NCBI RefSeq assembly: GCF_030388665.1
Contig: NZ_CP128846.1
Coordinates: forward strand, 3,202,001 to 3,266,000
DNA from: Streptomyces flavofungini
GTDB lineage: Bacteria > Actinomycetota > Actinomycetes > Streptomycetales > Streptomycetaceae
Reading direction: 5' to 3'
DNA length: 64,000 nucleotides
Below are positions 1 through 64,000 of the stretch, piece after piece. Within the stretch, counting starts at the first letter, position 1, and the number at the start of each line of letters is the position of its first letter. The translations under genes and the position numbers were made by a program. The notes below the pieces were generated by a model. The model was not told where the DNA came from. It searched no databases and worked only from the letters and a program-made list of their open reading frames with translations.

Positions 1-3000
1 ACGCGGTGGGGGGTGCGGCGGGCGTACTCGGTGCGCTCGAAGGCCTCCTTGAGCGCTTCCAGGTCGCGCTCGTCCGCGATCTCCGCCTCGCCGGGGCCGC
101 CGCCCGGCAGCTCGTCCGGGCCGAGCATGGGCAGCCGCAGCTCCTCGAAGCGTGCCTCCACCCAGGCGTGGAAGCGGGTGCCGCGGCGGGCCGCCGGCTG
201 CGGCGGCCGGGGCATGGGCCGCGCCAGCTCCTGCGCGAGGGCGTCCGGGTCGGCTGCGAGGCGGAGCAGCTGGGAGGCGGTGAGTGTGGTCGGCAGGAGG
301 ACGTCGCGGACGCTCTCGCGGGTGCGGAGCAGCTCGCCGGTGAGGGCGTCCAGGTCGCGGTCCCAGGAGGCGAGGGTGCGGGATTCCTCCGGGGTGAGGC
401 GCGGGGTCGCCCGGGGGGCGCGGGCGTGCGGGATGGCGTCCCTGGCGAGGGCCGTCTCGTCGGACGCGGTGTGCCTGGGGTGCGGCGGGGTCGGGGGCTC
501 CGGGGGCGTGGGGCGCCGCGTGGACCAGGTGTTCCACTCCGAGGGGTCATCGGCGCCCGTTTCATGGGCGGCGTCGTCTCCGAAAGCGTCTTCTCCGAAA
601 GCGTCGCCTTCGTAGGCGTCGGCGTCGCCTTCGTAGGCGTCGGCACCGGCTGCGTAGGCGTCGATCTCGTCGTCGTCCGGCGGAGGCGGCCAGTCCGGGT
701 CCGTCGCGTACTCCGGGGGGTCGGGGGCGGCGTACGGGGAGGCGGGGCCGTCGGCGGCGGGATGGGGCTCCTCGTGGGAGCGGGCGTCGTCGGCCGCGAG
801 GCGGTCCAGGTGGGCGAGGACGGTGTCTGCGGCGGCGCGGCGGCGGGCCAGGGAGTCGGCGTCGAGGGGCAGCGGCCAGGCGTGGTCGGCCGTCTTCTCG
901 TGCAGCGCCGGGTTCTCCTCGTCCTCGTCCGGCTCGTCCGCCCAGGCCTCGATCTCGCCGTGGCCCGCCGCGCAGTGGTCGTACAGGGCGGTGAGGAAGT
1001 CGGACGGGCCCCGGGGCTTCTTCTGGGTGGGGCCCCACCAGTGGCCCGAGCCGAGCAGAAGGCTACGGGGGCGGGTGAACGTCACGTACCCGAGGCGCAG
1101 TTCCTCGGTGTGCTGGTGGTCCTTCATCTCGGCGTGGAAGGCCTTCATGCCCTTGGCGTCCCACGCGTCGACATCGGGGAGCGTGTCGGCGTCCCCGCGC
1201 AGGGCGTGCGGGACGACCTTGGCCTGGGCCGTCCACTTCTCGCGGCCCTGGGTGCTCGGGAACGTGCCGGTGACCAGGCCGGGCACGGCGACGACGTCCC
1301 ACTCCAGGCCCTTGGACTTGTGGGCGGTGAGGACCTTGACGGTGTTCTCGCCGCCGGGCAGGGCGTTGTCGAGGCCCTTCTCGTACTGGGCGGCGGTGCG
1401 CAGGAAGCCCAGGAAGGCGAGCAGAGAGGCGGAGGGGTCGTTGGCGGCGAAGGACGCGGCGATGTCCAGGAAGTTCGACAGGGTCTCGCGGCGGCGGGCG
1501 GCCAGGGCGTGCGGGGACGCGGAGAGCTCGACCTCCAGGCCGGTGACGGCGAGCACGCGGTGCAGGACGTCGAGGAGCGGGTCGGCCAGGGAGCGCCGCA
1601 GGTCGCGCAGTTCGGTGGCGAGGCGCGCGAACCGCACCCGGGCCTCGGCGGAGAACGGCAGCCCGTCCTCCCCGGAGCCGTCGCCGGGGGCCTCCAGGAA
1701 CGTGTCGAGCGCGTCCGCGAGCGATATCACCTCGGACGGGTCGACGCCCTCGACGGCCTCGGCGAGGCGCCGGTCGGCGTCCTCGGGTCCTTCGGGCGCG
1801 CTGTGCCGCACGAGGAGGCGGGCGCGGCGGCCCAGGAGGGCGAGGTCGCGCGGGCCGATGCGCCAGCGGGGGCCGGTCAGGAGCCGCACCAGGGAGGCGT
1901 TGGCGCCCGGGTCCTGGAGGACTTCGCAGACGGCGACGAGGTCGGCGACCTCGGGCAGGTGCAGCAGGCCGGACAGGCCGACGACCTCGACGGGGATGTC
2001 GCGGGCGACGAGGGCGGCCTGGATCTCGGCGAAGTCGCCGGCCGTGCGGCACAGGACGGCGATCTCCCCGGGGGCCTTGCCGGTGGCCACGAGGTGGGCG
2101 AGGGAGTCGGCGATCCAGTCGATCTCCTCGCTGTGGGTGCGCAGCAGGGCGCAGCGCACGCTGCCGTCGCGCTCGGCGCCCGGGGCGGGGCGCAGGGCCT
2201 CCACGCCCGCGTGCAGGGCGCGCAGCGGCGCGGCCAGGCTGTTGGCGAGGTCGAGGAGGCGGCCGCCGCTGCGGCGGTTCTCGCTGAGGGCGTGGCGCGT
2301 GGCGGGACGGCCGTCGGCGTGCGCGAAGTGGGCGGGGAAGTCGTCGAGGTTGGCCACGGAGGCGCCGCGCCAGCCGTAGATCGCCTGGCAGGGGTCGCCG
2401 ACCGCCGTCACGGGGTGGCCGGTGCCGCCGCCGAACAAGCCCGCCAGGAGGACGCGCTGGGCCACCGACGTGTCCTGGTACTCGTCGAGGAGGACGACGC
2501 GGAACTCCTCGCGCAGGATCGCGCCGACCTCCGGGCGGGTGCGGGCGAGGGTCGCGGAGTGGGCGATCTGGTCGCCGAAGTCGAGGAGGTCGCGGGTGCG
2601 CTTCGCCGCGCGGTACCGGTCGACGAGCTCGGCGAGCTGGAGGCGGGCGGTGGCCGTCTCGGGGACCTTGCGCAGGTCGGCGTTGGTGAGCTTGGCGCCC
2701 GCCAGGGTGCGGAGCAGTTCCACGTCGTGCGCCCGGAGGCGGTCGGGGGCCACCAGGTGCTCGGCCAGCTCGCCGTCGAGCGTGAGCAGGTCGCTGACGA
2801 GGTCGGGGAAGGAGCGGGTCAGCGCGGGGTACGGGCCGGGGGCCTCGCGCAGGACGCGGGCGGCGAGCTGGAAGCGGGTGGCGTCGGCGAGGAGGCGGGC
2901 GGTGGGCTCCAGGCCGATGCGCAGGCCGTGGTCGGCGAGGAGGCGGCCCGCGAACGCGTGGTACGTGGAGATGACCGGCTCGCCCGGCGGGTTGTCCGGG

Positions 3001-3296
3001 TCCACCGCGTCCGGGTCGGTGACGCCCGCCTTGATCAGCGCCTTGCGCACCCGCTCGGCGAGCTCGCCCGCCGCCTTGTTCGTGAACGTCAGGCCGAGCA
3101 CCTGCTCCGGGGCGACCTGGCCGGTGCCGACCAGCCACACCACGCGCGCGGCCATCACCGTCGTCTTCCCCGAGCCGGCTCCGGCCACGATCACCTGCGG
3201 GGCGGGCGGCGCGGTGATGCAGGCCGTCTGCTCCGGGGTGAACGGGATTCCGAGGAGCTCTTTGAGCTGCTCGGGGTCGGTGAGGCGAGGAGACAC
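1..3296 (-). CDS. adnB: AdnB-like UvrD/Rep helicase, 3' end outside window
   Basis: The gene enters from the left edge, so about 1,099 codons are visible and the C-terminus is missing. The N-terminus reads VSPRLTDPEQLKELLG, followed by a Walker A AGAGSGKTT and the helicase motif LGLTFTNKAAGELAERV, which place it in superfamily 1A. The visible end (DLEALKEAFERTEYARR) is the segment just before the RecB-type nuclease domain in AdnB proteins. Known of the family: AdnA and AdnB form a heterodimeric helicase-nuclease that resects double-strand breaks, and the adnAB locus has been reported as essential in Streptomyces. The start is taken as GTG at 3296; GTG at 3320 and 3326 are in frame and equally possible, as none has a clear ribosome binding site. 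AdnA lies upstream on the same strand, separated by a lipoprotein gene. Confidence 0.9.
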   Translation of the reverse strand, partial: MSPRLTDPEQLKELLGIPFTPEQTACITAPPAPQVIVAGAGSGKTTVMAARVVWLVGTGQVAPEQVLGLTFTNKAAGELAERVRKALIKAGVTDPDAVDPDNPPGEPVISTYHAFAGRLLADHGLRIGLEPTARLLADATRFQLAARVLREAPGPYPALTRSFPDLVSDLLTLDGELAEHLVAPDRLRAHDVELLRTLAGAKLTNADLRKVPETATARLQLAELVDRYRAAKRTRDLLDFGDQIAHSATLARTRPEVGAILREEFRVVLLDEYQDTSVAQRVLLAGLFGGGTGHPVTAVGDPCQAIYGWRGASVANLDDFPAHFAHADGRPATRHALSENRRSGGRLLDLANSLAAPLRALHAGVEALRPAPGAERDGSVRCALLRTHSEEIDWIADSLAHLVATGKAPGEIAVLCRTAGDFAEIQAALVARDIPVEVVGLSGLLHLPEVADLVAVCEVLQDPGANASLVRLLTGPRWRIGPRDLALLGRRARLLVRHSAPEGPEDADRRLAEAVEGVDPSEVISLADALDTFLEAPGDGSGEDGLPFSAEARVRFARLATELRDLRRSLADPLLDVLHRVLAVTGLEVELSASPHALAARRRETLSNFLDIAASFAANDPSASLLAFLGFLRTAAQYEKGLDNALPGGENTVKVLTAHKSKGLEWDVVAVPGLVTGTFPSTQGREKWTAQAKVVPHALRGDADTLPDVDAWDAKGMKAFHAEMKDHQHTEELRLGYVTFTRPRSLLLGSGHWWGPTQKKPRGPSDFLTALYDHCAAGHGEIEAWADEPDEDEENPALHEKTADHAWPLPLDADSLARRRAAADTVLAHLDRLAADDARSHEEPHPAADGPASPYAAPDPPEYATDPDWPPPPDDDEIDAYAAGADAYEGDADAYEGDAFGEDAFGDDAAHETGADDPSEWNTWSTRRPTPPEPPTPPHPRHTASDETALARDAIPHARAPRATPRLTPEESRTLASWDRDLDALTGELLRTRESVRDVLLPTTLTASQLLRLAADPDALAQELARPMPRPPQPAARRGTRFHAWVEARFEELRLPMLGPDELPGGGPGEAEIADERDLEALKEAFERTEYARRTPHR

Positions 3297-3395
3297 GTCA
3301 GAGAGGCTAGCGGCGGCCACTGACACCGGGGGCGGGACGGGTCGGTCCGTCGCCGCCGCGGGTGTCCGCGGCCGCCGTCACAGGAGCGAGGCGGA

Positions 3396-4088
3396 TCAGA
3401 GTCCCGCGAGCTGCTTCTGGTCGACGACGTCGCCGGGCGCCGGGGCCTTGATGTCGACGGACTCGCCCTGGCCGGTGAAGGTCGCCGTGCCCTTGCTGTC
3501 ACCGTTGTTGACGACCTTCAGGAAGTAGGGCTTGCCCTCCAAGGCGACGTAGAAGGAAGTGGTCTCGTCGCCCTTCTTCTTGACGAGCACAGCGGCCTTC
3601 TTGCCGTCGACCTCGGCGTCCTTCTCACGCTTGAGGCCCTTGAGCTTGTTGCTCTCGAACATGTCGCCGAGGGCGCAGGAACTCTTGCCCCCGGAGGACG
3701 CCTTCACCCAACGTCCCTTGACGCGTCCGGCGATCGTGGAGCTGGCTTTCGCCTTCCAGTACTTCTCGTCGGCCTTCATGTACGAGGTCTTGCCCACGGT
3801 GAGGATCTCGGAGTGGCCGTCCTTGCGCGAGTCGATCGTGGCCTTGCAGTCGCCGCCCTCGGCGATGACGAACGTGCCAGTGGTCTGCTCGCTTCCCTCC
3901 GTGACCTGGCTCTTCATCGTGAAGGAGCCCGCGTCCTTGGAGGCCTTGGAAGCCTTCTTGGCGATCTTGTCGGCGCTCATGCCCTTGAAGGGGTCCTTGT
4001 CGCCGCCGTCGCTGCTGCAGCCCGTGACGCCAATGACGGCGGCGGCGCAGGCGGCTACCGCTGCCAGGAGCTTCCGGTTGGCTGCCAT
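3396..4088 (-). CDS. Secreted lipoprotein, LppX/LprAFG-like
   Basis: A 230-aa protein with a basic start (MAANRKLL), a hydrophobic signal segment and a lipobox GVTGC with the lipidated cysteine at residue 24. The mature part is lysine-rich beta-type sequence (phrases such as FTMKSQVTEGSEQTTGTF and SYMKADEKYWKAK) typical of LolA/LppX-like outer-surface lipoproteins that hold hydrophobic ligands or serve as sensors. The ligand cannot be deduced. It sits on the same strand between adnA (121 bp upstream) and adnB (99 bp downstream), an odd place for a cell-envelope protein. A second lipoprotein of the same general type is encoded at 45576-46364. GGAGAA precedes the ATG at a usable distance. Confidence 0.85.
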   Translation of the reverse strand: MAANRKLLAAVAACAAAVIGVTGCSSDGGDKDPFKGMSADKIAKKASKASKDAGSFTMKSQVTEGSEQTTGTFVIAEGGDCKATIDSRKDGHSEILTVGKTSYMKADEKYWKAKASSTIAGRVKGRWVKASSGGKSSCALGDMFESNKLKGLKREKDAEVDGKKAAVLVKKKGDETTSFYVALEGKPYFLKVVNNGDSKGTATFTGQGESVDIKAPAPGDVVDQKQLAGL

Positions 4089-4209
4089 GTGTGCTTCTCC
4101 TCGGAAAGACAGTTCAGGTTCACCGAGACCTTAGATGGCCTGTGAGAGTGCTATGAGCACAGGTGAGCTCGACGTGACCTTGGCCACGGGCCGGGCGGTC
4201 AGCCGTCGG

Positions 4210-7200
4210 TCACTCCACGACCTGCTTGCCCTCCGGGCGGGCGCTGCACGAGGCGCGGAAGGCGCAGTGCGTGCAGTGCTGGCCGGTGACGGGCGTGAAG
4301 CGTTCGTCGAGGACCTTGCCCGCCGCCGTGGCGAGGAGCTCGCCGACCCAGTCGCCGGACAGCGGCTCCTGGGCCTGGACCTTCGGCAGCGCGTCACCGC
4401 CGTCCCTCTTGGCCGCGCCCTGGCGCAGCTGGACCAGCTCCGCGCCGCCCACGTCGGGACGTACGCCTTCGAAGACGTCGTCCGCGGCGCCCTCGCGCAC
4501 GGCGAGCTGGTAGACGGCCAACTGGGGATGGCGCTCGACGTCGGCGGCGCTCGGGGACTGCTTGCCGGTCTTGAAGTCCACTACGTAGGCGCGGCCTTCG
4601 CCATCGCGCTCGACGCGGTCCATGGAACCGCGTACGCGCACTTCGTAGGGGCCCGCTTCGAGCGTCACGTCGAAGTCGTGCTCACTGGCGACCGGGGCGC
4701 GGCCCGCGCGGGTGCCGTTGACGTGCCACTGGAGGAAGCGTTCGAGCGCCACGCGCGCGTGCTCCTTCTCCTGGTCCGACTTCCAGGGGGCGTCGAAGAC
4801 GAGGGCGTCCCAGACGGATTCGAGGCGTTCCATGAGGACGTCGAGGTCGGCGGGTGTGCGCCCGGAGGCGACCTCGTCGGCGAGGACGTGCACGACGTTG
4901 CCGAAGCCCTGGGCGGCCGTCGCGGGCGCGTCGGCCTTCACCTCGCGGCCCAGGAACCACTGCAGGGCGCAGGTGTTGGCGAGCTGGTCGAGCGCGCTCC
5001 CGGAGAGCGCGACGGGCTTGTCGCGGTCCCGCAGGGGCACAGCGCTCGCCGTCGGCTCGAACATGCCCCACCAGCGGTGCGGGTGCGCGGACGGCACGAG
5101 GGGGCGCTCGTCGGCGTCGCTGAGCGCGGCCAGGCGTGCCAGGCGCTGGGCCGCGGCCTCACGCAGGGCGTCCGACGCGTGCGGGTCGACAGTGGTGGCC
5201 CGCAGCTCGGCGACGAGCGCGGAGACGGACAGCGGGCGGCGCGGACGGCCCGTCACGTCCTTCGGCTCGACGCCGAGTTCGGTGAGGAACCGGGAGGGCT
5301 GGTCGCCGTCGTCGGCGGGCGCCTTCACAGCGGTGACGACGAGCCGTTCCTTCGCGCGCGTGGCGGCCACGTAGAACAACCGGCGTTCTTCGGAGAGGAG
5401 CGCCCCCGGGGTGAGCGGTTCGGCGATGCCGTCGCGTCCGATGCGGTCGGCCTCCAGGAGGGAGCCGCGGCGGCGCAGGTCGGGCCAGAGTCCCTCCTGG
5501 ACGCCCGCGACCACCACGAGCCGCCACTCCAGGCCCTTGGAGCGGTGTGCCGTCATCAGGCGCACGGCGTCGGGGCGCGCCGCGCGGCGCGTGAGCGTGT
5601 CGGCGGCGATGTCCTGCGCCTCGATCTCGTCGAGGAAGTTGAGGGCGCCGCGCCCGCCGGTGCGCTCCTCGGCGCGGGCCGCCGTCGCGAACAGCGCGCA
5701 CACCGCGTCGAGGTCGCGGTCGGCGTTGCGGCCCGCCGCGCCGCCGCGCCGCGCCGCGCGCTCCAGCCGCCTCGGCCAGGGCGTGCCGTCCCACAGGTCC
5801 CACAGCGCCTGCTCGGCGGTGCCGCCGTCCGCGAGGCGCCTCCTGGCCCGGCTCAGGAGCTCGCCGAGACGCTGGGCCCCCTTCGCGTACGAGGGGTCGT
5901 GCGCTATCAGTCGCTCGGGCTCGGCGAGGGCGCGGGCGAGGAGTTCGTCGGAGGGCGGCGGGAGGTGGTTGCCCGCGGCCCGCTCCTCCTCGCGCAGGGC
6001 CCGGCCGAGGCGCCGCAGGTCGGCGGCGTCCATGGCCGCGAGGGGGGAGGTGAGGAGGGTGAGGGCGGTCTCGGTGTCGAGCCAGGCGGGGGTGGTGGGC
6101 GCGGATTCTGCCTCGCCGAGCCCGTCCGGCTCACTCAGCTCGTCCGACACCTCTGGCTCGTCCGACTCACTCAGCCCGTCCGACACCCCTGGCCCGTCCG
6201 ACTCACCCAGCCCGTCCGACACCCCTGGCCCGTCCGACTCACCCAGCTCGTCCGACACCCCGGGCACGTCTGACTCCCCAGGCGCGTCCAGCTCACCTGA
6301 CCCGTCCAGCCTGTCCGGCTCCCCCAACTCATCCGTCACCCCTGGCGCGTCCCACTCACGTGACCCGTCCAGCTCACCCGGAACCCCCGACTCCCCCGAC
6401 GCCACGCCCTCCCCCAACGCCGCGCTTTCCCCCGACTCCGCCCGAGCCACCGCACGCAGCGCCGTCAGGAGTGCTGTCACCGCGGGCTCATGGCGCAGGG
6501 CGATGTCGTCGCCGTCTATGTCGAGGGGGACGCCCGCCGCGGTGAGGCCGCGGCGGAGGGACGGGATGGTGCGGGCGCCCGCGCGGACGAGGACGGCCAT
6601 CTCGTTCCAGGGGATGCCGTCCTCCAGGTGGGCCCGGCGCAGGATGTCGGCGATGTTGTCCAGCTCCGTGCCCGCGGTGGGATACGTACGGACGTCGACG
6701 CGGCCGCCGTCCCTGACGGCGGTCAGTTCCCGGTGGGCGCGCACCTTCTCCGCGGGCAGGCGGGTGAGCGGCATGCGGGCGGTGAGGAGGCGGGTGGCCG
6801 CGAGGAGCCGCGCGCCGGACCGTCGGGACGACGTCAGGACCTCGACCGGCGCCTCGGTGCCGTCCGCGCGCGGGAAGTCCGACGGGAAGCGGAGGATGCC
6901 GTTCACGTCGGCTCCCCGGAAGGCGTAGATCGACTGATCGGGGTCTCCGAAGGCGACGAGATCGCGCCCGCCGCCCGCGAGCGCGTGCAGCAGCCGCACC
7001 TGCGAGGGATCCGTGTCCTGGTACTCGTCGACGAACACCGCGTCGTACTGGGCGGCGAGCGCCCGCGCGACCTCGGGACGGCGGGCGAGCAGCACCGCGC
7101 GGTGCACCAGCTCGGCGTAGTCGAGCACCCCTTGGAGGTCGAGCACGTCCAGGTACTCGGCGAGGAACGCCGCCGCCGCGCGCCAGTCCGGCCTGCCGCC

Positions 7201-7836
7201 GCGCCGGGCGAAGGCGTCCAGGGCTGCGGGACCGAGGCCCAGTTCGCGGCTGCGCGCGAGCACCGCGCGGACCTCGTCGGCGAAGCCCCGCGTCGTCAGG
7301 CAGGCGCGCAGTTCGTCCGGCCAGCGCACCCGCGCGAGGCCCTCGCGCGCCAGGTCGGTCTGGCCCGCGAGGAGTTCGCGCACCGCCACGTCCTGCTCGG
7401 GTCCTGACAGCAGCCGCAGGGGTTCCACGAAGAGGTCGGCGTCCTGGTGGGCGCGGACGAGGGCGTAGCAGAACGAGTGGAACGTGGTGGCCTGCGGGGC
7501 GTCGGCCGCGCCGATGCGGTGCGCCATGCGGTCACGCAGCTCGACGGCCGCCCGGCGGCTGAACGTGAGCACCAGAACGCGCTCGGGATCGGTCCCCTTG
7601 GCCACCCGCGCGGCCACCGACTCCACCAGGGTGGTGGTCTTGCCAGTGCCCGGACCTGCGAGAACGAGCAGCGGACCGCCCGCGTGGTCAACCACCGAGC
7701 GCTGCCGTGCGTCCAGCTGAGGGGGGTCCGCGAGGACCGGCGGGGTGCGCAGGAGGCGATAGGCACCCGCAGTCCCCTGTCGCACCCGGAGGTACGACGG
7801 GTGCCGGGGGTGCCGGGCGGAGGAAAGGGAGCTCAC
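4210..7836 (-). CDS. adnA: AdnA-like helicase-nuclease with Fe-S nuclease domain
   Basis: A 1,208-aa SF1A helicase fused to a RecB-family nuclease. The N-terminal motor has Walker A LAGPGTGKTTTL near residue 60, VLTFSRRAAVELRDR, and DEYQDTDPSQ as motif II. The C-terminal nuclease shows His983, Asp1073 and the VVDFKTGK motif with Asp1087 and Lys1089. Cys956 (NTCALQWFL) plus Cys1188, Cys1191 and Cys1197 (HCTHCAFRASC) form the AddB/AdnA-type 4Fe-4S staple. Start is GTG at 7836. Known role: partner of AdnB in break resection and recombination. Odd feature: residues about 460-580 are an acidic Gly/Ser/Asp/Glu repeat insertion (see the repeat at 6102-6455) between otherwise conserved helicase blocks. 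Confidence 0.93.
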   Translation of the reverse strand: MSSLSSARHPRHPSYLRVRQGTAGAYRLLRTPPVLADPPQLDARQRSVVDHAGGPLLVLAGPGTGKTTTLVESVAARVAKGTDPERVLVLTFSRRAAVELRDRMAHRIGAADAPQATTFHSFCYALVRAHQDADLFVEPLRLLSGPEQDVAVRELLAGQTDLAREGLARVRWPDELRACLTTRGFADEVRAVLARSRELGLGPAALDAFARRGGRPDWRAAAAFLAEYLDVLDLQGVLDYAELVHRAVLLARRPEVARALAAQYDAVFVDEYQDTDPSQVRLLHALAGGGRDLVAFGDPDQSIYAFRGADVNGILRFPSDFPRADGTEAPVEVLTSSRRSGARLLAATRLLTARMPLTRLPAEKVRAHRELTAVRDGGRVDVRTYPTAGTELDNIADILRRAHLEDGIPWNEMAVLVRAGARTIPSLRRGLTAAGVPLDIDGDDIALRHEPAVTALLTALRAVARAESGESAALGEGVASGESGVPGELDGSREWDAPGVTDELGEPDRLDGSGELDAPGESDVPGVSDELGESDGPGVSDGLGESDGPGVSDGLSESDEPEVSDELSEPDGLGEAESAPTTPAWLDTETALTLLTSPLAAMDAADLRRLGRALREEERAAGNHLPPPSDELLARALAEPERLIAHDPSYAKGAQRLGELLSRARRRLADGGTAEQALWDLWDGTPWPRRLERAARRGGAAGRNADRDLDAVCALFATAARAEERTGGRGALNFLDEIEAQDIAADTLTRRAARPDAVRLMTAHRSKGLEWRLVVVAGVQEGLWPDLRRRGSLLEADRIGRDGIAEPLTPGALLSEERRLFYVAATRAKERLVVTAVKAPADDGDQPSRFLTELGVEPKDVTGRPRRPLSVSALVAELRATTVDPHASDALREAAAQRLARLAALSDADERPLVPSAHPHRWWGMFEPTASAVPLRDRDKPVALSGSALDQLANTCALQWFLGREVKADAPATAAQGFGNVVHVLADEVASGRTPADLDVLMERLESVWDALVFDAPWKSDQEKEHARVALERFLQWHVNGTRAGRAPVASEHDFDVTLEAGPYEVRVRGSMDRVERDGEGRAYVVDFKTGKQSPSAADVERHPQLAVYQLAVREGAADDVFEGVRPDVGGAELVQLRQGAAKRDGGDALPKVQAQEPLSGDWVGELLATAAGKVLDERFTPVTGQHCTHCAFRASCSARPEGKQVVE
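6102..6455 (-). repeat. In-frame 36-bp tandem repeats inside adnA
   Basis: A low-complexity tract of about 350 bp keeps the reading frame and encodes repeats such as GVSDGLGESDGP. The cleanest copies lie around 6160-6260 with a 36-bp unit containing CCCGTCCGACACCCCTGGCC; outer copies are diverged. The encoded segment is strongly acidic and presumably disordered. Confidence 0.85.
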
Positions 7837-8005
7837 GTGGATCGCCGGTCCTGGTGGGTGTACGGGTCAGAGGCGCGGCTGTGTGCCGGCTACGGGGTGA
7901 GTGTGCATGCGTGCTGTCGACGCTACGCCAGCGGATGAGCGGGGCGCGCGGCTTCCCTCTTACGGGCCACCGGACCGCCGCCGGGCCACCGCGTGCCGGA
8001 AGCTG

Positions 8006-8407
8006 TCAGGTGTGAGCCTCCGGAGCCGCGTCCGCCGCCCCGCCGTCCCAGCGCGCCCTGCGCATGTCCAGGCGCGGCAGGCTCCGCTCGGACGCGCGGC
8101 CCGCCTCCCGCAGCGGCGTGCCCTCCGCGCGGTAGGCCTCCAGGGCCCGCAGTTCGTGGCCGGGCAGCAGCACGCCGTCCGAGCGCACCACGCGCCACCA
8201 CGGCACCGCGCCGCCGTAGAGCGCCATCACCCGGCCGACCTGGCGCGGCCCGCCCTCCTCCAGCCACTCGGCGACGTCCCCGTACGTCATCACGCGCCCC
8301 GGCGGAATGCGCTCCGCCACATCGAGGACCCGTTCCGCGTACTCGGGGTACTCGGGTACGTCGGGGTGGTCCACCAGCTCCGGTCCCGGTCGGCTCTCCT
8401 CGCTCAT
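8006..8407 (-). CDS. Alkyltransferase-like (ATL) protein, MGMT family without catalytic Cys
   Basis: A 133-aa protein with the MGMT DNA-binding core: RVLDVAERIPPGRVMTYGDVAEWL (helix-turn-helix and arginine finger region) and RQVGRVMALYGGAVPWWRVV. In active O6-alkylguanine transferases the last motif is PCHRV with the acceptor cysteine; here it is PWWRV, so no alkyl transfer is expected. ATL proteins of this type bind O6-alkylguanine lesions and hand them to nucleotide excision repair; that role is inferred. Start at 8407 (MSEESRPG) is favoured because AGGA lies about 9 nt upstream; ATG at 8416 is an alternative. A homologue (Rv3204) occupies the same neighbourhood in M. tuberculosis, as far as I recall. 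Confidence 0.88.
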   Translation of the reverse strand: MSEESRPGPELVDHPDVPEYPEYAERVLDVAERIPPGRVMTYGDVAEWLEEGGPRQVGRVMALYGGAVPWWRVVRSDGVLLPGHELRALEAYRAEGTPLREAGRASERSLPRLDMRRARWDGGAADAAPEAHT

Positions 8408-8548
8408 CCGGCCCATCCTGCCGCATGGCACCGACAGGGTGGCGGCTCCGCGACAGAGGGTGCGGTAGGGCGTGCGACGAGGGACGAAGTGGCAAATCGT
8501 GACCGTTTCGCGCCCCCGGATTGCCCCCTGATGACCCCCGTTGTCAGC

Positions 8549-8560
8549 GTGGCATGCCAC
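8549..8560. promoter_or_regulatory. 12-bp palindrome in divergent promoter region
   Basis: GTGGCATGCCAC is a perfect palindrome located in the 212-bp space between the divergent ATL gene and the large membrane-protein gene. It could be an operator, but no cognate regulator is identifiable. Confidence 0.3.
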
Positions 8561-8619
8561 CATCGTGCGGGCGGTGACTGGTGATACGAGATCAAGAAGA
8601 GGCGACGGAGCAGCAGGGC

Positions 8620-11586
8620 GTGCATTCCGACAAGACGGCTGGCACCTCTGCGAACACGGCACGCCCGGACACCGATGAGCTGGTCGTGAAGCCCCACGAC
8701 GAGTCACCCGGCTCGTCCCACGACGAGTCGCCGGAGCCCACCGCCCCCCTCGACTGCGCCGAAGCCGACGAGGACCCCCACTCCGAGCGCGTGGAGGGCG
8801 ACGAACCCCTCCTGCCCGCGCGCGTGCACCGCCCTTCCGACCTCATGCGGCTGCTCGTCGGCATCCTGGCGATCGCCGCGCTGCTCCTGATCTCCGCGTT
8901 CGCGCACGGCACGACGTCGGGCCTGGAGCAGGACATCAACGCGGGCACGGGCGAGCCCCCGGACCTCCTCATGAAGCTGGCGGGGCTCACCGCGAGCATC
9001 GGGGTGCTGCTCGTCCCGGTGGCGTTCGCGATCGAGCGCCTGATCAAACGCGACGGGCTGCGCATCGCCGACGGGGTCCTCGCGGCCGTGCTCGCGCACG
9101 GCGTGACGCTCGCCACCGACCTGTGGGTGGCCAAGGCGGCCCCGGAGTCCATCCAGGACGCCCTCACCCAGCCCTCACCGGGTGACATCAACTCGCTCAC
9201 GGACCCGGTGCACGGCTATCTCGCGCCGGTCATCGCGTACATGACGGCCGTGGGGATGTCCCGCAGGCCGCGCTGGCGCGTCGTCCTGCTCGTGGTGCTG
9301 CTGCTCGAAGCCTTCACGATGCTGGTGTCGGGCAACACGACACCGTTCTCGATCATCCTGACGGTGCTCATCGGCTGGACCGTCGCCTACGGCACGCTGT
9401 ACGCGGTCGGCTCACCGAACGTGCAGCCCACCGGCCAGACGCTGCTCGCGGGCCTCAGGCACGTCGGCTTCCGGCCGGTGAGCGCGGCCCGCGAGGAGTC
9501 CGGCGACGCCTCCGACCAGGACAACCGCGGCAGGCGCTACTTCGTGACGCTGGAGGACGGCCCTCCCCTGGACGTCACGGTCATCGACCGCGAACAACAG
9601 GCGCAGGGCTTCTTCTACCGGGTGTGGCGCAGGCTCACGCTGCGCGGCATCACCCAGCGCCGCAGCCTCCAGTCGCTGCGCCAGGCCCTGGAGCAGGAGG
9701 CCCTGCTCGCGTACGCGGCGATCGCGGCCGGGGCGAACGCCCCCAAGCTCATCGCCACCTCCGAGCTCGGCCCGGACGCCGTCATCCTCGTCTACGAGCA
9801 CACGGGCGGCCGCTCCCTGGACTCGCTGCCGGACGCGGCCCTCACCGACGAGCTGCTGTGCGACACCTGGCGGCAGGTCAAGGCGCTCCAGTCGCGCCGG
9901 ATCGCGCACCGCAGGCTCGCGGGTGACGCGATCCTGGTGGATCGTTCCGGCACGGTGATCCTGACGGATCTGCGGGGCGGTGAGATCGCGGCCGGTGACC
10001 TGGTGCTGCGCATGGACATCGCGCAGCTCCTGACGGCGTTCGGCCTGCGGGTCGGCGCGGAGCGCGCGGTCGCCACAGCCGTCGAGGTCCTCGGCCCGGA
10101 CGCCGTGGCGGACTGTCTGCCGCTGCTCCAGCCGATCGCGCTGACCCGCTCCACGCGCGGGACGCTGCGCAAGCGGGCCCGCGAGCGCGCCCAGCGGGAG
10201 CGGGACGCCGTCCTGGAGGCCTCGCGCAAGGCGAAGGCGGCCCGCACGGAGGCCGAGGGCGCAGAAGGGGCAGCGGGGGCAGCGGGCGCCCAGAGCGCGG
10301 AAGCGACACCCACGGCCGCCACCACCGCGGCCACGGCGCCCGAGGGCACAGAAGCCACCGCCACCCCCGACCCCGCCACCACACGCGCCGACGACCCCAT
10401 CGCCGTCCGCGAGACGGACCCGATCGCCGCCCGCACCGCGGACCCGGCAGCCGCCCGCAAGACCGAAACGGTCGCCACCCGCAAGGCCGAGCCGGTCGCC
10501 GCCCGCAAGTCCCTGCGCGCCGAGAAGCAGGCCGAGAAGCAGGCCATAGACGAGGCCCTGGAGCAGGCGCGCGAAGAGGACCTGCTCACCCAGATCCGCC
10601 ACCAGGTCCTGCTGATCCGGCCGACGGCCCCCGTGGAACCGGCGCAGCTGGAACGGATCAGGCCGCGCACACTCATCAGCTTCATCGCCGGTGCCTTCGG
10701 CGCGTACTTCCTGCTGTCCCAGCTCACGCACATCGACTTCGGCACCATCTTCGGAGAGGCCGAGTGGGGCTGGGTCGCCGCCGCGGTGGCGTTCTCGGCG
10801 CTCAGCTACTTCGCCGCGGCGATGAGCCTGCTGGGCTTCGTACCCGAGCGGGTGCCGTTCCTGCGGGCCGTCTCCGCGCAGGTCGCCGGGTCGTTCGTGA
10901 AGATCGTGGCGCCCGCGGCGGTGGGCGGCGTGGCACTCAACACCCGCTTCCTCCAGCGCTCGGGGGTGCGCTCGGGGCTCGCGGTGGCGAGCGTCGGCGC
11001 CTCGCAGCTCTTCGGCCTCGGCTCGCACATCCTGCTGCTGCTGATCTTCGGGTACGTCACCGGCACGCAGAAGACGCCGACGCTGACACCGTCCCGTACG
11101 GTCATCGCGGGCCTGCTGACGGTCGCGGTGCTCGTCCTCGTGGTGACCGCCATCCCGTTCCTGCGGAAGTTCGTCGTCACGCGCGTGCGGTCGCTGTTCG
11201 CGGGTGTCGTGCCGCGCATGCTGGACGTGCTGCAGCGGCCGCAGAAGCTGCTCACCGGCATCGGCGGCATGCTGCTCCTGACGTTCCTCTTCGTGCTCTG
11301 TCTGGACGCCTCGGTGCGGGCGTTCGCCAGCGAGGAGATGGGCACCCTGAGCCTGGCCAGCGTCGCGGTGGTGTTCCTCGCCGGCAACGCGCTCGGCTCG
11401 GCGGCCCCCACCCCGGGCGGCGTCGGCGCGGTCGAGGCGACCCTGACGTTCGGTCTGATCGCGGTGGGTGTGCCGAAGGACGTGGCGGCTCCCGCCGTGC
11501 TCCTGTACCGACTGCTCACGCTGTGGCTGCCGGTGCTCCCCGGGTGGCTGTTCTTCAACCATCTCACCCGTAAGGGCCTGTTGTAG
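8620..11586 (+). CDS. Membrane protein: N-terminal TM block, kinase-like domain, LPG-synthase TM (UPF0104) domain
   Basis: A 988-aa protein with three parts. The first about 260 residues contain several membrane helices (for example LLVGILAIAALLLISAFAH). The middle resembles a protein/aminoglycoside kinase fold: IAHRRLAGDAILVDRSG followed by ILTDLRGGE resembles the HRDL and DFG regions, but the residues are not canonical. A charged Ala/Lys/Arg linker with xDPIAARxT-type repeats follows, and then about 300 residues of multi-spanning membrane domain of the lysylphosphatidylglycerol synthase TM family (GAFGAYFLLSQL; NALGSAAPTPGGVGAVEATL). That last domain is a lipid-flippase-type module. Start GTG 8620 is preferred because GGAG sits 9 nt upstream; GTG 8581 is in frame. 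Substrate unknown. Confidence 0.82.
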   Translation: MHSDKTAGTSANTARPDTDELVVKPHDESPGSSHDESPEPTAPLDCAEADEDPHSERVEGDEPLLPARVHRPSDLMRLLVGILAIAALLLISAFAHGTTSGLEQDINAGTGEPPDLLMKLAGLTASIGVLLVPVAFAIERLIKRDGLRIADGVLAAVLAHGVTLATDLWVAKAAPESIQDALTQPSPGDINSLTDPVHGYLAPVIAYMTAVGMSRRPRWRVVLLVVLLLEAFTMLVSGNTTPFSIILTVLIGWTVAYGTLYAVGSPNVQPTGQTLLAGLRHVGFRPVSAAREESGDASDQDNRGRRYFVTLEDGPPLDVTVIDREQQAQGFFYRVWRRLTLRGITQRRSLQSLRQALEQEALLAYAAIAAGANAPKLIATSELGPDAVILVYEHTGGRSLDSLPDAALTDELLCDTWRQVKALQSRRIAHRRLAGDAILVDRSGTVILTDLRGGEIAAGDLVLRMDIAQLLTAFGLRVGAERAVATAVEVLGPDAVADCLPLLQPIALTRSTRGTLRKRARERAQRERDAVLEASRKAKAARTEAEGAEGAAGAAGAQSAEATPTAATTAATAPEGTEATATPDPATTRADDPIAVRETDPIAARTADPAAARKTETVATRKAEPVAARKSLRAEKQAEKQAIDEALEQAREEDLLTQIRHQVLLIRPTAPVEPAQLERIRPRTLISFIAGAFGAYFLLSQLTHIDFGTIFGEAEWGWVAAAVAFSALSYFAAAMSLLGFVPERVPFLRAVSAQVAGSFVKIVAPAAVGGVALNTRFLQRSGVRSGLAVASVGASQLFGLGSHILLLLIFGYVTGTQKTPTLTPSRTVIAGLLTVAVLVLVVTAIPFLRKFVVTRVRSLFAGVVPRMLDVLQRPQKLLTGIGGMLLLTFLFVLCLDASVRAFASEEMGTLSLASVAVVFLAGNALGSAAPTPGGVGAVEATLTFGLIAVGVPKDVAAPAVLLYRLLTLWLPVLPGWLFFNHLTRKGLL

Positions 11587-11727
11587 GCACGGGTCCGCCA
11601 AGCGGGCTGTTCCGCGGGCGCACGGCGATCGTTGCCCCGCGCGGACCGGCGTGCCCCGCACCCCGGCAGGTCACCCGCACGGCCCGTGTCCCGAGCGCCC
11701 TGCCCGTCGCCCCCGCAGGATGGAGCC

Positions 11728-13278
11728 ATGCCCAAGCTCCCGCCGCGCGCCAAGGCCATGGCCGCCACCGCCGTCCTGCTGACCGCCGCGCTCGCGGCGT
11801 GCGGCGACTCCGACTCCGACTCCTCGGACGCGGCCCTGCCGGACCAGAAGCTCAGCTGGAAGGACTGCCCGGCCCCGTCCGCCGCGCAGGGCGGCGGCGA
11901 GGCGCCCTCACCGCTGCCCGGCGGCGCCGAGTGGCAGTGCGCCACCATGAAGGCGCCGCTCGACTGGGACGAGCCCAAGGGCGACACCATCGACATCGCG
12001 CTGATCCGCGCGAGGGCGAGCGGCGACAAGGACCGGCGCATCGGCTCGCTGATCTTCAACTTCGGCGGTCCCGGCGGCTCGGGCATCACCACGCTGCCCG
12101 CTTTCGGCACGGACTACGCGAAGCTGCGCACCCGCTACGACCTGGTGAGCTTCGACCCGCGCGGCGTCGGCCGCAGCGCGGGCGTGAAGTGCGAGGACGA
12201 CGAGCAGCTCGACGCGTACTACCAGCAGGACGCGACCCCCGACGACGCCGCCGAGCGCAAGAAGCTCATGGACAGCGTCAAGAGCTTCAACGGGGCGTGC
12301 GAGAAGAACTCCAAGAAGGTGCTCCCCCATGTACGCACCACCGACGCGGCTCGCGACATGGACCTGATGCGCCAGGTGCTCGGCGACGACAAGCTGCACT
12401 ACTTCGGCATCTCCTACGGCACCGAACTCGGCGGTGTGTACGCCCACTTGTTCCCCAAGAAGGTGGGCCGCGCGGTGTTCGACGCGGTCGTCGACCCCAC
12501 GGAGACGGCGGAACAGGGCTCGCTCGGGCAGGCCAAGGGCTTCCAGCTGGCGCTCGACAACTTCGCCGAGGACTGCGCGTCGCAGATCGACGACTGCCCC
12601 GTCGGCGACGACGCGCAGGACGTCAAGGACCGCATCGCCAAGCTCCTGAAGGACCTCGACAAGAAGCCGCTGCCCGCCCTGCCGCCGCGCGAGCTGACGC
12701 AGACCGCGGCGACCAACGGCATCGCGCAGGCCCTGTACTCCAAGGACTTCTGGCCCTATCTCACCCAGGGCCTGGAGGACGCCTACGACGGCGACGGCAA
12801 GATCCTGATGGCCCTGTCCGACTCGATGAACGGGCGCAGCGAGAACGGCGAGTACAGCAACATCCAGGCCGCGAACGTGGCCATCAACTGCGCCGACGAC
12901 AAGCCGCGCTACACCCCCGAGGACGTCGAGGCGAAGCTGCCCGAGTTCCGCAAGGCCTCCACGCTGTTCGGCGACTACCTGGCCTGGGGCATGGTCAACT
13001 GCTCCGGCTGGGCGGTCGAGGGCGCGGCCGACCACCCGGACGTGAGCGCGCCGGGCGCCGCGCCGGTCCTCGTCATCGGCAACACCGGCGACCCGGCCAC
13101 GCCGTACGAGGGCGCGCGCAAGATGGTCGAATCGCTCGGCGAGGGCGTCGGCGTCGAGCTGACGTACAAGGGCCAGGGCCACGGGGCGTACGACAGCAAG
13201 AACAAGTGCGTGCGCGGCGCCGTGGACGGCTATCTCCTGAACGGCACGGTGCCCAAGTCGGGCACGGTCTGTTCCTGA
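11728..13278 (+). CDS. Secreted S33 peptidase lipoprotein (tripeptidyl aminopeptidase-like)
   Basis: A 516-aa alpha/beta hydrolase of the Streptomyces mycelial/tripeptidyl aminopeptidase type. It has a signal peptide with lipobox LAAC (Cys25). NFGGPGGSG forms the oxyanion-hole region, the nucleophile is Ser229 in GISYGTELGG, the acid is Asp455 in IGNTGDPATPY, and the base is His485 in GQGHGAY. Such enzymes remove short peptides from protein N-termini at the cell surface. AGGA lies 7 nt before ATG 11728. A close paralogue follows 112 bp downstream on the same strand, suggesting a tandem duplication. Confidence 0.92.
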   Translation: MPKLPPRAKAMAATAVLLTAALAACGDSDSDSSDAALPDQKLSWKDCPAPSAAQGGGEAPSPLPGGAEWQCATMKAPLDWDEPKGDTIDIALIRARASGDKDRRIGSLIFNFGGPGGSGITTLPAFGTDYAKLRTRYDLVSFDPRGVGRSAGVKCEDDEQLDAYYQQDATPDDAAERKKLMDSVKSFNGACEKNSKKVLPHVRTTDAARDMDLMRQVLGDDKLHYFGISYGTELGGVYAHLFPKKVGRAVFDAVVDPTETAEQGSLGQAKGFQLALDNFAEDCASQIDDCPVGDDAQDVKDRIAKLLKDLDKKPLPALPPRELTQTAATNGIAQALYSKDFWPYLTQGLEDAYDGDGKILMALSDSMNGRSENGEYSNIQAANVAINCADDKPRYTPEDVEAKLPEFRKASTLFGDYLAWGMVNCSGWAVEGAADHPDVSAPGAAPVLVIGNTGDPATPYEGARKMVESLGEGVGVELTYKGQGHGAYDSKNKCVRGAVDGYLLNGTVPKSGTVCS

Positions 13279-13390
13279 CCGGCCGCGACGGGTCGGGGCC
13301 GGTCGCGCGAGGGCTCGGGACCGCCCGCCGGAGCCCTTGTCAGTGGCCGTGCCTACTATGGCCTGACTGCCTTCCGAGGGGGGAAGCGTC

Positions 13391-14965
13391 ATGCCGCGTT
13401 TCGTACGGTCAGCAGCTCTGGCCGCCGCAGGGATTCTGGTGGCCGGGCTCGCCGTGGGATGCGGCGGCTCATCCGACGACGACAAGGACAGGCCGGACGG
13501 GAAGCGGCCGGGGCCCACGGGGGCCGACCCGGCGCCCCGCCCCGACCCCTCCTCCACGCTGCCCGCCGCCGTCACGACGCAGAAGCTCGACTGGGGCGGC
13601 TGCAAGGCCTCGGGCAGCGACCCCGCGCCGGGCGACGAATGGCAGTGCGCGACCCTCAAGGTCCCGCTGGACTACGAGAAGCCGGACGGCGAGACCATCG
13701 GCGTCGCGCTGATCCGCGCCAAGTCCACGGGCGAGGGCGACCGCATCGGCTCGCTCCTGTTCAACTTCGGCGGCCCGGGCGGCTCCGGCGTCTCCATGCT
13801 GCCGTCCTTCGCCGACTCCTACAGCAAGCTGCGCGAGCGGTACGACCTGGTGAGCTTCGACCCGCGCGGAGTCGGTGCCAGCGAGGGCGTGCGCTGCCGC
13901 AGCGACAAGGAGACGCAGGCCGCCGAGCGGACCGACCCCACCCCGGACACCGCGGCCGAGGAGAAGGCGTACTTCGCCGACGCCGCGGACTTCGGCGCGG
14001 GCTGCGCGCGCTCCGCGAAGAAGCTGCTCCCGCACGTCTCCACGGCCGAGGCCGCCCGCGACATGGACGTGCTGCGCCAGGTCCTCGGCGACGCCAAGCT
14101 GCACTACTTCGGCATCTCCTACGGCACCGAACTCGGCGGGACGTACGCCCACTTGTTCCCCAAGAAGGTCGGCCGCCTCACGCTCGACGCGGTGGTGGAC
14201 CCGACGGCGGGCGCGGTGGGCCACGCCGAGAACCAGGCGCGCGGCTTCCAGCGCGCCCTCGACAACTACCTGAAGGCAGGCGGCCAGGACCCGAAGGCCG
14301 GCACGAAGAAGATCGTCGACCTGCTGCGCCGCATCGACGCGAAGCCGCTGCGCACGGACACCCCCGGGCGGAAGCTCAGCGAGTCCCTGGCGACGACCGG
14401 CATCACGGTCACGCTGTACAGCAAGCAGACCTGGCCCGCGCTGACGAACGCCCTGGAGGAGGCGGAGAAGGGCAACGGCACCCCCCTGCTGGAGCTGGCG
14501 GACGCGTACAACGAACGGGACGCGTCCGGGCGTTACAGCACGCAGAGCCACTCGCAGCGCGCGATCTCCTGCCGGGACGGCAAGGAGCGGCCGACGCCGG
14601 AGCAGGCGAAGGCGAGCCTCGACCGGTTCCGCGAGATATCCCCGCTGTTCGGCGCGTTCATGGGCTGGGACACGGCGGGCTGGTGCCACAAGTGGCCGGT
14701 GGCCGGGCTGCACGACAGCCCGGAGGTGAGCGCCCCCGGCGCCGACCCCGTCCTCGTCATCGGCAACACGGGGGATCCGGCGACGCCGTACGAGGGCGCG
14801 CGGAAGATGGCGGACGAGCTGGGCAAGGGCGTGGGCGTGCACCTGACGTGGAAGGGCGAGGGCCACGGGGCGTACGGCAACGGCAGCGACTGCGTGGACG
14901 GCACGGTCAACGACTACCTGCTCGACGGCAAGGTCCCGGACGACAACAAGGTGTGCGAGTCCTGA
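13391..14965 (+). CDS. Secreted S33 peptidase lipoprotein, tandem paralogue
   Basis: A 524-aa protein sharing architecture and motifs with the preceding gene: lipobox LAVGC, NFGGPGGSG, Ser243 in GISYGTELGG, Asp462 in IGNTGDPATPY, His492 in GEGHGAY. The C-terminal lid region is shorter in cysteines than in its neighbour, so specificity may differ. A GGGGGGAA ribosome binding site precedes ATG 13391. The gene ends before a strong bidirectional hairpin at 15022-15051, so the pair can form one unit or be transcribed separately; a TACTAT hexamer upstream could be a second promoter. Confidence 0.92.
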   Translation: MPRFVRSAALAAAGILVAGLAVGCGGSSDDDKDRPDGKRPGPTGADPAPRPDPSSTLPAAVTTQKLDWGGCKASGSDPAPGDEWQCATLKVPLDYEKPDGETIGVALIRAKSTGEGDRIGSLLFNFGGPGGSGVSMLPSFADSYSKLRERYDLVSFDPRGVGASEGVRCRSDKETQAAERTDPTPDTAAEEKAYFADAADFGAGCARSAKKLLPHVSTAEAARDMDVLRQVLGDAKLHYFGISYGTELGGTYAHLFPKKVGRLTLDAVVDPTAGAVGHAENQARGFQRALDNYLKAGGQDPKAGTKKIVDLLRRIDAKPLRTDTPGRKLSESLATTGITVTLYSKQTWPALTNALEEAEKGNGTPLLELADAYNERDASGRYSTQSHSQRAISCRDGKERPTPEQAKASLDRFREISPLFGAFMGWDTAGWCHKWPVAGLHDSPEVSAPGADPVLVIGNTGDPATPYEGARKMADELGKGVGVHLTWKGEGHGAYGNGSDCVDGTVNDYLLDGKVPDDNKVCES

Positions 14966-15021
14966 TCCCGCAGCCCCGCAGCCCGGTTGCCCGGCCCATG
15001 CCCGGCGCCCGGGCAGCCGAA

Positions 15022-15051
15022 GGCCCCGCCCACCCGAGGGTGAGCGGGGCC
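15022..15051. terminator. Bidirectional hairpin between convergent genes
   Basis: GGCCCCGC...GCGGGGCC arms flank a CCACCCGAGGGTGA core, forming a stable hairpin between the stop of the peptidase gene and the stop of moeZ. No U-tract is seen, as is usual in Streptomyces. Confidence 0.7.
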
Positions 15052-15064
15052 CGGAGGAACGGCT

Positions 15065-16243
15065 CTAGTAGACCGGCTTCTCGGGCTCGATCTGGTTGAC
15101 CCAGCCGATCACGCCGCCGCCGACGTGCACCGCGTCCGCGAAGCCCGCGGACTTGAGCACGGCGAGGACTTCCGCACTGCGGACACCCGTCTTGCAGTGC
15201 AAGACGATCTTCTTGTCCTGCGGCAGGGTCTCCAGGGCGGCGCCCATGAGGAACTCGTTCTTCGGGATCAGCTTGGCGCCCGGGATGGAGACGATCTCGT
15301 ACTCGTTCGGCTCGCGGACGTCGATGATCTCGATCTTCTCGTCGGCGTCGATCCACTCCTTGAGCTGCTTGGGAGTGATCGTCGAACCGGCGGCCGCCTC
15401 CTGGGCCTCCTCGGAGACGACGCCGCAGAAGGCCTCGTAGTCGATGAGCTCGGTGACGGTGGGGTTCTCGCCGCAGACCGCGCAGTTCGGGTCCTTGCGG
15501 ACCTTGACCTGGCGGTACTGCATCTCCAGGGCGTCGTAGATCATCAGGCGGCCGACCAGGGGCTCGCCGGTGCCGGTGAGGACCTTGATCGCCTCGGTGA
15601 CCTGGATGGAGCCGATGGAGGCGCAGAGCACGCCGAGCACGCCGCCCTCGGCGCAGGACGGGACCATGCCGGGGGGCGGGGGCTCCGGGTAGAGGCAGCG
15701 GTAGCAGGGGCCGTGCTCGGACCAGAAGACCGAGGCCTGGCCGTCGAAGCGGTAGATCGAGCCCCAGACGTAGGGCTTGTTGAGCAGCACGCAGGCGTCG
15801 TTGACCAGGTAGCGCGTGGCGAAGTTGTCCGTGCCGTCGACGATCAGGTCGTACTGGCTGAAGATGTCCATCACGTTCTCGGCCTCGAGCCGCTCTTCGT
15901 GGAGGATCACGTTCACGTACGGGTTGATGCCGAGGACGGAGTCCTTCGCGGACTCGGCCTTGGAGCGGCCGATGTCGGCCTGGCTGTGGATGATCTGGCG
16001 CTGCAGGTTCGACTCGTCGACCTCGTCGAACTCCACGATGCCGAGGGTGCCGACGCCCGCCGCCGCGAGGTACATCAGCGCCGGTGACCCGAGGCCGCCG
16101 GCGCCCACACAGAGCACCTTGGCGTTCTTCAGCCGCTTCTGCCCGTCCATCCCGACGTCGGGGATGATCAGGTGGCGGGAGTACCTGCGGACCTCGTCGA
16201 CGGTGAGCTCAGATGCTGGCTCGACCAGGGGTGGCAGCGACAC
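15065..16243 (-). CDS. moeZ: Adenylyltransferase/sulfurtransferase MoeZ
   Basis: A 392-aa E1-like enzyme with a C-terminal rhodanese domain. The nucleotide-binding GAGGLGSPALMYLAAAGVG is near residues 46-64; CYRC and CAVC (about residues 181-184 and 253-256) form the zinc site; the rhodanese active-site cysteine is about residue 348 in LHCKTGVRS. MoeZ adenylates the C-terminus of small sulfur-carrier proteins (MoaD, ThiS, CysO types) and transfers sulfur to give the thiocarboxylate, serving cofactor and cysteine synthesis. GGAG sits 5 nt before GTG 16243. No carrier-protein gene is adjacent. A short SD-led upstream ORF overlaps its start (16209-16310). Confidence 0.96.
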   Translation of the reverse strand: MSLPPLVEPASELTVDEVRRYSRHLIIPDVGMDGQKRLKNAKVLCVGAGGLGSPALMYLAAAGVGTLGIVEFDEVDESNLQRQIIHSQADIGRSKAESAKDSVLGINPYVNVILHEERLEAENVMDIFSQYDLIVDGTDNFATRYLVNDACVLLNKPYVWGSIYRFDGQASVFWSEHGPCYRCLYPEPPPPGMVPSCAEGGVLGVLCASIGSIQVTEAIKVLTGTGEPLVGRLMIYDALEMQYRQVKVRKDPNCAVCGENPTVTELIDYEAFCGVVSEEAQEAAAGSTITPKQLKEWIDADEKIEIIDVREPNEYEIVSIPGAKLIPKNEFLMGAALETLPQDKKIVLHCKTGVRSAEVLAVLKSAGFADAVHVGGGVIGWVNQIEPEKPVY

Positions 16244-16310
16244 GGGGACTCCGTTGGTCGGAAGTGCGATCGGGGTCCCCCGGCCCCGCCGCGGCCGGGC
16301 TGGGGGACAT
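16209..16310 (-). other. Possible SD-led upstream ORF overlapping moeZ start
   Basis: A 33-codon ORF (begins MSPSPAAAG, ends GRASI) is preceded by AGGAGAAC with good spacing and overlaps the first 35 nt of moeZ in another frame. It could couple or dampen moeZ translation, or be fortuitous. Confidence 0.3.
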
Positions 16311-16342
16311 CAGTTCTCCTGGTAACACTGCCATGGCCATCT

Positions 16343-17104
16343 TCATTCCGAGACACCTGGTCCGACCCGCGAGACGATCTCGTCCCAGTAGCCGGGCAGC
16401 GACTCCCAGGGGTCACCGACCGGGCCGGCGTCCGTGCGGTCGGTGAAGTAGATCGTCGAGGCTCCTTGCCAGCGGGCGACGCGCAGGGCCTCGTCGAGGT
16501 GGCCGAGCGGCATGCCGTGGACGAGGTGGCAGAAGCGTTCGGGCGGGTGGTCGGCGGTCCACTCGGCGACCTGCGACCAGCGGTAGTCGCTCCAGGGTCC
16601 GGCGAAGGTCACCAACTGGTCGGCGGCGTCGGCGTATCCCGGGTGCGGGTGGCTGCCGTGGCCGAAGACGATGTGGCCGTCGTCGGACCCGTTCCGCAGC
16701 AGGGCGCGCAGGGTGGTGACCGTGCGCGCGACCTCCGGGAGCGCGGTGCGCTCGGTGGGGCAGCGGCCGAGGAAGAAGCCGTCGACGAGGTACCAGTCGA
16801 GGTAGCGGTGGGCGTCGGAGACCAGCTCGCCGAAGCCGCGTGCGCCGTACGTCAGGTCGAGCTGGCCGAGGACGCGGACCCCGGCGTTCCGCAGCCGTCC
16901 CGCCGCCTCCAGGCAGTGCGGGTCGGGCCGGTCGCCGGGGCCGTTGTCGACATTCAGGACGACCCAGTGCAAAGGGGTGCCGGGGCGGGTCAGTTCGGCC
17001 CATTCGGTGGGCGCGAGCAGGGGGTGGGCGAAGCCGGGAACGCCGAGTCCGACGCGCAGGTCGGTCTGGGCGACACCGGCGGCCGTGCTGCTCAGATGCG
17101 GCAT
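16343..17104 (-). CDS. Spherulation-specific family 4 (spherulin-4-like) protein
   Basis: A 253-aa TIM-barrel-like protein of the spherulin-4 family: GVPGFAHPLLAPTEWAEL, WVVLNVDNGPGD, VLGQLDLTYGAR, YLVDGFFLGRCP. Related families (GH114, GH135, GH166; fungal Sph3 and the hydrolase domain of PelA) cleave galactosamine-containing polysaccharides. No signal peptide is seen, so it would act in the cytoplasm or leave by another route. It is the last gene of a coupled operon: its start overlaps the epimerase stop by 13 nt. Polysaccharide hydrolase activity is inference. Confidence 0.85.
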   Translation of the reverse strand: MPHLSSTAAGVAQTDLRVGLGVPGFAHPLLAPTEWAELTRPGTPLHWVVLNVDNGPGDRPDPHCLEAAGRLRNAGVRVLGQLDLTYGARGFGELVSDAHRYLDWYLVDGFFLGRCPTERTALPEVARTVTTLRALLRNGSDDGHIVFGHGSHPHPGYADAADQLVTFAGPWSDYRWSQVAEWTADHPPERFCHLVHGMPLGHLDEALRVARWQGASTIYFTDRTDAGPVGDPWESLPGYWDEIVSRVGPGVSE

Positions 17105-18045
17105 GCCGCCTCCATCCAGATGTCGGCCAGGGACTCTTCGAGGTTGATGCGGGGCCGCCAGCCGAGCCGGTCGCGCGCGGTGCGCACGTCGGCCTGCTGC
17201 CAGCTGCCGCAGCCGTCGGGGTAGGGGTACGCGGTCGGGCCCGCGTGGTCCGGGTCGACGCGGGGGTGGCCGATGACCTGGCGGACGGGGGGCTGGTCGA
17301 GTTCGTGCAGGGCGCCGCCGTATCCGGCGACACGTGCGAGGACGGCGGCCGCGTCCCGCAGGCGCACGGCGCGCCCGGAGCCGATGTTGACGATGCCCTG
17401 GGCGGCGGAGAGGGAGGCGGCGTGCACGGCGCGGGCGATGTCGCGGACGTCGATGAAGTCCCGCTGGACGCCGAGTCCGCCGAGTTTGAGTTCGCCGTCG
17501 CCGGACTGCATGGCGCGCCGCATGGCCTCAGCGAGGCGGCCGAGCGGTGATCCGGCGGGGGTGCCGGGTCCGGTGGGCGAGAACACCCGCAGGACGACGG
17601 CGTCGAGGCCGGAGCCGAGGACGAGTTCGGTGGCGGCGAGCTTGCTGACTCCGTACGGGCCGCCGGGCCGGGGGACGGCGTCCTCGGCCGTGGACGATCC
17701 CGGCTGGCTCGGGCCGTACTCGGCGCCGCAGCCGAGCTGCACCAGGCGGGCGCCGCAGCCGCTGCGACGCAGGGCCTCGCAGACGGTGGCGACGGCCACG
17801 GTGTTGTGCCGGGTGAGGTCGCGGGCGCCGCCGCGGGTGGCACCGGCGCAGTTGATGACCACGCCCGGGTGCACGGCGTCCAGGAAGCGGGTGAGCGCGC
17901 CGGGGCTGCCGTTGGCGAGGTCGAACCGTACGTCCGAGTCGTCGCCCCGGCCGAGCGCGGTGAGCTGCACGGCGGGGTCGGCGAGCAGCCGGTCGGCCAC
18001 GAAGCGGCCGAGGTATCCGTTGGCTCCGATCAGCAGCACCCTCAT
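17092..18045 (-). CDS. NAD(P)-dependent sugar epimerase/dehydratase
   Basis: A 317-aa extended short-chain dehydrogenase. The Rossmann motif is MRVLLIGANGYLGRF (GxxGxxG), and the catalytic YxxxK appears in PYGVSKLAA. Such enzymes usually act on nucleotide sugars, for example as C4 epimerases giving UDP-Gal or UDP-GalNAc. Its ATG overlaps the stop of the preceding small ORF (ATGA), and its 3' end overlaps the spherulin-4 gene, so translation of the operon is probably coupled. In this setting it may supply the activated sugar for the PelF-like glycosyltransferase; that is inference. Confidence 0.9.
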   Translation of the reverse strand: MRVLLIGANGYLGRFVADRLLADPAVQLTALGRGDDSDVRFDLANGSPGALTRFLDAVHPGVVINCAGATRGGARDLTRHNTVAVATVCEALRRSGCGARLVQLGCGAEYGPSQPGSSTAEDAVPRPGGPYGVSKLAATELVLGSGLDAVVLRVFSPTGPGTPAGSPLGRLAEAMRRAMQSGDGELKLGGLGVQRDFIDVRDIARAVHAASLSAAQGIVNIGSGRAVRLRDAAAVLARVAGYGGALHELDQPPVRQVIGHPRVDPDHAGPTAYPYPDGCGSWQQADVRTARDRLGWRPRINLEESLADIWMEAACRI

Positions 18046-18353
18046 CGGACGGCTCCCTGGGCGGACGCGCGGAAGGTGGGGGTGGTCATCTGTGCTTCTC
18101 CTTCTGGGTGTTGCCAGTGCGTGGAAGTTCGCGGTCTTGCGGGACGGGAGGACGGGGCCGGGTCGGGTGCGCCGGTCGGGCCGGGTGGACCGGGCGCGCC
18201 GGGCGGTCCGGGTGGGCTCGAGGGGCCGGGCGGACCGGGCGGGTCAGGTGAGGCGGGCGGGATGGATGGGACGGGCGGGGCTGTGGGCCGGGGCGGGGGT
18301 GGTGGGGGTGGTGGGGCCGATGGGGCGGTTCCGGCCCGTGGAGGGGTGCTCAT
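18042..18353 (-). CDS. Small Pro/Gly-rich collagen-like ORF coupled at both ends
   Basis: A 103-codon ORF fills the space between the membrane-protein and epimerase genes. Its ATG (18353) overlaps the upstream stop as ATGA, and its stop overlaps the epimerase ATG as ATGA. The product starts MSTPPRAGTAPSA, has a run of eight prolines, and then Gly-Pro-Pro-like triplets (DPPGPPGPSSPPGPPGAPG). Inside it, an excellent AAGGAG lies 8 nt before an in-frame ATG at 18089, giving a 15-residue peptide MTTPTFRASAQGAVR with the same stop. Either the long product, the short one, or only the coupling effect may matter. Confidence 0.5.
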   Translation of the reverse strand: MSTPPRAGTAPSAPPPPPPPPRPTAPPVPSIPPASPDPPGPPGPSSPPGPPGAPGPPGPTGAPDPAPSSRPARPRTSTHWQHPEGEAQMTTPTFRASAQGAVR

Positions 18354-19921
18354 CGGGCGCCCTCCGCCGCGGCGTGGGCGGAGGCCCGCCCCAGGACCCG
18401 GATCGCGCGGACCAGGAGCACCGCGGCTCCCGCGGCGCACGTGAGGGCGGCGAGCGCCCCCGTCCCCGCCGCGTCGACCAGTCGCTCCACCGGCGCCGCC
18501 AGGAACCCGCAGCCCGGCAGGCGCCCCGCGCACAGCAGGGCCACGGCCGCGGCCTGGGCGGCGCCGACCGTCGCGTACACGAGGCCGGGCGCCCGCCGCG
18601 AGCCGTGGGCCCGCAGCATCCGGCCGAGCCAGAGGAGCGCGGCGAGCGCACCGGCTCCGACGGCCGAGAGCCCCGTGCCCGGGCCCGGCACGGGCAGTGT
18701 CCGCACGCCGGCGACCAGTGCGCCGACGGCGCCGAGGAACAGCGCGAACACCACGATCAGCAACGGCCGTACGGAGGCGGCGAATTCGGCGAGGCCACGG
18801 CTCGCGCCGAGCCTGCCGCCCGCCCGTACCGCGAAGAGCCGCGCGCACCACGCCCCGGGGGCGACGGCGCCCGCGAGGACGAGGGCCGCGGCGGCCGACG
18901 GCGCCCAGGGCCCTTCGGGACCGCCGGACGCGGCTGCCCGCAGCAGTCCGTCGCCGAGCAGGGCGTACGCGAGGAGCCAGTACACCCAGGTGTGCGTGGG
19001 CCGGGTGGCGGGGAGCGCGGCGCGCAGCGGGCCGTGCCGCAGGGCGAGCGCCGCGGCCGCCGCCACGGCGAGGGCGCCGCCGATCAGCACCGCGAGGCGC
19101 GGGCGCCCTTCGACCAGGCCGAGCCCCGCGACGGCGAGGGCGCAGGCCGCGCCGGGCAGCAGCGCGGACACGGCCCACCCGGGTGGCAGTGGGGCGAGGG
19201 CGTCACCGTGTGCCGCGCGGGTGCCGTCGGCGAGAGCGTCCCACTCCGCGCTGTCCTGCGGCACTCGGGCGTACATCTCCTCCGCGAGCGCGAACACGTC
19301 GCGGTGCCGGAACCGCGCGGCCGTCCGGTCGGTGACCCCGTGCGCCTCCAGGCCCGCCGCGATCTCCAGCGGGTCCACGGCGTGCTCGCACAGGTCCCGG
19401 TGGCGGTGCATCAGCGCCTTCACGGGGTCGGCGGGACCGCGGCGGGGCGGGGTGGCGGGGGTCGCCGGGGGCGCGGGGGGCCGTGCGGGGTCCCGCAGGG
19501 GATGCGCTGCGGGACTCTGCACACGGTGTGGTGCGGGAGCCGGTGCCTGGTCCTGGACGGGAGCCGGTACTCGACCCGGCGCGGGAGCCGGTACCTGGCC
19601 CTGCACGGGAACCGGTACTCGACCCGGCGCGGAAGCCGGTACTTGGCCCTGCACGGGAACCGGTACTCGACCCGGCGCGGAAGCCGGTACCTGGCCCAGC
19701 GCGGGAGCCGCTGCGGGATTCCGCAAGGGAGCCGCTGCGGGTTTCCACAGGGGAGTCGATCCCCCGCCCGAACCGGGCGTGTCCTCCCCGGCCCTCGCCG
19801 CCGCGCCCTCCCCCGCGCTCCTCTCCGCCCCGCCCGCAAGCTCCGCCGACCGCGCGTCCCAACCGCCCGCGCCACCGGGCGCTCGCGGCACGTCCACGGA
19901 CCGTTCCGGCCACCCCGTCAT
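18350..19921 (-). CDS. Multi-spanning membrane protein with Pro-rich N-terminus
   Basis: A 523-aa protein. About 170 N-terminal residues are Pro/Ala/Val-rich and contain three 16-residue repeats (VPVPVQGQVPASAPGR type). A conserved-looking cytoplasmic segment follows (ALMHRHRDLCEHAVDPLEIA...RHRDVFALAEEMYARVP), and then about eight membrane helices. The ATG at 19921 overlaps the stop of the glycosyltransferase (ATGA). No family is recognised with confidence. Its place beside a PelF-like glycosyltransferase makes a polysaccharide export or assembly role plausible, comparable in position to PelG or PelE, but I see no sequence proof. Confidence 0.8.
   Translation of the reverse strand: MTGWPERSVDVPRAPGGAGGWDARSAELAGGAERSAGEGAAARAGEDTPGSGGGSTPLWKPAAAPLRNPAAAPALGQVPASAPGRVPVPVQGQVPASAPGRVPVPVQGQVPAPAPGRVPAPVQDQAPAPAPHRVQSPAAHPLRDPARPPAPPATPATPPRRGPADPVKALMHRHRDLCEHAVDPLEIAAGLEAHGVTDRTAARFRHRDVFALAEEMYARVPQDSAEWDALADGTRAAHGDALAPLPPGWAVSALLPGAACALAVAGLGLVEGRPRLAVLIGGALAVAAAAALALRHGPLRAALPATRPTHTWVYWLLAYALLGDGLLRAAASGGPEGPWAPSAAAALVLAGAVAPGAWCARLFAVRAGGRLGASRGLAEFAASVRPLLIVVFALFLGAVGALVAGVRTLPVPGPGTGLSAVGAGALAALLWLGRMLRAHGSRRAPGLVYATVGAAQAAAVALLCAGRLPGCGFLAAPVERLVDAAGTGALAALTCAAGAAVLLVRAIRVLGRASAHAAAEGAR
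19559..19702 (-). repeat. Three 48-bp tandem repeats in membrane-protein gene
   Basis: Three consecutive 48-bp units (19559-19606, 19607-19654, 19655-19702), each containing CCGGTACTCGACCCGGCGCG, differ at only a few positions. They encode 16-residue Pro/Val-rich repeats in frame. Confidence 0.92.
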
Positions 19922-22077
19922 GACAGCGCCTCCCTGAACCCGAGTCCCAATCCGGGCCGCCCGCCACCCTGTTGCCGGGGCGGGCGGGGTTGCCGCGCCG
20001 CGACCCAACTCGGCGCGGGCGCGGGGGCGGACGCGGGCACACCGGAGGCTCCGCCCGGCCAGGGCGCCCCGGGGGCATCGGCCGCCCCACCCGGCCCGCC
20101 CGCCCCAGCGCTCGCCGCGCCACCGACAGCCCACCGCCCGGGCACGTACGACTCGGCGGGGCGCGCGAACGGCACGGGCTCGCCCGCCTCGTTCACGGCC
20201 TCACGGCGGGCCGGGCAGTGCGAGACGATCTCCAGGTAAATGCCGTTAAATGCTGCGAGGTTCTGCTCGACGGTGAAGAGTTCCAGGGCCCGCGCCCGAG
20301 CCGCCGCCCCCAGGCGCGCACGGCGCTCGGGATCACGCAGGAGCGCCACGCACGCCTGCGCGAGCGCCCGCGGATTGCGCGGCGGCACCACGAGTCCCGT
20401 GCCGCCGATGACCTCGACCACGGCGCCGACGTCCGTCGAGACGGTCGCGCGCCCACAGAGCATTGCCTCGATCAGGCTGATCGGGAAGCCCTCGACGACG
20501 CTGGACAGGACGACCACGCCGCCCGCCGCGTACGCGTCCGGGAGGTCGGGCAGCTCCGGGCCGCCGATCTCCTCGAAGGACACGGGGTTGTCGCCGACCG
20601 CGTGCGCGCAGTCCGCCTCGTCGGGGAAGAGCTGCGCGGCGAGGGCGCGGCAGTGCGCGAGGTACGCGGCCGCCTCGGGGCCGTCCGCGAGGGCGCCGAC
20701 TATGCGCAGGCGTGCCTTGGGCTCCTCCTTGCGGACCTCGGCGAAGGCGTGCAGGAGCGAGATCAGGTCCTTCGCGGGCTCGACGCGGCCGACCCAGAGC
20801 AGGGTCTCGGGCTCGCCCGGGTCCTCCCGCTCGCCGACCTCGCCGAAGCGGGCGGCGGGCAGCCCCGGGTAGACCGTGCGCAGCTTGGCCCGGTCCGCGC
20901 CGCACCGTTCCTGCCAGCGGCGGGCGTGCGCGTTGCCGGGGGTGATGAGGGCGGCCTGCCGGTACACCTCGGCGGCGAGGCGGCCGTGGAAGGAGGCGAG
21001 CAGGGCGCGGGCGGGCGCGGCGAGGCCGCCGTCACCGCCACGATGGCCGCTGCCGCCAGGCCCACCACCGGCACCGACCGGACCGCCCGCCGCACCACCG
21101 GCACCGACCCGACCAGCCACCGCACCACCGGCGCCAACCGCACCACCGGAACCGACCCGACCGCTGGCCGCACCACCGGCGCCGATCACGCCAGCCGCGC
21201 CGACCGCGCCCGCACCACCGGCACCGCCCCCTGCCCCACCAGCAGCCCCAACTCCGGCCCCGGCGCCCGCCCCCGTCAGATAGTGCGCCCGAAGCTGCAC
21301 CCCGTACTCGGTGACAAGCAGCGGCACCCCCGCGAAGTGCTTGGCGAGCAGACCCGGCAGTGCGGCGCCGCCGCCCGCCGTGGCGTGGCAGACGTCGACC
21401 GCGCCGAGATCGGCGTCCCCGTACCAGTCGAGGGACAGCGGGCGCAGCAGGCGCTCCAGGCGGTCCGCGACGGCGAGGAGATCCGGTACGCGGGCGGCGC
21501 GCGCGGCACGCAACGCGCCCGGCGCGCGGCAGGCGCTCTCCAGGGCGCGCACGACAGCCTCGGAGCGCAGGGCCCCGCCCAGGCCTCCCTCGTCTCGGGC
21601 AAGATCGGCGAGCGCGTACAACGCACTGCCGAAACGGTCCGCCAACTGGCCGGAGCCGTCCCGCTCCCCCGGCCCGCCCCCGCTTCCCGGCTCCGCGCCG
21701 GCGCCCGCACCGGGCCCCGGACCAGCCCCCGCGCACATGACCCGCGCCAGCTCACCGAAGCTCTCGGCGAACCTCCGCCGCGCCCGCCACCCGAACCCGA
21801 ACCCGGAACCGAACCCGGCCCCGAAGCCACCGCCCCCGGCGACCCCCGCCGCGCCCCCGGCCGCCGAGCCCCCCGCTCCCCACAGCGGAGCGGTCCGCAC
21901 CCGCCGCACCTGCGGCGGCAGCGCCACGAATCCGCGCGCCTCCTGCCGCTCGCTGCGGCTCAGCGCGTACACGTCGAACTCATGCTGCCCGAGCCCGCGC
22001 ACGAGCCGGTCGCACCAGAGCCTGGCCTCACCGTCCACATACGGATAACCACCCTCCGTAAGCAGTCCTATGCGCAC
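19918..22077 (-). CDS. PelF-like GT4 glycosyltransferase
   Basis: A 719-aa family-4 glycosyltransferase with the PelF-type N-terminus VRIGLLTEGGYPYVDGEA and a C-terminal GT-B donor domain: LLWVGRVEPAKDLISLLHAF, VLSSVVEGFPISLIEAMLCG, and the E-x7-E region. PelF uses UDP-activated hexosamine to polymerise cationic exopolysaccharide in Pseudomonas and Gram-positive pel loci. Odd here: a Gly/Ala-rich segment of about 90 residues (DNA about 21029-21285) is inserted before the donor domain, and the C-terminus is a Pro/Gly-rich tail. Start GTG 22077 follows GGGGG at 8 nt. It is the first gene of the coupled operon. Confidence 0.88.
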   Translation of the reverse strand: MRIGLLTEGGYPYVDGEARLWCDRLVRGLGQHEFDVYALSRSERQEARGFVALPPQVRRVRTAPLWGAGGSAAGGAAGVAGGGGFGAGFGSGFGFGWRARRRFAESFGELARVMCAGAGPGPGAGAGAEPGSGGGPGERDGSGQLADRFGSALYALADLARDEGGLGGALRSEAVVRALESACRAPGALRAARAARVPDLLAVADRLERLLRPLSLDWYGDADLGAVDVCHATAGGGAALPGLLAKHFAGVPLLVTEYGVQLRAHYLTGAGAGAGVGAAGGAGGGAGGAGAVGAAGVIGAGGAASGRVGSGGAVGAGGAVAGRVGAGGAAGGPVGAGGGPGGSGHRGGDGGLAAPARALLASFHGRLAAEVYRQAALITPGNAHARRWQERCGADRAKLRTVYPGLPAARFGEVGEREDPGEPETLLWVGRVEPAKDLISLLHAFAEVRKEEPKARLRIVGALADGPEAAAYLAHCRALAAQLFPDEADCAHAVGDNPVSFEEIGGPELPDLPDAYAAGGVVVLSSVVEGFPISLIEAMLCGRATVSTDVGAVVEVIGGTGLVVPPRNPRALAQACVALLRDPERRARLGAAARARALELFTVEQNLAAFNGIYLEIVSHCPARREAVNEAGEPVPFARPAESYVPGRWAVGGAASAGAGGPGGAADAPGAPWPGGASGVPASAPAPAPSWVAARQPRPPRQQGGGRPGLGLGFREALS

Positions 22078-22157
22078 GCGTGCACCCCCGATCTCCCATA
22101 TGGGGAGCCGCCGTTGGGCCGGCGGCTCGCAGCGGGATGAACGTATGCGGACATGAC

Positions 22158-22191
22158 GGTGGCGCGACGGACGGTTGTCCATCGCGCCACC
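22158..22191. promoter_or_regulatory. Inverted repeat in 5' region of polysaccharide-like operon
   Basis: Perfect 10-bp arms GGTGGCGCGA and TCGCGCCACC are separated by 14 nt, about 80 nt upstream of the glycosyltransferase start. Further upstream, the palindrome CGCTATAGCG (22240-22249) and a second TATAGCG 22 bp away look like promoter or operator elements. Confidence 0.45.
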
Positions 22192-22322
22192 AGAAGGGGT
22201 GAAGAGCCGTAACTTTCCCGCGCCGGTAGCGTTCCGTCGCGCTATAGCGGACGGACGGCGGGCTTATAGCGCAGCAAAAGCCGCAAGATGCCAGAATCCA
22301 CCCGGCACGCACTCACGGAGCG

Positions 22323-24026
22323 TCACGCTGCGGCCAGCTCCTTGCCGGTGTCACCGCCGTCGCCACCCTCCGCGCCCTCCGCGCCCTCCGTACCCGCCGC
22401 GCGCGCCGCCCGTGCGGCCGCCGCCACGCTCCGACGCGCCGCCCGCCGCTCCTGCGCGGCCGCCGGGTCGAGCGCGGGCACGGCGGCGAGCAGCTGCCGG
22501 GTGTACGGGTCCTTGGGCGCGTCGTACACCTCGTCCACGGACCCGTACTCGACGATCCGGCCGCGCCGCATCACGGCGACCTTGTCGCTGACCTGACGTA
22601 CCACCGCCAGATCGTGCGCGACGAAGACGAGGGCGAGCCCCAGCTCCCGCTGCAGTTCGGCGAGCAGCGCCGTGACCTGCGCCTGGGTGGTGACGTCCAG
22701 GGCGGAGACCGGTTCGTCGCAGACGATGAGGCGGGGCTCGGCGGCGAGCGCCCTCGCGATGCCGACGCGCTGGCGCTGGCCGCCGCTGAACTCGTGCGGG
22801 TAGCGGCCGTAGTGCGCGGGGTCGAGGCCGACCCGGGTCATCAGGTCGCGCACGCGGGCACGGATCGCGTCCTCGTCGCGGTCGCCCCGGGCCCGCAGCG
22901 GGTCCGCGATCGACTCGCCGACCGAGCGGCGCGGGTTGAGCGAGGAGACGGGGTCCTGGAACACCATCTGCACGCCGGGCACGACGCCCTTGGCCTGCTT
23001 CTGCGCACCCCCGTGGCGGAGTTGCCCGGCCGTCGGTTCCAGGAGGCCGACGAGCATCCTGCCGAGGGTCGTCTTGCCGCTGCCGCTCTCGCCGACGACG
23101 CCGAGCGTCTCGCCGCGCCGCACGCTGAGCGACACCCCGTCGACGGCCGCGAAGGCCCGCTTGCCGCGACCGAACTCCCGCCGCAGCCCCTCGGCCTCGA
23201 CCACCACGTCGCCCAGGTCACCGGCGCGCCCCTCGCGGGCGGCGTCCACCCGGGGCACGGCGCTCAGGAGCTGCCGGGTGTAGGCCTGCCGCGGCGCCGA
23301 GAGGACATCGGCGACGCGCCCGCTCTCGACGACGCGCCCGTGCCGCATGACGAGCACGTCGTCGATGCTCTCGGCCGCGACGCCCACGTCGTGCGTGACC
23401 AGGAGCAGCCCCATGCCGGTCTCCTCGCGCAGCCCGTGCAGCAGGTCGAGGATCTGCGCCTGCACGGTCACGTCGAGGGCGGTCGTGGGCTCGTCGGCGA
23501 TGAGCAGCTGCGGCTCGCAGGCGAGCGCCATGGCGATCAGGGCGCGCTGCCGCATGCCGCCGCTGAACTCGTGCGGGCGCGACCGGGCGCGCCGCGCCGC
23601 GTCGGGGATCCCCACGCGGTCGAGGACCTCGACGGCCCGGGCCCGGGCGGCGCGCCGGGAGGCCCTGGAGTGGGTCCGGTACACCTCGGCGATCTGGTCG
23701 CCCACCGCGTAGTACGGATCGAGCGAGGACAGCGGGTCCTGGAAGACCATCGCGGCGACCGGGCCGCGCAGCCCGCGCAGTTCGGTGTCCGTGGCCGCGC
23801 CGACGTCGGTGCCGCCGACGCGCACGGAGCCCGTCACGCGGGCGCCCGTGTCCCGGTGGAGCCCGAGCAGCGCGGACGCGACGGTCGACTTGCCGGAGCC
23901 GGACTCGCCGACGAGGCCGAGTGCCCCGCCGCGCTCCAGCGTGAAGGAGACCGAGTCCACGGCCCGCACGGAGTCGAACTCGACGCTCAGGTCGTCCACG
24001 TGGACGAGACTCTGCTCGGGGCTCAT
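22323..24026 (-). CDS. Fused peptide ABC transporter ATPase (DppD-DppF type)
   Basis: A 567-aa protein containing two complete ABC ATPase domains. Both have Walker A GESGSGKST/T; the signature motifs are SGGMRQR and SGGQRQR, followed by Walker B regions LLIADEPTTALDV and LIVCDEPVSALDV. The second half carries the oligopeptide-transporter C-terminal region (KDPYTRQLLAAVP). It would energise uptake of di- or oligopeptides with the two permeases upstream. ATG 24026 overlaps the permease stop (ATGA). Fusion of the two ATPases into one chain is common in actinobacteria. It is the last gene of the transport operon. Confidence 0.93.
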   Translation of the reverse strand: MSPEQSLVHVDDLSVEFDSVRAVDSVSFTLERGGALGLVGESGSGKSTVASALLGLHRDTGARVTGSVRVGGTDVGAATDTELRGLRGPVAAMVFQDPLSSLDPYYAVGDQIAEVYRTHSRASRRAARARAVEVLDRVGIPDAARRARSRPHEFSGGMRQRALIAMALACEPQLLIADEPTTALDVTVQAQILDLLHGLREETGMGLLLVTHDVGVAAESIDDVLVMRHGRVVESGRVADVLSAPRQAYTRQLLSAVPRVDAAREGRAGDLGDVVVEAEGLRREFGRGKRAFAAVDGVSLSVRRGETLGVVGESGSGKTTLGRMLVGLLEPTAGQLRHGGAQKQAKGVVPGVQMVFQDPVSSLNPRRSVGESIADPLRARGDRDEDAIRARVRDLMTRVGLDPAHYGRYPHEFSGGQRQRVGIARALAAEPRLIVCDEPVSALDVTTQAQVTALLAELQRELGLALVFVAHDLAVVRQVSDKVAVMRRGRIVEYGSVDEVYDAPKDPYTRQLLAAVPALDPAAAQERRAARRSVAAAARAARAAGTEGAEGAEGGDGGDTGKELAAA

Positions 24027-25081
24027 GACAGCACCACCCGTCGGTCGGCCACCGCGTACAGGACGTCCGCGACGGCGTTGGCGAGGACCACGAAGAAGCC
24101 GGTGACCATGACCATGCCGACGACCACCGGCAGGTCGACGACCCGGACCGCGTGCACGAGTTCGCGTCCGAGCCCGGGCAGGCCGAACAGCGTCTCGGTG
24201 AGCAGCGCGCCGCCGAACATCGAACCGAAGTCGTTGGCGGTGAGGGCGATCACGGGGGCGAGCGCGCCGCGCAGGGCGTGCCGCCCGACGATGGACCGCT
24301 CCTTGACGCCGTACGCGCGGAAGGTGCGCACATGGTCCTCGGCGAGCGTCTCCAGCATCGAGGCGCGGGTGAGCCGGGCGTACTTGGCGGCCTCGATGAG
24401 CGCGAGCGACACCCAGGGAAGGAGCAGGTTCCACGCCCACTGCTGCGGGTCGTCCGTGAACGGCACGTACTGCGGGAACGGCAGCCACTGCAGCTGGCCG
24501 CAGACCAGGATCATCAGGAGCAGGCCGATCACGAACACGGGCGTGGCCGTGCCCGCGAGGGTGACGGCGGTCAGGACGCGCTCCGTGAGCCGGCCGCGCC
24601 GCCAGGCGGAGAGCACGCCGGTGCCGACACCGAGGATCAGCCACAGCACCATCGCGCCGAGCGCGAGGGATCCGGTGACGGGCACCTTGCTCAGGATCAG
24701 CTCGGTGACCTGCTGGTCGGTCTGGTACGAGAGGCCGAGGCAGGGCGCGTCGCAGTGCAGCACGCCGGTGCCGGTGGAGTAGTCGTGGCCGGCGAAGACG
24801 CCGCTCAGGAAGTCCAGGTAGCGCGTGTAGATCGGGTCGTCGAGCTTCAGCTGCTCGGACACCTGCTGCACCTGGGCGGGCGAGCAGCGCGGGCCGCAGG
24901 TGATCTGGGCGACGTCGCCGGGCGCCACGTAGAAGACGGCGTAGATGACGACGGACAGCACGAAGAGGGTGACGAGGGCGCCGAGGGCCCGGCGCAGGAC
25001 GAACCCGGTGAAGCCGCCGCCGAGCAGACCGCCGAACCCACGGGCCCTGGTGGCCACGGAAGCGGACAAGGTCGCGGTCAC
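24023..25081 (-). CDS. Peptide ABC transporter permease (DppB type)
   Basis: A 352-aa membrane protein with an N-terminal helix, a large extracytoplasmic loop and five further helices. The permease signature for ATPase contact is in GRHALRGALAPVIALTANDFG. It pairs with the DppC-type permease to form the translocation channel. GTG start at 25081 overlaps the upstream stop (GTGA), and its own stop overlaps the ATPase start, so the operon is translationally coupled. The loop contains the pair CGPRC near residue 62. Confidence 0.92.
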   Translation of the reverse strand: MTATLSASVATRARGFGGLLGGGFTGFVLRRALGALVTLFVLSVVIYAVFYVAPGDVAQITCGPRCSPAQVQQVSEQLKLDDPIYTRYLDFLSGVFAGHDYSTGTGVLHCDAPCLGLSYQTDQQVTELILSKVPVTGSLALGAMVLWLILGVGTGVLSAWRRGRLTERVLTAVTLAGTATPVFVIGLLLMILVCGQLQWLPFPQYVPFTDDPQQWAWNLLLPWVSLALIEAAKYARLTRASMLETLAEDHVRTFRAYGVKERSIVGRHALRGALAPVIALTANDFGSMFGGALLTETLFGLPGLGRELVHAVRVVDLPVVVGMVMVTGFFVVLANAVADVLYAVADRRVVLS

Positions 25082-26076
25082 GACGCGTCCTCCCGCTTCC
25101 GGCCGGTGCCGATCCGCAGCCGCGATGCCGCCCGCGGGTCGAGGGCCGTGCGCACTCCGTCGCCGAGGACGGTCAGCGCGAGCACGGTCACGAACAGCGC
25201 GGCGGCGGGCAGCAGCAGGTACTGCGGGGCCGCCTGGTACCAGACGTCGGCCGAGGTCAGCATCTGTCCCCAGGAGGCGGTGGGCGGCTTGACGCCGACG
25301 CCGAGGAAGGACAGGGCCGCCTCGACGGTGATGTTCGTGGGGACGAGCAGCGCGGCGTACGTGATGACGGGCGCGGCGAGCGCGGGCAGCAGCTCGCGGC
25401 GGGCGATCCGGGCGCCGCTCCAGCCGCTGAGCCGGGCCGCCGCCACGTGGTCGAGGGACTTCAGCGAGATGGTCTTGGCCCGCACGACCTTCGCGATCCC
25501 GCCCCAGCCCACGAACCCGATGACCAGCGCGACGAGCACCGGCCGCGGGAAGCCGCTCGGCACGACGGCGAGCAGCGCGAGCGCGAGGACCATCAGGGGC
25601 AGCGCCACCATGACGTCGGTGGCGCGGCTGAGCGTCTGGTCGAGCCAGCGCCCGCCGAGGCCGCTGGCGAGCCCGACGGCGATGCCGATGGCGACCTGGA
25701 GGACCGTGGCGACGACGGCGACGCCGAGGGACACCCGGGCGCCGTACACGAGCCGGGCGAACAGGTCGCGGCCGGTCTGCGGTTCGACGCCGAGCCAGTG
25801 GTCGGCGCTGATGCCGCCGAACGAGCCGACGGGCACGCCGCCGCGCGCGGAGTCGACGAGACCGGGGTGGTACGAGGTGGGGTCCTGGCCCTCCAGGGCG
25901 GTGAGCAGGGGCGCGGCGAGCGCGACCAGGACGAGCAGCGCGACGGCGGCCGCCGCGACGAGGGCGGCGCGCTGCGTGCGCAGCCGCCGCCAGAACTGAC
26001 GGGCTCCGGAGGCGGGGACGGGCGCCGTGGTGGCACCCGCCCCCGGGGTCTCCGAGGCCAACAGGGCCTCACTCAT
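25078..26076 (-). CDS. Peptide ABC transporter permease (DppC type)
   Basis: A 332-aa permease with six predicted helices. The N-terminal helix is in AALVAAAAVALLVLVALAAP, and the ATPase-contact loop is in ARRELLPALAAPVITYAALLVP, followed by ALSFLGVGVKPPTASWGQML, which is typical of DppC/OppC. ATG 26076 lies 35 bp downstream of the binding-protein gene. It acts with the DppB-type protein in peptide uptake. Confidence 0.92.
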   Translation of the reverse strand: MSEALLASETPGAGATTAPVPASGARQFWRRLRTQRAALVAAAAVALLVLVALAAPLLTALEGQDPTSYHPGLVDSARGGVPVGSFGGISADHWLGVEPQTGRDLFARLVYGARVSLGVAVVATVLQVAIGIAVGLASGLGGRWLDQTLSRATDVMVALPLMVLALALLAVVPSGFPRPVLVALVIGFVGWGGIAKVVRAKTISLKSLDHVAAARLSGWSGARIARRELLPALAAPVITYAALLVPTNITVEAALSFLGVGVKPPTASWGQMLTSADVWYQAAPQYLLLPAAALFVTVLALTVLGDGVRTALDPRAASRLRIGTGRKREDAS

Positions 26077-26111
26077 GACAGATCGACCTGAATCCGTGCT
26101 TCGGTGCCGTG

Positions 26112-27839
26112 CTACTTGACCGCGACCTGGGAGACGTCGAGGACGCCCGTCCAGTCACTGATCACGACGTTCTTGACGTCCTTGCCGTACAGGCGCTTGT
26201 AGACGGGGTGGAACAGCGGCACGTTCAGGGCCTTGGCGCCGATCTTCTTGTCGAGGGCGCCCCAGCGCTTCGCGGCGGCGGCGTGGTCGGTCAGCTTGTT
26301 GATCTCGTCGATCTCCTTGTTGACCGACTTGTCGTCCAGGAAGCTGGAGTTGAAGTTGTAGCCGTCCTCGACGATCTGGCGGCCGTCGAAGATCGGGGCG
26401 AGGAAGGGGCCGCCGGAGGGCCAGTCGGCACCCCAGTGGGCGAGGAACAGGCCGGGCTCGTCCTTGGCGTCGTGGACCTTGTCCTCGTAGTCGTTGTCCT
26501 CCAGGCCCTGGAGCTTGACGGTGATGCCGGCCTTCTTCAGGGCGTCCTGGATCGCGGTCGCGATCTCCGGGCTGGTCTCGAAGTTCTTGTCGTTGGAGTG
26601 CGTGAGCGTGATGGTCAGGCCGTCCTTGTGGCCGGCCGCCTTCAGGAGCTCCTTGGCCTTCTCCGCGTTGCCGGACGCGCCTGCCGGGAAGTGGTCGAAC
26701 TTCGTGTATCCGAAGGACTCCTGGTTCGGCAGGAAGGTGGTGGCGGGCTCGGCGAGCGAGGAGCCGCCGGCGGCGTTGATGACCGAGGTGCGGTCGACGG
26801 CGTAGGCGATGGCCTGGCGGACCTTGGGGTCGTCGAACGGCTTCACCTTCGGGTTGAAGGCGAGGTAGTTGGTGTAGCCGAAGTGGCCGGTGCCGACCTG
26901 CGCGGCGAGCTTCTTGTCGCCGGTGACCTTGGCGAGCTCGGCGGGTCCGAGGTTGGTGTCGGTGGTGATCGCGGCGGCGTCGGCGCCCTGGCTCGCGGAG
27001 AGCCGCTGGTTGATGACGGAGGAGTTGAGGCCGGAGCGCACGTCGATCTTGTCGGGGTAGGCCTTGCGCTCGGCGTCGGTCTTCGCCGACCAGTGCGGGT
27101 TGCGCTCCAGCTGGAGCCGCTCGCCGTCGCCGCTGTTCTTGACGACCTTGTAGGGGCCGGTGGAGACCGGGTGCTCCTCGTACTCGGTGCCCTTGTCCTT
27201 GGCCTTCGGCACGGGCGCGAACGACGTCTGCGTGGCCACGTAGTCGAAGTCGCCGACGGGCTTGTTGAGGCGGAAGACGATCGTCTGGTCGTCCGGCGTC
27301 TCGACGGAGTCGAGGCCCTTCTTGTCCTTGTAGGGGCCCTGGTACTTGTCGCCGCCGATGAGCCAGTCCCGCAGGAAGGGCGCGCCGCCGGACAGTTCGG
27401 CGGCGAAGGAGCGCTCGATGCCGTACTTGATGTCCTTGGTGGTGACCGGCGTGCCGTCCTCGAACTTCACGCCCTTCTTGATCTTGTACGTCCACACCGT
27501 GGCGTTCTTGCTCGGCTTGCCGAGGCTCTCGGCGAGGTCGGGGACGACCTTGGTGCCCTCGGCGCCGTCCTCGCGGTTGCGGGTGGTCAGGGTGCGGAAG
27601 ACGAGGCTCGGTACGTTGCCGCCGCCGGAGGTGTACAGGCGCGCCGGGTCGAAGTCGCTCTGCGGGTTGCTGTTGAGGACGGTGAGCGTGCCGCCCCGCT
27701 GCGGCTTGCCGCCGCCGCCCGCCTCGTTCTTGTCCTCCGGGCCCGCGCAGGCCGCGGCGCCCACGGAGAGCACGACCAGGCTGGCGGATGCCACGGCCAC
27801 CCGGCGGGATATGACGGACTTCTGACGACGCAGACGCAT
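26112..27839 (-). CDS. Peptide ABC transporter substrate-binding lipoprotein (SBP family 5)
   Basis: A 575-aa exported lipoprotein (SVGAAAC, lipidated Cys31) of the DppA/OppA family: RGGTLTVLNSNPQSDFDPARLY, TYKIKKGVKFEDGTPVTTKDIKYGIERSF. It captures peptides or similar solutes outside the membrane for the two permeases and the fused ATPase downstream. The ATG follows GAGAGG at 8 nt. The Shine-Dalgarno region can pair with an upstream CTCTCG stretch (hairpin arms at 27848-27853 and 27884-27889 in plus coordinates). A putative leader peptide lies about 200 nt upstream. The true ligand is unknown. Confidence 0.94.
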   Translation of the reverse strand: MRLRRQKSVISRRVAVASASLVVLSVGAAACAGPEDKNEAGGGGKPQRGGTLTVLNSNPQSDFDPARLYTSGGGNVPSLVFRTLTTRNREDGAEGTKVVPDLAESLGKPSKNATVWTYKIKKGVKFEDGTPVTTKDIKYGIERSFAAELSGGAPFLRDWLIGGDKYQGPYKDKKGLDSVETPDDQTIVFRLNKPVGDFDYVATQTSFAPVPKAKDKGTEYEEHPVSTGPYKVVKNSGDGERLQLERNPHWSAKTDAERKAYPDKIDVRSGLNSSVINQRLSASQGADAAAITTDTNLGPAELAKVTGDKKLAAQVGTGHFGYTNYLAFNPKVKPFDDPKVRQAIAYAVDRTSVINAAGGSSLAEPATTFLPNQESFGYTKFDHFPAGASGNAEKAKELLKAAGHKDGLTITLTHSNDKNFETSPEIATAIQDALKKAGITVKLQGLEDNDYEDKVHDAKDEPGLFLAHWGADWPSGGPFLAPIFDGRQIVEDGYNFNSSFLDDKSVNKEIDEINKLTDHAAAAKRWGALDKKIGAKALNVPLFHPVYKRLYGKDVKNVVISDWTGVLDVSQVAVK

Positions 27840-28041
27840 CGGAGTGCCTCTCGGAAAGCGAAAGAGAAAGATTCAAGGATTCGCGAGAGCCCACCCAGGG
27901 CGACGCACGCCGAGCGCGGCTTCGGGCCTGCCGAGGACCGCCGTGCGCACCGACCGTAGACGGTTGGGGCACACGGCAGGGGAAAAGGCGGCGGAGCCGG
28001 GAAAAACGAAGCAGAAGCGACGCACTCGCCGGGGGCGGGCG

Positions 28042-28134
28042 TCAGCGACAGTGAATGTCGGCCACGCAGAGCGCGGTCACGCCGAACAGCGCCAGCTCAA
28101 GGGCGGCGCTCACGGAGGCGTGACGGATCGACAT
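28042..28134 (-). CDS. Putative leaderless, Cys-containing leader peptide
   Basis: A 30-residue ORF upstream of the peptide-transporter operon. It begins MSIRHASV, has a hydrophobic middle (ELALFGVTALC) and ends ADIHCR; Cys are at residues 23 and 29. There is no Shine-Dalgarno, but a near-consensus promoter (TTGACT, 17-bp spacer, CATATT) ends 7 nt before the ATG, so transcription probably starts at the A of ATG. Short Cys-containing leader peptides ahead of sulfur or uptake operons are known in actinobacteria; whether this belongs to that class is inference. Confidence 0.55.
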   Translation of the reverse strand: MSIRHASVSAALELALFGVTALCVADIHCR

Positions 28135-28141
28135 GCGGAGA

Positions 28142-28170
28142 AATATGGACGACGTCGCGCGGAAAGTCAA
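28142..28170 (-). promoter_or_regulatory. Promoter of dpp leader (TTGACT-17-CATATT)
   Basis: On the minus strand, -35 TTGACT (28170-28165) and -10 CATATT (28147-28142) are separated by exactly 17 bp. It is among the best housekeeping-type promoters visible in the window. The expected start point coincides with the ATG at 28134. Confidence 0.7.
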
Positions 28171-28212
28171 CGCGATGCCCGGTTCGTCCCCCGTCCCGGT
28201 GCCGGGGCCGGC

Positions 28213-29706
28213 TCAACTCTCCGGGAACGCCCAGGGGTTGGCCTTGCAGCGGATTCCGTCGTGGTCGAGGAACTTGGTCTGCTGCTGCATGACCGGCGCC
28301 AGTTCGCCGTCGCGGCGGCAGTCGACGTGGCCGTAGCCGAGCCGGTGGCCGACCTCGTGGTTGATGAGCATCTGCCGGTACGGGTGGATGCGGTCGCCGT
28401 AGGTCTTGGCGCCGCGGGCCCACCGATAGGCGTTGATCATGACGCGCTCGGTGGCCGCGGAATCGCAGGACACATTCTGCTGCAGCGTGTCGAGTCCGGA
28501 TTTGGCGCACCATTTCGCGGTGGTCACAGGGCTGGCCAGCGTGATGACGAAGTCGGGTTTCCCGGAGGAGATCCGCTCGAAGGTGCGGCCGCCGCCGTGC
28601 GCCCAACTCCGCTTGTCGTTCAGGGTCTTCTGCACGGCCTGCGCGAACAGGGCGCCGTCCAGGCCCATGCCCTTCTCGACGTCGACGCGGTAGCGGAATT
28701 TCCGTCCCTTGCCCGGTGCCTTGTCGAATCCGCGGATGGCGTCGAATTCCCCGGACGCGGCGAGTTTCGCGTCCAGCGGGTATTTCTTGCCCATTTTCTC
28801 CTCGTACGTCGCCGGACGGGGCTGCGTGTCCTTGGACGGCGTGGGCCGGTTGTCCGAGCGGGACGCCGGGTCGCGCCCTTCACGGCTGTCGGCGCCCTTG
28901 TCCGCGCCCTGGGCGGGCTGGCTGTCGTCGCTGCCGCCGTCGGCGACCTGACCGGCCACGATGACGGCGAGGACGGTGGTGACGGCCGCGGCGGCGATGC
29001 CGGTGACGGTGCGGGCGCGGTTCTTCTCGCGGCCCTTGCCGGTACGGGCGTCGGGCTCGCCGTCGTCGTCGCCGTACGGGTCGGCGTCGGTGCCGCCGCC
29101 GTCACCGTCGTCGAAGCCGTCGGACTCCCAGACCGTCACGGACTCGTACGGGTCGCGGGGCGGGGTGCGCCGCGGCGGCACCGCGCGGGCGGTGAAGAGG
29201 TCCGGGTCGTCGAGGTCATCGACGGCGCCGTGCGCGCCGGTGTCGTCGAAGGCGTCCATGTAGTCGCGCCGGGGCCCGGGCGTGCGCGCGCCCGGCGGCA
29301 CGACGCCGTACCCGGCCCCCACCCGGGGCCCGGCGCCCGTGCCCGCGACCTCGCCCCAGCCGCCCCCGGCCTCCCGCTGCTCGGGGTGCCCGCCACGCAC
29401 GTGCGGGACGCCGCCGGGAGGGGTCTGGCGGGGGACGCCGCGCGGGGGCGTGTGCTGCGGGAATCCGTGGGCCGGGGTGTGCGCCGGGTCGCCGTAGGGC
29501 GGTGTGGGCAGCGGGATGCCGTGCGCGGGCGTGCCCTCGGGGGCCGTACCGCGTCTGCGGCGGCCGGAGCCGCCGCCCTGCGCGGGGGCGGCCGGAGCCG
29601 ACGGGGGCGTCCGGTTCGGCTGGGGCCCGGGGGTGGTACCCCCTATGCCGGAGGTGCTCGTGGTGTCCGAAGAGGCGGCCGGGCCGCGGCGGCTATGACG
29701 TCCCAC
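28213..29706 (-). CDS. DUF3152 membrane-anchored, metzincin-like protein
   Basis: A 497-aa protein. About 230 N-terminal cytoplasmic residues are Gly/Pro-rich with PxHTPxxG-like repeats; one membrane helix lies at about 236-256; a charged linker and a C-terminal extracellular DUF3152 domain follow. The domain ends with HEVGHRLGYGH (His450, Glu451, His454, His460) and a downstream APVMQQQ that resembles a Met-turn, as in metzincin zinc proteases. Four cysteines in the domain could form disulfides. Peptidase activity is inferred from the motif only. M. tuberculosis has, I believe, a homologue at the equivalent place (Rv3207c). Confidence 0.88.
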   Translation of the reverse strand: MGRHSRRGPAASSDTTSTSGIGGTTPGPQPNRTPPSAPAAPAQGGGSGRRRRGTAPEGTPAHGIPLPTPPYGDPAHTPAHGFPQHTPPRGVPRQTPPGGVPHVRGGHPEQREAGGGWGEVAGTGAGPRVGAGYGVVPPGARTPGPRRDYMDAFDDTGAHGAVDDLDDPDLFTARAVPPRRTPPRDPYESVTVWESDGFDDGDGGGTDADPYGDDDGEPDARTGKGREKNRARTVTGIAAAAVTTVLAVIVAGQVADGGSDDSQPAQGADKGADSREGRDPASRSDNRPTPSKDTQPRPATYEEKMGKKYPLDAKLAASGEFDAIRGFDKAPGKGRKFRYRVDVEKGMGLDGALFAQAVQKTLNDKRSWAHGGGRTFERISSGKPDFVITLASPVTTAKWCAKSGLDTLQQNVSCDSAATERVMINAYRWARGAKTYGDRIHPYRQMLINHEVGHRLGYGHVDCRRDGELAPVMQQQTKFLDHDGIRCKANPWAFPES

Positions 29707-29714
29707 GCGGCGCC

Positions 29715-30758
29715 TCAGCTCCTCGAACCCGAATCGCGATGGTCACTCACACGGCCACCATCGCGCACACCAGGCGCCTCGCTCAACTCATCCGGACCGG
29801 CCAACTCCCCGGTATCGGCCAGAAGTTCACGAATCGCGGCGGCCACGGTCTCCGGATACTCCATCATCGCCACGTGCCCCGCGTCCGGCAGCGTGAGCAG
29901 CCGGGAGTCGCGGAAGGCGGCCGCCGCCTTGCGCGCCACGCGGTACGACACGAGCAGGTCCCGGCCGCCGTAGACGAGCAGGGTCGGCGCGAGCACCCGC
30001 TCGGCCTGCCGCCACAGGCCGTGCTGGCCGCCGAGGGTGTAGGCGTTCACGATGCCGCGGGCCGACCGCGCCATCGCGTCCCAGAAGTACGGCAGGGCGA
30101 GGCGCCGCTCCATCTCGCGCACGGCCGCCCGGAATCCCTCGGGCGTGACCCGCCCCGGGTCGCCGTAACAGAGCCCGAGCACCCCGCGCACCCGCTGCTC
30201 GGCCGTCCAGTCCTTGGTGAGGCGCGTGAACAGGCCCGCGACACCGGGCACGGCGAGCAGGCCCGTCGGCATCGCCGTGCGCTGCACCCGCAGCTCCGGC
30301 AGCGCGGGCGAGATCAGCGTGAGCGTGCGCACCAGGTCCGGCCGGACCGCGGCGACGCGCGTCGACACGGCGCCGCCCAGGGAATTGGCCACCAGGTGGA
30401 CGGGGCCGCGCCCGGCGGCGTCCAGATGGCGGATGACCGCGCGGGCGTGCCCGGTGACCGAGTAGTCGCCGTCGTCCGGCGGCGGCGAGTCCCCGAAGCC
30501 GGGCAGGTCGAGGGCCTCGCAGTCCACGACGTCCTCGAGCAGCGGCATCAGCGCCGACCAGTTCTGCGAGGACCCGCCGAGCCCGTGCACGTACAGCGCG
30601 GGCGGCAGTCCGGGGCGCACCGACGGGCGCGAGCGCACGTTCAGAGTGAGCCCGGGCAGGGCGACCGAGGAGAGCCGCTCGCCCTCGGCGACGGCGACGG
30701 CGCCCGGCTTGGGGGCGGCGACAGCGGCCAGCACGGGCGGCAACTCGGTCGAAGACAT
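29715..30758 (-). CDS. Alpha/beta hydrolase
   Basis: A 347-aa hydrolase-fold protein: ALYVHGLGGSSQNW (oxyanion region), nucleophile Ser in HLVANSLGGAVS, acid Asp in LVYGGRDLLVS, base His in PDAGHVAMMEYP. It is probably an esterase or lipase-like enzyme; the substrate is unknown. It precedes the DUF3152 gene by 8 bp, so they are likely cotranscribed. No SD is present: a TAACAT -10-like hexamer ends 7 nt before the ATG, suggesting a leaderless mRNA. The C-terminal 25 residues are polar and look unstructured. Confidence 0.9.
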   Translation of the reverse strand: MSSTELPPVLAAVAAPKPGAVAVAEGERLSSVALPGLTLNVRSRPSVRPGLPPALYVHGLGGSSQNWSALMPLLEDVVDCEALDLPGFGDSPPPDDGDYSVTGHARAVIRHLDAAGRGPVHLVANSLGGAVSTRVAAVRPDLVRTLTLISPALPELRVQRTAMPTGLLAVPGVAGLFTRLTKDWTAEQRVRGVLGLCYGDPGRVTPEGFRAAVREMERRLALPYFWDAMARSARGIVNAYTLGGQHGLWRQAERVLAPTLLVYGGRDLLVSYRVARKAAAAFRDSRLLTLPDAGHVAMMEYPETVAAAIRELLADTGELAGPDELSEAPGVRDGGRVSDHRDSGSRS

Positions 30759-30861
30759 GCGGGCAATGTTACGAGACGATCACGCGTGGGATCGCGTGTT
30801 CGGCATCACAGGTCCCGTACGGATCGCGTAGCGGCCCGTGGGGGTCTTACCTAGGCTCAGG

Positions 30862-30911
30862 GGGAAGCAGCGGGAAGCAGCGTGAAGCACAGGGAACCAG
30901 CGGGAAGCAGA
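30862..30911 (+). repeat. Five imperfect 10-bp tandem repeats in a 5' leader
   Basis: Units GGGAAGCAGC, GGGAAGCAGC, GTGAAGCACA, GGGAACCAGC and GGGAAGCAGA follow each other, just downstream of a TAGGCT -10-like hexamer. They lie in the presumed untranslated leader of the small acidic protein gene. Confidence 0.8.
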
Positions 30912-30997
30912 CAAAGAGGCTCGCGAGGCATGACAGCGAGCCCCAGGGATACAGAGTCACCGCGAAGCCCCCCAGGGAAGAGAGCCGAGGAGTCCAC

Positions 30998-31219
30998 ATG
31001 AGCGTCGACCCCAGCGACCCCGACACCTTCACAGCCGAGGAGCCCGCGGCCGAGGAGAGCAGCCCGGAGACCCCGGAGGCCGACTCCGCCGAGCAGCACA
31101 CCGACCTCACCCCCGAGCGGGACGACTCCCTCCGGGACGTCGACACGGACGCGGCCAATGAGGCCGACGTGGCCGAACAGGCGCGCGTGGTGTCCCTCGA
31201 CGAGGACGACTACCGCTGA
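30998..31219 (+). CDS. Small acidic protein, unknown function
   Basis: A 73-aa protein with 28 Asp or Glu residues and almost no hydrophobic core (MSVDPSDPDTFTAEEPAAEE...VVSLDEDDYR). GAGGAG lies at a good distance before ATG 30998, so it is probably translated. It is likely disordered. The final VVSLDEDDYR is the only segment that looks like a binding motif. It is divergent from the hydrolase gene and upstream of a TetR regulator. Function not recognised. Confidence 0.75.
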   Translation: MSVDPSDPDTFTAEEPAAEESSPETPEADSAEQHTDLTPERDDSLRDVDTDAANEADVAEQARVVSLDEDDYR

Positions 31220-31409
31220 TCCGCGTGGTCCGCGGCGGCCGACAAACACACAGCTGCCCGTGTTTGCCCTGCTACGCACAGGTGCGCGGAGCTGTTGAGG
31301 GCATCCAGTCCGTGAAATTCTGCGCTCGCACCGCGCACATCACAGTTACCGAAAAGTACGATGGCGTCGCGGCGCACACCGCAGCACAAGGACGAATTTG
31401 GGAGGCGGC

Positions 31410-32051
31410 GTGACAGCCATCGAGCAGACCGAGGCGGCGCGCCCGCGGGGCACACGCCTGCCGCGCCGTGCCCGACGCAACCAGCTCCTGGGCGCGGCCC
31501 AGGAGGTCTTCGTGGCCCAGGGGTACCACGCGGCGGCCATGGACGACATCGCCGAGCGGGCAGGCGTCAGCAAGCCGGTGCTCTACCAGCACTTCCCCGG
31601 CAAGCTCGACCTCTATCTGGCCCTGCTCGACCAGCACTGCGAGAACCTGCTGCAGGCGGTGCGCACGGCGCTCGCGTCGACGACGGACAACAAGCAGCGC
31701 GTCGGCGCGACGATGGACGCCTACTTCGGGTACGTCGAGGACGACGGCGGCGCGTTCCGCCTGGTCTTCGAGTCGGACCTGACGAACGAGCCCGCGGTCC
31801 GCGAGCGCGTGGACAAGGTGACCCTGGAGTGCGCGGAGGCGATCTGCGAGGTCATCGCGGAGGACACCGGCCTCTCCAAGGCCGAGTCGATGCTCCTGGC
31901 CTCGGGGCTCGGCGGCCTCTCCCAGGTCGTCGCGCGCTACTGGCTGCACAGCGACGGGGGCGTCCCGCGCGAGAAGGCCGTGCAGCTGCTCACCTCGCTG
32001 GCCTGGCGCGGCATCGCGGGCTTCCCGCTGCACGGCGCCGAGGGTCACTGA
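31410..32051 (+). CDS. TetR-family transcriptional regulator
   Basis: A 213-aa regulator. The N-terminal HTH spans ARRNQLLGAAQEVFVAQGYH and MDDIAERAGVSKPVLYQHFP; the C-terminal helical domain would bind an effector or dimerise. GTG 31410 follows GGGAGG; the spacing is short (4 nt), and a TTG 12 nt upstream is an alternative. Neighbouring DUF3107 lies 146 bp downstream. The same pair (Rv3208, Rv3208A) occurs in M. tuberculosis. Target genes are not evident; no clear inverted repeat is seen just upstream. Confidence 0.93.
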   Translation: MTAIEQTEAARPRGTRLPRRARRNQLLGAAQEVFVAQGYHAAAMDDIAERAGVSKPVLYQHFPGKLDLYLALLDQHCENLLQAVRTALASTTDNKQRVGATMDAYFGYVEDDGGAFRLVFESDLTNEPAVRERVDKVTLECAEAICEVIAEDTGLSKAESMLLASGLGGLSQVVARYWLHSDGGVPREKAVQLLTSLAWRGIAGFPLHGAEGH

Positions 32052-32197
32052 CCGCGCGTCTGTTCCCGTCCCCCGCGGTCGCTGTGTTCGCTCCTGGCGT
32101 GCACGGCCGGAACCGATCCTGTCCCCTCTCCGGGCTAATCTGTGCTGGGTACGGCGCGGGCGACCGCGCACATCACTGACCGTCGGAGGGACAAAGC

Positions 32198-32425
32198 GTG
32201 GAGGTCAAGATCGGCGTGCAGCACGCGCCTCGCGAGATCGTTCTGGAGAGCGGTCAGAGCGTCGAGGAGGTCGAGAGCGCGGTGGCCGACGCCCTGTCGG
32301 GCAAGGCCCAGCTGCTGACTCTGGCGGACGACAAGGGCCGCAAGGTCCTGGTGCCTGCCGACCGCCTCGCGTACGTGGAGATCGGCGAGCCGACCGTGCG
32401 CAAGGTGGGCTTCGGGGCCCTGTAG
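32198..32425 (+). CDS. DUF3107 small conserved protein
   Basis: A 75-aa protein of the actinobacterial DUF3107 family (MEVKIGVQHAPREIVLESG...PTVRKVGFGAL). The predicted fold is a small beta-alpha protein. Function is not established; it is conserved next to a TetR gene in mycobacteria (Rv3208A, known as antigen TB9.4). The GTG start at 32198 has GGAGG upstream. A 42-nt perfect palindrome follows 15 bp after the stop. Confidence 0.9.
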   Translation: MEVKIGVQHAPREIVLESGQSVEEVESAVADALSGKAQLLTLADDKGRKVLVPADRLAYVEIGEPTVRKVGFGAL

Positions 32426-32440
32426 GGCCGCACGCAGGAC

Positions 32441-32482
32441 GACGGAAGGGCCCGGAGGCGATCGCCTCCGGGCCCTTCCGTC
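32441..32482. terminator. 42-nt perfect palindromic terminator hairpin
   Basis: The sequence is a perfect inverted repeat of 21-bp arms (arm includes ACGGAAGGGCCCGGAGGCGA) directly after the DUF3107 gene. It is the strongest hairpin noted in the window and very likely ends that transcript. Confidence 0.9.
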
Positions 32483-32693
32483 ATGTGCGCCGACTCCGCC
32501 GTGCGCGTCGTGCCTCGCCGTCTCCACCGTGCGCGTCGAGCCCGTCGTCGACGTCGACTCCGTGGCGGATGCGCCCAGTTCACCGCCGCATCGCACTCCG
32601 GTGCGCGGTGGGTATGGAGGGTTGCGTTCCGGCAGCCGGGGGTAAGACCGGCTACGACCGTTTTGCACCTGACCACAAGGGAGGGAACACACC

Positions 32694-32963
32694 GTGATCC
32701 TCGAAGCGCTCGGCTCCGCACTGATCGGCCTGGCCCTCGCCTGGGCGACGGCCCGCCGCCTGCCGCACCGGCTGCCCGCACGGGCCCTGGTGCTCGCGAC
32801 CGGCGTGGGCGGAGCGCTGATCGGCGCGTTCATCACGCACATGGCCCTCGGCCCCGGGAGCAGCCCCGCGACCCTGGTCGGAGCCCTGGCCGTGTCGGCC
32901 GCGCTCCTGTCCCTGCTGCTGCGCCCCACCCGCCGCCTGCACCGCCGCCAGGCCCCTGCCTGA
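32694..32963 (+). CDS. Small membrane protein, unknown
   Basis: An 89-aa hydrophobic protein with two or three membrane helices (ALGSALIGLALAWATA, ALVLATGVGGALIGAFITHMAL, LVGALAVSAALLSLLL) and a basic C-terminus RPTRRLHRRQ. AAGGGAGG lies upstream of the GTG start. No family recognised. It is a stand-alone gene between the DUF3107 terminator and the convergent ferritin-like gene. Confidence 0.75.
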   Translation: MILEALGSALIGLALAWATARRLPHRLPARALVLATGVGGALIGAFITHMALGPGSSPATLVGALAVSAALLSLLLRPTRRLHRRQAPA

Positions 32964-33059
32964 CGGCGGAGCGGAGCCACCGGCCACGCCCCGGGAGCCG
33001 GCGGGCAGCAGCCGCGAGCCGGACGTCAGGGACGCGAGCCGAAGAGGCCGGGACCCACG

Positions 33060-33108
33060 GAGCAGGAGGGTCAGGCGGCGAGGCTGAGCAGGAGGGTCAG
33101 GCGGCGAG
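33060..33108. repeat. 26-bp tandem duplication covering a stop codon
   Basis: The 23-bp sequence starting GAGCAGGAGGGTCAGGCGGC occurs at 33060-33082 and again at 33086-33108 (period 26). One copy contains the last codons and stop of the ferritin-like gene. Confidence 0.9.
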
Positions 33109-33858
33109 ACCCAGTGCCGCCATCCGCTTCGTGTGCGCCTCGGTGATCCGCGAGAACATCCGGCCGACCTCCGCCAGGTCGAACCCGTCCGCGACCCCGC
33201 CGACCAGCATCGTCGACAGGGCGTCCCGGTCCGCGACGACCCGCTGCGACTGCGAGAGCGCCTCGCCCATCAGCCGCCGCGCCCACAGCGCGAGCCGCCC
33301 GCCGACGCGCGGGTCGGCGTCGATCGCGGCCCGCACCTTCTCCACGGCGAAGCTGGCGTGGCCGGTGTCGTCGAGGACGCCGAGCACCAGGCTGCGGGTG
33401 TCGCCGTCGAGGCGCGCCGCCACCTCGCGGTAGAAGTCACTGGCGATGGAGTCGCCGACGTACGCCTTGACCAGGCCTTCGAGCCAGTCCGACGGCGCCG
33501 TCTGGCGGTGGAAGCCGTCGAGCGCCTCGACGAAGGGCTCCATCGCCGCCGTCGGCTCCTCGCCGACCGCCGCGAGCCGGTCCCGCAGCCGCTCGAAGTG
33601 GTGGAACTCGGCCGACGCCATCTTCGCCAGCTCCGCCTTGTCGCCGAGGGTCGGCGCCAGCTTCGCGTCCTCCGCGAGCCGCTCGAACGCCGCGAGCTCG
33701 CCGTAGGCGAGCGCGCCGAGCAGGTCCACGACGGCGGCGCGGTACTGCGGGTCGGCGGAGGCTGTCTTCCAGTCCTGGGCGGCGACCCCGGTGGGGGCGG
33801 CGGATCCCTTGTCCTCGTTGTCTTCGGGGGGCTGCGCGGCGGTGTCAGGCGTCTCCAT
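33097..33858 (-). CDS. Ferritin-like fold protein (MiaE-type)
   Basis: A 253-aa helical protein. Carboxylate and histidine residues typical of ferritin-like or diiron proteins appear in ALAYGELAAFERLAEDA, ASAEFHHFERLRDRL and GHASFAVEKVRAAI. Proteins of this type resemble the tRNA hydroxylase MiaE, but the substrate here is unknown. A promoter TTACGC-16-TATTGT ends 7 nt before the ATG at 33858, so the mRNA is probably leaderless. It is divergent from the DEAD-box helicase, as Rv3210c and rhlE are in M. tuberculosis. Confidence 0.85.
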   Translation of the reverse strand: METPDTAAQPPEDNEDKGSAAPTGVAAQDWKTASADPQYRAAVVDLLGALAYGELAAFERLAEDAKLAPTLGDKAELAKMASAEFHHFERLRDRLAAVGEEPTAAMEPFVEALDGFHRQTAPSDWLEGLVKAYVGDSIASDFYREVAARLDGDTRSLVLGVLDDTGHASFAVEKVRAAIDADPRVGGRLALWARRLMGEALSQSQRVVADRDALSTMLVGGVADGFDLAEVGRMFSRITEAHTKRMAALGLAA

Positions 33859-34242
33859 GAAGCGCACAATAGCCCGCCCACCGGATGGCGTAAGGGCCTG
33901 GTCAACCACTGTGACGACAGCAACGTGAGGAATTCGCCGGACACGCATGCGAGATTCCGGGGTACAGTGGTAATGCGCCCGCCGAATAATTCGACGGGCC
34001 GCATGAATGAGGATGCCCGGTCGGTGGCCCGATCGGCTCCGACCAGACAGCCCTCCAGGGCGTACGCACCGTGCGTACGGCAAGCGGAGGGACCCCCTCA
34101 GCGGTGTGAGCGCTCGAGCGTCGGCAGTGGTCCCGTACCATCCGGCTCGCCCGGCTCGTTCCAGCAGGCGGCCGGCAGTCCCCGGCACGGTCACGACCCC
34201 CAGCGTTCGCCTCGCGCCGCGTCTCACAGAAGAGGCACTGCC
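33859..34242. promoter_or_regulatory. 384-bp divergent region and structured DEAD-box leader
   Basis: Holds the ferritin-like promoter (33866-33893, minus strand) and a plus-strand leader of the helicase. Notable parts: a TACAGT hexamer near 33963, a near-perfect hairpin GCCCGCCGAA...TTCGACGGGC, and a perfect repeat CGTACGCA...TGCGTACG around 34059-34078. Long structured leaders are common in cold-induced RNA helicase genes. No gene is seen here. Confidence 0.55.
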
Positions 34243-35946
34243 CTGACTACGACTTTCCGAGAGCTCGGGATCCTTCCCGAGACGGCCGAGGCCCTCGAAG
34301 CCGTCGGCATCATCAACCCCTTCCCCATCCAGGAGATGACGCTCCCCGTTGCCCTTTCCGGCACCGACGTCATCGGCCAGGCCAAGACCGGCACCGGCAA
34401 GACGCTGGGCTTCGGCCTGCCGCTCCTCGAGCGTGTGACCGTCCCCGCGGACGTCGAGGCCGGGCGCGCGACGCCCGAGCAGCTGACGGAGGCCCCGCAG
34501 GCCCTCGTCGTCGTCCCCACCCGCGAGCTGTGCCAGCAGGTCACCAACGACCTGCTGACCGCCGGCAAGGCGCGCAACGTCCGCGTCCTCGCCATATACG
34601 GCGGCCGTGCCTACGAACCGCAGGTCGAGGCCCTGAAGAAGGGCATCGACGTCGTCGTCGGCACCCCCGGCCGCCTGCTCGACCTCGCCGGACAGCGCAA
34701 GCTGAACCTGAAGCACGTCAAGTGCCTCGTCCTCGACGAGGCCGACGAGATGCTCGACCTGGGCTTCCTGCCCGACGTCGAGAAGATCATCAACATGCTT
34801 CCGGCGAAGCGTCAGACGATGCTCTTCTCCGCGACGATGCCGGGCGCCGTCATCGGCCTCGCCCGCCGCTACATGTTGCAGCCCACGCACATCCGCGCCA
34901 CCGCGCCGGACGACGAGGGCGCGACCGTCGCCAACACCACGCAGTTCGTGTACCGCGCGCACTCCATGGACAAGCCGGAGATGGTCTCCCGCATCCTGCA
35001 GGCCGACGGCCGCGGGCTCGCGATGATCTTCTGCCGTACGAAGCGGACGGCCGCGGACATCGCCGAGCAGCTGGAGCGGCGCGGCTTCGCCTCCGGCGCG
35101 GTCCACGGCGACCTCGGCCAGGGCGCCCGCGAGCAGGCGCTGCGCGCGTTCCGCAACGGCAAGGTCGACGTTCTGGTGTGCACCGACGTCGCCGCCCGCG
35201 GCATCGACGTCGAGGGCGTCACGCACGTCATCAACTACCAGTCGCCCGAGGACGAGAAGACCTACCTCCACCGGATCGGCCGCACCGGCCGCGCCGGTGC
35301 CTCCGGCACGGCGATCACCCTCGTCGACTGGGACGACATCCCGCGCTGGCAGCTCATCAACAAGGCGCTCGACCTGGGCTTCAACGACCCGGTCGAGACG
35401 TACTCCAGCTCTCCGCACCTGTACGAGGAGCTGCACATCCCCGTCGGCACGAAGGGCGTCCTTCCGCGTGCCGAGCGCACCCGTGCCGGGCTCGACGCCG
35501 AGGAGATCGAGGACCTCGGTGAGACCGGGGCCCGTGGCGGGGGCTCGCGCGGCTCCCGCGGTGGCCCGCGCCGCGGTGAGCGTGCCGCCGGCCACCCGCA
35601 GGCCGAGGAGGCCGAGCGTCCCGCTCGTACGCCGCGCCGTCGTCGCCGCACCCGTGCGGGCGCGCCCCTCGACGCCGAGGCCACGCCGTCGGCGGCGCCG
35701 TCGGAGAAGCCTGCGGCTGCGTCGACCGTGACCGAGGAAGCCGCGCCGCGTACGCCGCGACGGCGGCGCCGGACGCGTGCGGGGGCGGACTCCGCGGCGT
35801 CCGCGACGGCCACGGCGTCCGCGTCGGCCCCGTCGGCAGCCTCAGCTCCGACCGCTGCTGCCGCGCCCGCCGCTGCCGCGGAGGAGGCGCCGGCCAAGCC
35901 GCGTCGCCGCCGCACCCGCAAGTCGGCTGAGGCCGCGGACAGCTAG
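34243..35946 (+). CDS. DEAD-box ATP-dependent RNA helicase, probable CTG start
   Basis: A 567-aa RhlE/DeaD-type helicase. Q motif in FPIQEMTLP, Walker A AKTGTGKT, PTRELCQQ, DEAD box LDEADEMLD, SAT in LFSATMPG, and HRIGRTGRAG. The C-terminal tail holds three basic blocks (TPRRRRRTRAG twice, then KPRRRRTRK) separated by Ala-rich linkers, probably for RNA binding. No ATG, GTG or TTG lies in frame within about 240 bp upstream of the conserved N-terminus TTTFRELGIL; AGAGG lies 7 nt before CTG 34243, which I take as the start. It probably acts in RNA unwinding during growth or cold. Confidence 0.92.
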   Translation: MTTTFRELGILPETAEALEAVGIINPFPIQEMTLPVALSGTDVIGQAKTGTGKTLGFGLPLLERVTVPADVEAGRATPEQLTEAPQALVVVPTRELCQQVTNDLLTAGKARNVRVLAIYGGRAYEPQVEALKKGIDVVVGTPGRLLDLAGQRKLNLKHVKCLVLDEADEMLDLGFLPDVEKIINMLPAKRQTMLFSATMPGAVIGLARRYMLQPTHIRATAPDDEGATVANTTQFVYRAHSMDKPEMVSRILQADGRGLAMIFCRTKRTAADIAEQLERRGFASGAVHGDLGQGAREQALRAFRNGKVDVLVCTDVAARGIDVEGVTHVINYQSPEDEKTYLHRIGRTGRAGASGTAITLVDWDDIPRWQLINKALDLGFNDPVETYSSSPHLYEELHIPVGTKGVLPRAERTRAGLDAEEIEDLGETGARGGGSRGSRGGPRRGERAAGHPQAEEAERPARTPRRRRRTRAGAPLDAEATPSAAPSEKPAAASTVTEEAAPRTPRRRRRTRAGADSAASATATASASAPSAASAPTAAAAPAAAAEEAPAKPRRRRTRKSAEAADS

Positions 35947-36087
35947 TCCACGGGGTGGCCCCCGGCGGCCACCCACCACCGCGCCCGGGGGCCACCCGCC
36001 CCCCGGGCGCGGCCGTGTCTCACCTGGCGGCCCAGGTGCCCACAGCGGGGGAAGGGCGCGTCCCAGGCCCTGGCCCCTCGGCCCCCG

Positions 36088-36135
36088 GCACCGAGGCACC
36101 GAGGCACCGAGGCACCGAGGCACCGAGGCACCGAG
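36088..36135 (+). repeat. Six 8-bp tandem repeats (GCACCGAG)
   Basis: GCACCGAG is repeated six times without interruption, 48 bp before the start of the hydrolase gene. Such perfect short repeats may vary in copy number. Confidence 0.95.
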
Positions 36136-36182
36136 GCAAGGGCGCCCCCGCCCAAGGTCCAGGGGCCAGTAGCCTCTGGGGC

Positions 36183-37094
36183 ATGAGTAGGCCCCCCACC
36201 TTCACCCCGCCCGAAGGCACCCTCGCGTACCCCCTCCGGACGGAGCGCGGCGAGTTCGCCGTGCTCGACACCCGCCCGACCGGCCGGGTCAAGGGCACCG
36301 CCCTGCTCCTGCCGGGGTACACGGGGAGCAAGGAGGACTTCATCGCCCTGCTCCAGCCCCTCGCCGAGGCCGGCTACCGCACGGTCGCCGTCGACGGCCG
36401 AGGCCAGTACGAGTCCCCGGGCCCGGACGACGAATCCGCTTACGCCCAGGCCGAGTTGGCGCAGGACGTCCTGGCCCAGGCGGCAGCCGTCCGCACCGCG
36501 GACGAGGGCCCGGCCCACCTGATGGGCCACTCCCTGGGCGGCCTGGTGGCCCGCGCCGCCGTCCTTCTCGCGCCCCCGGGCACCTTCGCCTCACTCACCC
36601 TCGTCGCATCGGGACCGGCCCGCATCTCCCCGTCCCAGCGCACCCGCGCCACGCTCCTCACGGACGCCGTCGCGGCGCACCCGATGGACGTGGTGTGGGA
36701 CGCGATCCAGGCCCTGGACCCGGTGGAGGACGTGGCCGTGGGCGCGGACGGCGGCGGCGCCGACGCGGCGGCGCTGCGCGCCCGTTGGCTGCGCAACAAC
36801 CCGGCCCAGCTCATCGCCACCGGCAGGCAGCTGTGCGCCGAACCCGACCGTGTCGACGACCTCGCCGCCGTACCGCTGCCCAAGCACGTGATGTCCGGCG
36901 AGAGCGACGACACCTGGCCCGTGCCGCTCCTCGACGAGATGGCGAGGCGGCTGCGCGCCCACCGCACCGTGGTCACCGGCGCGAACCACTCCCCCAACAC
37001 CGACCGACCGGCGGCGACGGCGGCAGCCCTGGCCGCCTTCTGGGACCGGACAGCCGACCAGGCCCCCGGCCACACCGCCGAAAGCCCGCGCTAG
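36183..37094 (+). CDS. Alpha/beta hydrolase
   Basis: A 303-aa hydrolase: LLLPGYTGSKEDF (oxyanion region), Ser in HLMGHSLGGLVAR, Asp in MSGESDDTWP, His in VTGANHSPNTDRP. Probably an esterase or related enzyme; substrate unknown. No SD: TAGCCT ends 7 nt before the ATG, so the mRNA is likely leaderless. It converges with the NYN-domain gene, with only 19 bp between stops. An octanucleotide repeat lies in its promoter region. Confidence 0.9.
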   Translation: MSRPPTFTPPEGTLAYPLRTERGEFAVLDTRPTGRVKGTALLLPGYTGSKEDFIALLQPLAEAGYRTVAVDGRGQYESPGPDDESAYAQAELAQDVLAQAAAVRTADEGPAHLMGHSLGGLVARAAVLLAPPGTFASLTLVASGPARISPSQRTRATLLTDAVAAHPMDVVWDAIQALDPVEDVAVGADGGGADAAALRARWLRNNPAQLIATGRQLCAEPDRVDDLAAVPLPKHVMSGESDDTWPVPLLDEMARRLRAHRTVVTGANHSPNTDRPAATAAALAAFWDRTADQAPGHTAESPR

Positions 37095-37113
37095 CCCAGC
37101 ACCACTTCCGCGG

Positions 37114-38052
37114 TCAGTAGCACTTCTGCAAGTGGTCCCAGAAGCCGTCCCGCAGCACCCGCCGCAGGTCGGACTGGCCGCGCAGCGAGTAGTCGAGCAG
37201 CCGCTCCGCCTCGACGAGGAGTTCCTGGTCGACGGACCCGGGCAGGTAGGGGTGCCCCGGCAGCAGGCCCACCAGTGCCTCGCGACCGCGGGCCGAGAGC
37301 CACCGCGCGGAGATCTGGGCGCCGACGAAGCGCACGTCGTCCCGCGAGGGCCGGGGCGCGGCCTGCGGGCCCTCGTACGGGACGGCGGGGCGGCGGGTCA
37401 CGAACGGCTTGAAGAAGTCCGCGTCGAAGGTGCGTTGACTGTCGACCTCCCACAGCAGGGGCTCCGCCTGGTTGCGGCCGTCGGGCGCGTCGATGCCCCA
37501 CAGGTGCACGCGGGCGCCGTACCCCTGCGCCGCCTCGACCGCCGAAACGAGGTCCTCGTCGCCGCCGATGAGCGCCGCGTCGCTGATGGCGCGGTGCCGC
37601 GCCAGGGACTCCAGGTCGCTGCGGATCAGCGAGTCGACGCCCTTCTGCTGGTTGTTGGCGTTGAGGTTGCCGAGGCGCACCTTGACGTCGGGGAGCTCGG
37701 CGATCGACTGCTGCTCGGAGGTGTGGATGCGGCGTCTCGCGCCGTCGTACCAGTACACCCGCAGCAGCCTGCTGTCAGCGAAGATCGTGCGCGCCTTGTC
37801 GATCAGCGCGTCGATGAGCGCCTCCGCGTCGAGCTCGAAGGCCCGTCGGTCCTCGGTGCCCGCGGCGAGCCGTCCGGCGGCGGCGTACAGATAACCGGCG
37901 TCGACGAAGATCGCGTGCGTGGACGGGGTCTTCGCGACCTCGGCGAGCATGCGCTCCAGAAGGCCGTTGGTGCGTTCGAGCCTGAGGGTGATCTCGCCGA
38001 TCTCACGGGCCGCGCTCTCGCCGAACTCGTCAATGGTCTCGTCCATGTCCAT
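37114..38052 (-). CDS. NYN-domain (PIN-like) RNase family protein
   Basis: A 312-aa protein. An N-terminal coiled segment (IGEITLRLERTNGLLERML) is followed by a NYN domain: AIFVDAGYLYAAAG, KGVDSLIRSDLESLA and ALIGGDEDLVSAVEAAQ supply the conserved acidic residues. A C-terminal helical domain follows, which resembles an OST-HTH-like region. NYN proteins are PIN-like nucleases that often act on RNA. The start is ATG 38052 (MDMDETID); a longer in-frame reading to 38202 starts with TTG and overlaps the promoter. A minus-strand promoter candidate is TTGACT (38202-38197) with TACGCT (38181-38176). Confidence 0.85.
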   Translation of the reverse strand: MDMDETIDEFGESAAREIGEITLRLERTNGLLERMLAEVAKTPSTHAIFVDAGYLYAAAGRLAAGTEDRRAFELDAEALIDALIDKARTIFADSRLLRVYWYDGARRRIHTSEQQSIAELPDVKVRLGNLNANNQQKGVDSLIRSDLESLARHRAISDAALIGGDEDLVSAVEAAQGYGARVHLWGIDAPDGRNQAEPLLWEVDSQRTFDADFFKPFVTRRPAVPYEGPQAAPRPSRDDVRFVGAQISARWLSARGREALVGLLPGHPYLPGSVDQELLVEAERLLDYSLRGQSDLRRVLRDGFWDHLQKCY

Positions 38053-38267
38053 ACGGAACGCATTGTTTCGTCCGTCACTCGGCAGGCACAACCGGTAGCT
38101 GTCACTCAGCGAACACAACCAGCCGCGATACAGTGACGAAACACGGCGTTCATTAGCCTCGCGAAAATTTTCCTTAGCGTAGGGAATGTTTGAGGGAGTC
38201 AAGCCGTTGCAGCCTACGTAGCCAGCAGTTCTCCTTCAGGAGGATCACCAGACGAAGGGAGAAGCCC

Positions 38268-38420
38268 ATGCGCTTCGAAATCATGCGACTCGACGACGTC
38301 GACGGCACCGCCGTGGACACGACCGTCGTGGACGCCGCCTCCGTCAACCGGATCGTGCAGCAAGCCGCAGCCATAGGGCAGCGCCTCTACATCCGTCCGG
38401 CCGACACCTCGGCCTCGTAA
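38268..38420 (+). CDS. Small conserved-looking 50-aa protein
   Basis: MRFEIMRLDDVDGTAVDTT... ends RLYIRPADTSAS. GAAGGGAG is placed well before ATG 38268, and codon use fits a real gene. It has no signal peptide or membrane segment. The pattern, a short beta strand start followed by a helix (VNRIVQQAAAIGQRL), suggests a small folded protein. It is divergent from the NYN gene. Function not recognised. Confidence 0.7.
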   Translation: MRFEIMRLDDVDGTAVDTTVVDAASVNRIVQQAAAIGQRLYIRPADTSAS

Positions 38421-38522
38421 CGGCGCCGAACGGCCTCATCACACACTTCAGAGCCCTGTACGACACCGGTGCGTCCGGTGCCGCACAGGGCTCTGTGCGT
38501 ACGTGGCGGTCACCCGCACGGC

Positions 38523-39125
38523 TCAACCGCCGCGGATCACCTGCGTGACGCCGTTGATGATCTGCTGCACGGCGATCGCGGACAGCATCATCCCGGCGAG
38601 CCGCGTCACCAGGACCACGCCGCCGTCCTTGATGACGCGGATGATCAGCAGCGAGAAGCGCATCGCCACGAACAGCACCACGTGGATGGCCAGAATCGCC
38701 GCCCACACGGAGACCTGCTCCATGCCGTCGGCGTGCTGCACGGCCAGGATCACCTGCACGATCGCGCCGGGCCCCGCGAGCAGCGGCATGCCGAGCGGCA
38801 CCAGGGCGACGTTGACGTCCTTGGTCTGCTGCGGCTCGTCGGTCTTGCCGGTGAGCAGGTCGAGCGCGACCAGGAGCAGCAGCAGACCGCCCGCGATCAT
38901 CAGCGCCTGGGTGGAGACGTGCAGATAGTCGAGGATCTGCTGGCCGACGACGCCGAAGACGGCGATGACCCCGAAGGCCACGCACACGGCCTGGAAGGCC
39001 ATCTTCTTCTGGACCTTGGCGGGTCGGCCGGAGGTCAGCGCGAGGAAGATCGGCGTGACCCCAGGGGGGTCCATGATGACAAAAAGGGTGAGAAAGAGGG
39101 ATCCGAAGACGGCGGCGTCGAACAC
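38523..39125 (-). CDS. MarC-family membrane protein
   Basis: A 200-aa protein with six membrane helices. Typical MarC sequence: FLTLFVIMDPPGVTPIFLAL, ALDLLTG, LVPLGMPLLAGPGAIVQVIL and GGVVLVTRLAGMMLSAIAVQQIINGV. The family is widespread and its transport role is undecided; early links to antibiotic resistance were not upheld. GTG start at 39125. It is followed on the same strand by the PHP phosphoesterase gene only upstream (145 bp away), so both may share a transcript. Confidence 0.93.
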   Translation of the reverse strand: MFDAAVFGSLFLTLFVIMDPPGVTPIFLALTSGRPAKVQKKMAFQAVCVAFGVIAVFGVVGQQILDYLHVSTQALMIAGGLLLLLVALDLLTGKTDEPQQTKDVNVALVPLGMPLLAGPGAIVQVILAVQHADGMEQVSVWAAILAIHVVLFVAMRFSLLIIRVIKDGGVVLVTRLAGMMLSAIAVQQIINGVTQVIRGG

Positions 39126-39270
39126 AGTGATGGCCTTGCAGAAGAGGGTCGTACAGAACAGCGGGCGGTGGCCCGGGGACGCGTACCCGCGGACGACGGC
39201 AGCGCGCGCCGCGGACGGTGGTGGTGGAGCGATACGGGGACGGTGAGGCGCGCGGCGCGGGCGTGGCGCG

Positions 39271-40146
39271 TTACGCCGACGGGCCTCCGCCCGCGCCCGG
39301 CACCGGGAACGCTCCCGTGGCCCGGCGCGTGATCTCGCCGTAGATCTCGGGGTCGGTGGTGTACTCCCCGAGCACGCATGTCTTGCGTGTGCCGTGGTAG
39401 TCGCTCGACCCGGTGACGAGCAGGCCCAGGTCGGCGGCGAGGCCGCGCAGCCTGGGGCCGGATTCGGGCGCGTACGCCAGTTGTTCCGGGTGGTCGACCT
39501 CGATGCCGTCGAGGCCGGCCGCGGCGAGTTCGGCGATCGCCGACTCGGGCACCACCTTGCCGCGCTGGGCGGCGGCGGGGTGCGCGAAGACGGTGACGCC
39601 GCCCGCGGCCTTCACCAGGCGTATCGCGTCGAAGGGGTCCAGCTCGTGCTTCTCGGCGTAGGCGCGGCCGCCGTCGGCGAGCCAGTCGGGCGTGAAGGCG
39701 GCCGAGACGTCCGGTACGACGCCCAGCTCGACCAGGGCCTCCGCGACGTGCGGGCGGCCGACGGAGCCGTCGCCCGCGATGCGCGCGACCTGTTCCCAGG
39801 TGACGGGGACGCCGAGCTCCTGGAGTTTGCCGACCATCGCCTTGGCGCGCGGCACGCGGTCGTCGCGCACGAGCTCGCGTTCGCGGGCCAGGTCCGGCTC
39901 CTCGGGGTCGAAGAGGTACGCCAGCATGTGCATCCCCACGCCGTCCAGGCGGCACGACAGCTCGGCGCCCGTGACGAGGGTGAGGCCGGGCGGCAGCGCG
40001 GCGATCGCCTCGGCGTGGCCGCGGGTGGAGTCGTGGTCGGTCAGCGCGACGACGTCGAGCCCGGCGGCGGCCGCGTTGCGGACCAGTTCGGCGGGGGTGT
40101 CCGTGCCGTCGGATGCGGTGGAGTGGGTGTGCAGGTCAATTCGCAC
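39271..40146 (-). CDS. PHP-domain phosphoesterase
   Basis: A 291-aa PHP protein: RIDLHTHSTASDGTDTP, VVALTDHDSTRGHAEA, TVFAHPAAAQ and LLVTGSSDYHG carry the metal-binding His/Asp residues. Relatives include 3',5'-nucleoside bisphosphate phosphatase (RNase AM, formerly TrpH), so action on small nucleotides or RNA ends is likely. The GTG at 40146 has GGAG 6 nt upstream; GTG 40158 is an alternative. A TTAGACT -10-like sequence lies about 45 bp upstream. Confidence 0.92.
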   Translation of the reverse strand: MRIDLHTHSTASDGTDTPAELVRNAAAAGLDVVALTDHDSTRGHAEAIAALPPGLTLVTGAELSCRLDGVGMHMLAYLFDPEEPDLARERELVRDDRVPRAKAMVGKLQELGVPVTWEQVARIAGDGSVGRPHVAEALVELGVVPDVSAAFTPDWLADGGRAYAEKHELDPFDAIRLVKAAGGVTVFAHPAAAQRGKVVPESAIAELAAAGLDGIEVDHPEQLAYAPESGPRLRGLAADLGLLVTGSSDYHGTRKTCVLGEYTTDPEIYGEITRRATGAFPVPGAGGGPSA

Positions 40147-40224
40147 GCAGGGCTCCACGCTTTTCGGGACGGACGGGGGGACGCCCCAGTCTAACGTTCC
40201 GACGCCCTGGGCCCCGCCCCCGCC

Positions 40225-40264
40225 GATCGACGCTCCGCGCCTCGTCCTCGATCGCCGGACGGGC
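40225..40264 (-). repeat. Dispersed intergenic element, copy 1 (inverted)
   Basis: Reverse copy of the element whose core is GAGGACGAGGCGCGAAGCGC, with several mismatches. It ends with GCCGGACGGGC, and its tail can form a GGCGC/GCGCC-type hairpin. Confidence 0.8.
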
Positions 40265-40424
40265 TCTCTCTCACCCACCCGCTCCAACCCGCCCCAACCA
40301 GAGCACCAGCCCGGCACCATCAGCCCTGCGGCACCTGTCGCAGCCCGCGATACCGATTCCCAGCCCCGCGGGTACCTCTCCCAGCCCCGCGGTACCTTTC
40401 CAGCCCGCCCCGGCGAAGTTCTCA

Positions 40425-40463
40425 GCCCGTCCGGCGTTTGAGGACGAGGCGCGAAGCGCCGAT
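40425..40463 (+). repeat. Dispersed intergenic element, copy 2
   Basis: 39-bp element beginning GCCCGTCCGGCG, core GAGGACGAGGCGCGAAGCGC, ending CGAT. The 3' half forms hairpin GGCGCGAAGCGCC. Near-identical to copies at 49671 and 59966. Confidence 0.92.
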
Positions 40464-40581
40464 TCGAGGGGCCCCCGGCCCAGGGCAACGGGACACCCGC
40501 CCCCGGGGCCCAGGGGTGAAGCCCCGGTTTCGGGAAAGGGGCGGGACCGGGGCGCCCCGGTCCGAAGGACAGCGCACCGCC

Positions 40582-41223
40582 CTACGGCATCAGCAGCCGC
40601 GGCGAAAGCGCCCCGCACGGCAGGAGATCGACCTCGGCCCCGGCGTCCCGCAGGTCCGTGAGGACGAGCTCGTCGTACATGAGGAGCCCGGACTGCTCGG
40701 GCCAGGCGATGGCCCAGAGCCAGAGCCCCCGCGCCTCCCCCGCGAACACGGCCCGGTCATCGGGCGCCCCCGGCACGTGCCACATGGCCGTGGGCCGCCC
40801 GGCGGCGAGCACCTTGGCCTGGGCGGGCTTGCCGACGCTCATGGAGGGCCCGGGGTCCGGCCCGTCGATGCCCGCGTACCGCGCCCCCAGACCGACCCCC
40901 AACTCCTCGGCGACGAGCACGAGTTCACCGACACCACCGAGCGGCGCGGGCCCGGAGCAGGCGACGGCGGTGGCCCGGCCGCCGCTGCGGTCGTCCCCCG
41001 CGCAGGTCACGCCGGTGAAGAGCCACCCGACGGGCAGCGGCCACGGCATCCACACGGGCACGTGCGCCCGGCGCACCACGACCTGGAGGGCCTCGACGCT
41101 GGGCGGGATCACGGGCTGCAGCGGGTGCACCGTGCCGTGCACACCGCACTGCCAGGAGTCGGCAAAGAGGCCGGGAGCCCTGACCCGGCCACCACACTTC
41201 GGGCAACTGGGTTCGCCCCTCAT
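40582..41223 (-). CDS. DUF6758-type protein with N-terminal zinc ribbon
   Basis: A 213-aa protein. The N-terminus EPSCPKCGGRVRAPG and DSWQCGVHG form a likely zinc ribbon; the remainder is a tryptophan-rich domain (VPVWMPWPLPVGWLFTG, WLWAIAWPEQSGLL). Streptomyces genomes keep this gene, but no function is known. ATG 41223 is chosen; GGGGAGG lies somewhat far upstream (about 13 nt). It stands between the repeat-rich region and the divergent MFS gene. Confidence 0.8.
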   Translation of the reverse strand: MRGEPSCPKCGGRVRAPGLFADSWQCGVHGTVHPLQPVIPPSVEALQVVVRRAHVPVWMPWPLPVGWLFTGVTCAGDDRSGGRATAVACSGPAPLGGVGELVLVAEELGVGLGARYAGIDGPDPGPSMSVGKPAQAKVLAAGRPTAMWHVPGAPDDRAVFAGEARGLWLWAIAWPEQSGLLMYDELVLTDLRDAGAEVDLLPCGALSPRLLMP

Positions 41224-41350
41224 AGCGCCCAACAGTCCTCCCCAGGCGGCGCCCCGTCAAGGACGATCACCCGTCCGGAGGCCGCCTCCACGACACTCCC
41301 CGCTACTTTCCCGGGCCCGCCACCAGACAAAACTAGATGTAGCTTGCATT

Positions 41351-41367
41351 AGTTAGCTCGGCTAACT
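41351..41367. promoter_or_regulatory. Operator-like inverted repeat upstream of MFS gene
   Basis: AGTTAGC-TCG-GCTAACT is a perfect 7-bp inverted repeat in an AT-rich stretch, just downstream of TTGCAT and overlapping a TAACTT hexamer. It probably binds a MarR- or TetR-type repressor; no such gene is adjacent. Confidence 0.6.
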
Positions 41368-41421
41368 TATTGTGTGTATACGTCAACGATCTACGTCCGG
41401 AAGCACGCGAAGGAGCTGCGG

Positions 41422-42672
41422 ATGACCACCCCCACCGACGGAGCACACGAGGACCCCTTCGACGCCGGGGCCGGCGGCCTGCTGCGGCAGCCGAAGGCGG
41501 TGTGGGCCACGGCGGGCGCGTCGGTCGTGGCGTTCATGGGCATCGGCCTCGTCGACCCGATCCTGCCGTCCATCGCCCAGGGCCTCGACGCCACGCCCAG
41601 CCAGGTCTCGCTCCTGTTCACCTCGTACTTCCTGATCACCGCCGTCGCGATGCTGGTGACCGGCTTCGTCTCCAGCCGCATCGGCGGCAAGAAGACCCTG
41701 CTCGCCGGGCTCGCCCTGGTCGTGGTGTTCGCCGGACTGGCGGGCACGTCGGGGTCGGTCGGCGAACTCGTCGGGTTCCGGGCGGGCTGGGGCCTCGGCA
41801 ACGCGCTGTTCGTGTCCACCGCGCTCGCGGTCATCGTGGGCGCCGCCGCCGGGGGCAGCGCGGCGGCGATCCTGCTGTACGAGTCCGCGCTCGGCCTCGG
41901 CATGGCGTGCGGGCCGCTCCTCGGCGCCCTGCTCGGCGACGCCAGCTGGCGCTACCCCTTCTTCGGCACCGCGGCCCTGATGGCCGTCGGCTTCCTCTGC
42001 ATCACGGCGTTCCTGAAGGAGCAGCCGAAGCCCGCGCGCAAGACCTCGCTGCTCGACCCGCTCAAGGCGCTCGGCCACGGCGGCCTGGCCTCGGCGGCCG
42101 CGTCCGCGTTCTTCTACAACTACACGTTCTTCACGGTCCTGGCGTTCACGCCGTTCGTCCTGAACATGACCCCGTACAAGTCGGGTGCGGTGTTCTTCGC
42201 GTGGGGCGTACTGCTCGCGGTGTTCTCGGTGCTCGTCGCGCCCCGGCTCCAGGCGCGGTTCGGCTCCCTGAAGGTGCTCGGCGGTTCCCTGGTGCTGCTC
42301 GCCGCGGACGTCCTCGTGCTCGGGTACGGCAGCCACACCGCCGCCGTCGTCTGCACGATCCTGTCCGGCGCCTTCATCGGCGTGAACAACACCGTCTACA
42401 CGGAGCTGGCCCTCGGCGTCTCCGACGCGCCGCGGCCCGTGGCCAGCGCCGGCTACAACTTCGTACGCTGGTTCGCCGCCGCCGCGGCCCCCTACTTCGC
42501 GCCGAAGATCGAGGAGTGGAGCGACATCCACGTCCCGTTCGTGGTCGCGGCCGTCACGGCGGTGCTCGGCGCGGGCGTCGTCCTGGTCCGCCGGAGCGCG
42601 CTCACGCACGAGGCGGAGGAGCTGGAGGCCCGGCACGCCACGGAGGACGGCGTGACCGTGTTCGCCCGTTGA
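41422..42672 (+). CDS. MFS drug/solute exporter
   Basis: A 416-aa transporter of the major facilitator superfamily with about 12 helices. FMGIGLVDPILPSIAQGL is helix 1, the helix 2-3 loop SSRIGGKKTLLAGLAL matches motif A, and FRAGWGLGNALF follows. Such proton-driven carriers often expel drugs or small metabolites. ATG 41422 has AGGAG 6 nt upstream; an in-frame upstream GTG (41374) lacks one. It converges with the SUFU-domain gene (13 bp). The inverted repeat at 41351 suggests repression control. Confidence 0.92.
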   Translation: MTTPTDGAHEDPFDAGAGGLLRQPKAVWATAGASVVAFMGIGLVDPILPSIAQGLDATPSQVSLLFTSYFLITAVAMLVTGFVSSRIGGKKTLLAGLALVVVFAGLAGTSGSVGELVGFRAGWGLGNALFVSTALAVIVGAAAGGSAAAILLYESALGLGMACGPLLGALLGDASWRYPFFGTAALMAVGFLCITAFLKEQPKPARKTSLLDPLKALGHGGLASAAASAFFYNYTFFTVLAFTPFVLNMTPYKSGAVFFAWGVLLAVFSVLVAPRLQARFGSLKVLGGSLVLLAADVLVLGYGSHTAAVVCTILSGAFIGVNNTVYTELALGVSDAPRPVASAGYNFVRWFAAAAAPYFAPKIEEWSDIHVPFVVAAVTAVLGAGVVLVRRSALTHEAEELEARHATEDGVTVFAR

Positions 42673-42685
42673 GGCCGGCGGACGG

Positions 42686-43270
42686 TCAGTCCAGGGCCAC
42701 GGACCTGCGCAGCGGATCGCGCAGGTCCGTGCCGCCGGTCAGCCAGCGCTCCTGGAGAGCCCCCGCGCCGTGCACCCGCTTCCACGCCGCCTCGTTGGGC
42801 GTCATCGGAAGGAGCGGCAGGAACCGGACGGGGTCCATGAGCGCGTCCAGGTCCAGGTCCTCGACGAGGCCGCCCGGCTCGGCGACGAGCACCGAGGTGA
42901 ACGGGGCGCCCGGCCACAGCGGCTCACCCACGTCGAGCGAGGCCCCCGGCGCGACCACGAGTCCTTCCACCTGCGGCGAAGCGGCGAGCACGGCCAGCGG
43001 GCGCAGCACCTTGTCGGTGTCGACGAGGCCGCCGCGCACGGAGAGGACCAACTCCGCGCGCGGGCCCTTGACCGGGTCGGCGAGCACGGCCGTGGGGTCG
43101 GTCATCGGGTGGGCGGACATGCCGAGCGTGGCGTACCGCACGACGTCCCCGTCCGTGAAGCGCAACACTTCGATGCGGTCCGTGCCCAGGAACGTCACCG
43201 CCGCGCGTGCGTCCGGTTCCCCCAGGCCACTTCGCATCCGGGCCTCGACCAGCGCAAGAACATCAGCCAT
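42686..43270 (-). CDS. SUFU (suppressor of fused)-domain protein
   Basis: A 194-aa protein: VTFLGTDRIEVLRFTDGDVVRYATLGMS, ELVLSVRGG and FLPLLPMTPNEAAWKR match bacterial suppressor-of-fused domain proteins. These often appear as immunity-like or regulatory proteins; no toxin partner is adjacent here, so function is open. The ATG at 43270 has no SD, but TATGCT ends 6 nt before it, with TTTACC 16 bp further up: a probable leaderless gene. Longer in-frame starts exist but lie in the promoter. Confidence 0.82.
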   Translation of the reverse strand: MADVLALVEARMRSGLGEPDARAAVTFLGTDRIEVLRFTDGDVVRYATLGMSAHPMTDPTAVLADPVKGPRAELVLSVRGGLVDTDKVLRPLAVLAASPQVEGLVVAPGASLDVGEPLWPGAPFTSVLVAEPGGLVEDLDLDALMDPVRFLPLLPMTPNEAAWKRVHGAGALQERWLTGGTDLRDPLRRSVALD

Positions 43271-43748
43271 GACGCGAGCATAGAACTCGTCAGTGATGGG
43301 TAAAGGTGGGGGTTCGGCTGCTGGTCGGCTGATACTGTTGGCCGCTGGCCCGGGCAGCACGCAGAAGCGTCGCCTTCAAGCCCGGACGCAGGAGACGGCG
43401 CCTCGCGCGCCAGGGACCTCCCCTACGGGGGACCGGCCGGAGGAGGTGGGGCTGCAGTGGATCGAAGTCGACCGTGCAGTACCACTCGCTCTTCCGCCCG
43501 CTGAACGTCCCGCAGCAGCGTCGCTGCGGCCGCGCGCACGGCCTCCCCGGACGATCCGTCCGCATCCGGCCTGTGCCGCGCACGACGGAAGAGCACCGCG
43601 TTTCACCTGATCTGCATCAGTAGCGTTGCTGCCACCGCGACCGTGCGGTGCTCCCCGCTTTGAGGACGTGCCAGAACCGCAGCAGGACGTCCCCATTCCG
43701 GGCAGTTCCACCCGTCGCCGGCGGCCCTTTCGTCGAAGGAGCCTGCCC
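43271..43748. promoter_or_regulatory. 478-bp region: SUFU promoter and long CorA leader
   Basis: On the plus strand, a GATACT hexamer (43331-43336) would give a CorA leader of about 400 nt. The leader contains strong local hairpins, for example GACCTCCCC-TAC-GGGGGACC near 43407, CTGCAG...TGCAG near 43450, and repeated GAGGACGT/AGGACGT. A Mg-responsive RNA is possible, but I do not recognise the M-box. No protein gene is supported. Confidence 0.5.
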
Positions 43749-44864
43749 ATGTCGATGATCCGTGACCTGCGTGACGCCGTGCGCCCGTCCCAGCGCAAGG
43801 ACAGCACCTCCTACAGCTCGTACGACACCACCCGCGACCCCAGCGCCGTCTCCGCCGTCGTCGACTGCGCCGTCTACCGCGACGGCCGCCGCGTCGCCTG
43901 CGACGACACCCTCACGCCGCACGAGGCGATGCTCCAGGTGCGCCGCGACGGCGGCTTCGCCTGGATCGGCCTGCACGAGCCGACGGAGGCCGAGTTCGCC
44001 GGGATCGCCGCCGAGTTCGGGCTGCACCCGCTGGCCGTGGAGGACGCCGTCCACGCCCACCAGCGGCCCAAGCTGGAGCGCTACGACGACACGCTCTTCA
44101 CGGTCTTCAAGACCATCCACTACGTGGAGCACGCCGAACTCACCGCCACCAGCGAGGTCGTCGAGACCGGCGAGGTCATGTGCTTCACCGGCCGGGACTT
44201 CTTCATCACCGTCCGCCACGGCGGCCACGGCTCGCTGCGCGCCCTGCGCCGCCGCCTCCAGGACGAGCCCGAACTGCTCGCCAAGGGCCCCTCGTCGGTC
44301 CTGCACACCATCGCCGACCACGTCGTCGACGGCTATCTCGCGGTCGCCGACGCCATGCAGGTCGACATCGACGACGTCGAGAACGAGGTGTTCGCGGCCA
44401 CCGGCAAGGGCGTCTCGCGCGGTGTCGACGCCGGGCGGATCTACCAGCTCAAGCGCGAGGTCCTGGAGTTCAAGCGCGCGGTGTCGCCGCTGCTGCGCCC
44501 CATGCAGCTCCTCAGCGAGCGGCCCATGCGGCTCGTCGACCCCGACATCCAGAAGTACTTCCGCGACGTCGCCGACCACCTCGCGCGCGTCCAGGAGCAG
44601 GTCCTCGGCTTCGACGAGCTCCTCAACTCCATCCTTCAGGCCAACCTCGCCCAGGCCGCCGTCGCGCAGAACGAGGACATGCGCAAGATCACGTCCTGGG
44701 CGGCCATCATCGCCGTACCGACGGCCGTGTGCGGCGTCTACGGCATGAACTTCGACCACATGCCGGAGCTGCACTGGCGGTTCGGCTACCCGATGGTCCT
44801 CGGCCTGATCGCCACCGTCTGCTACACGATCCACCGCACCCTCAAGCGCAACGGCTGGCTGTGA
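43749..44864 (+). CDS. corA: Magnesium/cobalt transporter CorA
   Basis: A 371-aa CorA-family channel. The long N-terminal cytoplasmic domain (HPLAVEDAVHAHQRPKLERYDDTLFTVFKT) is followed by two C-terminal membrane helices around the selectivity motif VYGMNFDHMPEL. The C-terminus TLKRNGWL is basic, as usual. AAGGAG lies 8 nt before ATG 43749. It imports Mg2+ (also Co2+ or Ni2+). Nearby genes 46612-48460 encode a soluble MgtE-N/CBS protein and a DUF1003 protein, suggesting a Mg homeostasis neighbourhood; mycobacteria keep the same grouping near Rv1239c. Confidence 0.96.
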   Translation: MSMIRDLRDAVRPSQRKDSTSYSSYDTTRDPSAVSAVVDCAVYRDGRRVACDDTLTPHEAMLQVRRDGGFAWIGLHEPTEAEFAGIAAEFGLHPLAVEDAVHAHQRPKLERYDDTLFTVFKTIHYVEHAELTATSEVVETGEVMCFTGRDFFITVRHGGHGSLRALRRRLQDEPELLAKGPSSVLHTIADHVVDGYLAVADAMQVDIDDVENEVFAATGKGVSRGVDAGRIYQLKREVLEFKRAVSPLLRPMQLLSERPMRLVDPDIQKYFRDVADHLARVQEQVLGFDELLNSILQANLAQAAVAQNEDMRKITSWAAIIAVPTAVCGVYGMNFDHMPELHWRFGYPMVLGLIATVCYTIHRTLKRNGWL

Positions 44865-44972
44865 GCCTCGGGCGCCGCGTCGCGCTGCGCGCCCGGCGCT
44901 CGTCCGCAACCGCCGCACAGGCCTCGAAAAGCCCCTCCGGCGCCTCAGAGCCAGGTCGTTAAGCTGTTCCGC

Positions 44973-45506
44973 ATGACTGCTGACGCCCTGTTCGACCGCG
45001 CCCTCGTCGAGGAGGCCACGAAGAAGTCGGGGCTGATCTGGGTGCGCGGTGCCGCGCCCGACGGCCCCGTCCGGGCCCTGTGGCACGTGTGGGTCGACGG
45101 CGCGGCTCACCTCGTCGGGGACGGCCCCGGCGAGCAGCCGCTGCCGGACCTCGTCGACGGGGCGGGCGCCGAAGTGACCGTGCGCAGCAAGGACAAGGGC
45201 GGCCGCGTGATCGCCTGGAGCGCGACGGTGGCGGAGCTCGCGCCGCGCTCCGAGGCCTGGGAGGCGGCCGTCGCCGAACTCAAGGGCAAGCGCTTGAACG
45301 CCCCCGACGGGGAGCAGATGGTGGAGCGCTGGGCCGCGGAGTGCCGGGTGCTGCGGCTGACGCCGGGCGCGGCGAGCACGGACCTGCCGGACGGCTCCCT
45401 CGCGGCGGCCCCGCTGCCGACGGACGCGACGACCCGCAAGCCCGTCCCCGCGGCGCTGCCGAAGCTGCTCCTCGGCCGCAGGAAGAAGCAGAAGAAGCAG
45501 CGGTGA
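44973..45506 (+). CDS. Conserved hypothetical protein (split-barrel-like)
   Basis: A 177-aa protein. The sequence ALWHVWVDGAAHLVGDGPGEQPLP and GRVIAWSATVAEL resembles a PNPOx-like split barrel, but no cofactor motif is clear. The C-terminus is basic (LLLGRRKKQKKQR), suggesting nucleic-acid or membrane contact. TAAGCT ends 7 nt before ATG 44973, so the mRNA is likely leaderless. It follows corA by 108 bp. Function unknown. Confidence 0.8.
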   Translation: MTADALFDRALVEEATKKSGLIWVRGAAPDGPVRALWHVWVDGAAHLVGDGPGEQPLPDLVDGAGAEVTVRSKDKGGRVIAWSATVAELAPRSEAWEAAVAELKGKRLNAPDGEQMVERWAAECRVLRLTPGAASTDLPDGSLAAAPLPTDATTRKPVPAALPKLLLGRRKKQKKQR

Positions 45507-45561
45507 GGAGGTCGGCCCGCGCCGCCTGGGAAGCGGTGAGGAAGGCGGCCCGCGCCGCCTG
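45503..45561 (+). repeat. 33-bp imperfect tandem duplication at a gene 3' end
   Basis: GTGAGGAGGTCGGCCCGCGC (45503) recurs as GTGAGGAAGGCGGCCCGCGC (45536), followed by CGCC in both. The first copy carries the stop codon of the preceding gene. Confidence 0.88.
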
Positions 45562-45575
45562 AGCACCGCGTCCCC

Positions 45576-46364
45576 TCACTGCGTGGGCAGTTGCTTGCCG
45601 TAGTCCACCGTCTCGTCCTTGCCGGGCTCCTCCAGGACGAACTCCTTGCCCCACTCGACGAACCGCAGCGTGCCCGCGCCGCCCGCGCGCTGGAGCCGCA
45701 GCGGATACGGCTTGCCCTCCAGGGACACGTCCAGCGTGCCGCCCGCGCCCTCGTCCCCGGCGATCTTGATGACGCGCCGCGTGCCCGAGTCGGACCGCTC
45801 CCCCTTCGACAGCTTCCCGTGCAGCGCGAGCGTGCCGTCGAGCATCAGGTCCTTGTCGGTGAAGCCGCTCAGCTGCTGGTACGAGGGGTCGCCCGCGGGC
45901 ACCTTCACGAACTTGCCGTTGAGCTTCGCCGCCGCCGACCGGTCGCCCGCCGAGCCGCCCGCCTTCCCCTCGGCGCCCCCGGTCTCGTCCTGGTGCTTCC
46001 AGAAGCCCGAGTCGGCCTTCAGATACAGGTGCTCGCCGACCCGGAGCAGCTGAAACGTCCCGCCCTTGAACGTCACCGAGCCCTCGCCGCCCGAGGCCTT
46101 GAGGCGCATGTCGAGCTTGTACGTCTGGCCCTTGCTGACGATGGTGCCGGACAGGCGGACCGCGTCGGCGCCCTTGGCCGCCTCCCGCGTCTTGCTCTGG
46201 ATCTTCGCCGCGGACAGCTTGCCCACGCCGTTGGTGCCCGCGTCGGGGTCCTCGCCGCCGCCTCCGCAGCCGGTCAGCCCGGCACAGCCCGCCACGAGCG
46301 CCGCGCATACCACGGTCACCCGCGCCGGCCTTCGGGTTCGGCGGGCCTGTCGCATCGCAGTCAC
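45576..46364 (-). CDS. Secreted lipoprotein, LppX/LprAFG-like
   Basis: A 262-aa lipoprotein with arginine-rich start, signal segment and lipobox GLTGC (Cys33). The mature part alternates strands (SKGQTYKLDMRLKASGGEGSVTFKGG, LLRVGEHLYLKADSGFWKHQ) as in LolA/LppX-like folds, with low-complexity inserts rich in Gly/Glu. A similar protein is encoded at 3396-4088. Ligand unknown. GTG 46364 is taken as start; an ATG three codons in is possible. It is divergent from the PRC/MgtE-N/CBS gene. Confidence 0.85.
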   Translation of the reverse strand: MTAMRQARRTRRPARVTVVCAALVAGCAGLTGCGGGGEDPDAGTNGVGKLSAAKIQSKTREAAKGADAVRLSGTIVSKGQTYKLDMRLKASGGEGSVTFKGGTFQLLRVGEHLYLKADSGFWKHQDETGGAEGKAGGSAGDRSAAAKLNGKFVKVPAGDPSYQQLSGFTDKDLMLDGTLALHGKLSKGERSDSGTRRVIKIAGDEGAGGTLDVSLEGKPYPLRLQRAGGAGTLRFVEWGKEFVLEEPGKDETVDYGKQLPTQ

Positions 46365-46472
46365 AGGTGGCGCTGCCTCTCGTGCGGACGTCCTCTACGG
46401 CGGTGGTCGTAACGCGCGGCTACGGCCTGGCGTACCGCAGCGTACCGGTGTGCCGGGCGTGTCTTTGAGCCC

Positions 46473-46545
46473 GTCCGTACGGACCTCTCACCAGGCCGGA
46501 TGCGGCTCGCAGGGGCTAGCCTGGGGCGCGTACGAAAGATCGTAC
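46473..46545. promoter_or_regulatory. Palindromes in the 46.4-46.6 kb divergent region
   Basis: GTCCGTACGGAC (46473-46484) is a perfect palindrome and GTACGA-AAGA-TCGTAC (46530-46545) a perfect 6-bp inverted repeat. The latter lies just after a TAGCCT -10-like hexamer, a good position for a repressor site. Confidence 0.45.
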
Positions 46546-46611
46546 AAATGCACCTGAAAGCGACATGAATCGATACGACCAGCGGTAGTGAGCAGCAGGG
46601 AGGCGCCGCGC

Positions 46612-47889
46612 ATGGCGGCAAGCGCGCCCCGGATCTTCGTCTCGCACCTGGCGGGCACCGCCGTCTTCGACCCGAACGGCGACGAGGTGGGCCGGGTGCG
46701 GGACCTCGTCGTCATGCTCAGGGTGGGCCGCAGGCCGCCGCGGCTGCTCGGCCTCGTCGTGGAACTCGCCACGCGCCGCCACATCTTCCTGCCCATCACC
46801 CGGGTCACCGGCATCGAGTCGGGCCAGGTCATCACCACCGGCGTGCTGAACGTGCGGCGCTTCGAGCAGCGCCCGACCGAGCGGCTGATCCTCGGCGAGA
46901 TGCTGGACCGCCGGGTGCGCCTGGTGGAGAGCGGGGAGGAGGTGACGGTCCTCGACATCTCCGTGCAGCGGCTTCCGGCCCGCCGTGACTGGGAGGCGGA
47001 CCGGGTCTTCGTCAGAAAGGGCAAGGGCGGGGCCTTCCGGCGCAAGGGCGAGACGCTGACCGTGGACTGGGCGGCGGTGGACGGGTTCTCCCTGGAGGAG
47101 CACGGGCAGGGCGCGGAGAGCCTGCTCGCCACGTTCGAGCAGCTGCGCCCCGCCGACCTCGCCAACGTGCTGCACCACCTGTCGCCGAAGCGGCGCGCGG
47201 AGATCGCCGCCGCGCTCGACGACGACCGGCTCGCGGACGTCCTGGAGGAACTGCCGGAGGACGACCAGATCGAGATCCTCGGTGCCCTCAAGGAGGAGCG
47301 CGCCGCCGACGTCCTGGAGGCGATGGACCCGGACGACGCCGCCGACCTCCTCGCCGAACTGCCGGAGGAGGACAAGGAGCGCCTGCTCACCCTGATGCAG
47401 CCGGCCGACGCGGCCGACGTGCGCCGCCTGATGGCGTACGAGGAGCGCACGGCGGGCGGCCTGATGACGACCGAGCCGATCGTGCTGCGCCCGGACGCCA
47501 CGGTCGCCGACGCCCTCGCGCGGGTGCGCCAGGAGGACCTCTCCCCCGCGCTCGCCGCGCAGGTGTACGTGTGCCGCCCGCCGGACGAGACCCCGACCGG
47601 CAAGTACCTGGGCGCCGTGCACTTCCAGCGCCTCCTGCGCGACCCGCCGTACACGCTCGTCGGCTCGATCCTCGACGACGACCTGCGGCCGCTGCGCCCG
47701 GAGGCCGAGCTGCCGGTCGTGGCGGGCTTCTTCGCCGCGTACGACATGGTGTCGGCGCCCGTCGTCGACGAGAGCGGTTCGCTGCTCGGCGCGGTCACCG
47801 TCGACGACGTCCTGGACCACATGCTGCCCGAGGACTGGCGGGAGACGGAGTACCACCTCCAGGAGGGGGCCGGTCATGGCGGCGACTGA
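46612..47889 (+). CDS. PRC-barrel / MgtE-N / CBS protein without membrane domain
   Basis: A 425-aa soluble protein. The N-terminal region (FVSHLAGTAVFDPNGDEVGRVRDLVV) is PRC-barrel-like; the centre has MgtE N-terminal superhelix repeats (LADVLEELPEDDQIEILGAL, DDAADLLAELPEEDKERLL); then a pair of CBS motifs (VDESGSLLGAVTVDDVLDHML). In MgtE these parts sense Mg2+ and gate a membrane pore, but no pore domain follows here. GGGAGG lies 8 nt before ATG 46612; GTG 46588 is an alternative. It overlaps the DUF1003 gene by 14 nt, so the two may form one complex. Confidence 0.92.
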   Translation: MAASAPRIFVSHLAGTAVFDPNGDEVGRVRDLVVMLRVGRRPPRLLGLVVELATRRHIFLPITRVTGIESGQVITTGVLNVRRFEQRPTERLILGEMLDRRVRLVESGEEVTVLDISVQRLPARRDWEADRVFVRKGKGGAFRRKGETLTVDWAAVDGFSLEEHGQGAESLLATFEQLRPADLANVLHHLSPKRRAEIAAALDDDRLADVLEELPEDDQIEILGALKEERAADVLEAMDPDDAADLLAELPEEDKERLLTLMQPADAADVRRLMAYEERTAGGLMTTEPIVLRPDATVADALARVRQEDLSPALAAQVYVCRPPDETPTGKYLGAVHFQRLLRDPPYTLVGSILDDDLRPLRPEAELPVVAGFFAAYDMVSAPVVDESGSLLGAVTVDDVLDHMLPEDWRETEYHLQEGAGHGGD

Positions 47890-48460
47890 GCGGGAGCGCG
47901 ACCGGGAGCGCGAGGGCAGGGACCGGGGCCGGGAGCGGGACGGCCGGGGGCGGTTCCGGCTCGATCAACCGCGCGCGCCGCGCCGCAAGCTGCTTCCCGA
48001 CTACGACCCAGAGGCCTTCGGGCGGCTCTCGGAGCGGATCGCGCGCTTCCTCGGGACGGGCCGGTTCATCGTCTGGATGACGGTCGTCATCGTCATGTGG
48101 GTCGTCTGGAACGTCTCCGCCCCGGCCGGTCTGCGCTTCGACCAGTACCCCTTCATCTTCCTGACCCTGATGCTCTCCCTCCAGGCCTCGTACGCCGCCC
48201 CGCTGATCCTGCTCGCGCAGAACCGCCAGGACGACCGCGACCGCGTCACCCACGAGCAGGACCGCAAGAGCAACGAGCGGTCCATCGCCGACACCGAGTA
48301 CCTCACCCGCGAGATCGCCTCCCTGCGCCTCGGCCTCGGCGAGGTCGCCACCCGCGACTGGATCCGCTCCGAACTCCAGGACCTGGTCAAGGAGCTGGAG
48401 GAGCAGCGCGGCGTATTCCCGTCCGACGAGGGTCGGGTACGTGACGTAGGCGACCGCTGA
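47876..48460 (+). CDS. DUF1003 membrane protein
   Basis: A 194-aa protein. A highly charged Arg/Glu N-terminus (RERDREREGRDRGRERDG) is followed by the DUF1003 core with two helices (FIVWMTVVIVMWVVWNV, YPFIFLTLMLSLQASYAAPLILLAQ) and a coiled C-terminus. The ATG is preceded by AGGAGG inside the upstream gene, so translation is coupled to it. With the MgtE-N/CBS protein supplying a sensor and this protein two membrane helices, a split Mg-sensing unit is conceivable; that is inference. Confidence 0.92.
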   Translation: MAATERERDREREGRDRGRERDGRGRFRLDQPRAPRRKLLPDYDPEAFGRLSERIARFLGTGRFIVWMTVVIVMWVVWNVSAPAGLRFDQYPFIFLTLMLSLQASYAAPLILLAQNRQDDRDRVTHEQDRKSNERSIADTEYLTREIASLRLGLGEVATRDWIRSELQDLVKELEEQRGVFPSDEGRVRDVGDR

Positions 48461-48503
48461 CAGCCCTTTCCCGGCCCCTCCTACTGGGCCGTACCATCGT
48501 CGT

Positions 48504-49637
48504 ATGGCTACGGAAGACGCGGTGCGCGAAGCACTGGCGACGGTGAACGACCCCGAGATCCAGCGACCCATCACCGAGTTGGGGATGGTCAAATCGGTGG
48601 AGATCGGCGCGGACGGCGCGGTCGCCGTCACCGTCTACTTGACGGTCTCCGGCTGCCCCATGCGCGAGACGATCACGAAGAACGTCACGGACGCGGTCGC
48701 CGCCGTCGAGGGCGTCACGCGCGTCGACGTCACCCTGGACGTGATGAGCGACGAGCAGCGCAAGGAGCTGGCCGCGGCGCTGCGCGGCGGCACCGCCGAG
48801 CGTGAGGTCCCCTTCGCCAAGCCGGGCTCCCTGACCCGGGTCTACGCGGTCGCCTCCGGCAAGGGCGGCGTCGGCAAGTCGTCCGTGACGGTGAACCTCG
48901 CGGCGGCGATGGCCGCCGACGGCCTGAAGGTCGGCGTCGTGGACGCGGACATCTACGGCCACAGCGTGCCGCGCATGCTGGGCGCCGAGGGGCGCCCCAC
49001 CCAGGTCGAGAACATGATCATGCCGCCGTCCGCGAACGGCGTGAAGGTCATCTCCATCGGCATGTTCACCCCCGGCAACGCGCCGGTGGTCTGGCGCGGC
49101 CCGATGCTGCACCGCGCGCTCCAGCAGTTCCTCGCCGACGTCTTCTGGGGCGACCTGGACGTGCTGCTCCTGGACCTGCCGCCGGGCACGGGCGACATCG
49201 CGATCTCCGTCGCCCAGCTCGTCCCGAACGCCGAGATCCTGGTCGTCACCACCCCGCAGCAGGCCGCCGCCGAGGTCGCCGAGCGCGCGGGCTCCATCGC
49301 CGTGCAGACCCACCAGAAGATCGTCGGCGTGGTCGAGAACATGTCCGGGCTGCCCTGCCCGCACTGCGACGAGATGGTCGACGTGTTCGGCACCGGCGGC
49401 GGCCAGAAGGTCGCCGAAGGCCTGACGAAGACCACGGGCGCGACCGTGCCGGTGCTCGGCTCCATCCCGATCGACGTGCGCCTGCGCGAGGGCGGCGACG
49501 AGGGCAAGCCGGTCGTCCTGACCGACCCGGAGTCCCCCGCGGGCTCGGCGCTGCGCGCGATCGCGGGCAAGCTGGGCGGCCGCCAGCGGGGGCTCTCGGG
49601 GATGTCGCTGGGGATCACGCCCAGGAACAAGTTCTGA
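48504..49637 (+). CDS. mrp: Mrp/ApbC-type Fe-S carrier ATPase
   Basis: A 377-aa protein. An N-terminal MIP18/DUF59 domain (residues 1-90) is followed by a P-loop ATPase with deviant Walker A SGKGGVGKSS near residue 117, DADIYGHSVPRMLG, LLDLPPGTGDIA and the cysteine pair CPHC in MSGLPCPHCDEM. Mrp proteins bind and deliver iron-sulfur clusters. The start has no SD, and TACCAT ends 6 nt before the ATG, suggesting leaderless translation. Neighbouring tatB, htrA and the sigma factor are arranged as around mrp in M. tuberculosis. Confidence 0.95.
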   Translation: MATEDAVREALATVNDPEIQRPITELGMVKSVEIGADGAVAVTVYLTVSGCPMRETITKNVTDAVAAVEGVTRVDVTLDVMSDEQRKELAAALRGGTAEREVPFAKPGSLTRVYAVASGKGGVGKSSVTVNLAAAMAADGLKVGVVDADIYGHSVPRMLGAEGRPTQVENMIMPPSANGVKVISIGMFTPGNAPVVWRGPMLHRALQQFLADVFWGDLDVLLLDLPPGTGDIAISVAQLVPNAEILVVTTPQQAAAEVAERAGSIAVQTHQKIVGVVENMSGLPCPHCDEMVDVFGTGGGQKVAEGLTKTTGATVPVLGSIPIDVRLREGGDEGKPVVLTDPESPAGSALRAIAGKLGGRQRGLSGMSLGITPRNKF

Positions 49638-49670
49638 CGGCTGCGAGAAGGCCGGACGGAGGCATGACCA

Positions 49671-49709
49671 GCCCGTCCGGCGATTGAGGACGAGGCGCGA
49701 AGCGCCGAT
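49671..49709 (+). repeat. Dispersed intergenic element, copy 3
   Basis: 39-bp copy beginning GCCCGTCCGGCGATT with core GAGGACGAGGCGCGAAGCGC, directly downstream of the mrp stop and between convergent genes, where its hairpin may end transcription. Confidence 0.95.
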
Positions 49710-49778
49710 CGGCGTCCGCGCGAGTGTGGGGCACCGTCAAGACGAACGGCGCCCCACACCCCTTACCGGTCCGGAGGA

Positions 49779-50450
49779 CTACCCCGCGTACTCGGCGATG
49801 TCCTTGATCACCGAGAAGCCGAGGCCGTACGCGCTCATGCCGCGCCCGTACGCCCCCAGATGCACCCCTCCCTCGGTGGACCCGGCGAGCACCCAGCCGT
49901 ACTCGGACTCCCGGTAGTGGAACGAGGTCGGGACCCCGTCCACGGGCAGGGAGAGCGTCGACCAGTCGGGCCCGCGCAGGTCGTCCGCGAGGACCCAGGC
50001 GGTCTCCGTCTGCTGGTCGAGCCAGTCGTCCCGCAGGCTGTGGTCCATCTGTCCGGGCCAGGTGAAGGACAGCAGCCCCACCCCGGCGAGCCAGGCCGCG
50101 GAGGACACCGAGGTCGCCTCCAGGACGCCGGTGCCGTCGGCGCTGCGCCGCACCGGGTTGGCGGCGATGGTCACCACGACCGCGAACCGCTCCTTGTCGC
50201 CGTTCCCGAAGGAACCCTCCGCCCTGACCGACGGCTCGTCACCGTGACCGATGGAGCCGTGCTCGACGGCCCCGTCCGCGGCGGTGCCGACCTGCATCAG
50301 CCAGCGCGGTCCCGTGAAGGCCTCGTCCAGGCCGTACCAGGGGAAGGGCGCCAGCAGGTAGCCGTCGACCGTGCGCCGGGCGGAGGGCACCGCTCGCGCG
50401 GCACCATCCGCGGCTGGCGCCTGCGCGCCCACCCGACTTGTCGTCTCCAT
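49779..50450 (-). CDS. Conserved hypothetical protein
   Basis: A 223-aa protein, soluble, rich in aromatic residues (VDGYLLAPFPWYGLDEAFTGPRW, STLSLPVDGVPTSFHYRESEYGWVLAG). No known motif, signal or membrane helix. ATG 50450 (METTSR) is chosen since GGAGG lies upstream (11 nt); a longer TTG reading to 50525 is less likely. It is located between mrp and tatB, where mycobacteria also carry a conserved hypothetical gene, but homology is not claimed. Confidence 0.72.
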   Translation of the reverse strand: METTSRVGAQAPAADGAARAVPSARRTVDGYLLAPFPWYGLDEAFTGPRWLMQVGTAADGAVEHGSIGHGDEPSVRAEGSFGNGDKERFAVVVTIAANPVRRSADGTGVLEATSVSSAAWLAGVGLLSFTWPGQMDHSLRDDWLDQQTETAWVLADDLRGPDWSTLSLPVDGVPTSFHYRESEYGWVLAGSTEGGVHLGAYGRGMSAYGLGFSVIKDIAEYAG

Positions 50451-50706
50451 GTACCCGGCCGCCTCCTCGCTCTCGTCGGTCCGGAGCGGCCCGCCCCCCT
50501 CGGGCGTCCTCACGCCGGACAACAAGGCAGGATAGCCACACCGATTCCGGATGCCGGTGAACCGGTCGGCGGAAGAGGTGTTCGCGACGGCCCCGACCAG
50601 GCCGTACCGGGCGCCGGGCGGTGCATCTCGGACACACTCCGGCGCACGCGGGCGCCGGGGGTGGCGCGGGGTTTCGCCGGAACGCGGTGCGGGGCCGCCG
50701 GTGACG

Positions 50707-51195
50707 TCAGGTGGCGTCGACGTCGAACGGCGGCGGGTCGCCTGCCGCCGGTTTTCCGGGCTCGGACCGCTTCTCCATGTCGATACGGCCCCCGCCGGAG
50801 CCGTTCGCCGAGGCGGTCGAGGACCCCGCGGAGCCCGCGGTCCGGCTGCCCGAGTCCTCGCCGGAATCGCTGTCGCGGCCGTGCACGGCGTCCGCGACTT
50901 CGGCCATTTCCTTCTTCAGGTCGAAGCCGTTGCGGATTTCCTTCAGGCCGAGATCGTCGTTCTCCATCTGCTTCCGGATGAACTTCTTCGGGTTCAGGTC
51001 TTCGAACTCGAAGTCCTTGAATTCCGGGCCCAGTTCATTCCGTATGTCCTGCTTCGCGCTGTCGGAGAATTGGCGGATCTTGCGAATGGTCCGCGTGATG
51101 TCCTGAATGAGCTTCGGCAGCTTGTCCGGGCCGAAGATGAGCACGGCGAGGATGACCAGCGTCACTATCTCGAGTGCGCCAATGTCGTTGAACAC
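50707..51195 (-). CDS. tatB: Sec-independent translocase protein TatB
   Basis: A 162-aa protein with the short N-terminal helix and hinge LVILAVLIFGPDKLPKLI, then an amphipathic helix (TRTIRKIRQFSDSAKQDIRNEL) and a charged tail, all as in TatB. It joins TatC to recognise twin-arginine signal peptides. AAGGAG lies upstream of GTG 51195. It is placed downstream of htrA on the same strand (262 bp apart), as in the mycobacterial sigE-rseA-htrA-tatB cluster. Confidence 0.94.
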   Translation of the reverse strand: MFNDIGALEIVTLVILAVLIFGPDKLPKLIQDITRTIRKIRQFSDSAKQDIRNELGPEFKDFEFEDLNPKKFIRKQMENDDLGLKEIRNGFDLKKEMAEVADAVHGRDSDSGEDSGSRTAGSAGSSTASANGSGGGRIDMEKRSEPGKPAAGDPPPFDVDAT

Positions 51196-51457
51196 CTTGA
51201 AAGCTCCTTGCCGTCCGGACCGGGTCTACGGTACCCGCCGTGGCTGTCCGTCCGGTAGCCGCAGGGCGACAACGCGGTCAACGCGGGCGGGGCGCCCGAG
51301 CGCTGGACCAGCGGGGTCGGAGCGCCCAGGGCCGCCCCGGGCCGCCCGGGGGCCGGACCGGGCGAGGCCCGCGGACCGCCCGCCCGGCGTCTCCGTGGGT
51401 CCCCGGCGTCCCGCTGCTCCCCGGCCTCCCCGCCGGTCCCGCTCGCCCGCCTCCCCG

Positions 51458-53479
51458 CTACTCCCCGCTCGCCGTGCCGAGGACCAGCGTCACCTTGCGC
51501 TCGTCGCCGCCGCGCTCGACGGTCAGCTCAAGGCGGTCCTTCGGGCGGTGGGCGCGGATCTTCACGATGAGCTCGTCGCCGGAGTGCACGCGCTGGCCGT
51601 CCACGGCCGTGATCACGTCGCCCGGCTTCAGGCCCGCCTTGGCGCCGGGGCCGCCGCGATTGACGGCCGGACCGCCGTCGCGGCTCTCGCGGGCGATCCG
51701 GGCGCCGTCGCCGGTGAACTGCTTGTCGATGGTGACGCCGATGACGGGGTGCGTGGCCCGGCCGGTGTTGATGAGTTCCTCGGCGACGCGCTTGCCCTGG
51801 TTGATGGGTATGGCGAAGCCGAGGCCGATGGAGCCGGACTGGCCGCCGTCCGGGCCGGAGTCGTTGCCCGCGGAGCGGATGGCGCTGTTGATGCCGATGA
51901 CGCGGGCCCGGGAGTCGACGAGGGGCCCACCGGAGTTGCCCGGGTTTATCGGCGCGTCCGTCTGCAGCGCGTTGACGTACGAGACGTCGCTGCCGTCGCC
52001 CTTCTCGCCGCCCGCGGTGATGGGGCGCTCCTTGGCGCTGATGATGCCCGAGGTGACGGTGTTGGCGAGGTCGAAGGGCGCGCCGATGGCCACGACGGGG
52101 TCGCCGACCTGGACGTTCTCGGAGTTGCCGAGGGGCAGCGGCTTGAGGCCGCGGACGCCGGAGACCTTGACGACGGCGAGGTCGTAGCCCGCGTCACGAC
52201 CGACGACCTTGGCGGCGGCGGTCTCGCCGCCGCTGAAGGTGACCGATATGTTGCCGCCGGAGCCGCCGGGTTCGACCACGTGGTTGTTGGTGAGGATGTG
52301 GCCCTTGGCGTCGAGGACGAAGCCGGTGCCGGTGCCCGCGCCGTCGTCGCCGCGGACGTGCAGCGTCACCACGCCGGGCAGCGCGCTCGCCGCGATCCCG
52401 GCGACGCTGTCCTTGGGCCGCTTCCGGGACCCGGAGTCGGCCTGCGGCAACTCCACATCGCTCCCGAACCCGCCGTCGCGCTCCAACTGCGCCCCGACGA
52501 CTCCCCCGATCCCACCGGCGACCAACGCGATCACCACGGCCCCCAGCACGAGCAACTGCCGCCCACGCCGCCGCCGCTGCTTCTCGGTCTCGACGGCGGC
52601 ACCGGTCTGCTGCAGCGGGGCACTCCAGGGGTCGTAGCGCTGCCAGGGACCGCCGGGGGCAGCGGCATGCGGTCCAGGGGCTCCCCCGGGTCCGGGGGAT
52701 GCCGGTACGGGGGATGCCGGTACGGGGGCTCCTGGTCCGACGGCTCCGGTAGCGGCGACCTCCGGTGCGGGGGCTCCCGGTCCTGAGGCCGGCTGGGTGG
52801 TCCCGTCGGGCGCGGGGGTGCCGTGGGGCAGGGCTTCGTGGGGCGTCGCCCCGTGGGCTGCGGGCGCCGGGTGCGGGGAGCCGGGAGCTTGCGGGCCGTG
52901 CCCCGGGGCGCCCGGGTAAGGGGCTCCGGGCGCGGGCGCGCCGTGCGTGGGGGCGCCGTGCGTGGGGGCGCCGTGCGTGGGGGCGCCGTGCGTGGGGGCG
53001 CCGTGCGTGGGGGCGCCGTGCGTGGGGGCGCCGTGCGTGGGGGCGCCGTGCGTGGGGGCAGGGGCGCCGGGTATGGGGGTGCCGTGGCCCTGGGTGCCGT
53101 GGACGGGCGTGCCTGTGTGGACGGGCGTGCCTTGGGCCGGTGTCGCTACGGGGTGCTGCACGGGCGGTGCGGGGGCCCAGGGCCCGGGCTCGCCGTAGGG
53201 CGGGGTGCCGTACGGGTCGGGCTCGTGCAGGGGGCGGGGGCGGTCGGTGGGGGCCCGGTCGGCGGGGGTGGCGTCGACAGGCGCGGGCGCGGTGTCGGTG
53301 GGTGCGGCGTCGGTGGGCGCGGGGGCCGCGTCGGTGGGCGCGGGGGCAGGCGGCCCGGCCAGGGGCGCGCCAGGCCCAGACCCGGAGACCCCGGCCGTAC
53401 CCGCACCACCGTCGCCGGCGGTCGTCCCGGCCAGGGAGCCCCGTCCCTCAGGCCCCGTGCCAACGTTCGGCTCGTCCAT
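51458..53479 (-). CDS. HtrA/DegP-type membrane-anchored serine protease with PDZ domain
   Basis: A 673-aa protein. About 300 cytoplasmic residues are Pro/Gly/Ala/His-rich, with eight THGAP repeats; one membrane helix lies near residues 309-331 (LLVLGAVVIALVAGGIGG). The trypsin-like domain has His about 400 (LTNNHVVEPG), Asp about 432 (GYDLAVVKV) and Ser about 514 (NPGNSGGPLV), and one PDZ domain ends the protein (KAGLKPGDVITAVDG). It would degrade misfolded exported proteins outside the membrane. A terminator (53583-53613) separates it from the anti-sigma gene upstream. Confidence 0.94.
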   Translation of the reverse strand: MDEPNVGTGPEGRGSLAGTTAGDGGAGTAGVSGSGPGAPLAGPPAPAPTDAAPAPTDAAPTDTAPAPVDATPADRAPTDRPRPLHEPDPYGTPPYGEPGPWAPAPPVQHPVATPAQGTPVHTGTPVHGTQGHGTPIPGAPAPTHGAPTHGAPTHGAPTHGAPTHGAPTHGAPTHGAPTHGAPAPGAPYPGAPGHGPQAPGSPHPAPAAHGATPHEALPHGTPAPDGTTQPASGPGAPAPEVAATGAVGPGAPVPASPVPASPGPGGAPGPHAAAPGGPWQRYDPWSAPLQQTGAAVETEKQRRRRGRQLLVLGAVVIALVAGGIGGVVGAQLERDGGFGSDVELPQADSGSRKRPKDSVAGIAASALPGVVTLHVRGDDGAGTGTGFVLDAKGHILTNNHVVEPGGSGGNISVTFSGGETAAAKVVGRDAGYDLAVVKVSGVRGLKPLPLGNSENVQVGDPVVAIGAPFDLANTVTSGIISAKERPITAGGEKGDGSDVSYVNALQTDAPINPGNSGGPLVDSRARVIGINSAIRSAGNDSGPDGGQSGSIGLGFAIPINQGKRVAEELINTGRATHPVIGVTIDKQFTGDGARIARESRDGGPAVNRGGPGAKAGLKPGDVITAVDGQRVHSGDELIVKIRAHRPKDRLELTVERGGDERKVTLVLGTASGE
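52938..53060 (-). repeat. Eight 15-bp tandem repeats inside htrA
   Basis: Unit GGGGGCGCCGTGCGT repeated about eight times without visible mismatch, encoding THGAP repeats in the cytoplasmic part of the protease. Confidence 0.95.
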
Positions 53480-53582
53480 GCTCTCCCCACAACTGGCCCG
53501 CGGCGGACGCCGATTACGTGCTCGTCGCCGGGTCCGCCGAGTCCCCGGCGGGCACGGCCCACCGAGGATTCAACCAGGTCTG

Positions 53583-53613
53583 CTTCCCCGACGTGCAGCT
53601 CACGTCGGGGAAG
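53583..53613. terminator. Strong hairpin between anti-sigma gene and htrA
   Basis: Perfect 13-bp arms CTTCCCCGACGTG and CACGTCGGGGAAG enclose a 5-nt loop. It lies 12 bp after the stop of the anti-sigma gene and likely ends the sigma/anti-sigma transcript. Confidence 0.85.
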
Positions 53614-53625
53614 GGGTGAGGGCCG

Positions 53626-54603
53626 TCAGTGGAACTGCCTGCCGTACAGCGGGTCGGGCCGGGGGGTGGCCCTCGGGGTGGAGTCGACCGTGGCGTTCAG
53701 GGTGAGGCCCTGGGGGGCGCCGTCGCGGGACTCGTCGGCGACGGCCCGCACCAGCGGGGACATGACGCCGGCACCTGCCAGGAGCGGGGCCGTGACCTGC
53801 GGGGTGTCCGGCCCGTGTCCGGGCCGGAGGCGGGCGCCGGCCAGGAGGGGCGCCGCGGCGGTGGTGGGCGCGAGCGCCGGGGACCGCGGCCCCTGCACGG
53901 AGAGCGGGTTGGCGCCACGACGCCGCACGGAGTCGGGCACGGCGGTGTTGGCCGTGCTCGGGGAGCGCAGGGGCGAGGCGTTGCTGTTGGCGGCGGCACC
54001 GCCCGCGCGCTGCTCGCCCGTGGTCAGGGGCGTGCCCATCGTGACCCCGCCGAGCGCTATCGCGGCCAGCGACACCGCCCCGGCCGCGGCGAACGCGAAC
54101 CGCCGGCCGAGCCAGACGGACCGCTCGGCCTCGGGCCGGGCGACCTCATGGACGGGGAAGCCACGCCGCTCACTGGGCAGCACCGCGGTGTGGGCGCCCG
54201 AGGGGACGTACCCGACGAAGGGCTCGTGTCTGCCCCCGCGAGTGCTGAAGACACCGCCCCGGGGCAGGCCGGTGGACTCCGACGACCCGGTGGCGAAGCC
54301 GTCGTCGACGGGCGTACGCGGGCCCCCGGACCGGCCTATGTCGTCGATGTCGGCGGCGGGAAGACTCTGGAGACGGGCGAGGAAGCTCTCGCTGGGGGGC
54401 GGCGCCGCGGTCTGCGCGAAGACGTTCTTGAGGCGGCGCTGCGCGTCGGCCTCGGCCTTGCACTTCGGACAGGTCGCGAGATGCGCGAGCACTCGCTCGC
54501 GCGCGTCATGACCGAGCTCACCGTCGACCAGCGCGGCGAGCCGGTCCCCCAGGTGCTGCTCGGCGAGATGCCGCTCGGCAGGATTGGACCGTGATCCACT
54601 CAC
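53626..54603 (-). CDS. Zinc-binding anti-sigma factor (RseA-like)
   Basis: A 325-aa protein. The N-terminal ZAS domain has H-x3-C-x2-C at His41, Cys45, Cys48 (AHLATCPKC), the usual zinc site that binds ECF sigma factors and may sense redox state. One membrane helix lies near residues 165-187 ([18 protein letters not shown]); the extracytoplasmic part is long, Ala/Pro/Arg-rich and without a clear fold. GTG 54603 overlaps the sigma stop (GTGA), so both are made together. By position it corresponds to mycobacterial rseA. Release of sigma by proteolysis or thiol oxidation is inference. Confidence 0.9.
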
Positions 54604-55373
54604 GCGGTCGCGCCCCCTCCTCCCAGCGCCACGGCTCCGCTCACGGCCAGCGAGCGGCGCTCGGCGCGGGCCTCGGGCGAGCGGTGCTGAAGGGCCTTGC
54701 GCAGCTGGGAGCGGCCGCGGTGGATACGGCTGCGGACCGTACCGAGCTTGACGCCCAGGGTCGCGGCGATCTCCTCGTACGAAAGGCCTTCGATGTCGCA
54801 CAGGACGACGGCGGCGCGGAACTCGGGCGCGAGGGTGTCGAGCGCCTGCTGGACGTCCGCGTCGAAGTGGGTGTCGTTGAACACCTGCTGGGGGGACGGC
54901 TCGCGGCTGGGGAGGCGCTCGGCGGCGTCGTCACCCAGGGCGTCGAACCGGATGCGCTGCTTGCGGCGCACCATGTCCAGGAAGAGGTTCGTGGTGATGC
55001 GGTGCAGCCAGCCCTCGAACGTGCCGGGCGTGTACGTCGAAAGGGAGCGGAAGACGCGGACGAAGACTTCCTGCGTGAGGTCCTCGGCATCGTGCTGGTT
55101 GCCCGTCAGGCGGTAGGCGAGGCGGTAGACGCGGCCGCTGTGCGTGCTGACGATCTCTTCCCAGGTGGGAGGAGTCCATGCCTGCGATTCCGCGTCAGCG
55201 GCAAAGGTCGCGGTCTGAGCGGAGTCGGTGGCGCGGGAACGGTCAGCGGTGTCGGTCACGGATTTCGGCTTGCCCGCCCGTCCGAGAATGCGCTTCAGCG
55301 CCCTTCTGCGAACTGCGCGCGCAGCCGCACCTCCCCTGTCGGCTCTGGTGGTGTCCAGTGGAGCCCCTACCAT
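54600..55373 (-). CDS. ECF sigma factor (orthologue position of mycobacterial SigE)
   Basis: A 257-aa sigma-70 family factor. Region 2: [36 protein letters not shown] and [16 protein letters not shown]. Region 4: [20 protein letters not shown] and [19 protein letters not shown]. An extra 70-residue N-terminal segment precedes region 2. It is followed by its likely anti-sigma partner, then htrA and tatB, so it probably controls an envelope-stress response. It should not be confused with S. coelicolor SigE (SCO3356), which lies elsewhere. ATG 55373 follows GAGGTGG; GTG 55379 is also possible. Confidence 0.92.
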
Positions 55374-55611
55374 AACCACCTCGCCCGTTAGCTCCGGATA
55401 AGCGTTTTTACGTGAATTTGGTACTTGGTTCTTGCCGTTCCCGCCTCGTCGGGTCCGCGTCGCGCAAACTCCGCGAGCCGACTTGAGTTCCAGATCCATG
55501 TCTATGCCCCCGCTGTCCTCACACCCCTTCTCAACGCACGGTCCCATCTGCGGGTTCCCGGCCCCAACGGATACAGTCACGGCCAGGCAACCACGGGGAC
55601 AGGAGAGGGCC

Positions 55612-56244
55612 ATTACCGGCAACCGGCAGACGAGCTGGGCGTTCGCCGACGCCTTTGTCGCCGAGGACGAGGCGCTGCGCTGGGCCCGGGACCGGGCCCG
55701 GGAAGCCGGGCTGCGCTCGGTGTCCCCCGGCACCGGCGCCGCCCTCGGCATGCTGGCCGCCACCGTGGACGCCAAAGCGGTCGCCGAGATCGGTACGGGC
55801 ACGGGAGTGTCGGGCATCCACCTGCTGCACGGAATGCGCCCCGACGGCGTCCTGACCACGGTCGATCCGGAGCCGGAGCGCCAGCAGTTCGCCCGCACGG
55901 CCTTCCGCGCCGCCGGTTTCGCGGGCAACCGCGCCCGCTTCATCCCCGGCCGCGCCCTCGACGTCCTGCCCCGCCTCGCGGACGGCGGCTACGACCTGGT
56001 CTTCTGCGACGGCGACCGCACGGAGTGCCTCGACTATCTCGCTGAATCGTTGCGCCTGCTCCGTCCGGGCGGCCTGGTCTGCTTCGAGGGCGTCTTCGCG
56101 GACGGCCGCACCGTGGACTCCGGTCCGCAGCCCGTGGAGGTGCTGCGGCTGCGTGAGCTGCTGCGGGCCGTCCGCGAGAGCCAGGACCTGGTGCCTTCGC
56201 TGCTCCCGGTGGGCGACGGCCTCCTCTGCGCCGTCAAGCGCTAG
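55612..56244 (+). CDS. SAM-dependent O-methyltransferase, probable ATT start
   Basis: A 210-aa class I methyltransferase: motif [17 protein letters not shown], then [16 protein letters not shown] and [17 protein letters not shown], as in the O-methyltransferase family 3 (Rv1220c-like). The conserved start region is [24 protein letters not shown] (55601-55605) lies 6 nt before ATT 55612, and TACAGT (55572-55577) could be the -10, so ATT is my preferred start. ATG 55498 or 55504 would add about 37 residues without an SD. It is divergent from the sigma factor gene, as in M. tuberculosis. Substrate unknown. Confidence 0.88.
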
Positions 56245-56401
56245 CCGTCGGGGGCCGCCCCTCACCGGGGCTCCTGGTGGTGCCGAGCCGGTGATTCGGC
56301 CTTTCTCTCCGGCGGAATCCGGACGTTCACGCAGGCCGCAGGACCCGCGGCAGCCCCTCCCCCGCCAAGCTCACGGATGCCTTCGGCCCCCGTACACAGC
56401 G

Positions 56402-56433
56402 CTGCCCCGGCTCGTCGTACGATGCCGGGGCAG
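56402..56433. terminator. Hairpin between convergent O-methyltransferase and DUF3117 genes
   Basis: Arms CTGCCCCGG and CCGGGGCAG with a 14-nt loop in the 224-bp space between two converging genes. Confidence 0.65.
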
Positions 56434-56468
56434 TGCGGAAAACGGTGAACAGTGTGGGCGCTTTCGCG

Positions 56469-56636
56469 TCAGCCGACAACCTTCTTCAGGGCGTCGCCGA
56501 GGGCGTCGGCCTCGTCGGGGGTCAGTTCGACGACAAGTCGACCGCCGCCTTCGAGCGGAACGCGCATGACGATGCCCCGCCCCTCCTTGGTCACCTCGAG
56601 CGGGCCGTCGCCCGTCCGCGGCTTCATGGCCGCCAT
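56469..56636 (-). CDS. DUF3117 small conserved protein
   Basis: A 55-aa protein (MAAMKPRTGDGPLEVTKEGR...ADALGDALKKVVG) of the actinobacterial DUF3117 family, predicted as a small antiparallel sheet with a C-terminal helix. M. tuberculosis Rv1211 is the counterpart, near tagA. AAGGGGAA precedes ATG 56636. Function unknown. Confidence 0.93.
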   Translation of the reverse strand: MAAMKPRTGDGPLEVTKEGRGIVMRVPLEGGGRLVVELTPDEADALGDALKKVVG

Positions 56637-56976
56637 GCTCGTTCCCCTTCCTGAAACCAGCTTGTCGCAGCCGACAACCCAGGTGTCAGCGGCATCGAAC
56701 ACATTGCTTCCAGGTCATTATCCCGCATCGCGGGACCCGATGACCAACATCAGTCGGCATCGCTTGCGCAACGCACGTCCGCAAAACCACCCAATTCGGC
56801 GATGTGGCTGCAATACTTCGCCGCCCCACACGCTTCTCCCGCCCCGCGCACTTTGACGCAGGTCACATCGGCGGCGGCGTACCGAGGGCCAATGATCTAG
56901 GTCATGCTGGGCCCGAAGCCCACCGGGCAGCGGACCACACCAGCAGCGGACCACAGGACAGCGGAGGGGACCCACC
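56637..56976. other. 340-bp divergent promoter region
   Basis: Minus-strand GATAAT (plus 56717-56722) is a likely -10 for the DUF3117 gene. On the plus side, near-palindromic ATGATCTAGGTCAT (about 56893) lies about 70 bp before the hydratase start and may be a regulatory site. This stretch is less GC-rich than its surroundings. No gene seen. Confidence 0.5.
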
Positions 56977-57777
56977 ATGGCCGACACCGTGCTCTACGAG
57001 GTGAGCGACGGACTCGCGACGATCACGCTGAACCGCCCCGACGCGATGAACGCGATGAACGTCGAGGCCAAGGTCGCCCTCCGGGAGGCGGCGCGCTCGG
57101 CCGCGGCGGACCCCGCCGTGCGCGCGGTGCTGCTCACCGCCACCGGGCGCGCCTTCTGCGTGGGCCAGGACCTCAAGGAGCACGTGGGCCTGTTGCAGCA
57201 GGACCGCGAGACCGGCTCCGGGCAGACCATGAGCACGGTGCGTGAGCACTACAACCCGATCGTGCGGGCCCTGACCGGTATGCCGAAGCCGGTCGTCGCC
57301 GGTGTCAACGGCGTGGCGGCCGGAGCGGGCTTCGGCTTCGCCCTCGCCGCGGACTACCGGATCGTCGCGGACACGGCGTCGTTCAACACGTCCTTCGCGG
57401 GCGTCGCGCTGACCGCGGACTCCGGGGTCTCCTGGACCCTCTCGCGCCTCATCGGCCCGGGCCGCGCCGCCGACCTGCTGCTCTTCCCGCGCGGCATCAA
57501 GGCTCAGGAGGCGTACGACCTGGGGATCGCCAACCAGGTCGTGCCGGCCGCCGAGCTCGCGGAGACGGCCCTGAAGACGGCCCGCGCGCTCGCCGAGGGC
57601 CCGACCCTGGCGTACGCGGCGATCAAGGAGTCGCTCGCCTACGCCGCCGGGCACAGCCTGGACGAGGCGCTGGACAAGGAGGACGAACTGCAGACCCGGG
57701 CGGGCGCCTCCGAGGACCACACGATCGCGGTGAAGGCGTTCCTCGACAAGGCCAGGCCGAAGTACCTCGGCCGCTGA
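56977..57777 (+). CDS. Enoyl-CoA hydratase/isomerase (PaaG-like)
   Basis: A 266-aa crotonase-fold protein: TLNRPDAMNAMN, GRAFCVGQDLKEH and NGVAAGAGFGFALAADYRI give the CoA site and oxyanion hole. The later motif GVALTADSGVSWTLSRLIG matches PaaG-type ring 1,2-epoxyphenylacetyl-CoA isomerases and related 2,3-dehydroadipyl hydratases more than classic crotonases. It likely works in fatty or aromatic acid breakdown. GGAGGGG precedes the ATG. The stop is followed by a GC palindrome before the converging tag gene. Confidence 0.92.
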   Translation: MADTVLYEVSDGLATITLNRPDAMNAMNVEAKVALREAARSAAADPAVRAVLLTATGRAFCVGQDLKEHVGLLQQDRETGSGQTMSTVREHYNPIVRALTGMPKPVVAGVNGVAAGAGFGFALAADYRIVADTASFNTSFAGVALTADSGVSWTLSRLIGPGRAADLLLFPRGIKAQEAYDLGIANQVVPAAELAETALKTARALAEGPTLAYAAIKESLAYAAGHSLDEALDKEDELQTRAGASEDHTIAVKAFLDKARPKYLGR

Positions 57778-57796
57778 CCGCCCGGGGCCCGGGCGG
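57778..57796. terminator. GC-rich palindrome between convergent genes
   Basis: CCGCCCGGG-G-CCCGGGCGG directly follows the hydratase stop and faces the tag stop; a compact bidirectional terminator candidate. Confidence 0.5.
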
Positions 57797-57832
57797 CCAG
57801 GGCCTCGGGCGCCGCCCCCTCGCTTCCGCCCC

Positions 57833-58423
57833 TCAGGCCCCGCCCGCCTCGCGGGCCACGCAGTCCGCGAGGTGGTCGTTCACCAGGCCGCAGGCCTGCA
57901 TCAGGGCGTACGCCGTGGTGGGTCCGACGAAGCGGAGGCCGCGCTTCTTCAGCGCCTTGGACAGGGCCGTCGACTCGTCCGTGACCGCGGGCACGTCCGC
58001 GAGGGTCCGCGGCGCCGGGCGCCCGACCGGGTCCGGGGCGAACGACCAGATCAGCTCGTCCAGTTCACCGGCGGGCCAGTCGGCGAGCACGCGCGCGTTG
58101 GCCATCGTCGCGTCCACCTTCGCGCGGTTGCGGATGATGCCCGCGTCGGCGAGCAGCCGCTCCCGGTCCGCGTCCCCGAACTCCGCGACCGCGGCGATCT
58201 TGAAGCCGGAGAACGCGGCGCGGAAGCCCTCGCGGCGGCGCAGGATCGTGATCCACGACAGGCCCGACTGGAAGGCCTCCAGGGACACGCGCTCGAACAG
58301 CGCGTCGTCGCCGTGCACCGGACGGCCCCACTCCTCGTCGTGGTACGCCACGTAGTCCTCCGTGGACAGGCCCCACGGGCAGCGCAGACCGCCGTCCGGG
58401 CCCGGGATCGCCCCGCCGCTCAT
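57833..58423 (-). CDS. tag: DNA-3-methyladenine glycosylase I
   Basis: A 196-aa Tag protein: LRCPWGLSTEDYVAYHDEEWG (N-terminal cysteine and catalytic-site glutamates), FQSGLSWITILRRREGFR, and FVGPTTAYALMQACGLVNDH with the C-terminal His/Cys of the zinc snap. It excises 3-methyladenine from alkylated DNA. Its ATG overlaps the stop of the DivIVA-like gene (ATGA). The combination of a base-excision enzyme here and the ATL protein at 8 kb means two alkylation-damage proteins are in the window. Confidence 0.96.
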   Translation of the reverse strand: MSGGAIPGPDGGLRCPWGLSTEDYVAYHDEEWGRPVHGDDALFERVSLEAFQSGLSWITILRRREGFRAAFSGFKIAAVAEFGDADRERLLADAGIIRNRAKVDATMANARVLADWPAGELDELIWSFAPDPVGRPAPRTLADVPAVTDESTALSKALKKRGLRFVGPTTAYALMQACGLVNDHLADCVAREAGGA

Positions 58424-58833
58424 CTGCCGTCCTCCGGTCGCTCGTCCGTCGGCTCCGGGGCGCCGCGCTGTGCCTGCCCGCGCTCCGCCGCGTCGTACTT
58501 CTTGAAGAGGCCGGGGCCGCCGACCGCCGCCGCCTGGGCACCCGCGAGCGCCGACTCCAGCTCGGCGATGCGGGCGTCCCGCTCCGCCAGCTCGGCCGCG
58601 AGCCGGTCCAGGCACTCGTCCACGTCCACCATGCGATAGCCGCGCACCGTCATCGGGAAGCGCACCGCCTCCACGTCGGCGCGGCGCAGCGGGCGGTCCG
58701 GCGGCAGCGGGTCGGTCAGCCGCTCCGGCGCCGCCTCGGGCAGCGCGCCGCTCTCACCGCCGCCGAGGACCGCGAGGGTCACCGCGCCCACCACGACGAC
58801 GAGGGCGATGACCAGGAACAGGAACATGACCAT
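58420..58833 (-). CDS. Small membrane protein with DivIVA-like domain
   Basis: A 137-aa protein: one N-terminal membrane helix (MFLFLVIALVVVVGAVTLAVL) and a short DivIVA-type segment (FPMTVRGYRMVDVDECLDRL) followed by a coiled coil (AAELAERDARIAELESAL) and a polar tail. Such proteins attach to the membrane and the polar growth machinery in actinobacteria; the precise role is unknown. ATG 58833 with GGGGA 7 nt upstream is chosen; GTG 58848 is possible. Coupled to tag by ATGA overlap. Confidence 0.85.
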   Translation of the reverse strand: MVMFLFLVIALVVVVGAVTLAVLGGGESGALPEAAPERLTDPLPPDRPLRRADVEAVRFPMTVRGYRMVDVDECLDRLAAELAERDARIAELESALAGAQAAAVGGPGLFKKYDAAERGQAQRGAPEPTDERPEDGR

Positions 58834-58983
58834 CTCTGCGGTCCCCACGCTCGGATGCCGGCCGCTCGGCGGCCGACACGGAAACTGTCTGGCTCCGATC
58901 GTGCCATGCGGCTGTGACAGTTAAGGTCGCAGGCGGCCGGACCGCGAGGCCGGACCGAGGAACGACAAGGAGGCTCACAGGGG

Positions 58984-59844
58984 ATGCTCAGGCTGGGCAG
59001 GCGCGAGTTCGACGCGCACGAGCCGGTGATCATGGCGATCGTGAACCGGACCCCGGACTCCTTCTACGACCAAGGGGCCACGTTCCACGACGAGGCCGCC
59101 CTCGCGCGCGTGGAGCAGGCCGTCGCCGAAGGCGCCGCGATCATCGACATCGGCGGGGTCAAGGCCGGGCCCGGCGAGGAGGTCACCGCCGAGGAGGAGG
59201 CGCGGCGGACCGTCGGCTTCGTCGCCGAGGTGCGGCGGCGCTTCCCCGATGTCGTCATCAGCGTCGACACCTGGCGGCACGAGGTCGGCGAGGCCGTCTG
59301 CGACGTCGGGGCCGATCTGCTCAACGACGCGTGGGGCGGGGTCGATCCCAAGCTCGCGGAGGTCGCGGCGCGGTACGGGGTGGGGCTCGTGTGCACCCAC
59401 GCGGGAGGCGCGGAGCCGCGTACACGGCCCCATCGCGTCGAGTACGACGACGTCGTCGCCGACATCCTCCGGGTGACCGTCGGACTCGCCGAGCGGGCCG
59501 TCGCGCTCGGGGTGCCCCGGGAGTCCGTCCTCATCGACCCCGGGCACGACTTCGGGAAGAACACCCGGCACTCGCTCGAGGCCACGCGGCGGCTCGGGGA
59601 GCTCGTCGACACGGGGTGGCCCGTGCTCGTCTCCCTCTCCAACAAGGACTTCGTCGGGGAGACGTTGGACACTCCGCTCAAGGAGCGGGTGGTGGGGACG
59701 TTGGCCACGACCGCTGTGTCCGCGTGGCTGGGGGCGCAGGTGTACCGCGTCCACGAGGTCGCCGAGACGCGGCAGGTCGTCGACATGGTCGCCACGATCG
59801 CGGGCCACAGGCCCCCGGCGGTCGCCAGGAGGGGGCTGGCGTAG
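58984..59844 (+). CDS. FolP2-like dihydropteroate synthase homologue
   Basis: A 286-aa TIM-barrel protein of the DHPS family: IMAIVNRTPDSFYDQGATF, SVDTWRHEVGEAV, LIDPGHDFGKNTRHSLE and LSNKDFVGETL. Key DHPS loop 2, normally GGESTRPG, reads IGGVKAGPG here, losing the Thr and Arg that hold pterin and p-aminobenzoate; the loop MHxxG reads THAGG. M. tuberculosis FolP2 (Rv1207) has similar changes and lacks DHPS activity. So this is probably not the folate enzyme. AAGGAGG lies about 10 nt before ATG 58984. Confidence 0.9.
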   Translation: MLRLGRREFDAHEPVIMAIVNRTPDSFYDQGATFHDEAALARVEQAVAEGAAIIDIGGVKAGPGEEVTAEEEARRTVGFVAEVRRRFPDVVISVDTWRHEVGEAVCDVGADLLNDAWGGVDPKLAEVAARYGVGLVCTHAGGAEPRTRPHRVEYDDVVADILRVTVGLAERAVALGVPRESVLIDPGHDFGKNTRHSLEATRRLGELVDTGWPVLVSLSNKDFVGETLDTPLKERVVGTLATTAVSAWLGAQVYRVHEVAETRQVVDMVATIAGHRPPAVARRGLA

Positions 59845-59916
59845 GGCTGAGGCCGGGCCCTGCCGGGGGCTCCCCAATCCCACCCCTTCCCGAACCTGGG
59901 GCCCCGCCCCAGACCC

Positions 59917-59941
59917 CGCTCCTCAATCGCCGGAGGGGCTG
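59917..59941 (-). repeat. Dispersed element, partial inverted copy
   Basis: CTCCTCAATCGCCGGAGGGG is the 5' half of the element in reverse orientation, 25 bp before a full plus-strand copy, giving an inverted pair like that at 40.2-40.5 kb. Confidence 0.75.
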
Positions 59942-59965
59942 AGAGATTCAGCCGCACATGATCTA

Positions 59966-60004
59966 GCCCGTCCGGCGATTGAGGACGAGGCGCGAAGCGC
60001 CGAT
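59966..60004 (+). repeat. Dispersed intergenic element, copy 4
   Basis: GCCCGTCCGGCGATT with core GAGGACGAGGCGCGAAGCGC, same sequence as copy 3, located between the convergent FolP2-like and LOG genes. Confidence 0.95.
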
Positions 60005-60035
60005 CACGCCCGCCAAGGCCCAGGGGCCAGAAACC

Positions 60036-60785
60036 TCACCGACCCACTTCCTTCGTCACCAACGCCACCGCCTCCTCCACCTCGTCCGTGACGTGGAAGA
60101 GGAGGAGGTCCTTCTCGGAGGCCTTGCCCTGGGCGACCACGGTGTCGCGGAGCCAGTCGACGAGGCCGCCCCAGTAGGCGGTGCCGAAGAGGACGATGGG
60201 GAAGCGGGTGACCTTGCGGGTCTGGACGAGGGTGAGGGCCTCGAAGAGTTCGTCGAGGGTGCCGAGTCCGCCGGGCAGGACGACGAACCCCTGGGCGTAC
60301 TTCACGAACATGGTCTTGCGGACGAAGAAGTAGCGGAAGTTGACGCCGATGTCGACGTGGGGGTTGAGCCCCTGCTCGAAGGGCAGCTCGATGCCGAGCC
60401 CGACGGAGATGCCCTCGGCCTCACGGGCCCCCTTGTTGGCGGCCTCCATGGCGCCGGGCCCGCCCCCGGTGATGACGGCGAACCCGGCGTCGACGAGCGC
60501 CTTGCCGATCCGCACCCCGGCGTCGTACTCGGGCGAGCCCGGCCTGGTCCTCGCGGAGCCGAAGACGCTGATGGCGCTGGGGAGTTCGGCGAGCGCGCCG
60601 AAGCCCTCGACGAACTCGGACTGGATGCGCATGACCCGCCAGGGGTCGGTGTGCACCCACTCGGTGTCGCCCTCGGTGTCGAGGAGCCGCTGGTCAGTGG
60701 TACCGGGCGTGATCTGATCGCGCCGCCGCACCACGGGCCCCAGGTGCTGCTCCTCCGGCGGACCCTGCGCTTCCGGATTGCCCAT
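60036..60785 (-). CDS. LOG-family (TIGR00730) nucleotide phosphoribohydrolase-like protein
   Basis: A 249-aa Rossmann-fold protein: SAISVFGSARTRPGSPEYD, GGGPGAMEAANKGA and the catalytic PGGLGTLDELFEALT. LOG proteins hydrolyse nucleoside 5'-monophosphates, releasing bases such as cytokinins; many are misnamed lysine decarboxylases. ATG 60785 is chosen because AAGGGGA is properly placed; ATG 60791 is too close. Two palindromes lie about 80-110 bp upstream. Counterpart of Rv1205 next to folP2 in M. tuberculosis. Confidence 0.92.
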   Translation of the reverse strand: MGNPEAQGPPEEQHLGPVVRRRDQITPGTTDQRLLDTEGDTEWVHTDPWRVMRIQSEFVEGFGALAELPSAISVFGSARTRPGSPEYDAGVRIGKALVDAGFAVITGGGPGAMEAANKGAREAEGISVGLGIELPFEQGLNPHVDIGVNFRYFFVRKTMFVKYAQGFVVLPGGLGTLDELFEALTLVQTRKVTRFPIVLFGTAYWGGLVDWLRDTVVAQGKASEKDLLLFHVTDEVEEAVALVTKEVGR

Positions 60786-60862
60786 GAACATCCCCTTCCA
60801 CTGCCGGTCGACCCCGGCCCACCCGCACGGCCGCGCTCAACTCGCTCGTTGTGCCACTTCAG

Positions 60863-60894
60863 CGTAGATCTACGGGCGTTACGCGGGGCGTAAC
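60863..60894. promoter_or_regulatory. Two palindromes upstream of the LOG gene
   Basis: CGTAGATCTACG (60863-60874) and GTTACGC-GGG-GCGTAAC (60878-60894) lie 3 bp apart, overlapping possible minus-strand -35/-10 sequences. They look like operator half-sites. Confidence 0.5.
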
Positions 60895-60915
60895 TCCAGA
60901 AGTCGGGACTTCAGA

Positions 60916-60955
60916 AGTCGCAAGGCCGTGTCCGCAGTCGCAAGGCCGTGTCCGC
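60916..60955. repeat. 20-bp exact tandem duplication
   Basis: AGTCGCAAGGCCGTGTCCGC occurs twice in direct succession, 18 bp before the dapE stop codon on the plus-strand map. Confidence 0.95.
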
Positions 60956-60973
60956 CCGGGCGCGGTCTTCGCG

Positions 60974-62095
60974 TCAGGCGGTCAGCCAGGCCCGCAGCCG
61001 CTCCTCGGCCTGCGGGATCTGGGACGCCTGGACCCGCTCGTCGACCTTGTGGGCGAGGATCGGGTTGCCGGGGCTGTAGTTGACCGCGGGCACGCCGAAC
61101 GCGCTGAAGCGGGCGACGTCCGTCCAGCCGTACTTGGGCCGGGCCTCGCCGCCGACCGCCTCCATGAAGGCCGCGGCCACGGGGTGCGTGAGACCGGGAC
61201 GGGCGGCCGGGGAGTGGTCGTCGACGACGAACTCGTCGATCCCGCAGTCGGCGAAGTACTCACGGACGAAGGCCTCGGCGTCCTCGGGGGTGCGGTCGGG
61301 CGCGTAGCGGAAGTTGACGACGACGGTGCACTCGTCGGGGATGACGTTCGTGGCGACGCCGCCCTCGATGCGGACCGCGTTGAGGCCCTCGTGGTACTGG
61401 AGGCCGTCGACGACGGGCTTGCGCGGCTCGTACGCGGACAGCCTCTCCAGGATCGGGGTGGCGGCGTGGATCGCGTTGGAGCCCATCCACGCGCGCGCGG
61501 AGTGCGCCCGCTCGCCCTTCGTCTTCAGGAAGACGCGCAGGGTGCCCTGGCAGCCGCCCTCGACCTGGCCGTCGGTGGGCTCCAGGAGGACCGCGAAGTC
61601 GCCCGCCAGCCAGTCGGGGTGGGCCTCGGCGACCTTCCCGAGGCCGTTCAGGTGCGCGGCGACCTCTTCGTTGTCGTAGAAGACGAAGGTGAGGTCGCGG
61701 TTCGGCTCGGTGACCGTCCGGGCGATGCGCAGCTGGACCGCGACGCCCGCCTTCATGTCGCAGGTGCCGCAGCCCCACAGCACGCCGTCCTCGTCCAGGC
61801 GCGAGGGGACGTTGCCGGCGATCGGCACGGTGTCGATGTGGCCCGCGAGGATGACGCGCTCGGCGTGGCCCTGGTGCGTGCGGGCCACCACGTTGTTGCC
61901 GAACCGGTCGACCGTCAGGTGCGGCAGGGCGCGCAGGGCGGACTCGATGGCGTCGGCGAGCGCCTTCTCCTCGCCGCTCGGCGACGGGATGTCGACGAGC
62001 GCGGCGGTCAGCGCGGCGGCGTCGACCGTGAGGTCGAGCGGGGCCGCGCCGGCCGGGGCGGGCTGAGCAGCGGTGTGAGCAGGAGTCCGGTCCAT
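60974..62095 (-). CDS. dapE: Succinyl-diaminopimelate desuccinylase DapE
   Basis: A 373-aa M20-family metallohydrolase: VILAGHIDTVPIAGN (metal His/Asp), WGCGTCDMKAG (bridging Asp), FVFYDNEEVA (catalytic Glu) and LLEPTDGQVEGG. It removes succinate from N-succinyl-LL-diaminopimelate in the lysine and cell-wall diaminopimelate pathway. There is no SD; TAGGGT ends 7 nt before the ATG, so a leaderless mRNA is likely. It is divergent from the lysozyme-like membrane protein with only 40 bp between starts. Confidence 0.95.
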   Translation of the reverse strand: MDRTPAHTAAQPAPAGAAPLDLTVDAAALTAALVDIPSPSGEEKALADAIESALRALPHLTVDRFGNNVVARTHQGHAERVILAGHIDTVPIAGNVPSRLDEDGVLWGCGTCDMKAGVAVQLRIARTVTEPNRDLTFVFYDNEEVAAHLNGLGKVAEAHPDWLAGDFAVLLEPTDGQVEGGCQGTLRVFLKTKGERAHSARAWMGSNAIHAATPILERLSAYEPRKPVVDGLQYHEGLNAVRIEGGVATNVIPDECTVVVNFRYAPDRTPEDAEAFVREYFADCGIDEFVVDDHSPAARPGLTHPVAAAFMEAVGGEARPKYGWTDVARFSAFGVPAVNYSPGNPILAHKVDERVQASQIPQAEERLRAWLTA

Positions 62096-62135
62096 GGATC
62101 CGACCCTAACGCTCCGCTGAAGTACCTTGGGGCGC

Positions 62136-63230
62136 GTGTCCGGAACCTTCGCCTCCGCTCGGCGCGGCCGCCTCCCGCGCGTCGGGGTGGCCGTGGCCGT
62201 CCTGCTCGCGGTCGTGGCCTACGGGGTGCTGCAGTACGTGTCCGGGGAGCCGGAGCCCCGGTGCGCGGTGGTGTCGGGCGCCGGCGACGGGGCCACGTAC
62301 GAACTGAGTGCGGAGCAGGCCGAGAACGCCTCGACGGTCGCGGCCGTCGGCACCCGGCGCGGGATGCCGGAGCGCGCCGTGACGATCGCCCTCGCGACCG
62401 CGCTGCAGGAGTCCGGGCTGCACAACATCCGCCACGGCGACCGCGATTCGCTGGGCCTGTTCCAGCAGCGGCCCTCGCAGGGCTGGGGCACCCCGCGCCA
62501 GATCATGGACCCGGTGTACGCGGCCGGACGGTTCTACGCCCGCCTGGACCAGGTCCCCGGCTATTCGCGGCTGCCCCTGACGGTGGCCGCGCAGCGCGTC
62601 CAGCGCAGCGGCTTCCCCCAGGCGTACGCCAAGCACGAGCCGGACGCCGCCCTCCTCGCCGCCGCGCTCACGGGCCGGGCGCCCGCGACCCTCACCTGCG
62701 AGGGGCGGCCCGGCGTGGCCCCCGGCGGCCCGGACCGGGTGCGCCGGGCGCTGGCACGGGACTTCGGGGCGGGCGTCCTGGCGAGCGACGGCGCGGCGGA
62801 CGGCGACGTGGTGCGCGTGCGCGTGCCGGGGGCGAAGGCGGGGCCGGCGGCGGTCGGGCCGGACGGCGGGGCGCCGCGACGCGGCTGGGAGCTGGCCCAC
62901 TGGGCCGTGGCGCACGCCTCCGCGCTGCACATCGAACGGGTCTCTTACGGGGGCCGCGAGTGGCGGGCCGGGGGTGACGGTTACGGCACGTACACCCCGT
63001 CCACCGGGGATTCTGCGGATTCCTCTGCGGATTCCGGGACTTCCGGGGATTCTGTGGATTCTGTGGATTCCGGGCATGGATGGCGAAAGGCGGAGGCCGG
63101 TCCGCAGAAGTCCGAAGTGAGCCAAAATACCGGATCCAGCGGGGTCGCGAATGACTCCGGAACCGAATCCGACGGGGGCGGCGCGGGCTCCTCGCCCGCC
63201 GATGAGGTCCGAATCGTCACTGGGCAGTAG
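62136..63230 (+). CDS. Membrane-anchored lysozyme-like protein
   Basis: A 364-aa protein with one N-terminal membrane anchor (VGVAVAVLLAVVAYGVLQYV) and an extracellular domain with VTIALATALQESGLHNIRHG and DSLGLFQQRPSQGWG. These resemble the E-S and GLFQ regions of lytic transglycosylases, though the full SLT set is not evident. The C-terminal 90 residues are Ser/Gly/Asp-rich with DSxDS repeats. GTG 62136 is supported by TACCTT ending 7 nt upstream (leaderless); TTG 62127 is an alternative. Peptidoglycan cleavage is inference. Confidence 0.78.
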   Translation: MSGTFASARRGRLPRVGVAVAVLLAVVAYGVLQYVSGEPEPRCAVVSGAGDGATYELSAEQAENASTVAAVGTRRGMPERAVTIALATALQESGLHNIRHGDRDSLGLFQQRPSQGWGTPRQIMDPVYAAGRFYARLDQVPGYSRLPLTVAAQRVQRSGFPQAYAKHEPDAALLAAALTGRAPATLTCEGRPGVAPGGPDRVRRALARDFGAGVLASDGAADGDVVRVRVPGAKAGPAAVGPDGGAPRRGWELAHWAVAHASALHIERVSYGGREWRAGGDGYGTYTPSTGDSADSSADSGTSGDSVDSVDSGHGWRKAEAGPQKSEVSQNTGSSGVANDSGTESDGGGAGSSPADEVRIVTGQ

Positions 63231-63316
63231 TGCGGCCGATCACCCGAAGGAAGCACGGCGAGCGCCGGACGGTGACACCCGCGGCGGATGTTCGCGTGCC
63301 CCTTCGCGCATGCCGC

Positions 63317-63341
63317 AAAGCCCTTGGGAACAAAGGGCTTT
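63317..63341. terminator. Hairpin after lysozyme-like gene
   Basis: Perfect 9-bp arms AAAGCCCTT and AAGGGCTTT with a 7-nt loop, about 90 bp after the stop. Confidence 0.6.
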
Positions 63342-63373
63342 ACGGGGTTCGAGCTCTTGCGGACGAATGCCGT

Positions 63374-63401
63374 TTGCCCGATTTTATCCGGACCCGATAA
63401 T
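63374..63401 (+). promoter_or_regulatory. Promoter TTGCCC-16-GATAAT
   Basis: Near-consensus -10 in an AT-richer stretch upstream of the small secreted-protein gene. Confidence 0.55.
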
Positions 63402-63551
63402 GCGACGCATTGCCAACTCTTTACGTTGGCGCACCGCAACCTTCGGGACCTTCGAGCGGTAGTCACTGCGTCCGAGCGCCGCAGTCCGCACCGCGCCCCG
63501 CAGTACGGACCGGCCGGGCACCCACACGTTCTCTCCGTCTGAAGGAGCATC

Positions 63552-63989
63552 ATGTCCCTCCCCCTGACCCGCCGGATCGCCCGTGCCGCGCTGCTCGTTG
63601 CGGCAGCGGCACCCGTGGTCGGTGCGGCCGGCTCCGCCAGCGCCGCCGAGCTCCCGGCCGCCCCCGCCCTCGGCGGGGTCACCGCCCTGGACGGCGCGAA
63701 CCTGGGCGACGCCGTCGACGACACGGCCAAGAACGTCACCGACCTGGCGGGGCAGGCCGGAAGCAAGGCCGTCAAGAAGGCCGTTCCCACCGCGGGCCAG
63801 GCCCTCGGCAAGAGCGTGCGGACCACGGCGCCCGCCGCCCAGCAGGTCGGCGGCGACCTCGCCGGATCCGCCGGTGACGTCGTCGGCGACACCGCGGGCA
63901 CGGCCACCCAGGGCGGCCTGCCCACCGACGCGCTCGGCAAGGGCGCCCCGACCGGCCAGCTGCCCCTCCAGGGCCTGCCGCTCAGCTGA
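63552..63989 (+). CDS. Small secreted protein, unknown function
   Basis: A 145-aa exported protein. Signal peptide with RR (MSLPLTRRIARAALLVAAAAP) and likely cleavage after SASA; the mature part is a low-complexity Ala/Gly/Thr sequence with repeated GQA, VGGDLAG and QGGLP phrases and almost no aromatic residues. GAAGGAG lies just before the ATG. Streptomyces genomes often hold such proteins, sometimes mislabelled ATP-binding. It may be a wall or spore-surface component, but this is not shown. Confidence 0.8.
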   Translation: MSLPLTRRIARAALLVAAAAPVVGAAGSASAAELPAAPALGGVTALDGANLGDAVDDTAKNVTDLAGQAGSKAVKKAVPTAGQALGKSVRTTAPAAQQVGGDLAGSAGDVVGDTAGTATQGGLPTDALGKGAPTGQLPLQGLPLS

Positions 63990-64000
63990 TCCACCGCGGC

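Follow-up and report, generated by a model that had tools for sequence, protein, structure and literature searches.

A cysteine leader peptide of the NF042937 family, probably leaderless, ahead of a peptide ABC importer operon in Streptomyces

A short open reading frame (ORF) on the minus strand of the analysed Streptomyces flavofungini DNA, a stretch of 64,000 nucleotides referred to as the window in the following, encodes a peptide of the Cys leader family NF042937 and precedes the genes of a peptide-type ABC transporter. We consider it likely that this ORF is a leaderless, cis-acting leader which makes the peptide ABC operon respond to the supply of Cys-tRNA via termination of transcription, with induction of the importer on Cys starvation as the likely role of the leader. 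The original prediction of a leaderless Cys leader before a peptide ABC operon is thus retained as probable, with the correction that the leader belongs to a family which already carries a name. The features that constitute the arrangement are collected in Table 1.

Table 1. Features of the leader region and of the operon behind it; positions are those of the window.
Feature	Position	Strand	Evidence or remark
-35 hexamer TTGACT	28165..28170	-	TTGACA-like in 102/103 distinct Streptomyces upstream regions
-10 hexamer CATATT, ends 7 nt before leader ATG	28142..28147	-	same distance in 90/103 regions
Leader ORF, 30 codons + TGA, MSIRHASVSAALELALFGVTALCVADIHCR	28042..28134	-	NF042937.1 47 bits, cut-off 31
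Cys23 codon TGC, not invariant	28066..28068	-	Cys in 101/105 distinct leaders
Cys29 codon TGT, invariant candidate sensing codon	28048..28050	-	TGT in 105/105 distinct leaders
GC-rich hairpin; 5' arm begins in codon 30, overlaps stop codon	28017..28046	-	
Pyrimidine-rich tract UUCUGCUUCGUUUUUCCC, directly 3' of hairpin	27999..28016	-	
Shine-Dalgarno site GAGAGG of binding-protein gene	27847..27852	-	
Extracellular solute-binding protein family 5, 575 aa	26112..27839	-	PF00496 265.9 bits
DppC/OppC-type permease	25078..26076	-	PF00528, PF12911
DppB/OppB-type permease	24023..25081	-	PF00528, PF19300
Two-domain peptide-type ABC ATPase	22323..24026	-	2x PF00005 + 2x oligo_HPY in longer frame 22323-24644; start placed at 24026
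DUF3152 gene, upstream of promoter in reading direction	28213-29706		PF11350

Between positions 27000 and 29000, TTGACT-17-CATATT is the sole sigma-70-like site that was found (mean of 0.1 in shuffled sequences), with a spacer of 17 nt and its end 7 nt before the leader ATG at 28134, as the original prediction had proposed without giving the strand, which is the minus strand. The predicted 30-codon ORF with Cys at positions 23 and 29 was equally recovered and runs from 28134 down to 28042. The distance between promoter and start codon is widely kept in the genus: of 103 distinct Streptomyces upstream regions, 90 have CATATT exactly as far from the ATG as the window, and a -35 hexamer with five or six of six matches to TTGACA is present in 102 of them, while a Shine-Dalgarno core (GGAG, GAGG, AGGA or AAGG) within the 14 nt before the leader ATG occurs in none of the 103. 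Because of this promoter position and the missing Shine-Dalgarno core, the leader is probably translated from a leaderless start, with a transcript that begins at or next to the ATG, which agrees with the predicted leaderless nature of the Cys-containing peptide.

The peptide matches the curated model NF042937, 'Ms4533A family Cys-rich leader peptide', over residues 1-30 with 47 bits against a cut-off of 31 (44.5 bits for the same leader in the genome-wide search), so that a Cys leader at this place is already implied by a database model; Ms we take to be M. smegmatis. No Pfam model matches the leader peptide, Rfam gave zero matches at E up to 1 within 27500-28500, and the second Cys leader model considered here, NF042934, has no match to the window's leader at E up to 1, which leaves NF042937 as the only one matched. 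The leader family is known already; among the matches listed in the open-access literature, there is no report of a Cys leader ahead of a peptide ABC operon.

The leader is inherited together with the operon. Across 199 Streptomyces genomes, it lies 145-329 nt upstream, a distance between matches and not between ORF ends, and on the same strand in 93 of 93 orthologs of the binding protein (at least 72% identity), and conservation of the peptide upstream of homologous operons, which the original prediction had chosen as its own refutation test, is thus what was found. Six first-look candidates were scored per genome in the binding-protein search, and one place per genome entered the pairing of leader and ortholog, the second places (44-46% identical) of G146 and G124 being left out. 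Binding-protein matches at E up to 1e-120 occur in 95 of the 199 genomes, with the leader upstream in 93, and the two without a leader (G047, G050) are paralogs with 44-45% identity. Leader matches at E up to 1 occur in 97 of the 199 genomes, of which those in G050, G105 and G142 (E 0.2 to 0.94) are probably due to chance. A leader-match genome outside the 93 is also G079 (E 3.7e-5), where, at locus L157, the peptide ABC operon is broken but still has the leader ahead of it.

The named genomes gave 182 places, and the best 80 of them are all titled Streptomyces except Actinobacteria bacterium OV320. Combined with 58 loci from the Streptomyces and class-wide genome searches, these 80 form a pool of 138 loci; matches L031-L036 from the genome of the window, which are below the cut-off, are excluded from all locus counts. 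As some genomes occur in both pooled sets, counts are given as distinct sequences, in which close strains still carry weight. The leader is also present in S. violaceoruber NRRL S-981 (locus L129), a close relative of S. coelicolor. A family 5 binding protein stands behind the leader in 123 of the 138 loci and is absent in 15, all 15 exceptions belonging to one other family of the class, called f4 here, whose genomes, by the name of the leader family and by sequence, are probably mycobacteria. Class-wide, NF042937 matches are found in 41 of 394 genomes (36 above the cut-off) and in 5 of 137 genera.

The most stringently conserved element is the codon of Cys29. All 105 distinct Streptomyces leaders have Cys at this position, always encoded by TGT, a codon which accounts for 75 of 904 Cys codons, or about 8%, in the background (long high-GC3 frames of the 80 named loci). 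Cys23 is Cys in 101 of the 105 leaders, with TGC in 97, and is replaced by S or A in four. Locus L038 was left out of this codon count. Of the Cys pair near the peptide end to which the original prediction had drawn attention, Cys29 is thus invariant and Cys23 is not. In the 15 f4 leaders, TGT equally encodes the Cys run ahead of the peptide end, the exception being a TGC immediately at the stop in three of them. In leaders of the NF042934 family, the conserved Cys is TGT in 33/33, five from the genome of the window and 28 foreign ones which are among the best-scoring matches (loci L148-L152, L161-L168 and L170-L189, L169, whose leader was misplaced, being left out); among the other Cys codons from the model match onward, 3 of 33 are TGT. 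The 107 TGC Cys codons in the binding-protein genes are weak evidence alone because they derive mainly from one conserved column. Two families thus use UGU for the conserved Cys (105/105 and 33/33 leaders), compared with a background share of about 8%, and we propose the term 'UGU rule' for this new observation. A single GCA tRNA reads both Cys codons, and slow wobble reading by this one Cys tRNA could be a reason for the rule.

The RNA that follows the sensing codon is a candidate termination region in Streptomyces. Folding of the leader end, in 51-nt windows from codon 29, has a mean z of -2.8 in 109 distinct Streptomyces sequences and of -1.0 in 16 others (15 f4 and Streptomyces L101); the window's own hairpin is not exceptional, with z of -1.67 for 51 nt and -0.88 for 66 nt. 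Directly 3' of the hairpin, the first 8 nt consist of 47% U and 4% G in 110 distinct Streptomyces sequences, as opposed to 27% and 24% in shuffles treated alike, and 34 of the 110 tails contain five or more U in these 8 nt compared with 68 of 2031 shuffles. The f4 tails reach five U in 0/15 and hold 39% G. The tract in the window is interrupted and not a clean U run. Terminator-like sites are present in 61 of 109 Streptomyces UTRs against 63 of 327 shuffles, at the leader-end hairpin in 44 of the 109, and the scan rule finds none in 48 of the 109; with the scan limited to even-length stem-loops, the figures are 28 of 109 UTRs and 36 of 327 shuffles. Rho-dependent termination would be compatible with the pyrimidine tract.

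The named pairs of the hairpin are standard in 85.9% of the alignment cells, against at most 52.7% when they are slid. Within Streptomyces, the leader-end hairpin shows no more covariation than shuffled controls because its arms hardly vary, and covariation neither supports nor refutes the hairpin; from the same alignment, RNAalifold picked a different stem of three pairs and not the leader-end hairpin. As a separate observation, main-clade UTRs (e.g. L018, L023, L075) possess a second hairpin of the CCGUGACC/GGUCACGG type, located some 40 nt past the leader stop; it resembles an intrinsic terminator and has a U run behind it in some loci. In the zone of this second hairpin, a terminator-like site is found in 20 of 109 UTRs and, by the same rule, none in the window.

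In the proposed mechanism, transcription would start at or next to the leader ATG, and translation would be initiated there with no need for a Shine-Dalgarno site. With ample charged tRNA-Cys, the ribosome would pass UGU codon 29 and leave, upon which the GC hairpin over the stop codon could form ahead of the U-rich, G-poor tract and lead to an early stop of transcription, either intrinsic-like or assisted by Rho. When Cys is short, the ribosome would wait at UGU 29 and cover the 5' arm of the hairpin, and the polymerase would continue into the importer genes. The footprint of a ribosome with Cys29 in the A site would cover this 5' arm. A ribosome stalled at Cys29 would thus block the hairpin, which fits a termination that is relieved by Cys starvation.

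The same leader and the same Cys signal could alternatively operate a translational switch, in which downstream RNA keeps the binding-protein gene's Shine-Dalgarno site inaccessible until a stall at Cys29 frees it, comparable to the translation attenuation of M. smegmatis cysteine genes described in the available portion of PMC13236596. Folding is in line with such a switch in f4, where masking of the leader end makes the Shine-Dalgarno site and start easier to open, with a gain above 0.5 kcal/mol, in 8 of 14 UTRs (14 of the 15 loci, L052 being without a start) and harder to open by this margin in none, and in the main Streptomyces clade the UTR sequence GACGACC is complementary to GGUCGUC at the Shine-Dalgarno site. 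However, the effect of masking in Streptomyces is mostly the opposite, as Shine-Dalgarno site and start become harder to open in 67 of 109 UTRs and easier in 21 (threshold 0.5 kcal/mol), with a mean of -1.0 kcal/mol and a value of -4.5 in the window, and the GACGACC:GGUCGUC pairing is without two-sided change in 68 UTRs. Due to this opposite sign of the opening energy in most loci, sequestration of the Shine-Dalgarno site was demoted as the main switch in Streptomyces. The masking values are those of equilibrium folding, which ignores folding during transcription, and for this reason the folding evidence against a translational switch, which we regard as unlikely, is not decisive. The opposite masking effects suggest that the same sensing part is probably coupled to different outputs, termination in Streptomyces and release of the Shine-Dalgarno site in f4, as far as modelled folding indicates.

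A point against termination governed by codons alone is that residues besides Cys are also conserved, which a pure codon counter would not need. Among 105 distinct leaders, 16 of the last 21 residues are at least 94% identical, and such residue conservation is unusual for a codon-counting leader. The VAD before Cys is kept in the 15 f4 leaders, the shared end reads VAD-x-x-C, and when Streptomyces leader L005 is compared with a set of 16 leaders (15 f4 and Streptomyces L101), 81 of 137 identical residues use different codons; therefore selection acts on the peptide. These findings would suit an arrest by the nascent peptide, whereby the residues before Cys29 in the exit tunnel help the ribosome to stop at UGU 29 and the peptide is a sensor as well. 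Yet synonymous sites of the leader, compared over 15 codons with at least 95% conservation, are under tighter constraint than those of the binding-protein gene (P about 0.012), and part of the conservation therefore resides at the RNA level. While we doubt that arrest is the correct reading, peptide and RNA levels both seem to matter, which leaves room for a contribution of the nascent chain. A tentative extension, to which we assign a rather low probability, is a two-part sensing of Cys in actinobacteria by a nascent-peptide motif in the tunnel and one obligatory, rare, wobble-read UGU, with one such leader family placed in Streptomyces before a sulfur-scavenging peptide importer; as part of this same tentative reading, the motifs would be VAD-I-x before Cys in NF042937 and HVDL-x-RVASAI before Cys in NF042934, with the same synonymous choice in both families. 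Far less probable is that the ORF encodes a small protein with its own function, to which the highly conserved C-terminal two thirds might point, or arose by chance within an untranslated region that is conserved, since the curated leader-peptide model, the fixed promoter-to-ATG geometry, the location before sulfur-supply genes in unrelated operons and the invariant rare Cys codon all speak against it.

The ATG of the binding-protein gene at 27839 is 202 nt after the leader stop, in accordance with the predicted gap of about 200 nt, and the operon is of the peptide ABC type, as had been predicted also. All NCBIfam equivalog models, those for glutathione and oligopeptide included, stay below the cut-off for the binding protein and the permeases, and the ATPase passes a dipeptide subfamily model as well as the nickel models (NikD, NikE), with a score that is the sum over two domains. 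In f4, the gene behind the leader is of the sulfate-binding type in 15 loci, one of them scored (TIGR00971, 174.7 bits over 155.5) and 14 judged by eye. As the leader precedes a sulfate-transport gene in these mycobacteria-like relatives, the importer behind the leader of the window probably supplies sulfur. Its most likely substrates are Cys-containing peptides, from which the sulfur would be obtained.

Other Cys leaders were also encountered next to sulfur genes. In one further family (G360), an NF042937-like leader at L156:2945-3052 with a TGT Cys, at 29.9 bits below the cut-off, lies about 170 nt before a sulfatase gene (PF00884, 213 bits). The genome of the window carries five further leaders over the NF042934 cut-off (L148-L152), several of them ahead of sulfur genes; the nearest scored genes behind the five encode a PLP enzyme of the cysteine-synthase type (PF00291) at a distance of 519 nt, a cysteine dioxygenase, a sulfite/nitrite reductase, an ABC permease and a rhodanese. 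A sixth NF042934 leader of this genome (L154), below the cut-off, stands before an SDF-family symporter. The original prediction had left the signal between cysteine and peptide supply; because of the invariant Cys29 codon, the sulfate-transport and sulfatase genes behind related leaders and the sulfur genes behind other leaders, cysteine is favoured over general peptide supply. For a Streptomyces peptide ABC transporter to which no substrate is assigned, the proposed Cys leader points to Cys-containing peptides, used for their sulfur, as the predicted class of substrates; it also ties the peptide importer to a genome-wide set of Cys leaders, and with UGU in all 138 Streptomyces leaders counted (105 + 33), sensing at the level of the codon becomes testable.

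A classical trp-type attenuator combines a terminator hairpin and U tract with an alternative antiterminator pairing. Here, sites that resemble terminators stand at 61/109 UTRs versus 63/327 shuffles, with an interrupted tract in the window, and candidate pairings can be listed, with leader-end covariation not above shuffles. The uORFC-8-2 motif before cysS of Rhodobacterales, for which ribosome-mediated attenuation is proposed in the available part of PMC8632094, is likewise a short ORF with conserved Cys codons, but those are in tandem, predominantly UGC and occasionally UGU, and are followed by an intrinsic terminator that has a U run, whereas UGU is invariant in the leaders described here. 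Cys leader peptides with Cys codons near the stop, as in the window, precede cys operons in Mycobacterium and Propionibacterium and cbs of Bifidobacterium; according to passages of PMC1262725, they have no conserved terminator, Rho-dependent termination is suggested for them, and no Streptomyces Cys leader is among those reported there. For Streptomyces itself, the reannotation of S. lividans TK24, in passages of PMC8079986, gives eight leaders, none before a peptide ABC operon. The metL leader among the TK24 annotations resembles the present one as a leaderless leader peptide before an amino-acid import operon, but is called Met-dependent in the part of PMC8079986 referred to and has a different sequence and operon; because of the three Cys in its end, CMCRRMCAF, it may be another Cys leader.

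The NF042934 leaders of Streptomyces, annotated as cis_reg_atten, are similar in the conserved Cys TGT (33/33 examined) and in the position of several before sulfur genes, and differ by their peptide, which is of the HVDLxRVASAIC type. In M. smegmatis, leaderless polycysteine small ORFs, work on which forms the experimental foundation of NF042937, confer Cys-responsive attenuation on the operon behind (Canestrari et al. 2020, as cited in the available sections of PMC9031893, PMC9094748 and PMC13236596). They share with the leader of the window the shortness, the Cys codons and, as predicted here, the leaderless start and the attenuation; on the other hand, as portrayed in those sections, their Cys codons are contiguous, whereas Cys23 and Cys29 are separated, and a translational switch is ascribed to them, for which equilibrium folding gives no support in Streptomyces. 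Within NF042937, the f4 relatives have a first gene of the sulfate-binding type in place of the peptide-type ABC transporter, end mostly in CCR or a longer Cys run, where in Streptomyces Cys29 alone is invariant, and are devoid of the U-rich, G-poor tract that follows the leader-end hairpin in Streptomyces, but the VAD-x-x-C end of the peptide and the position of the leader ahead of an ABC import operon are common to both.
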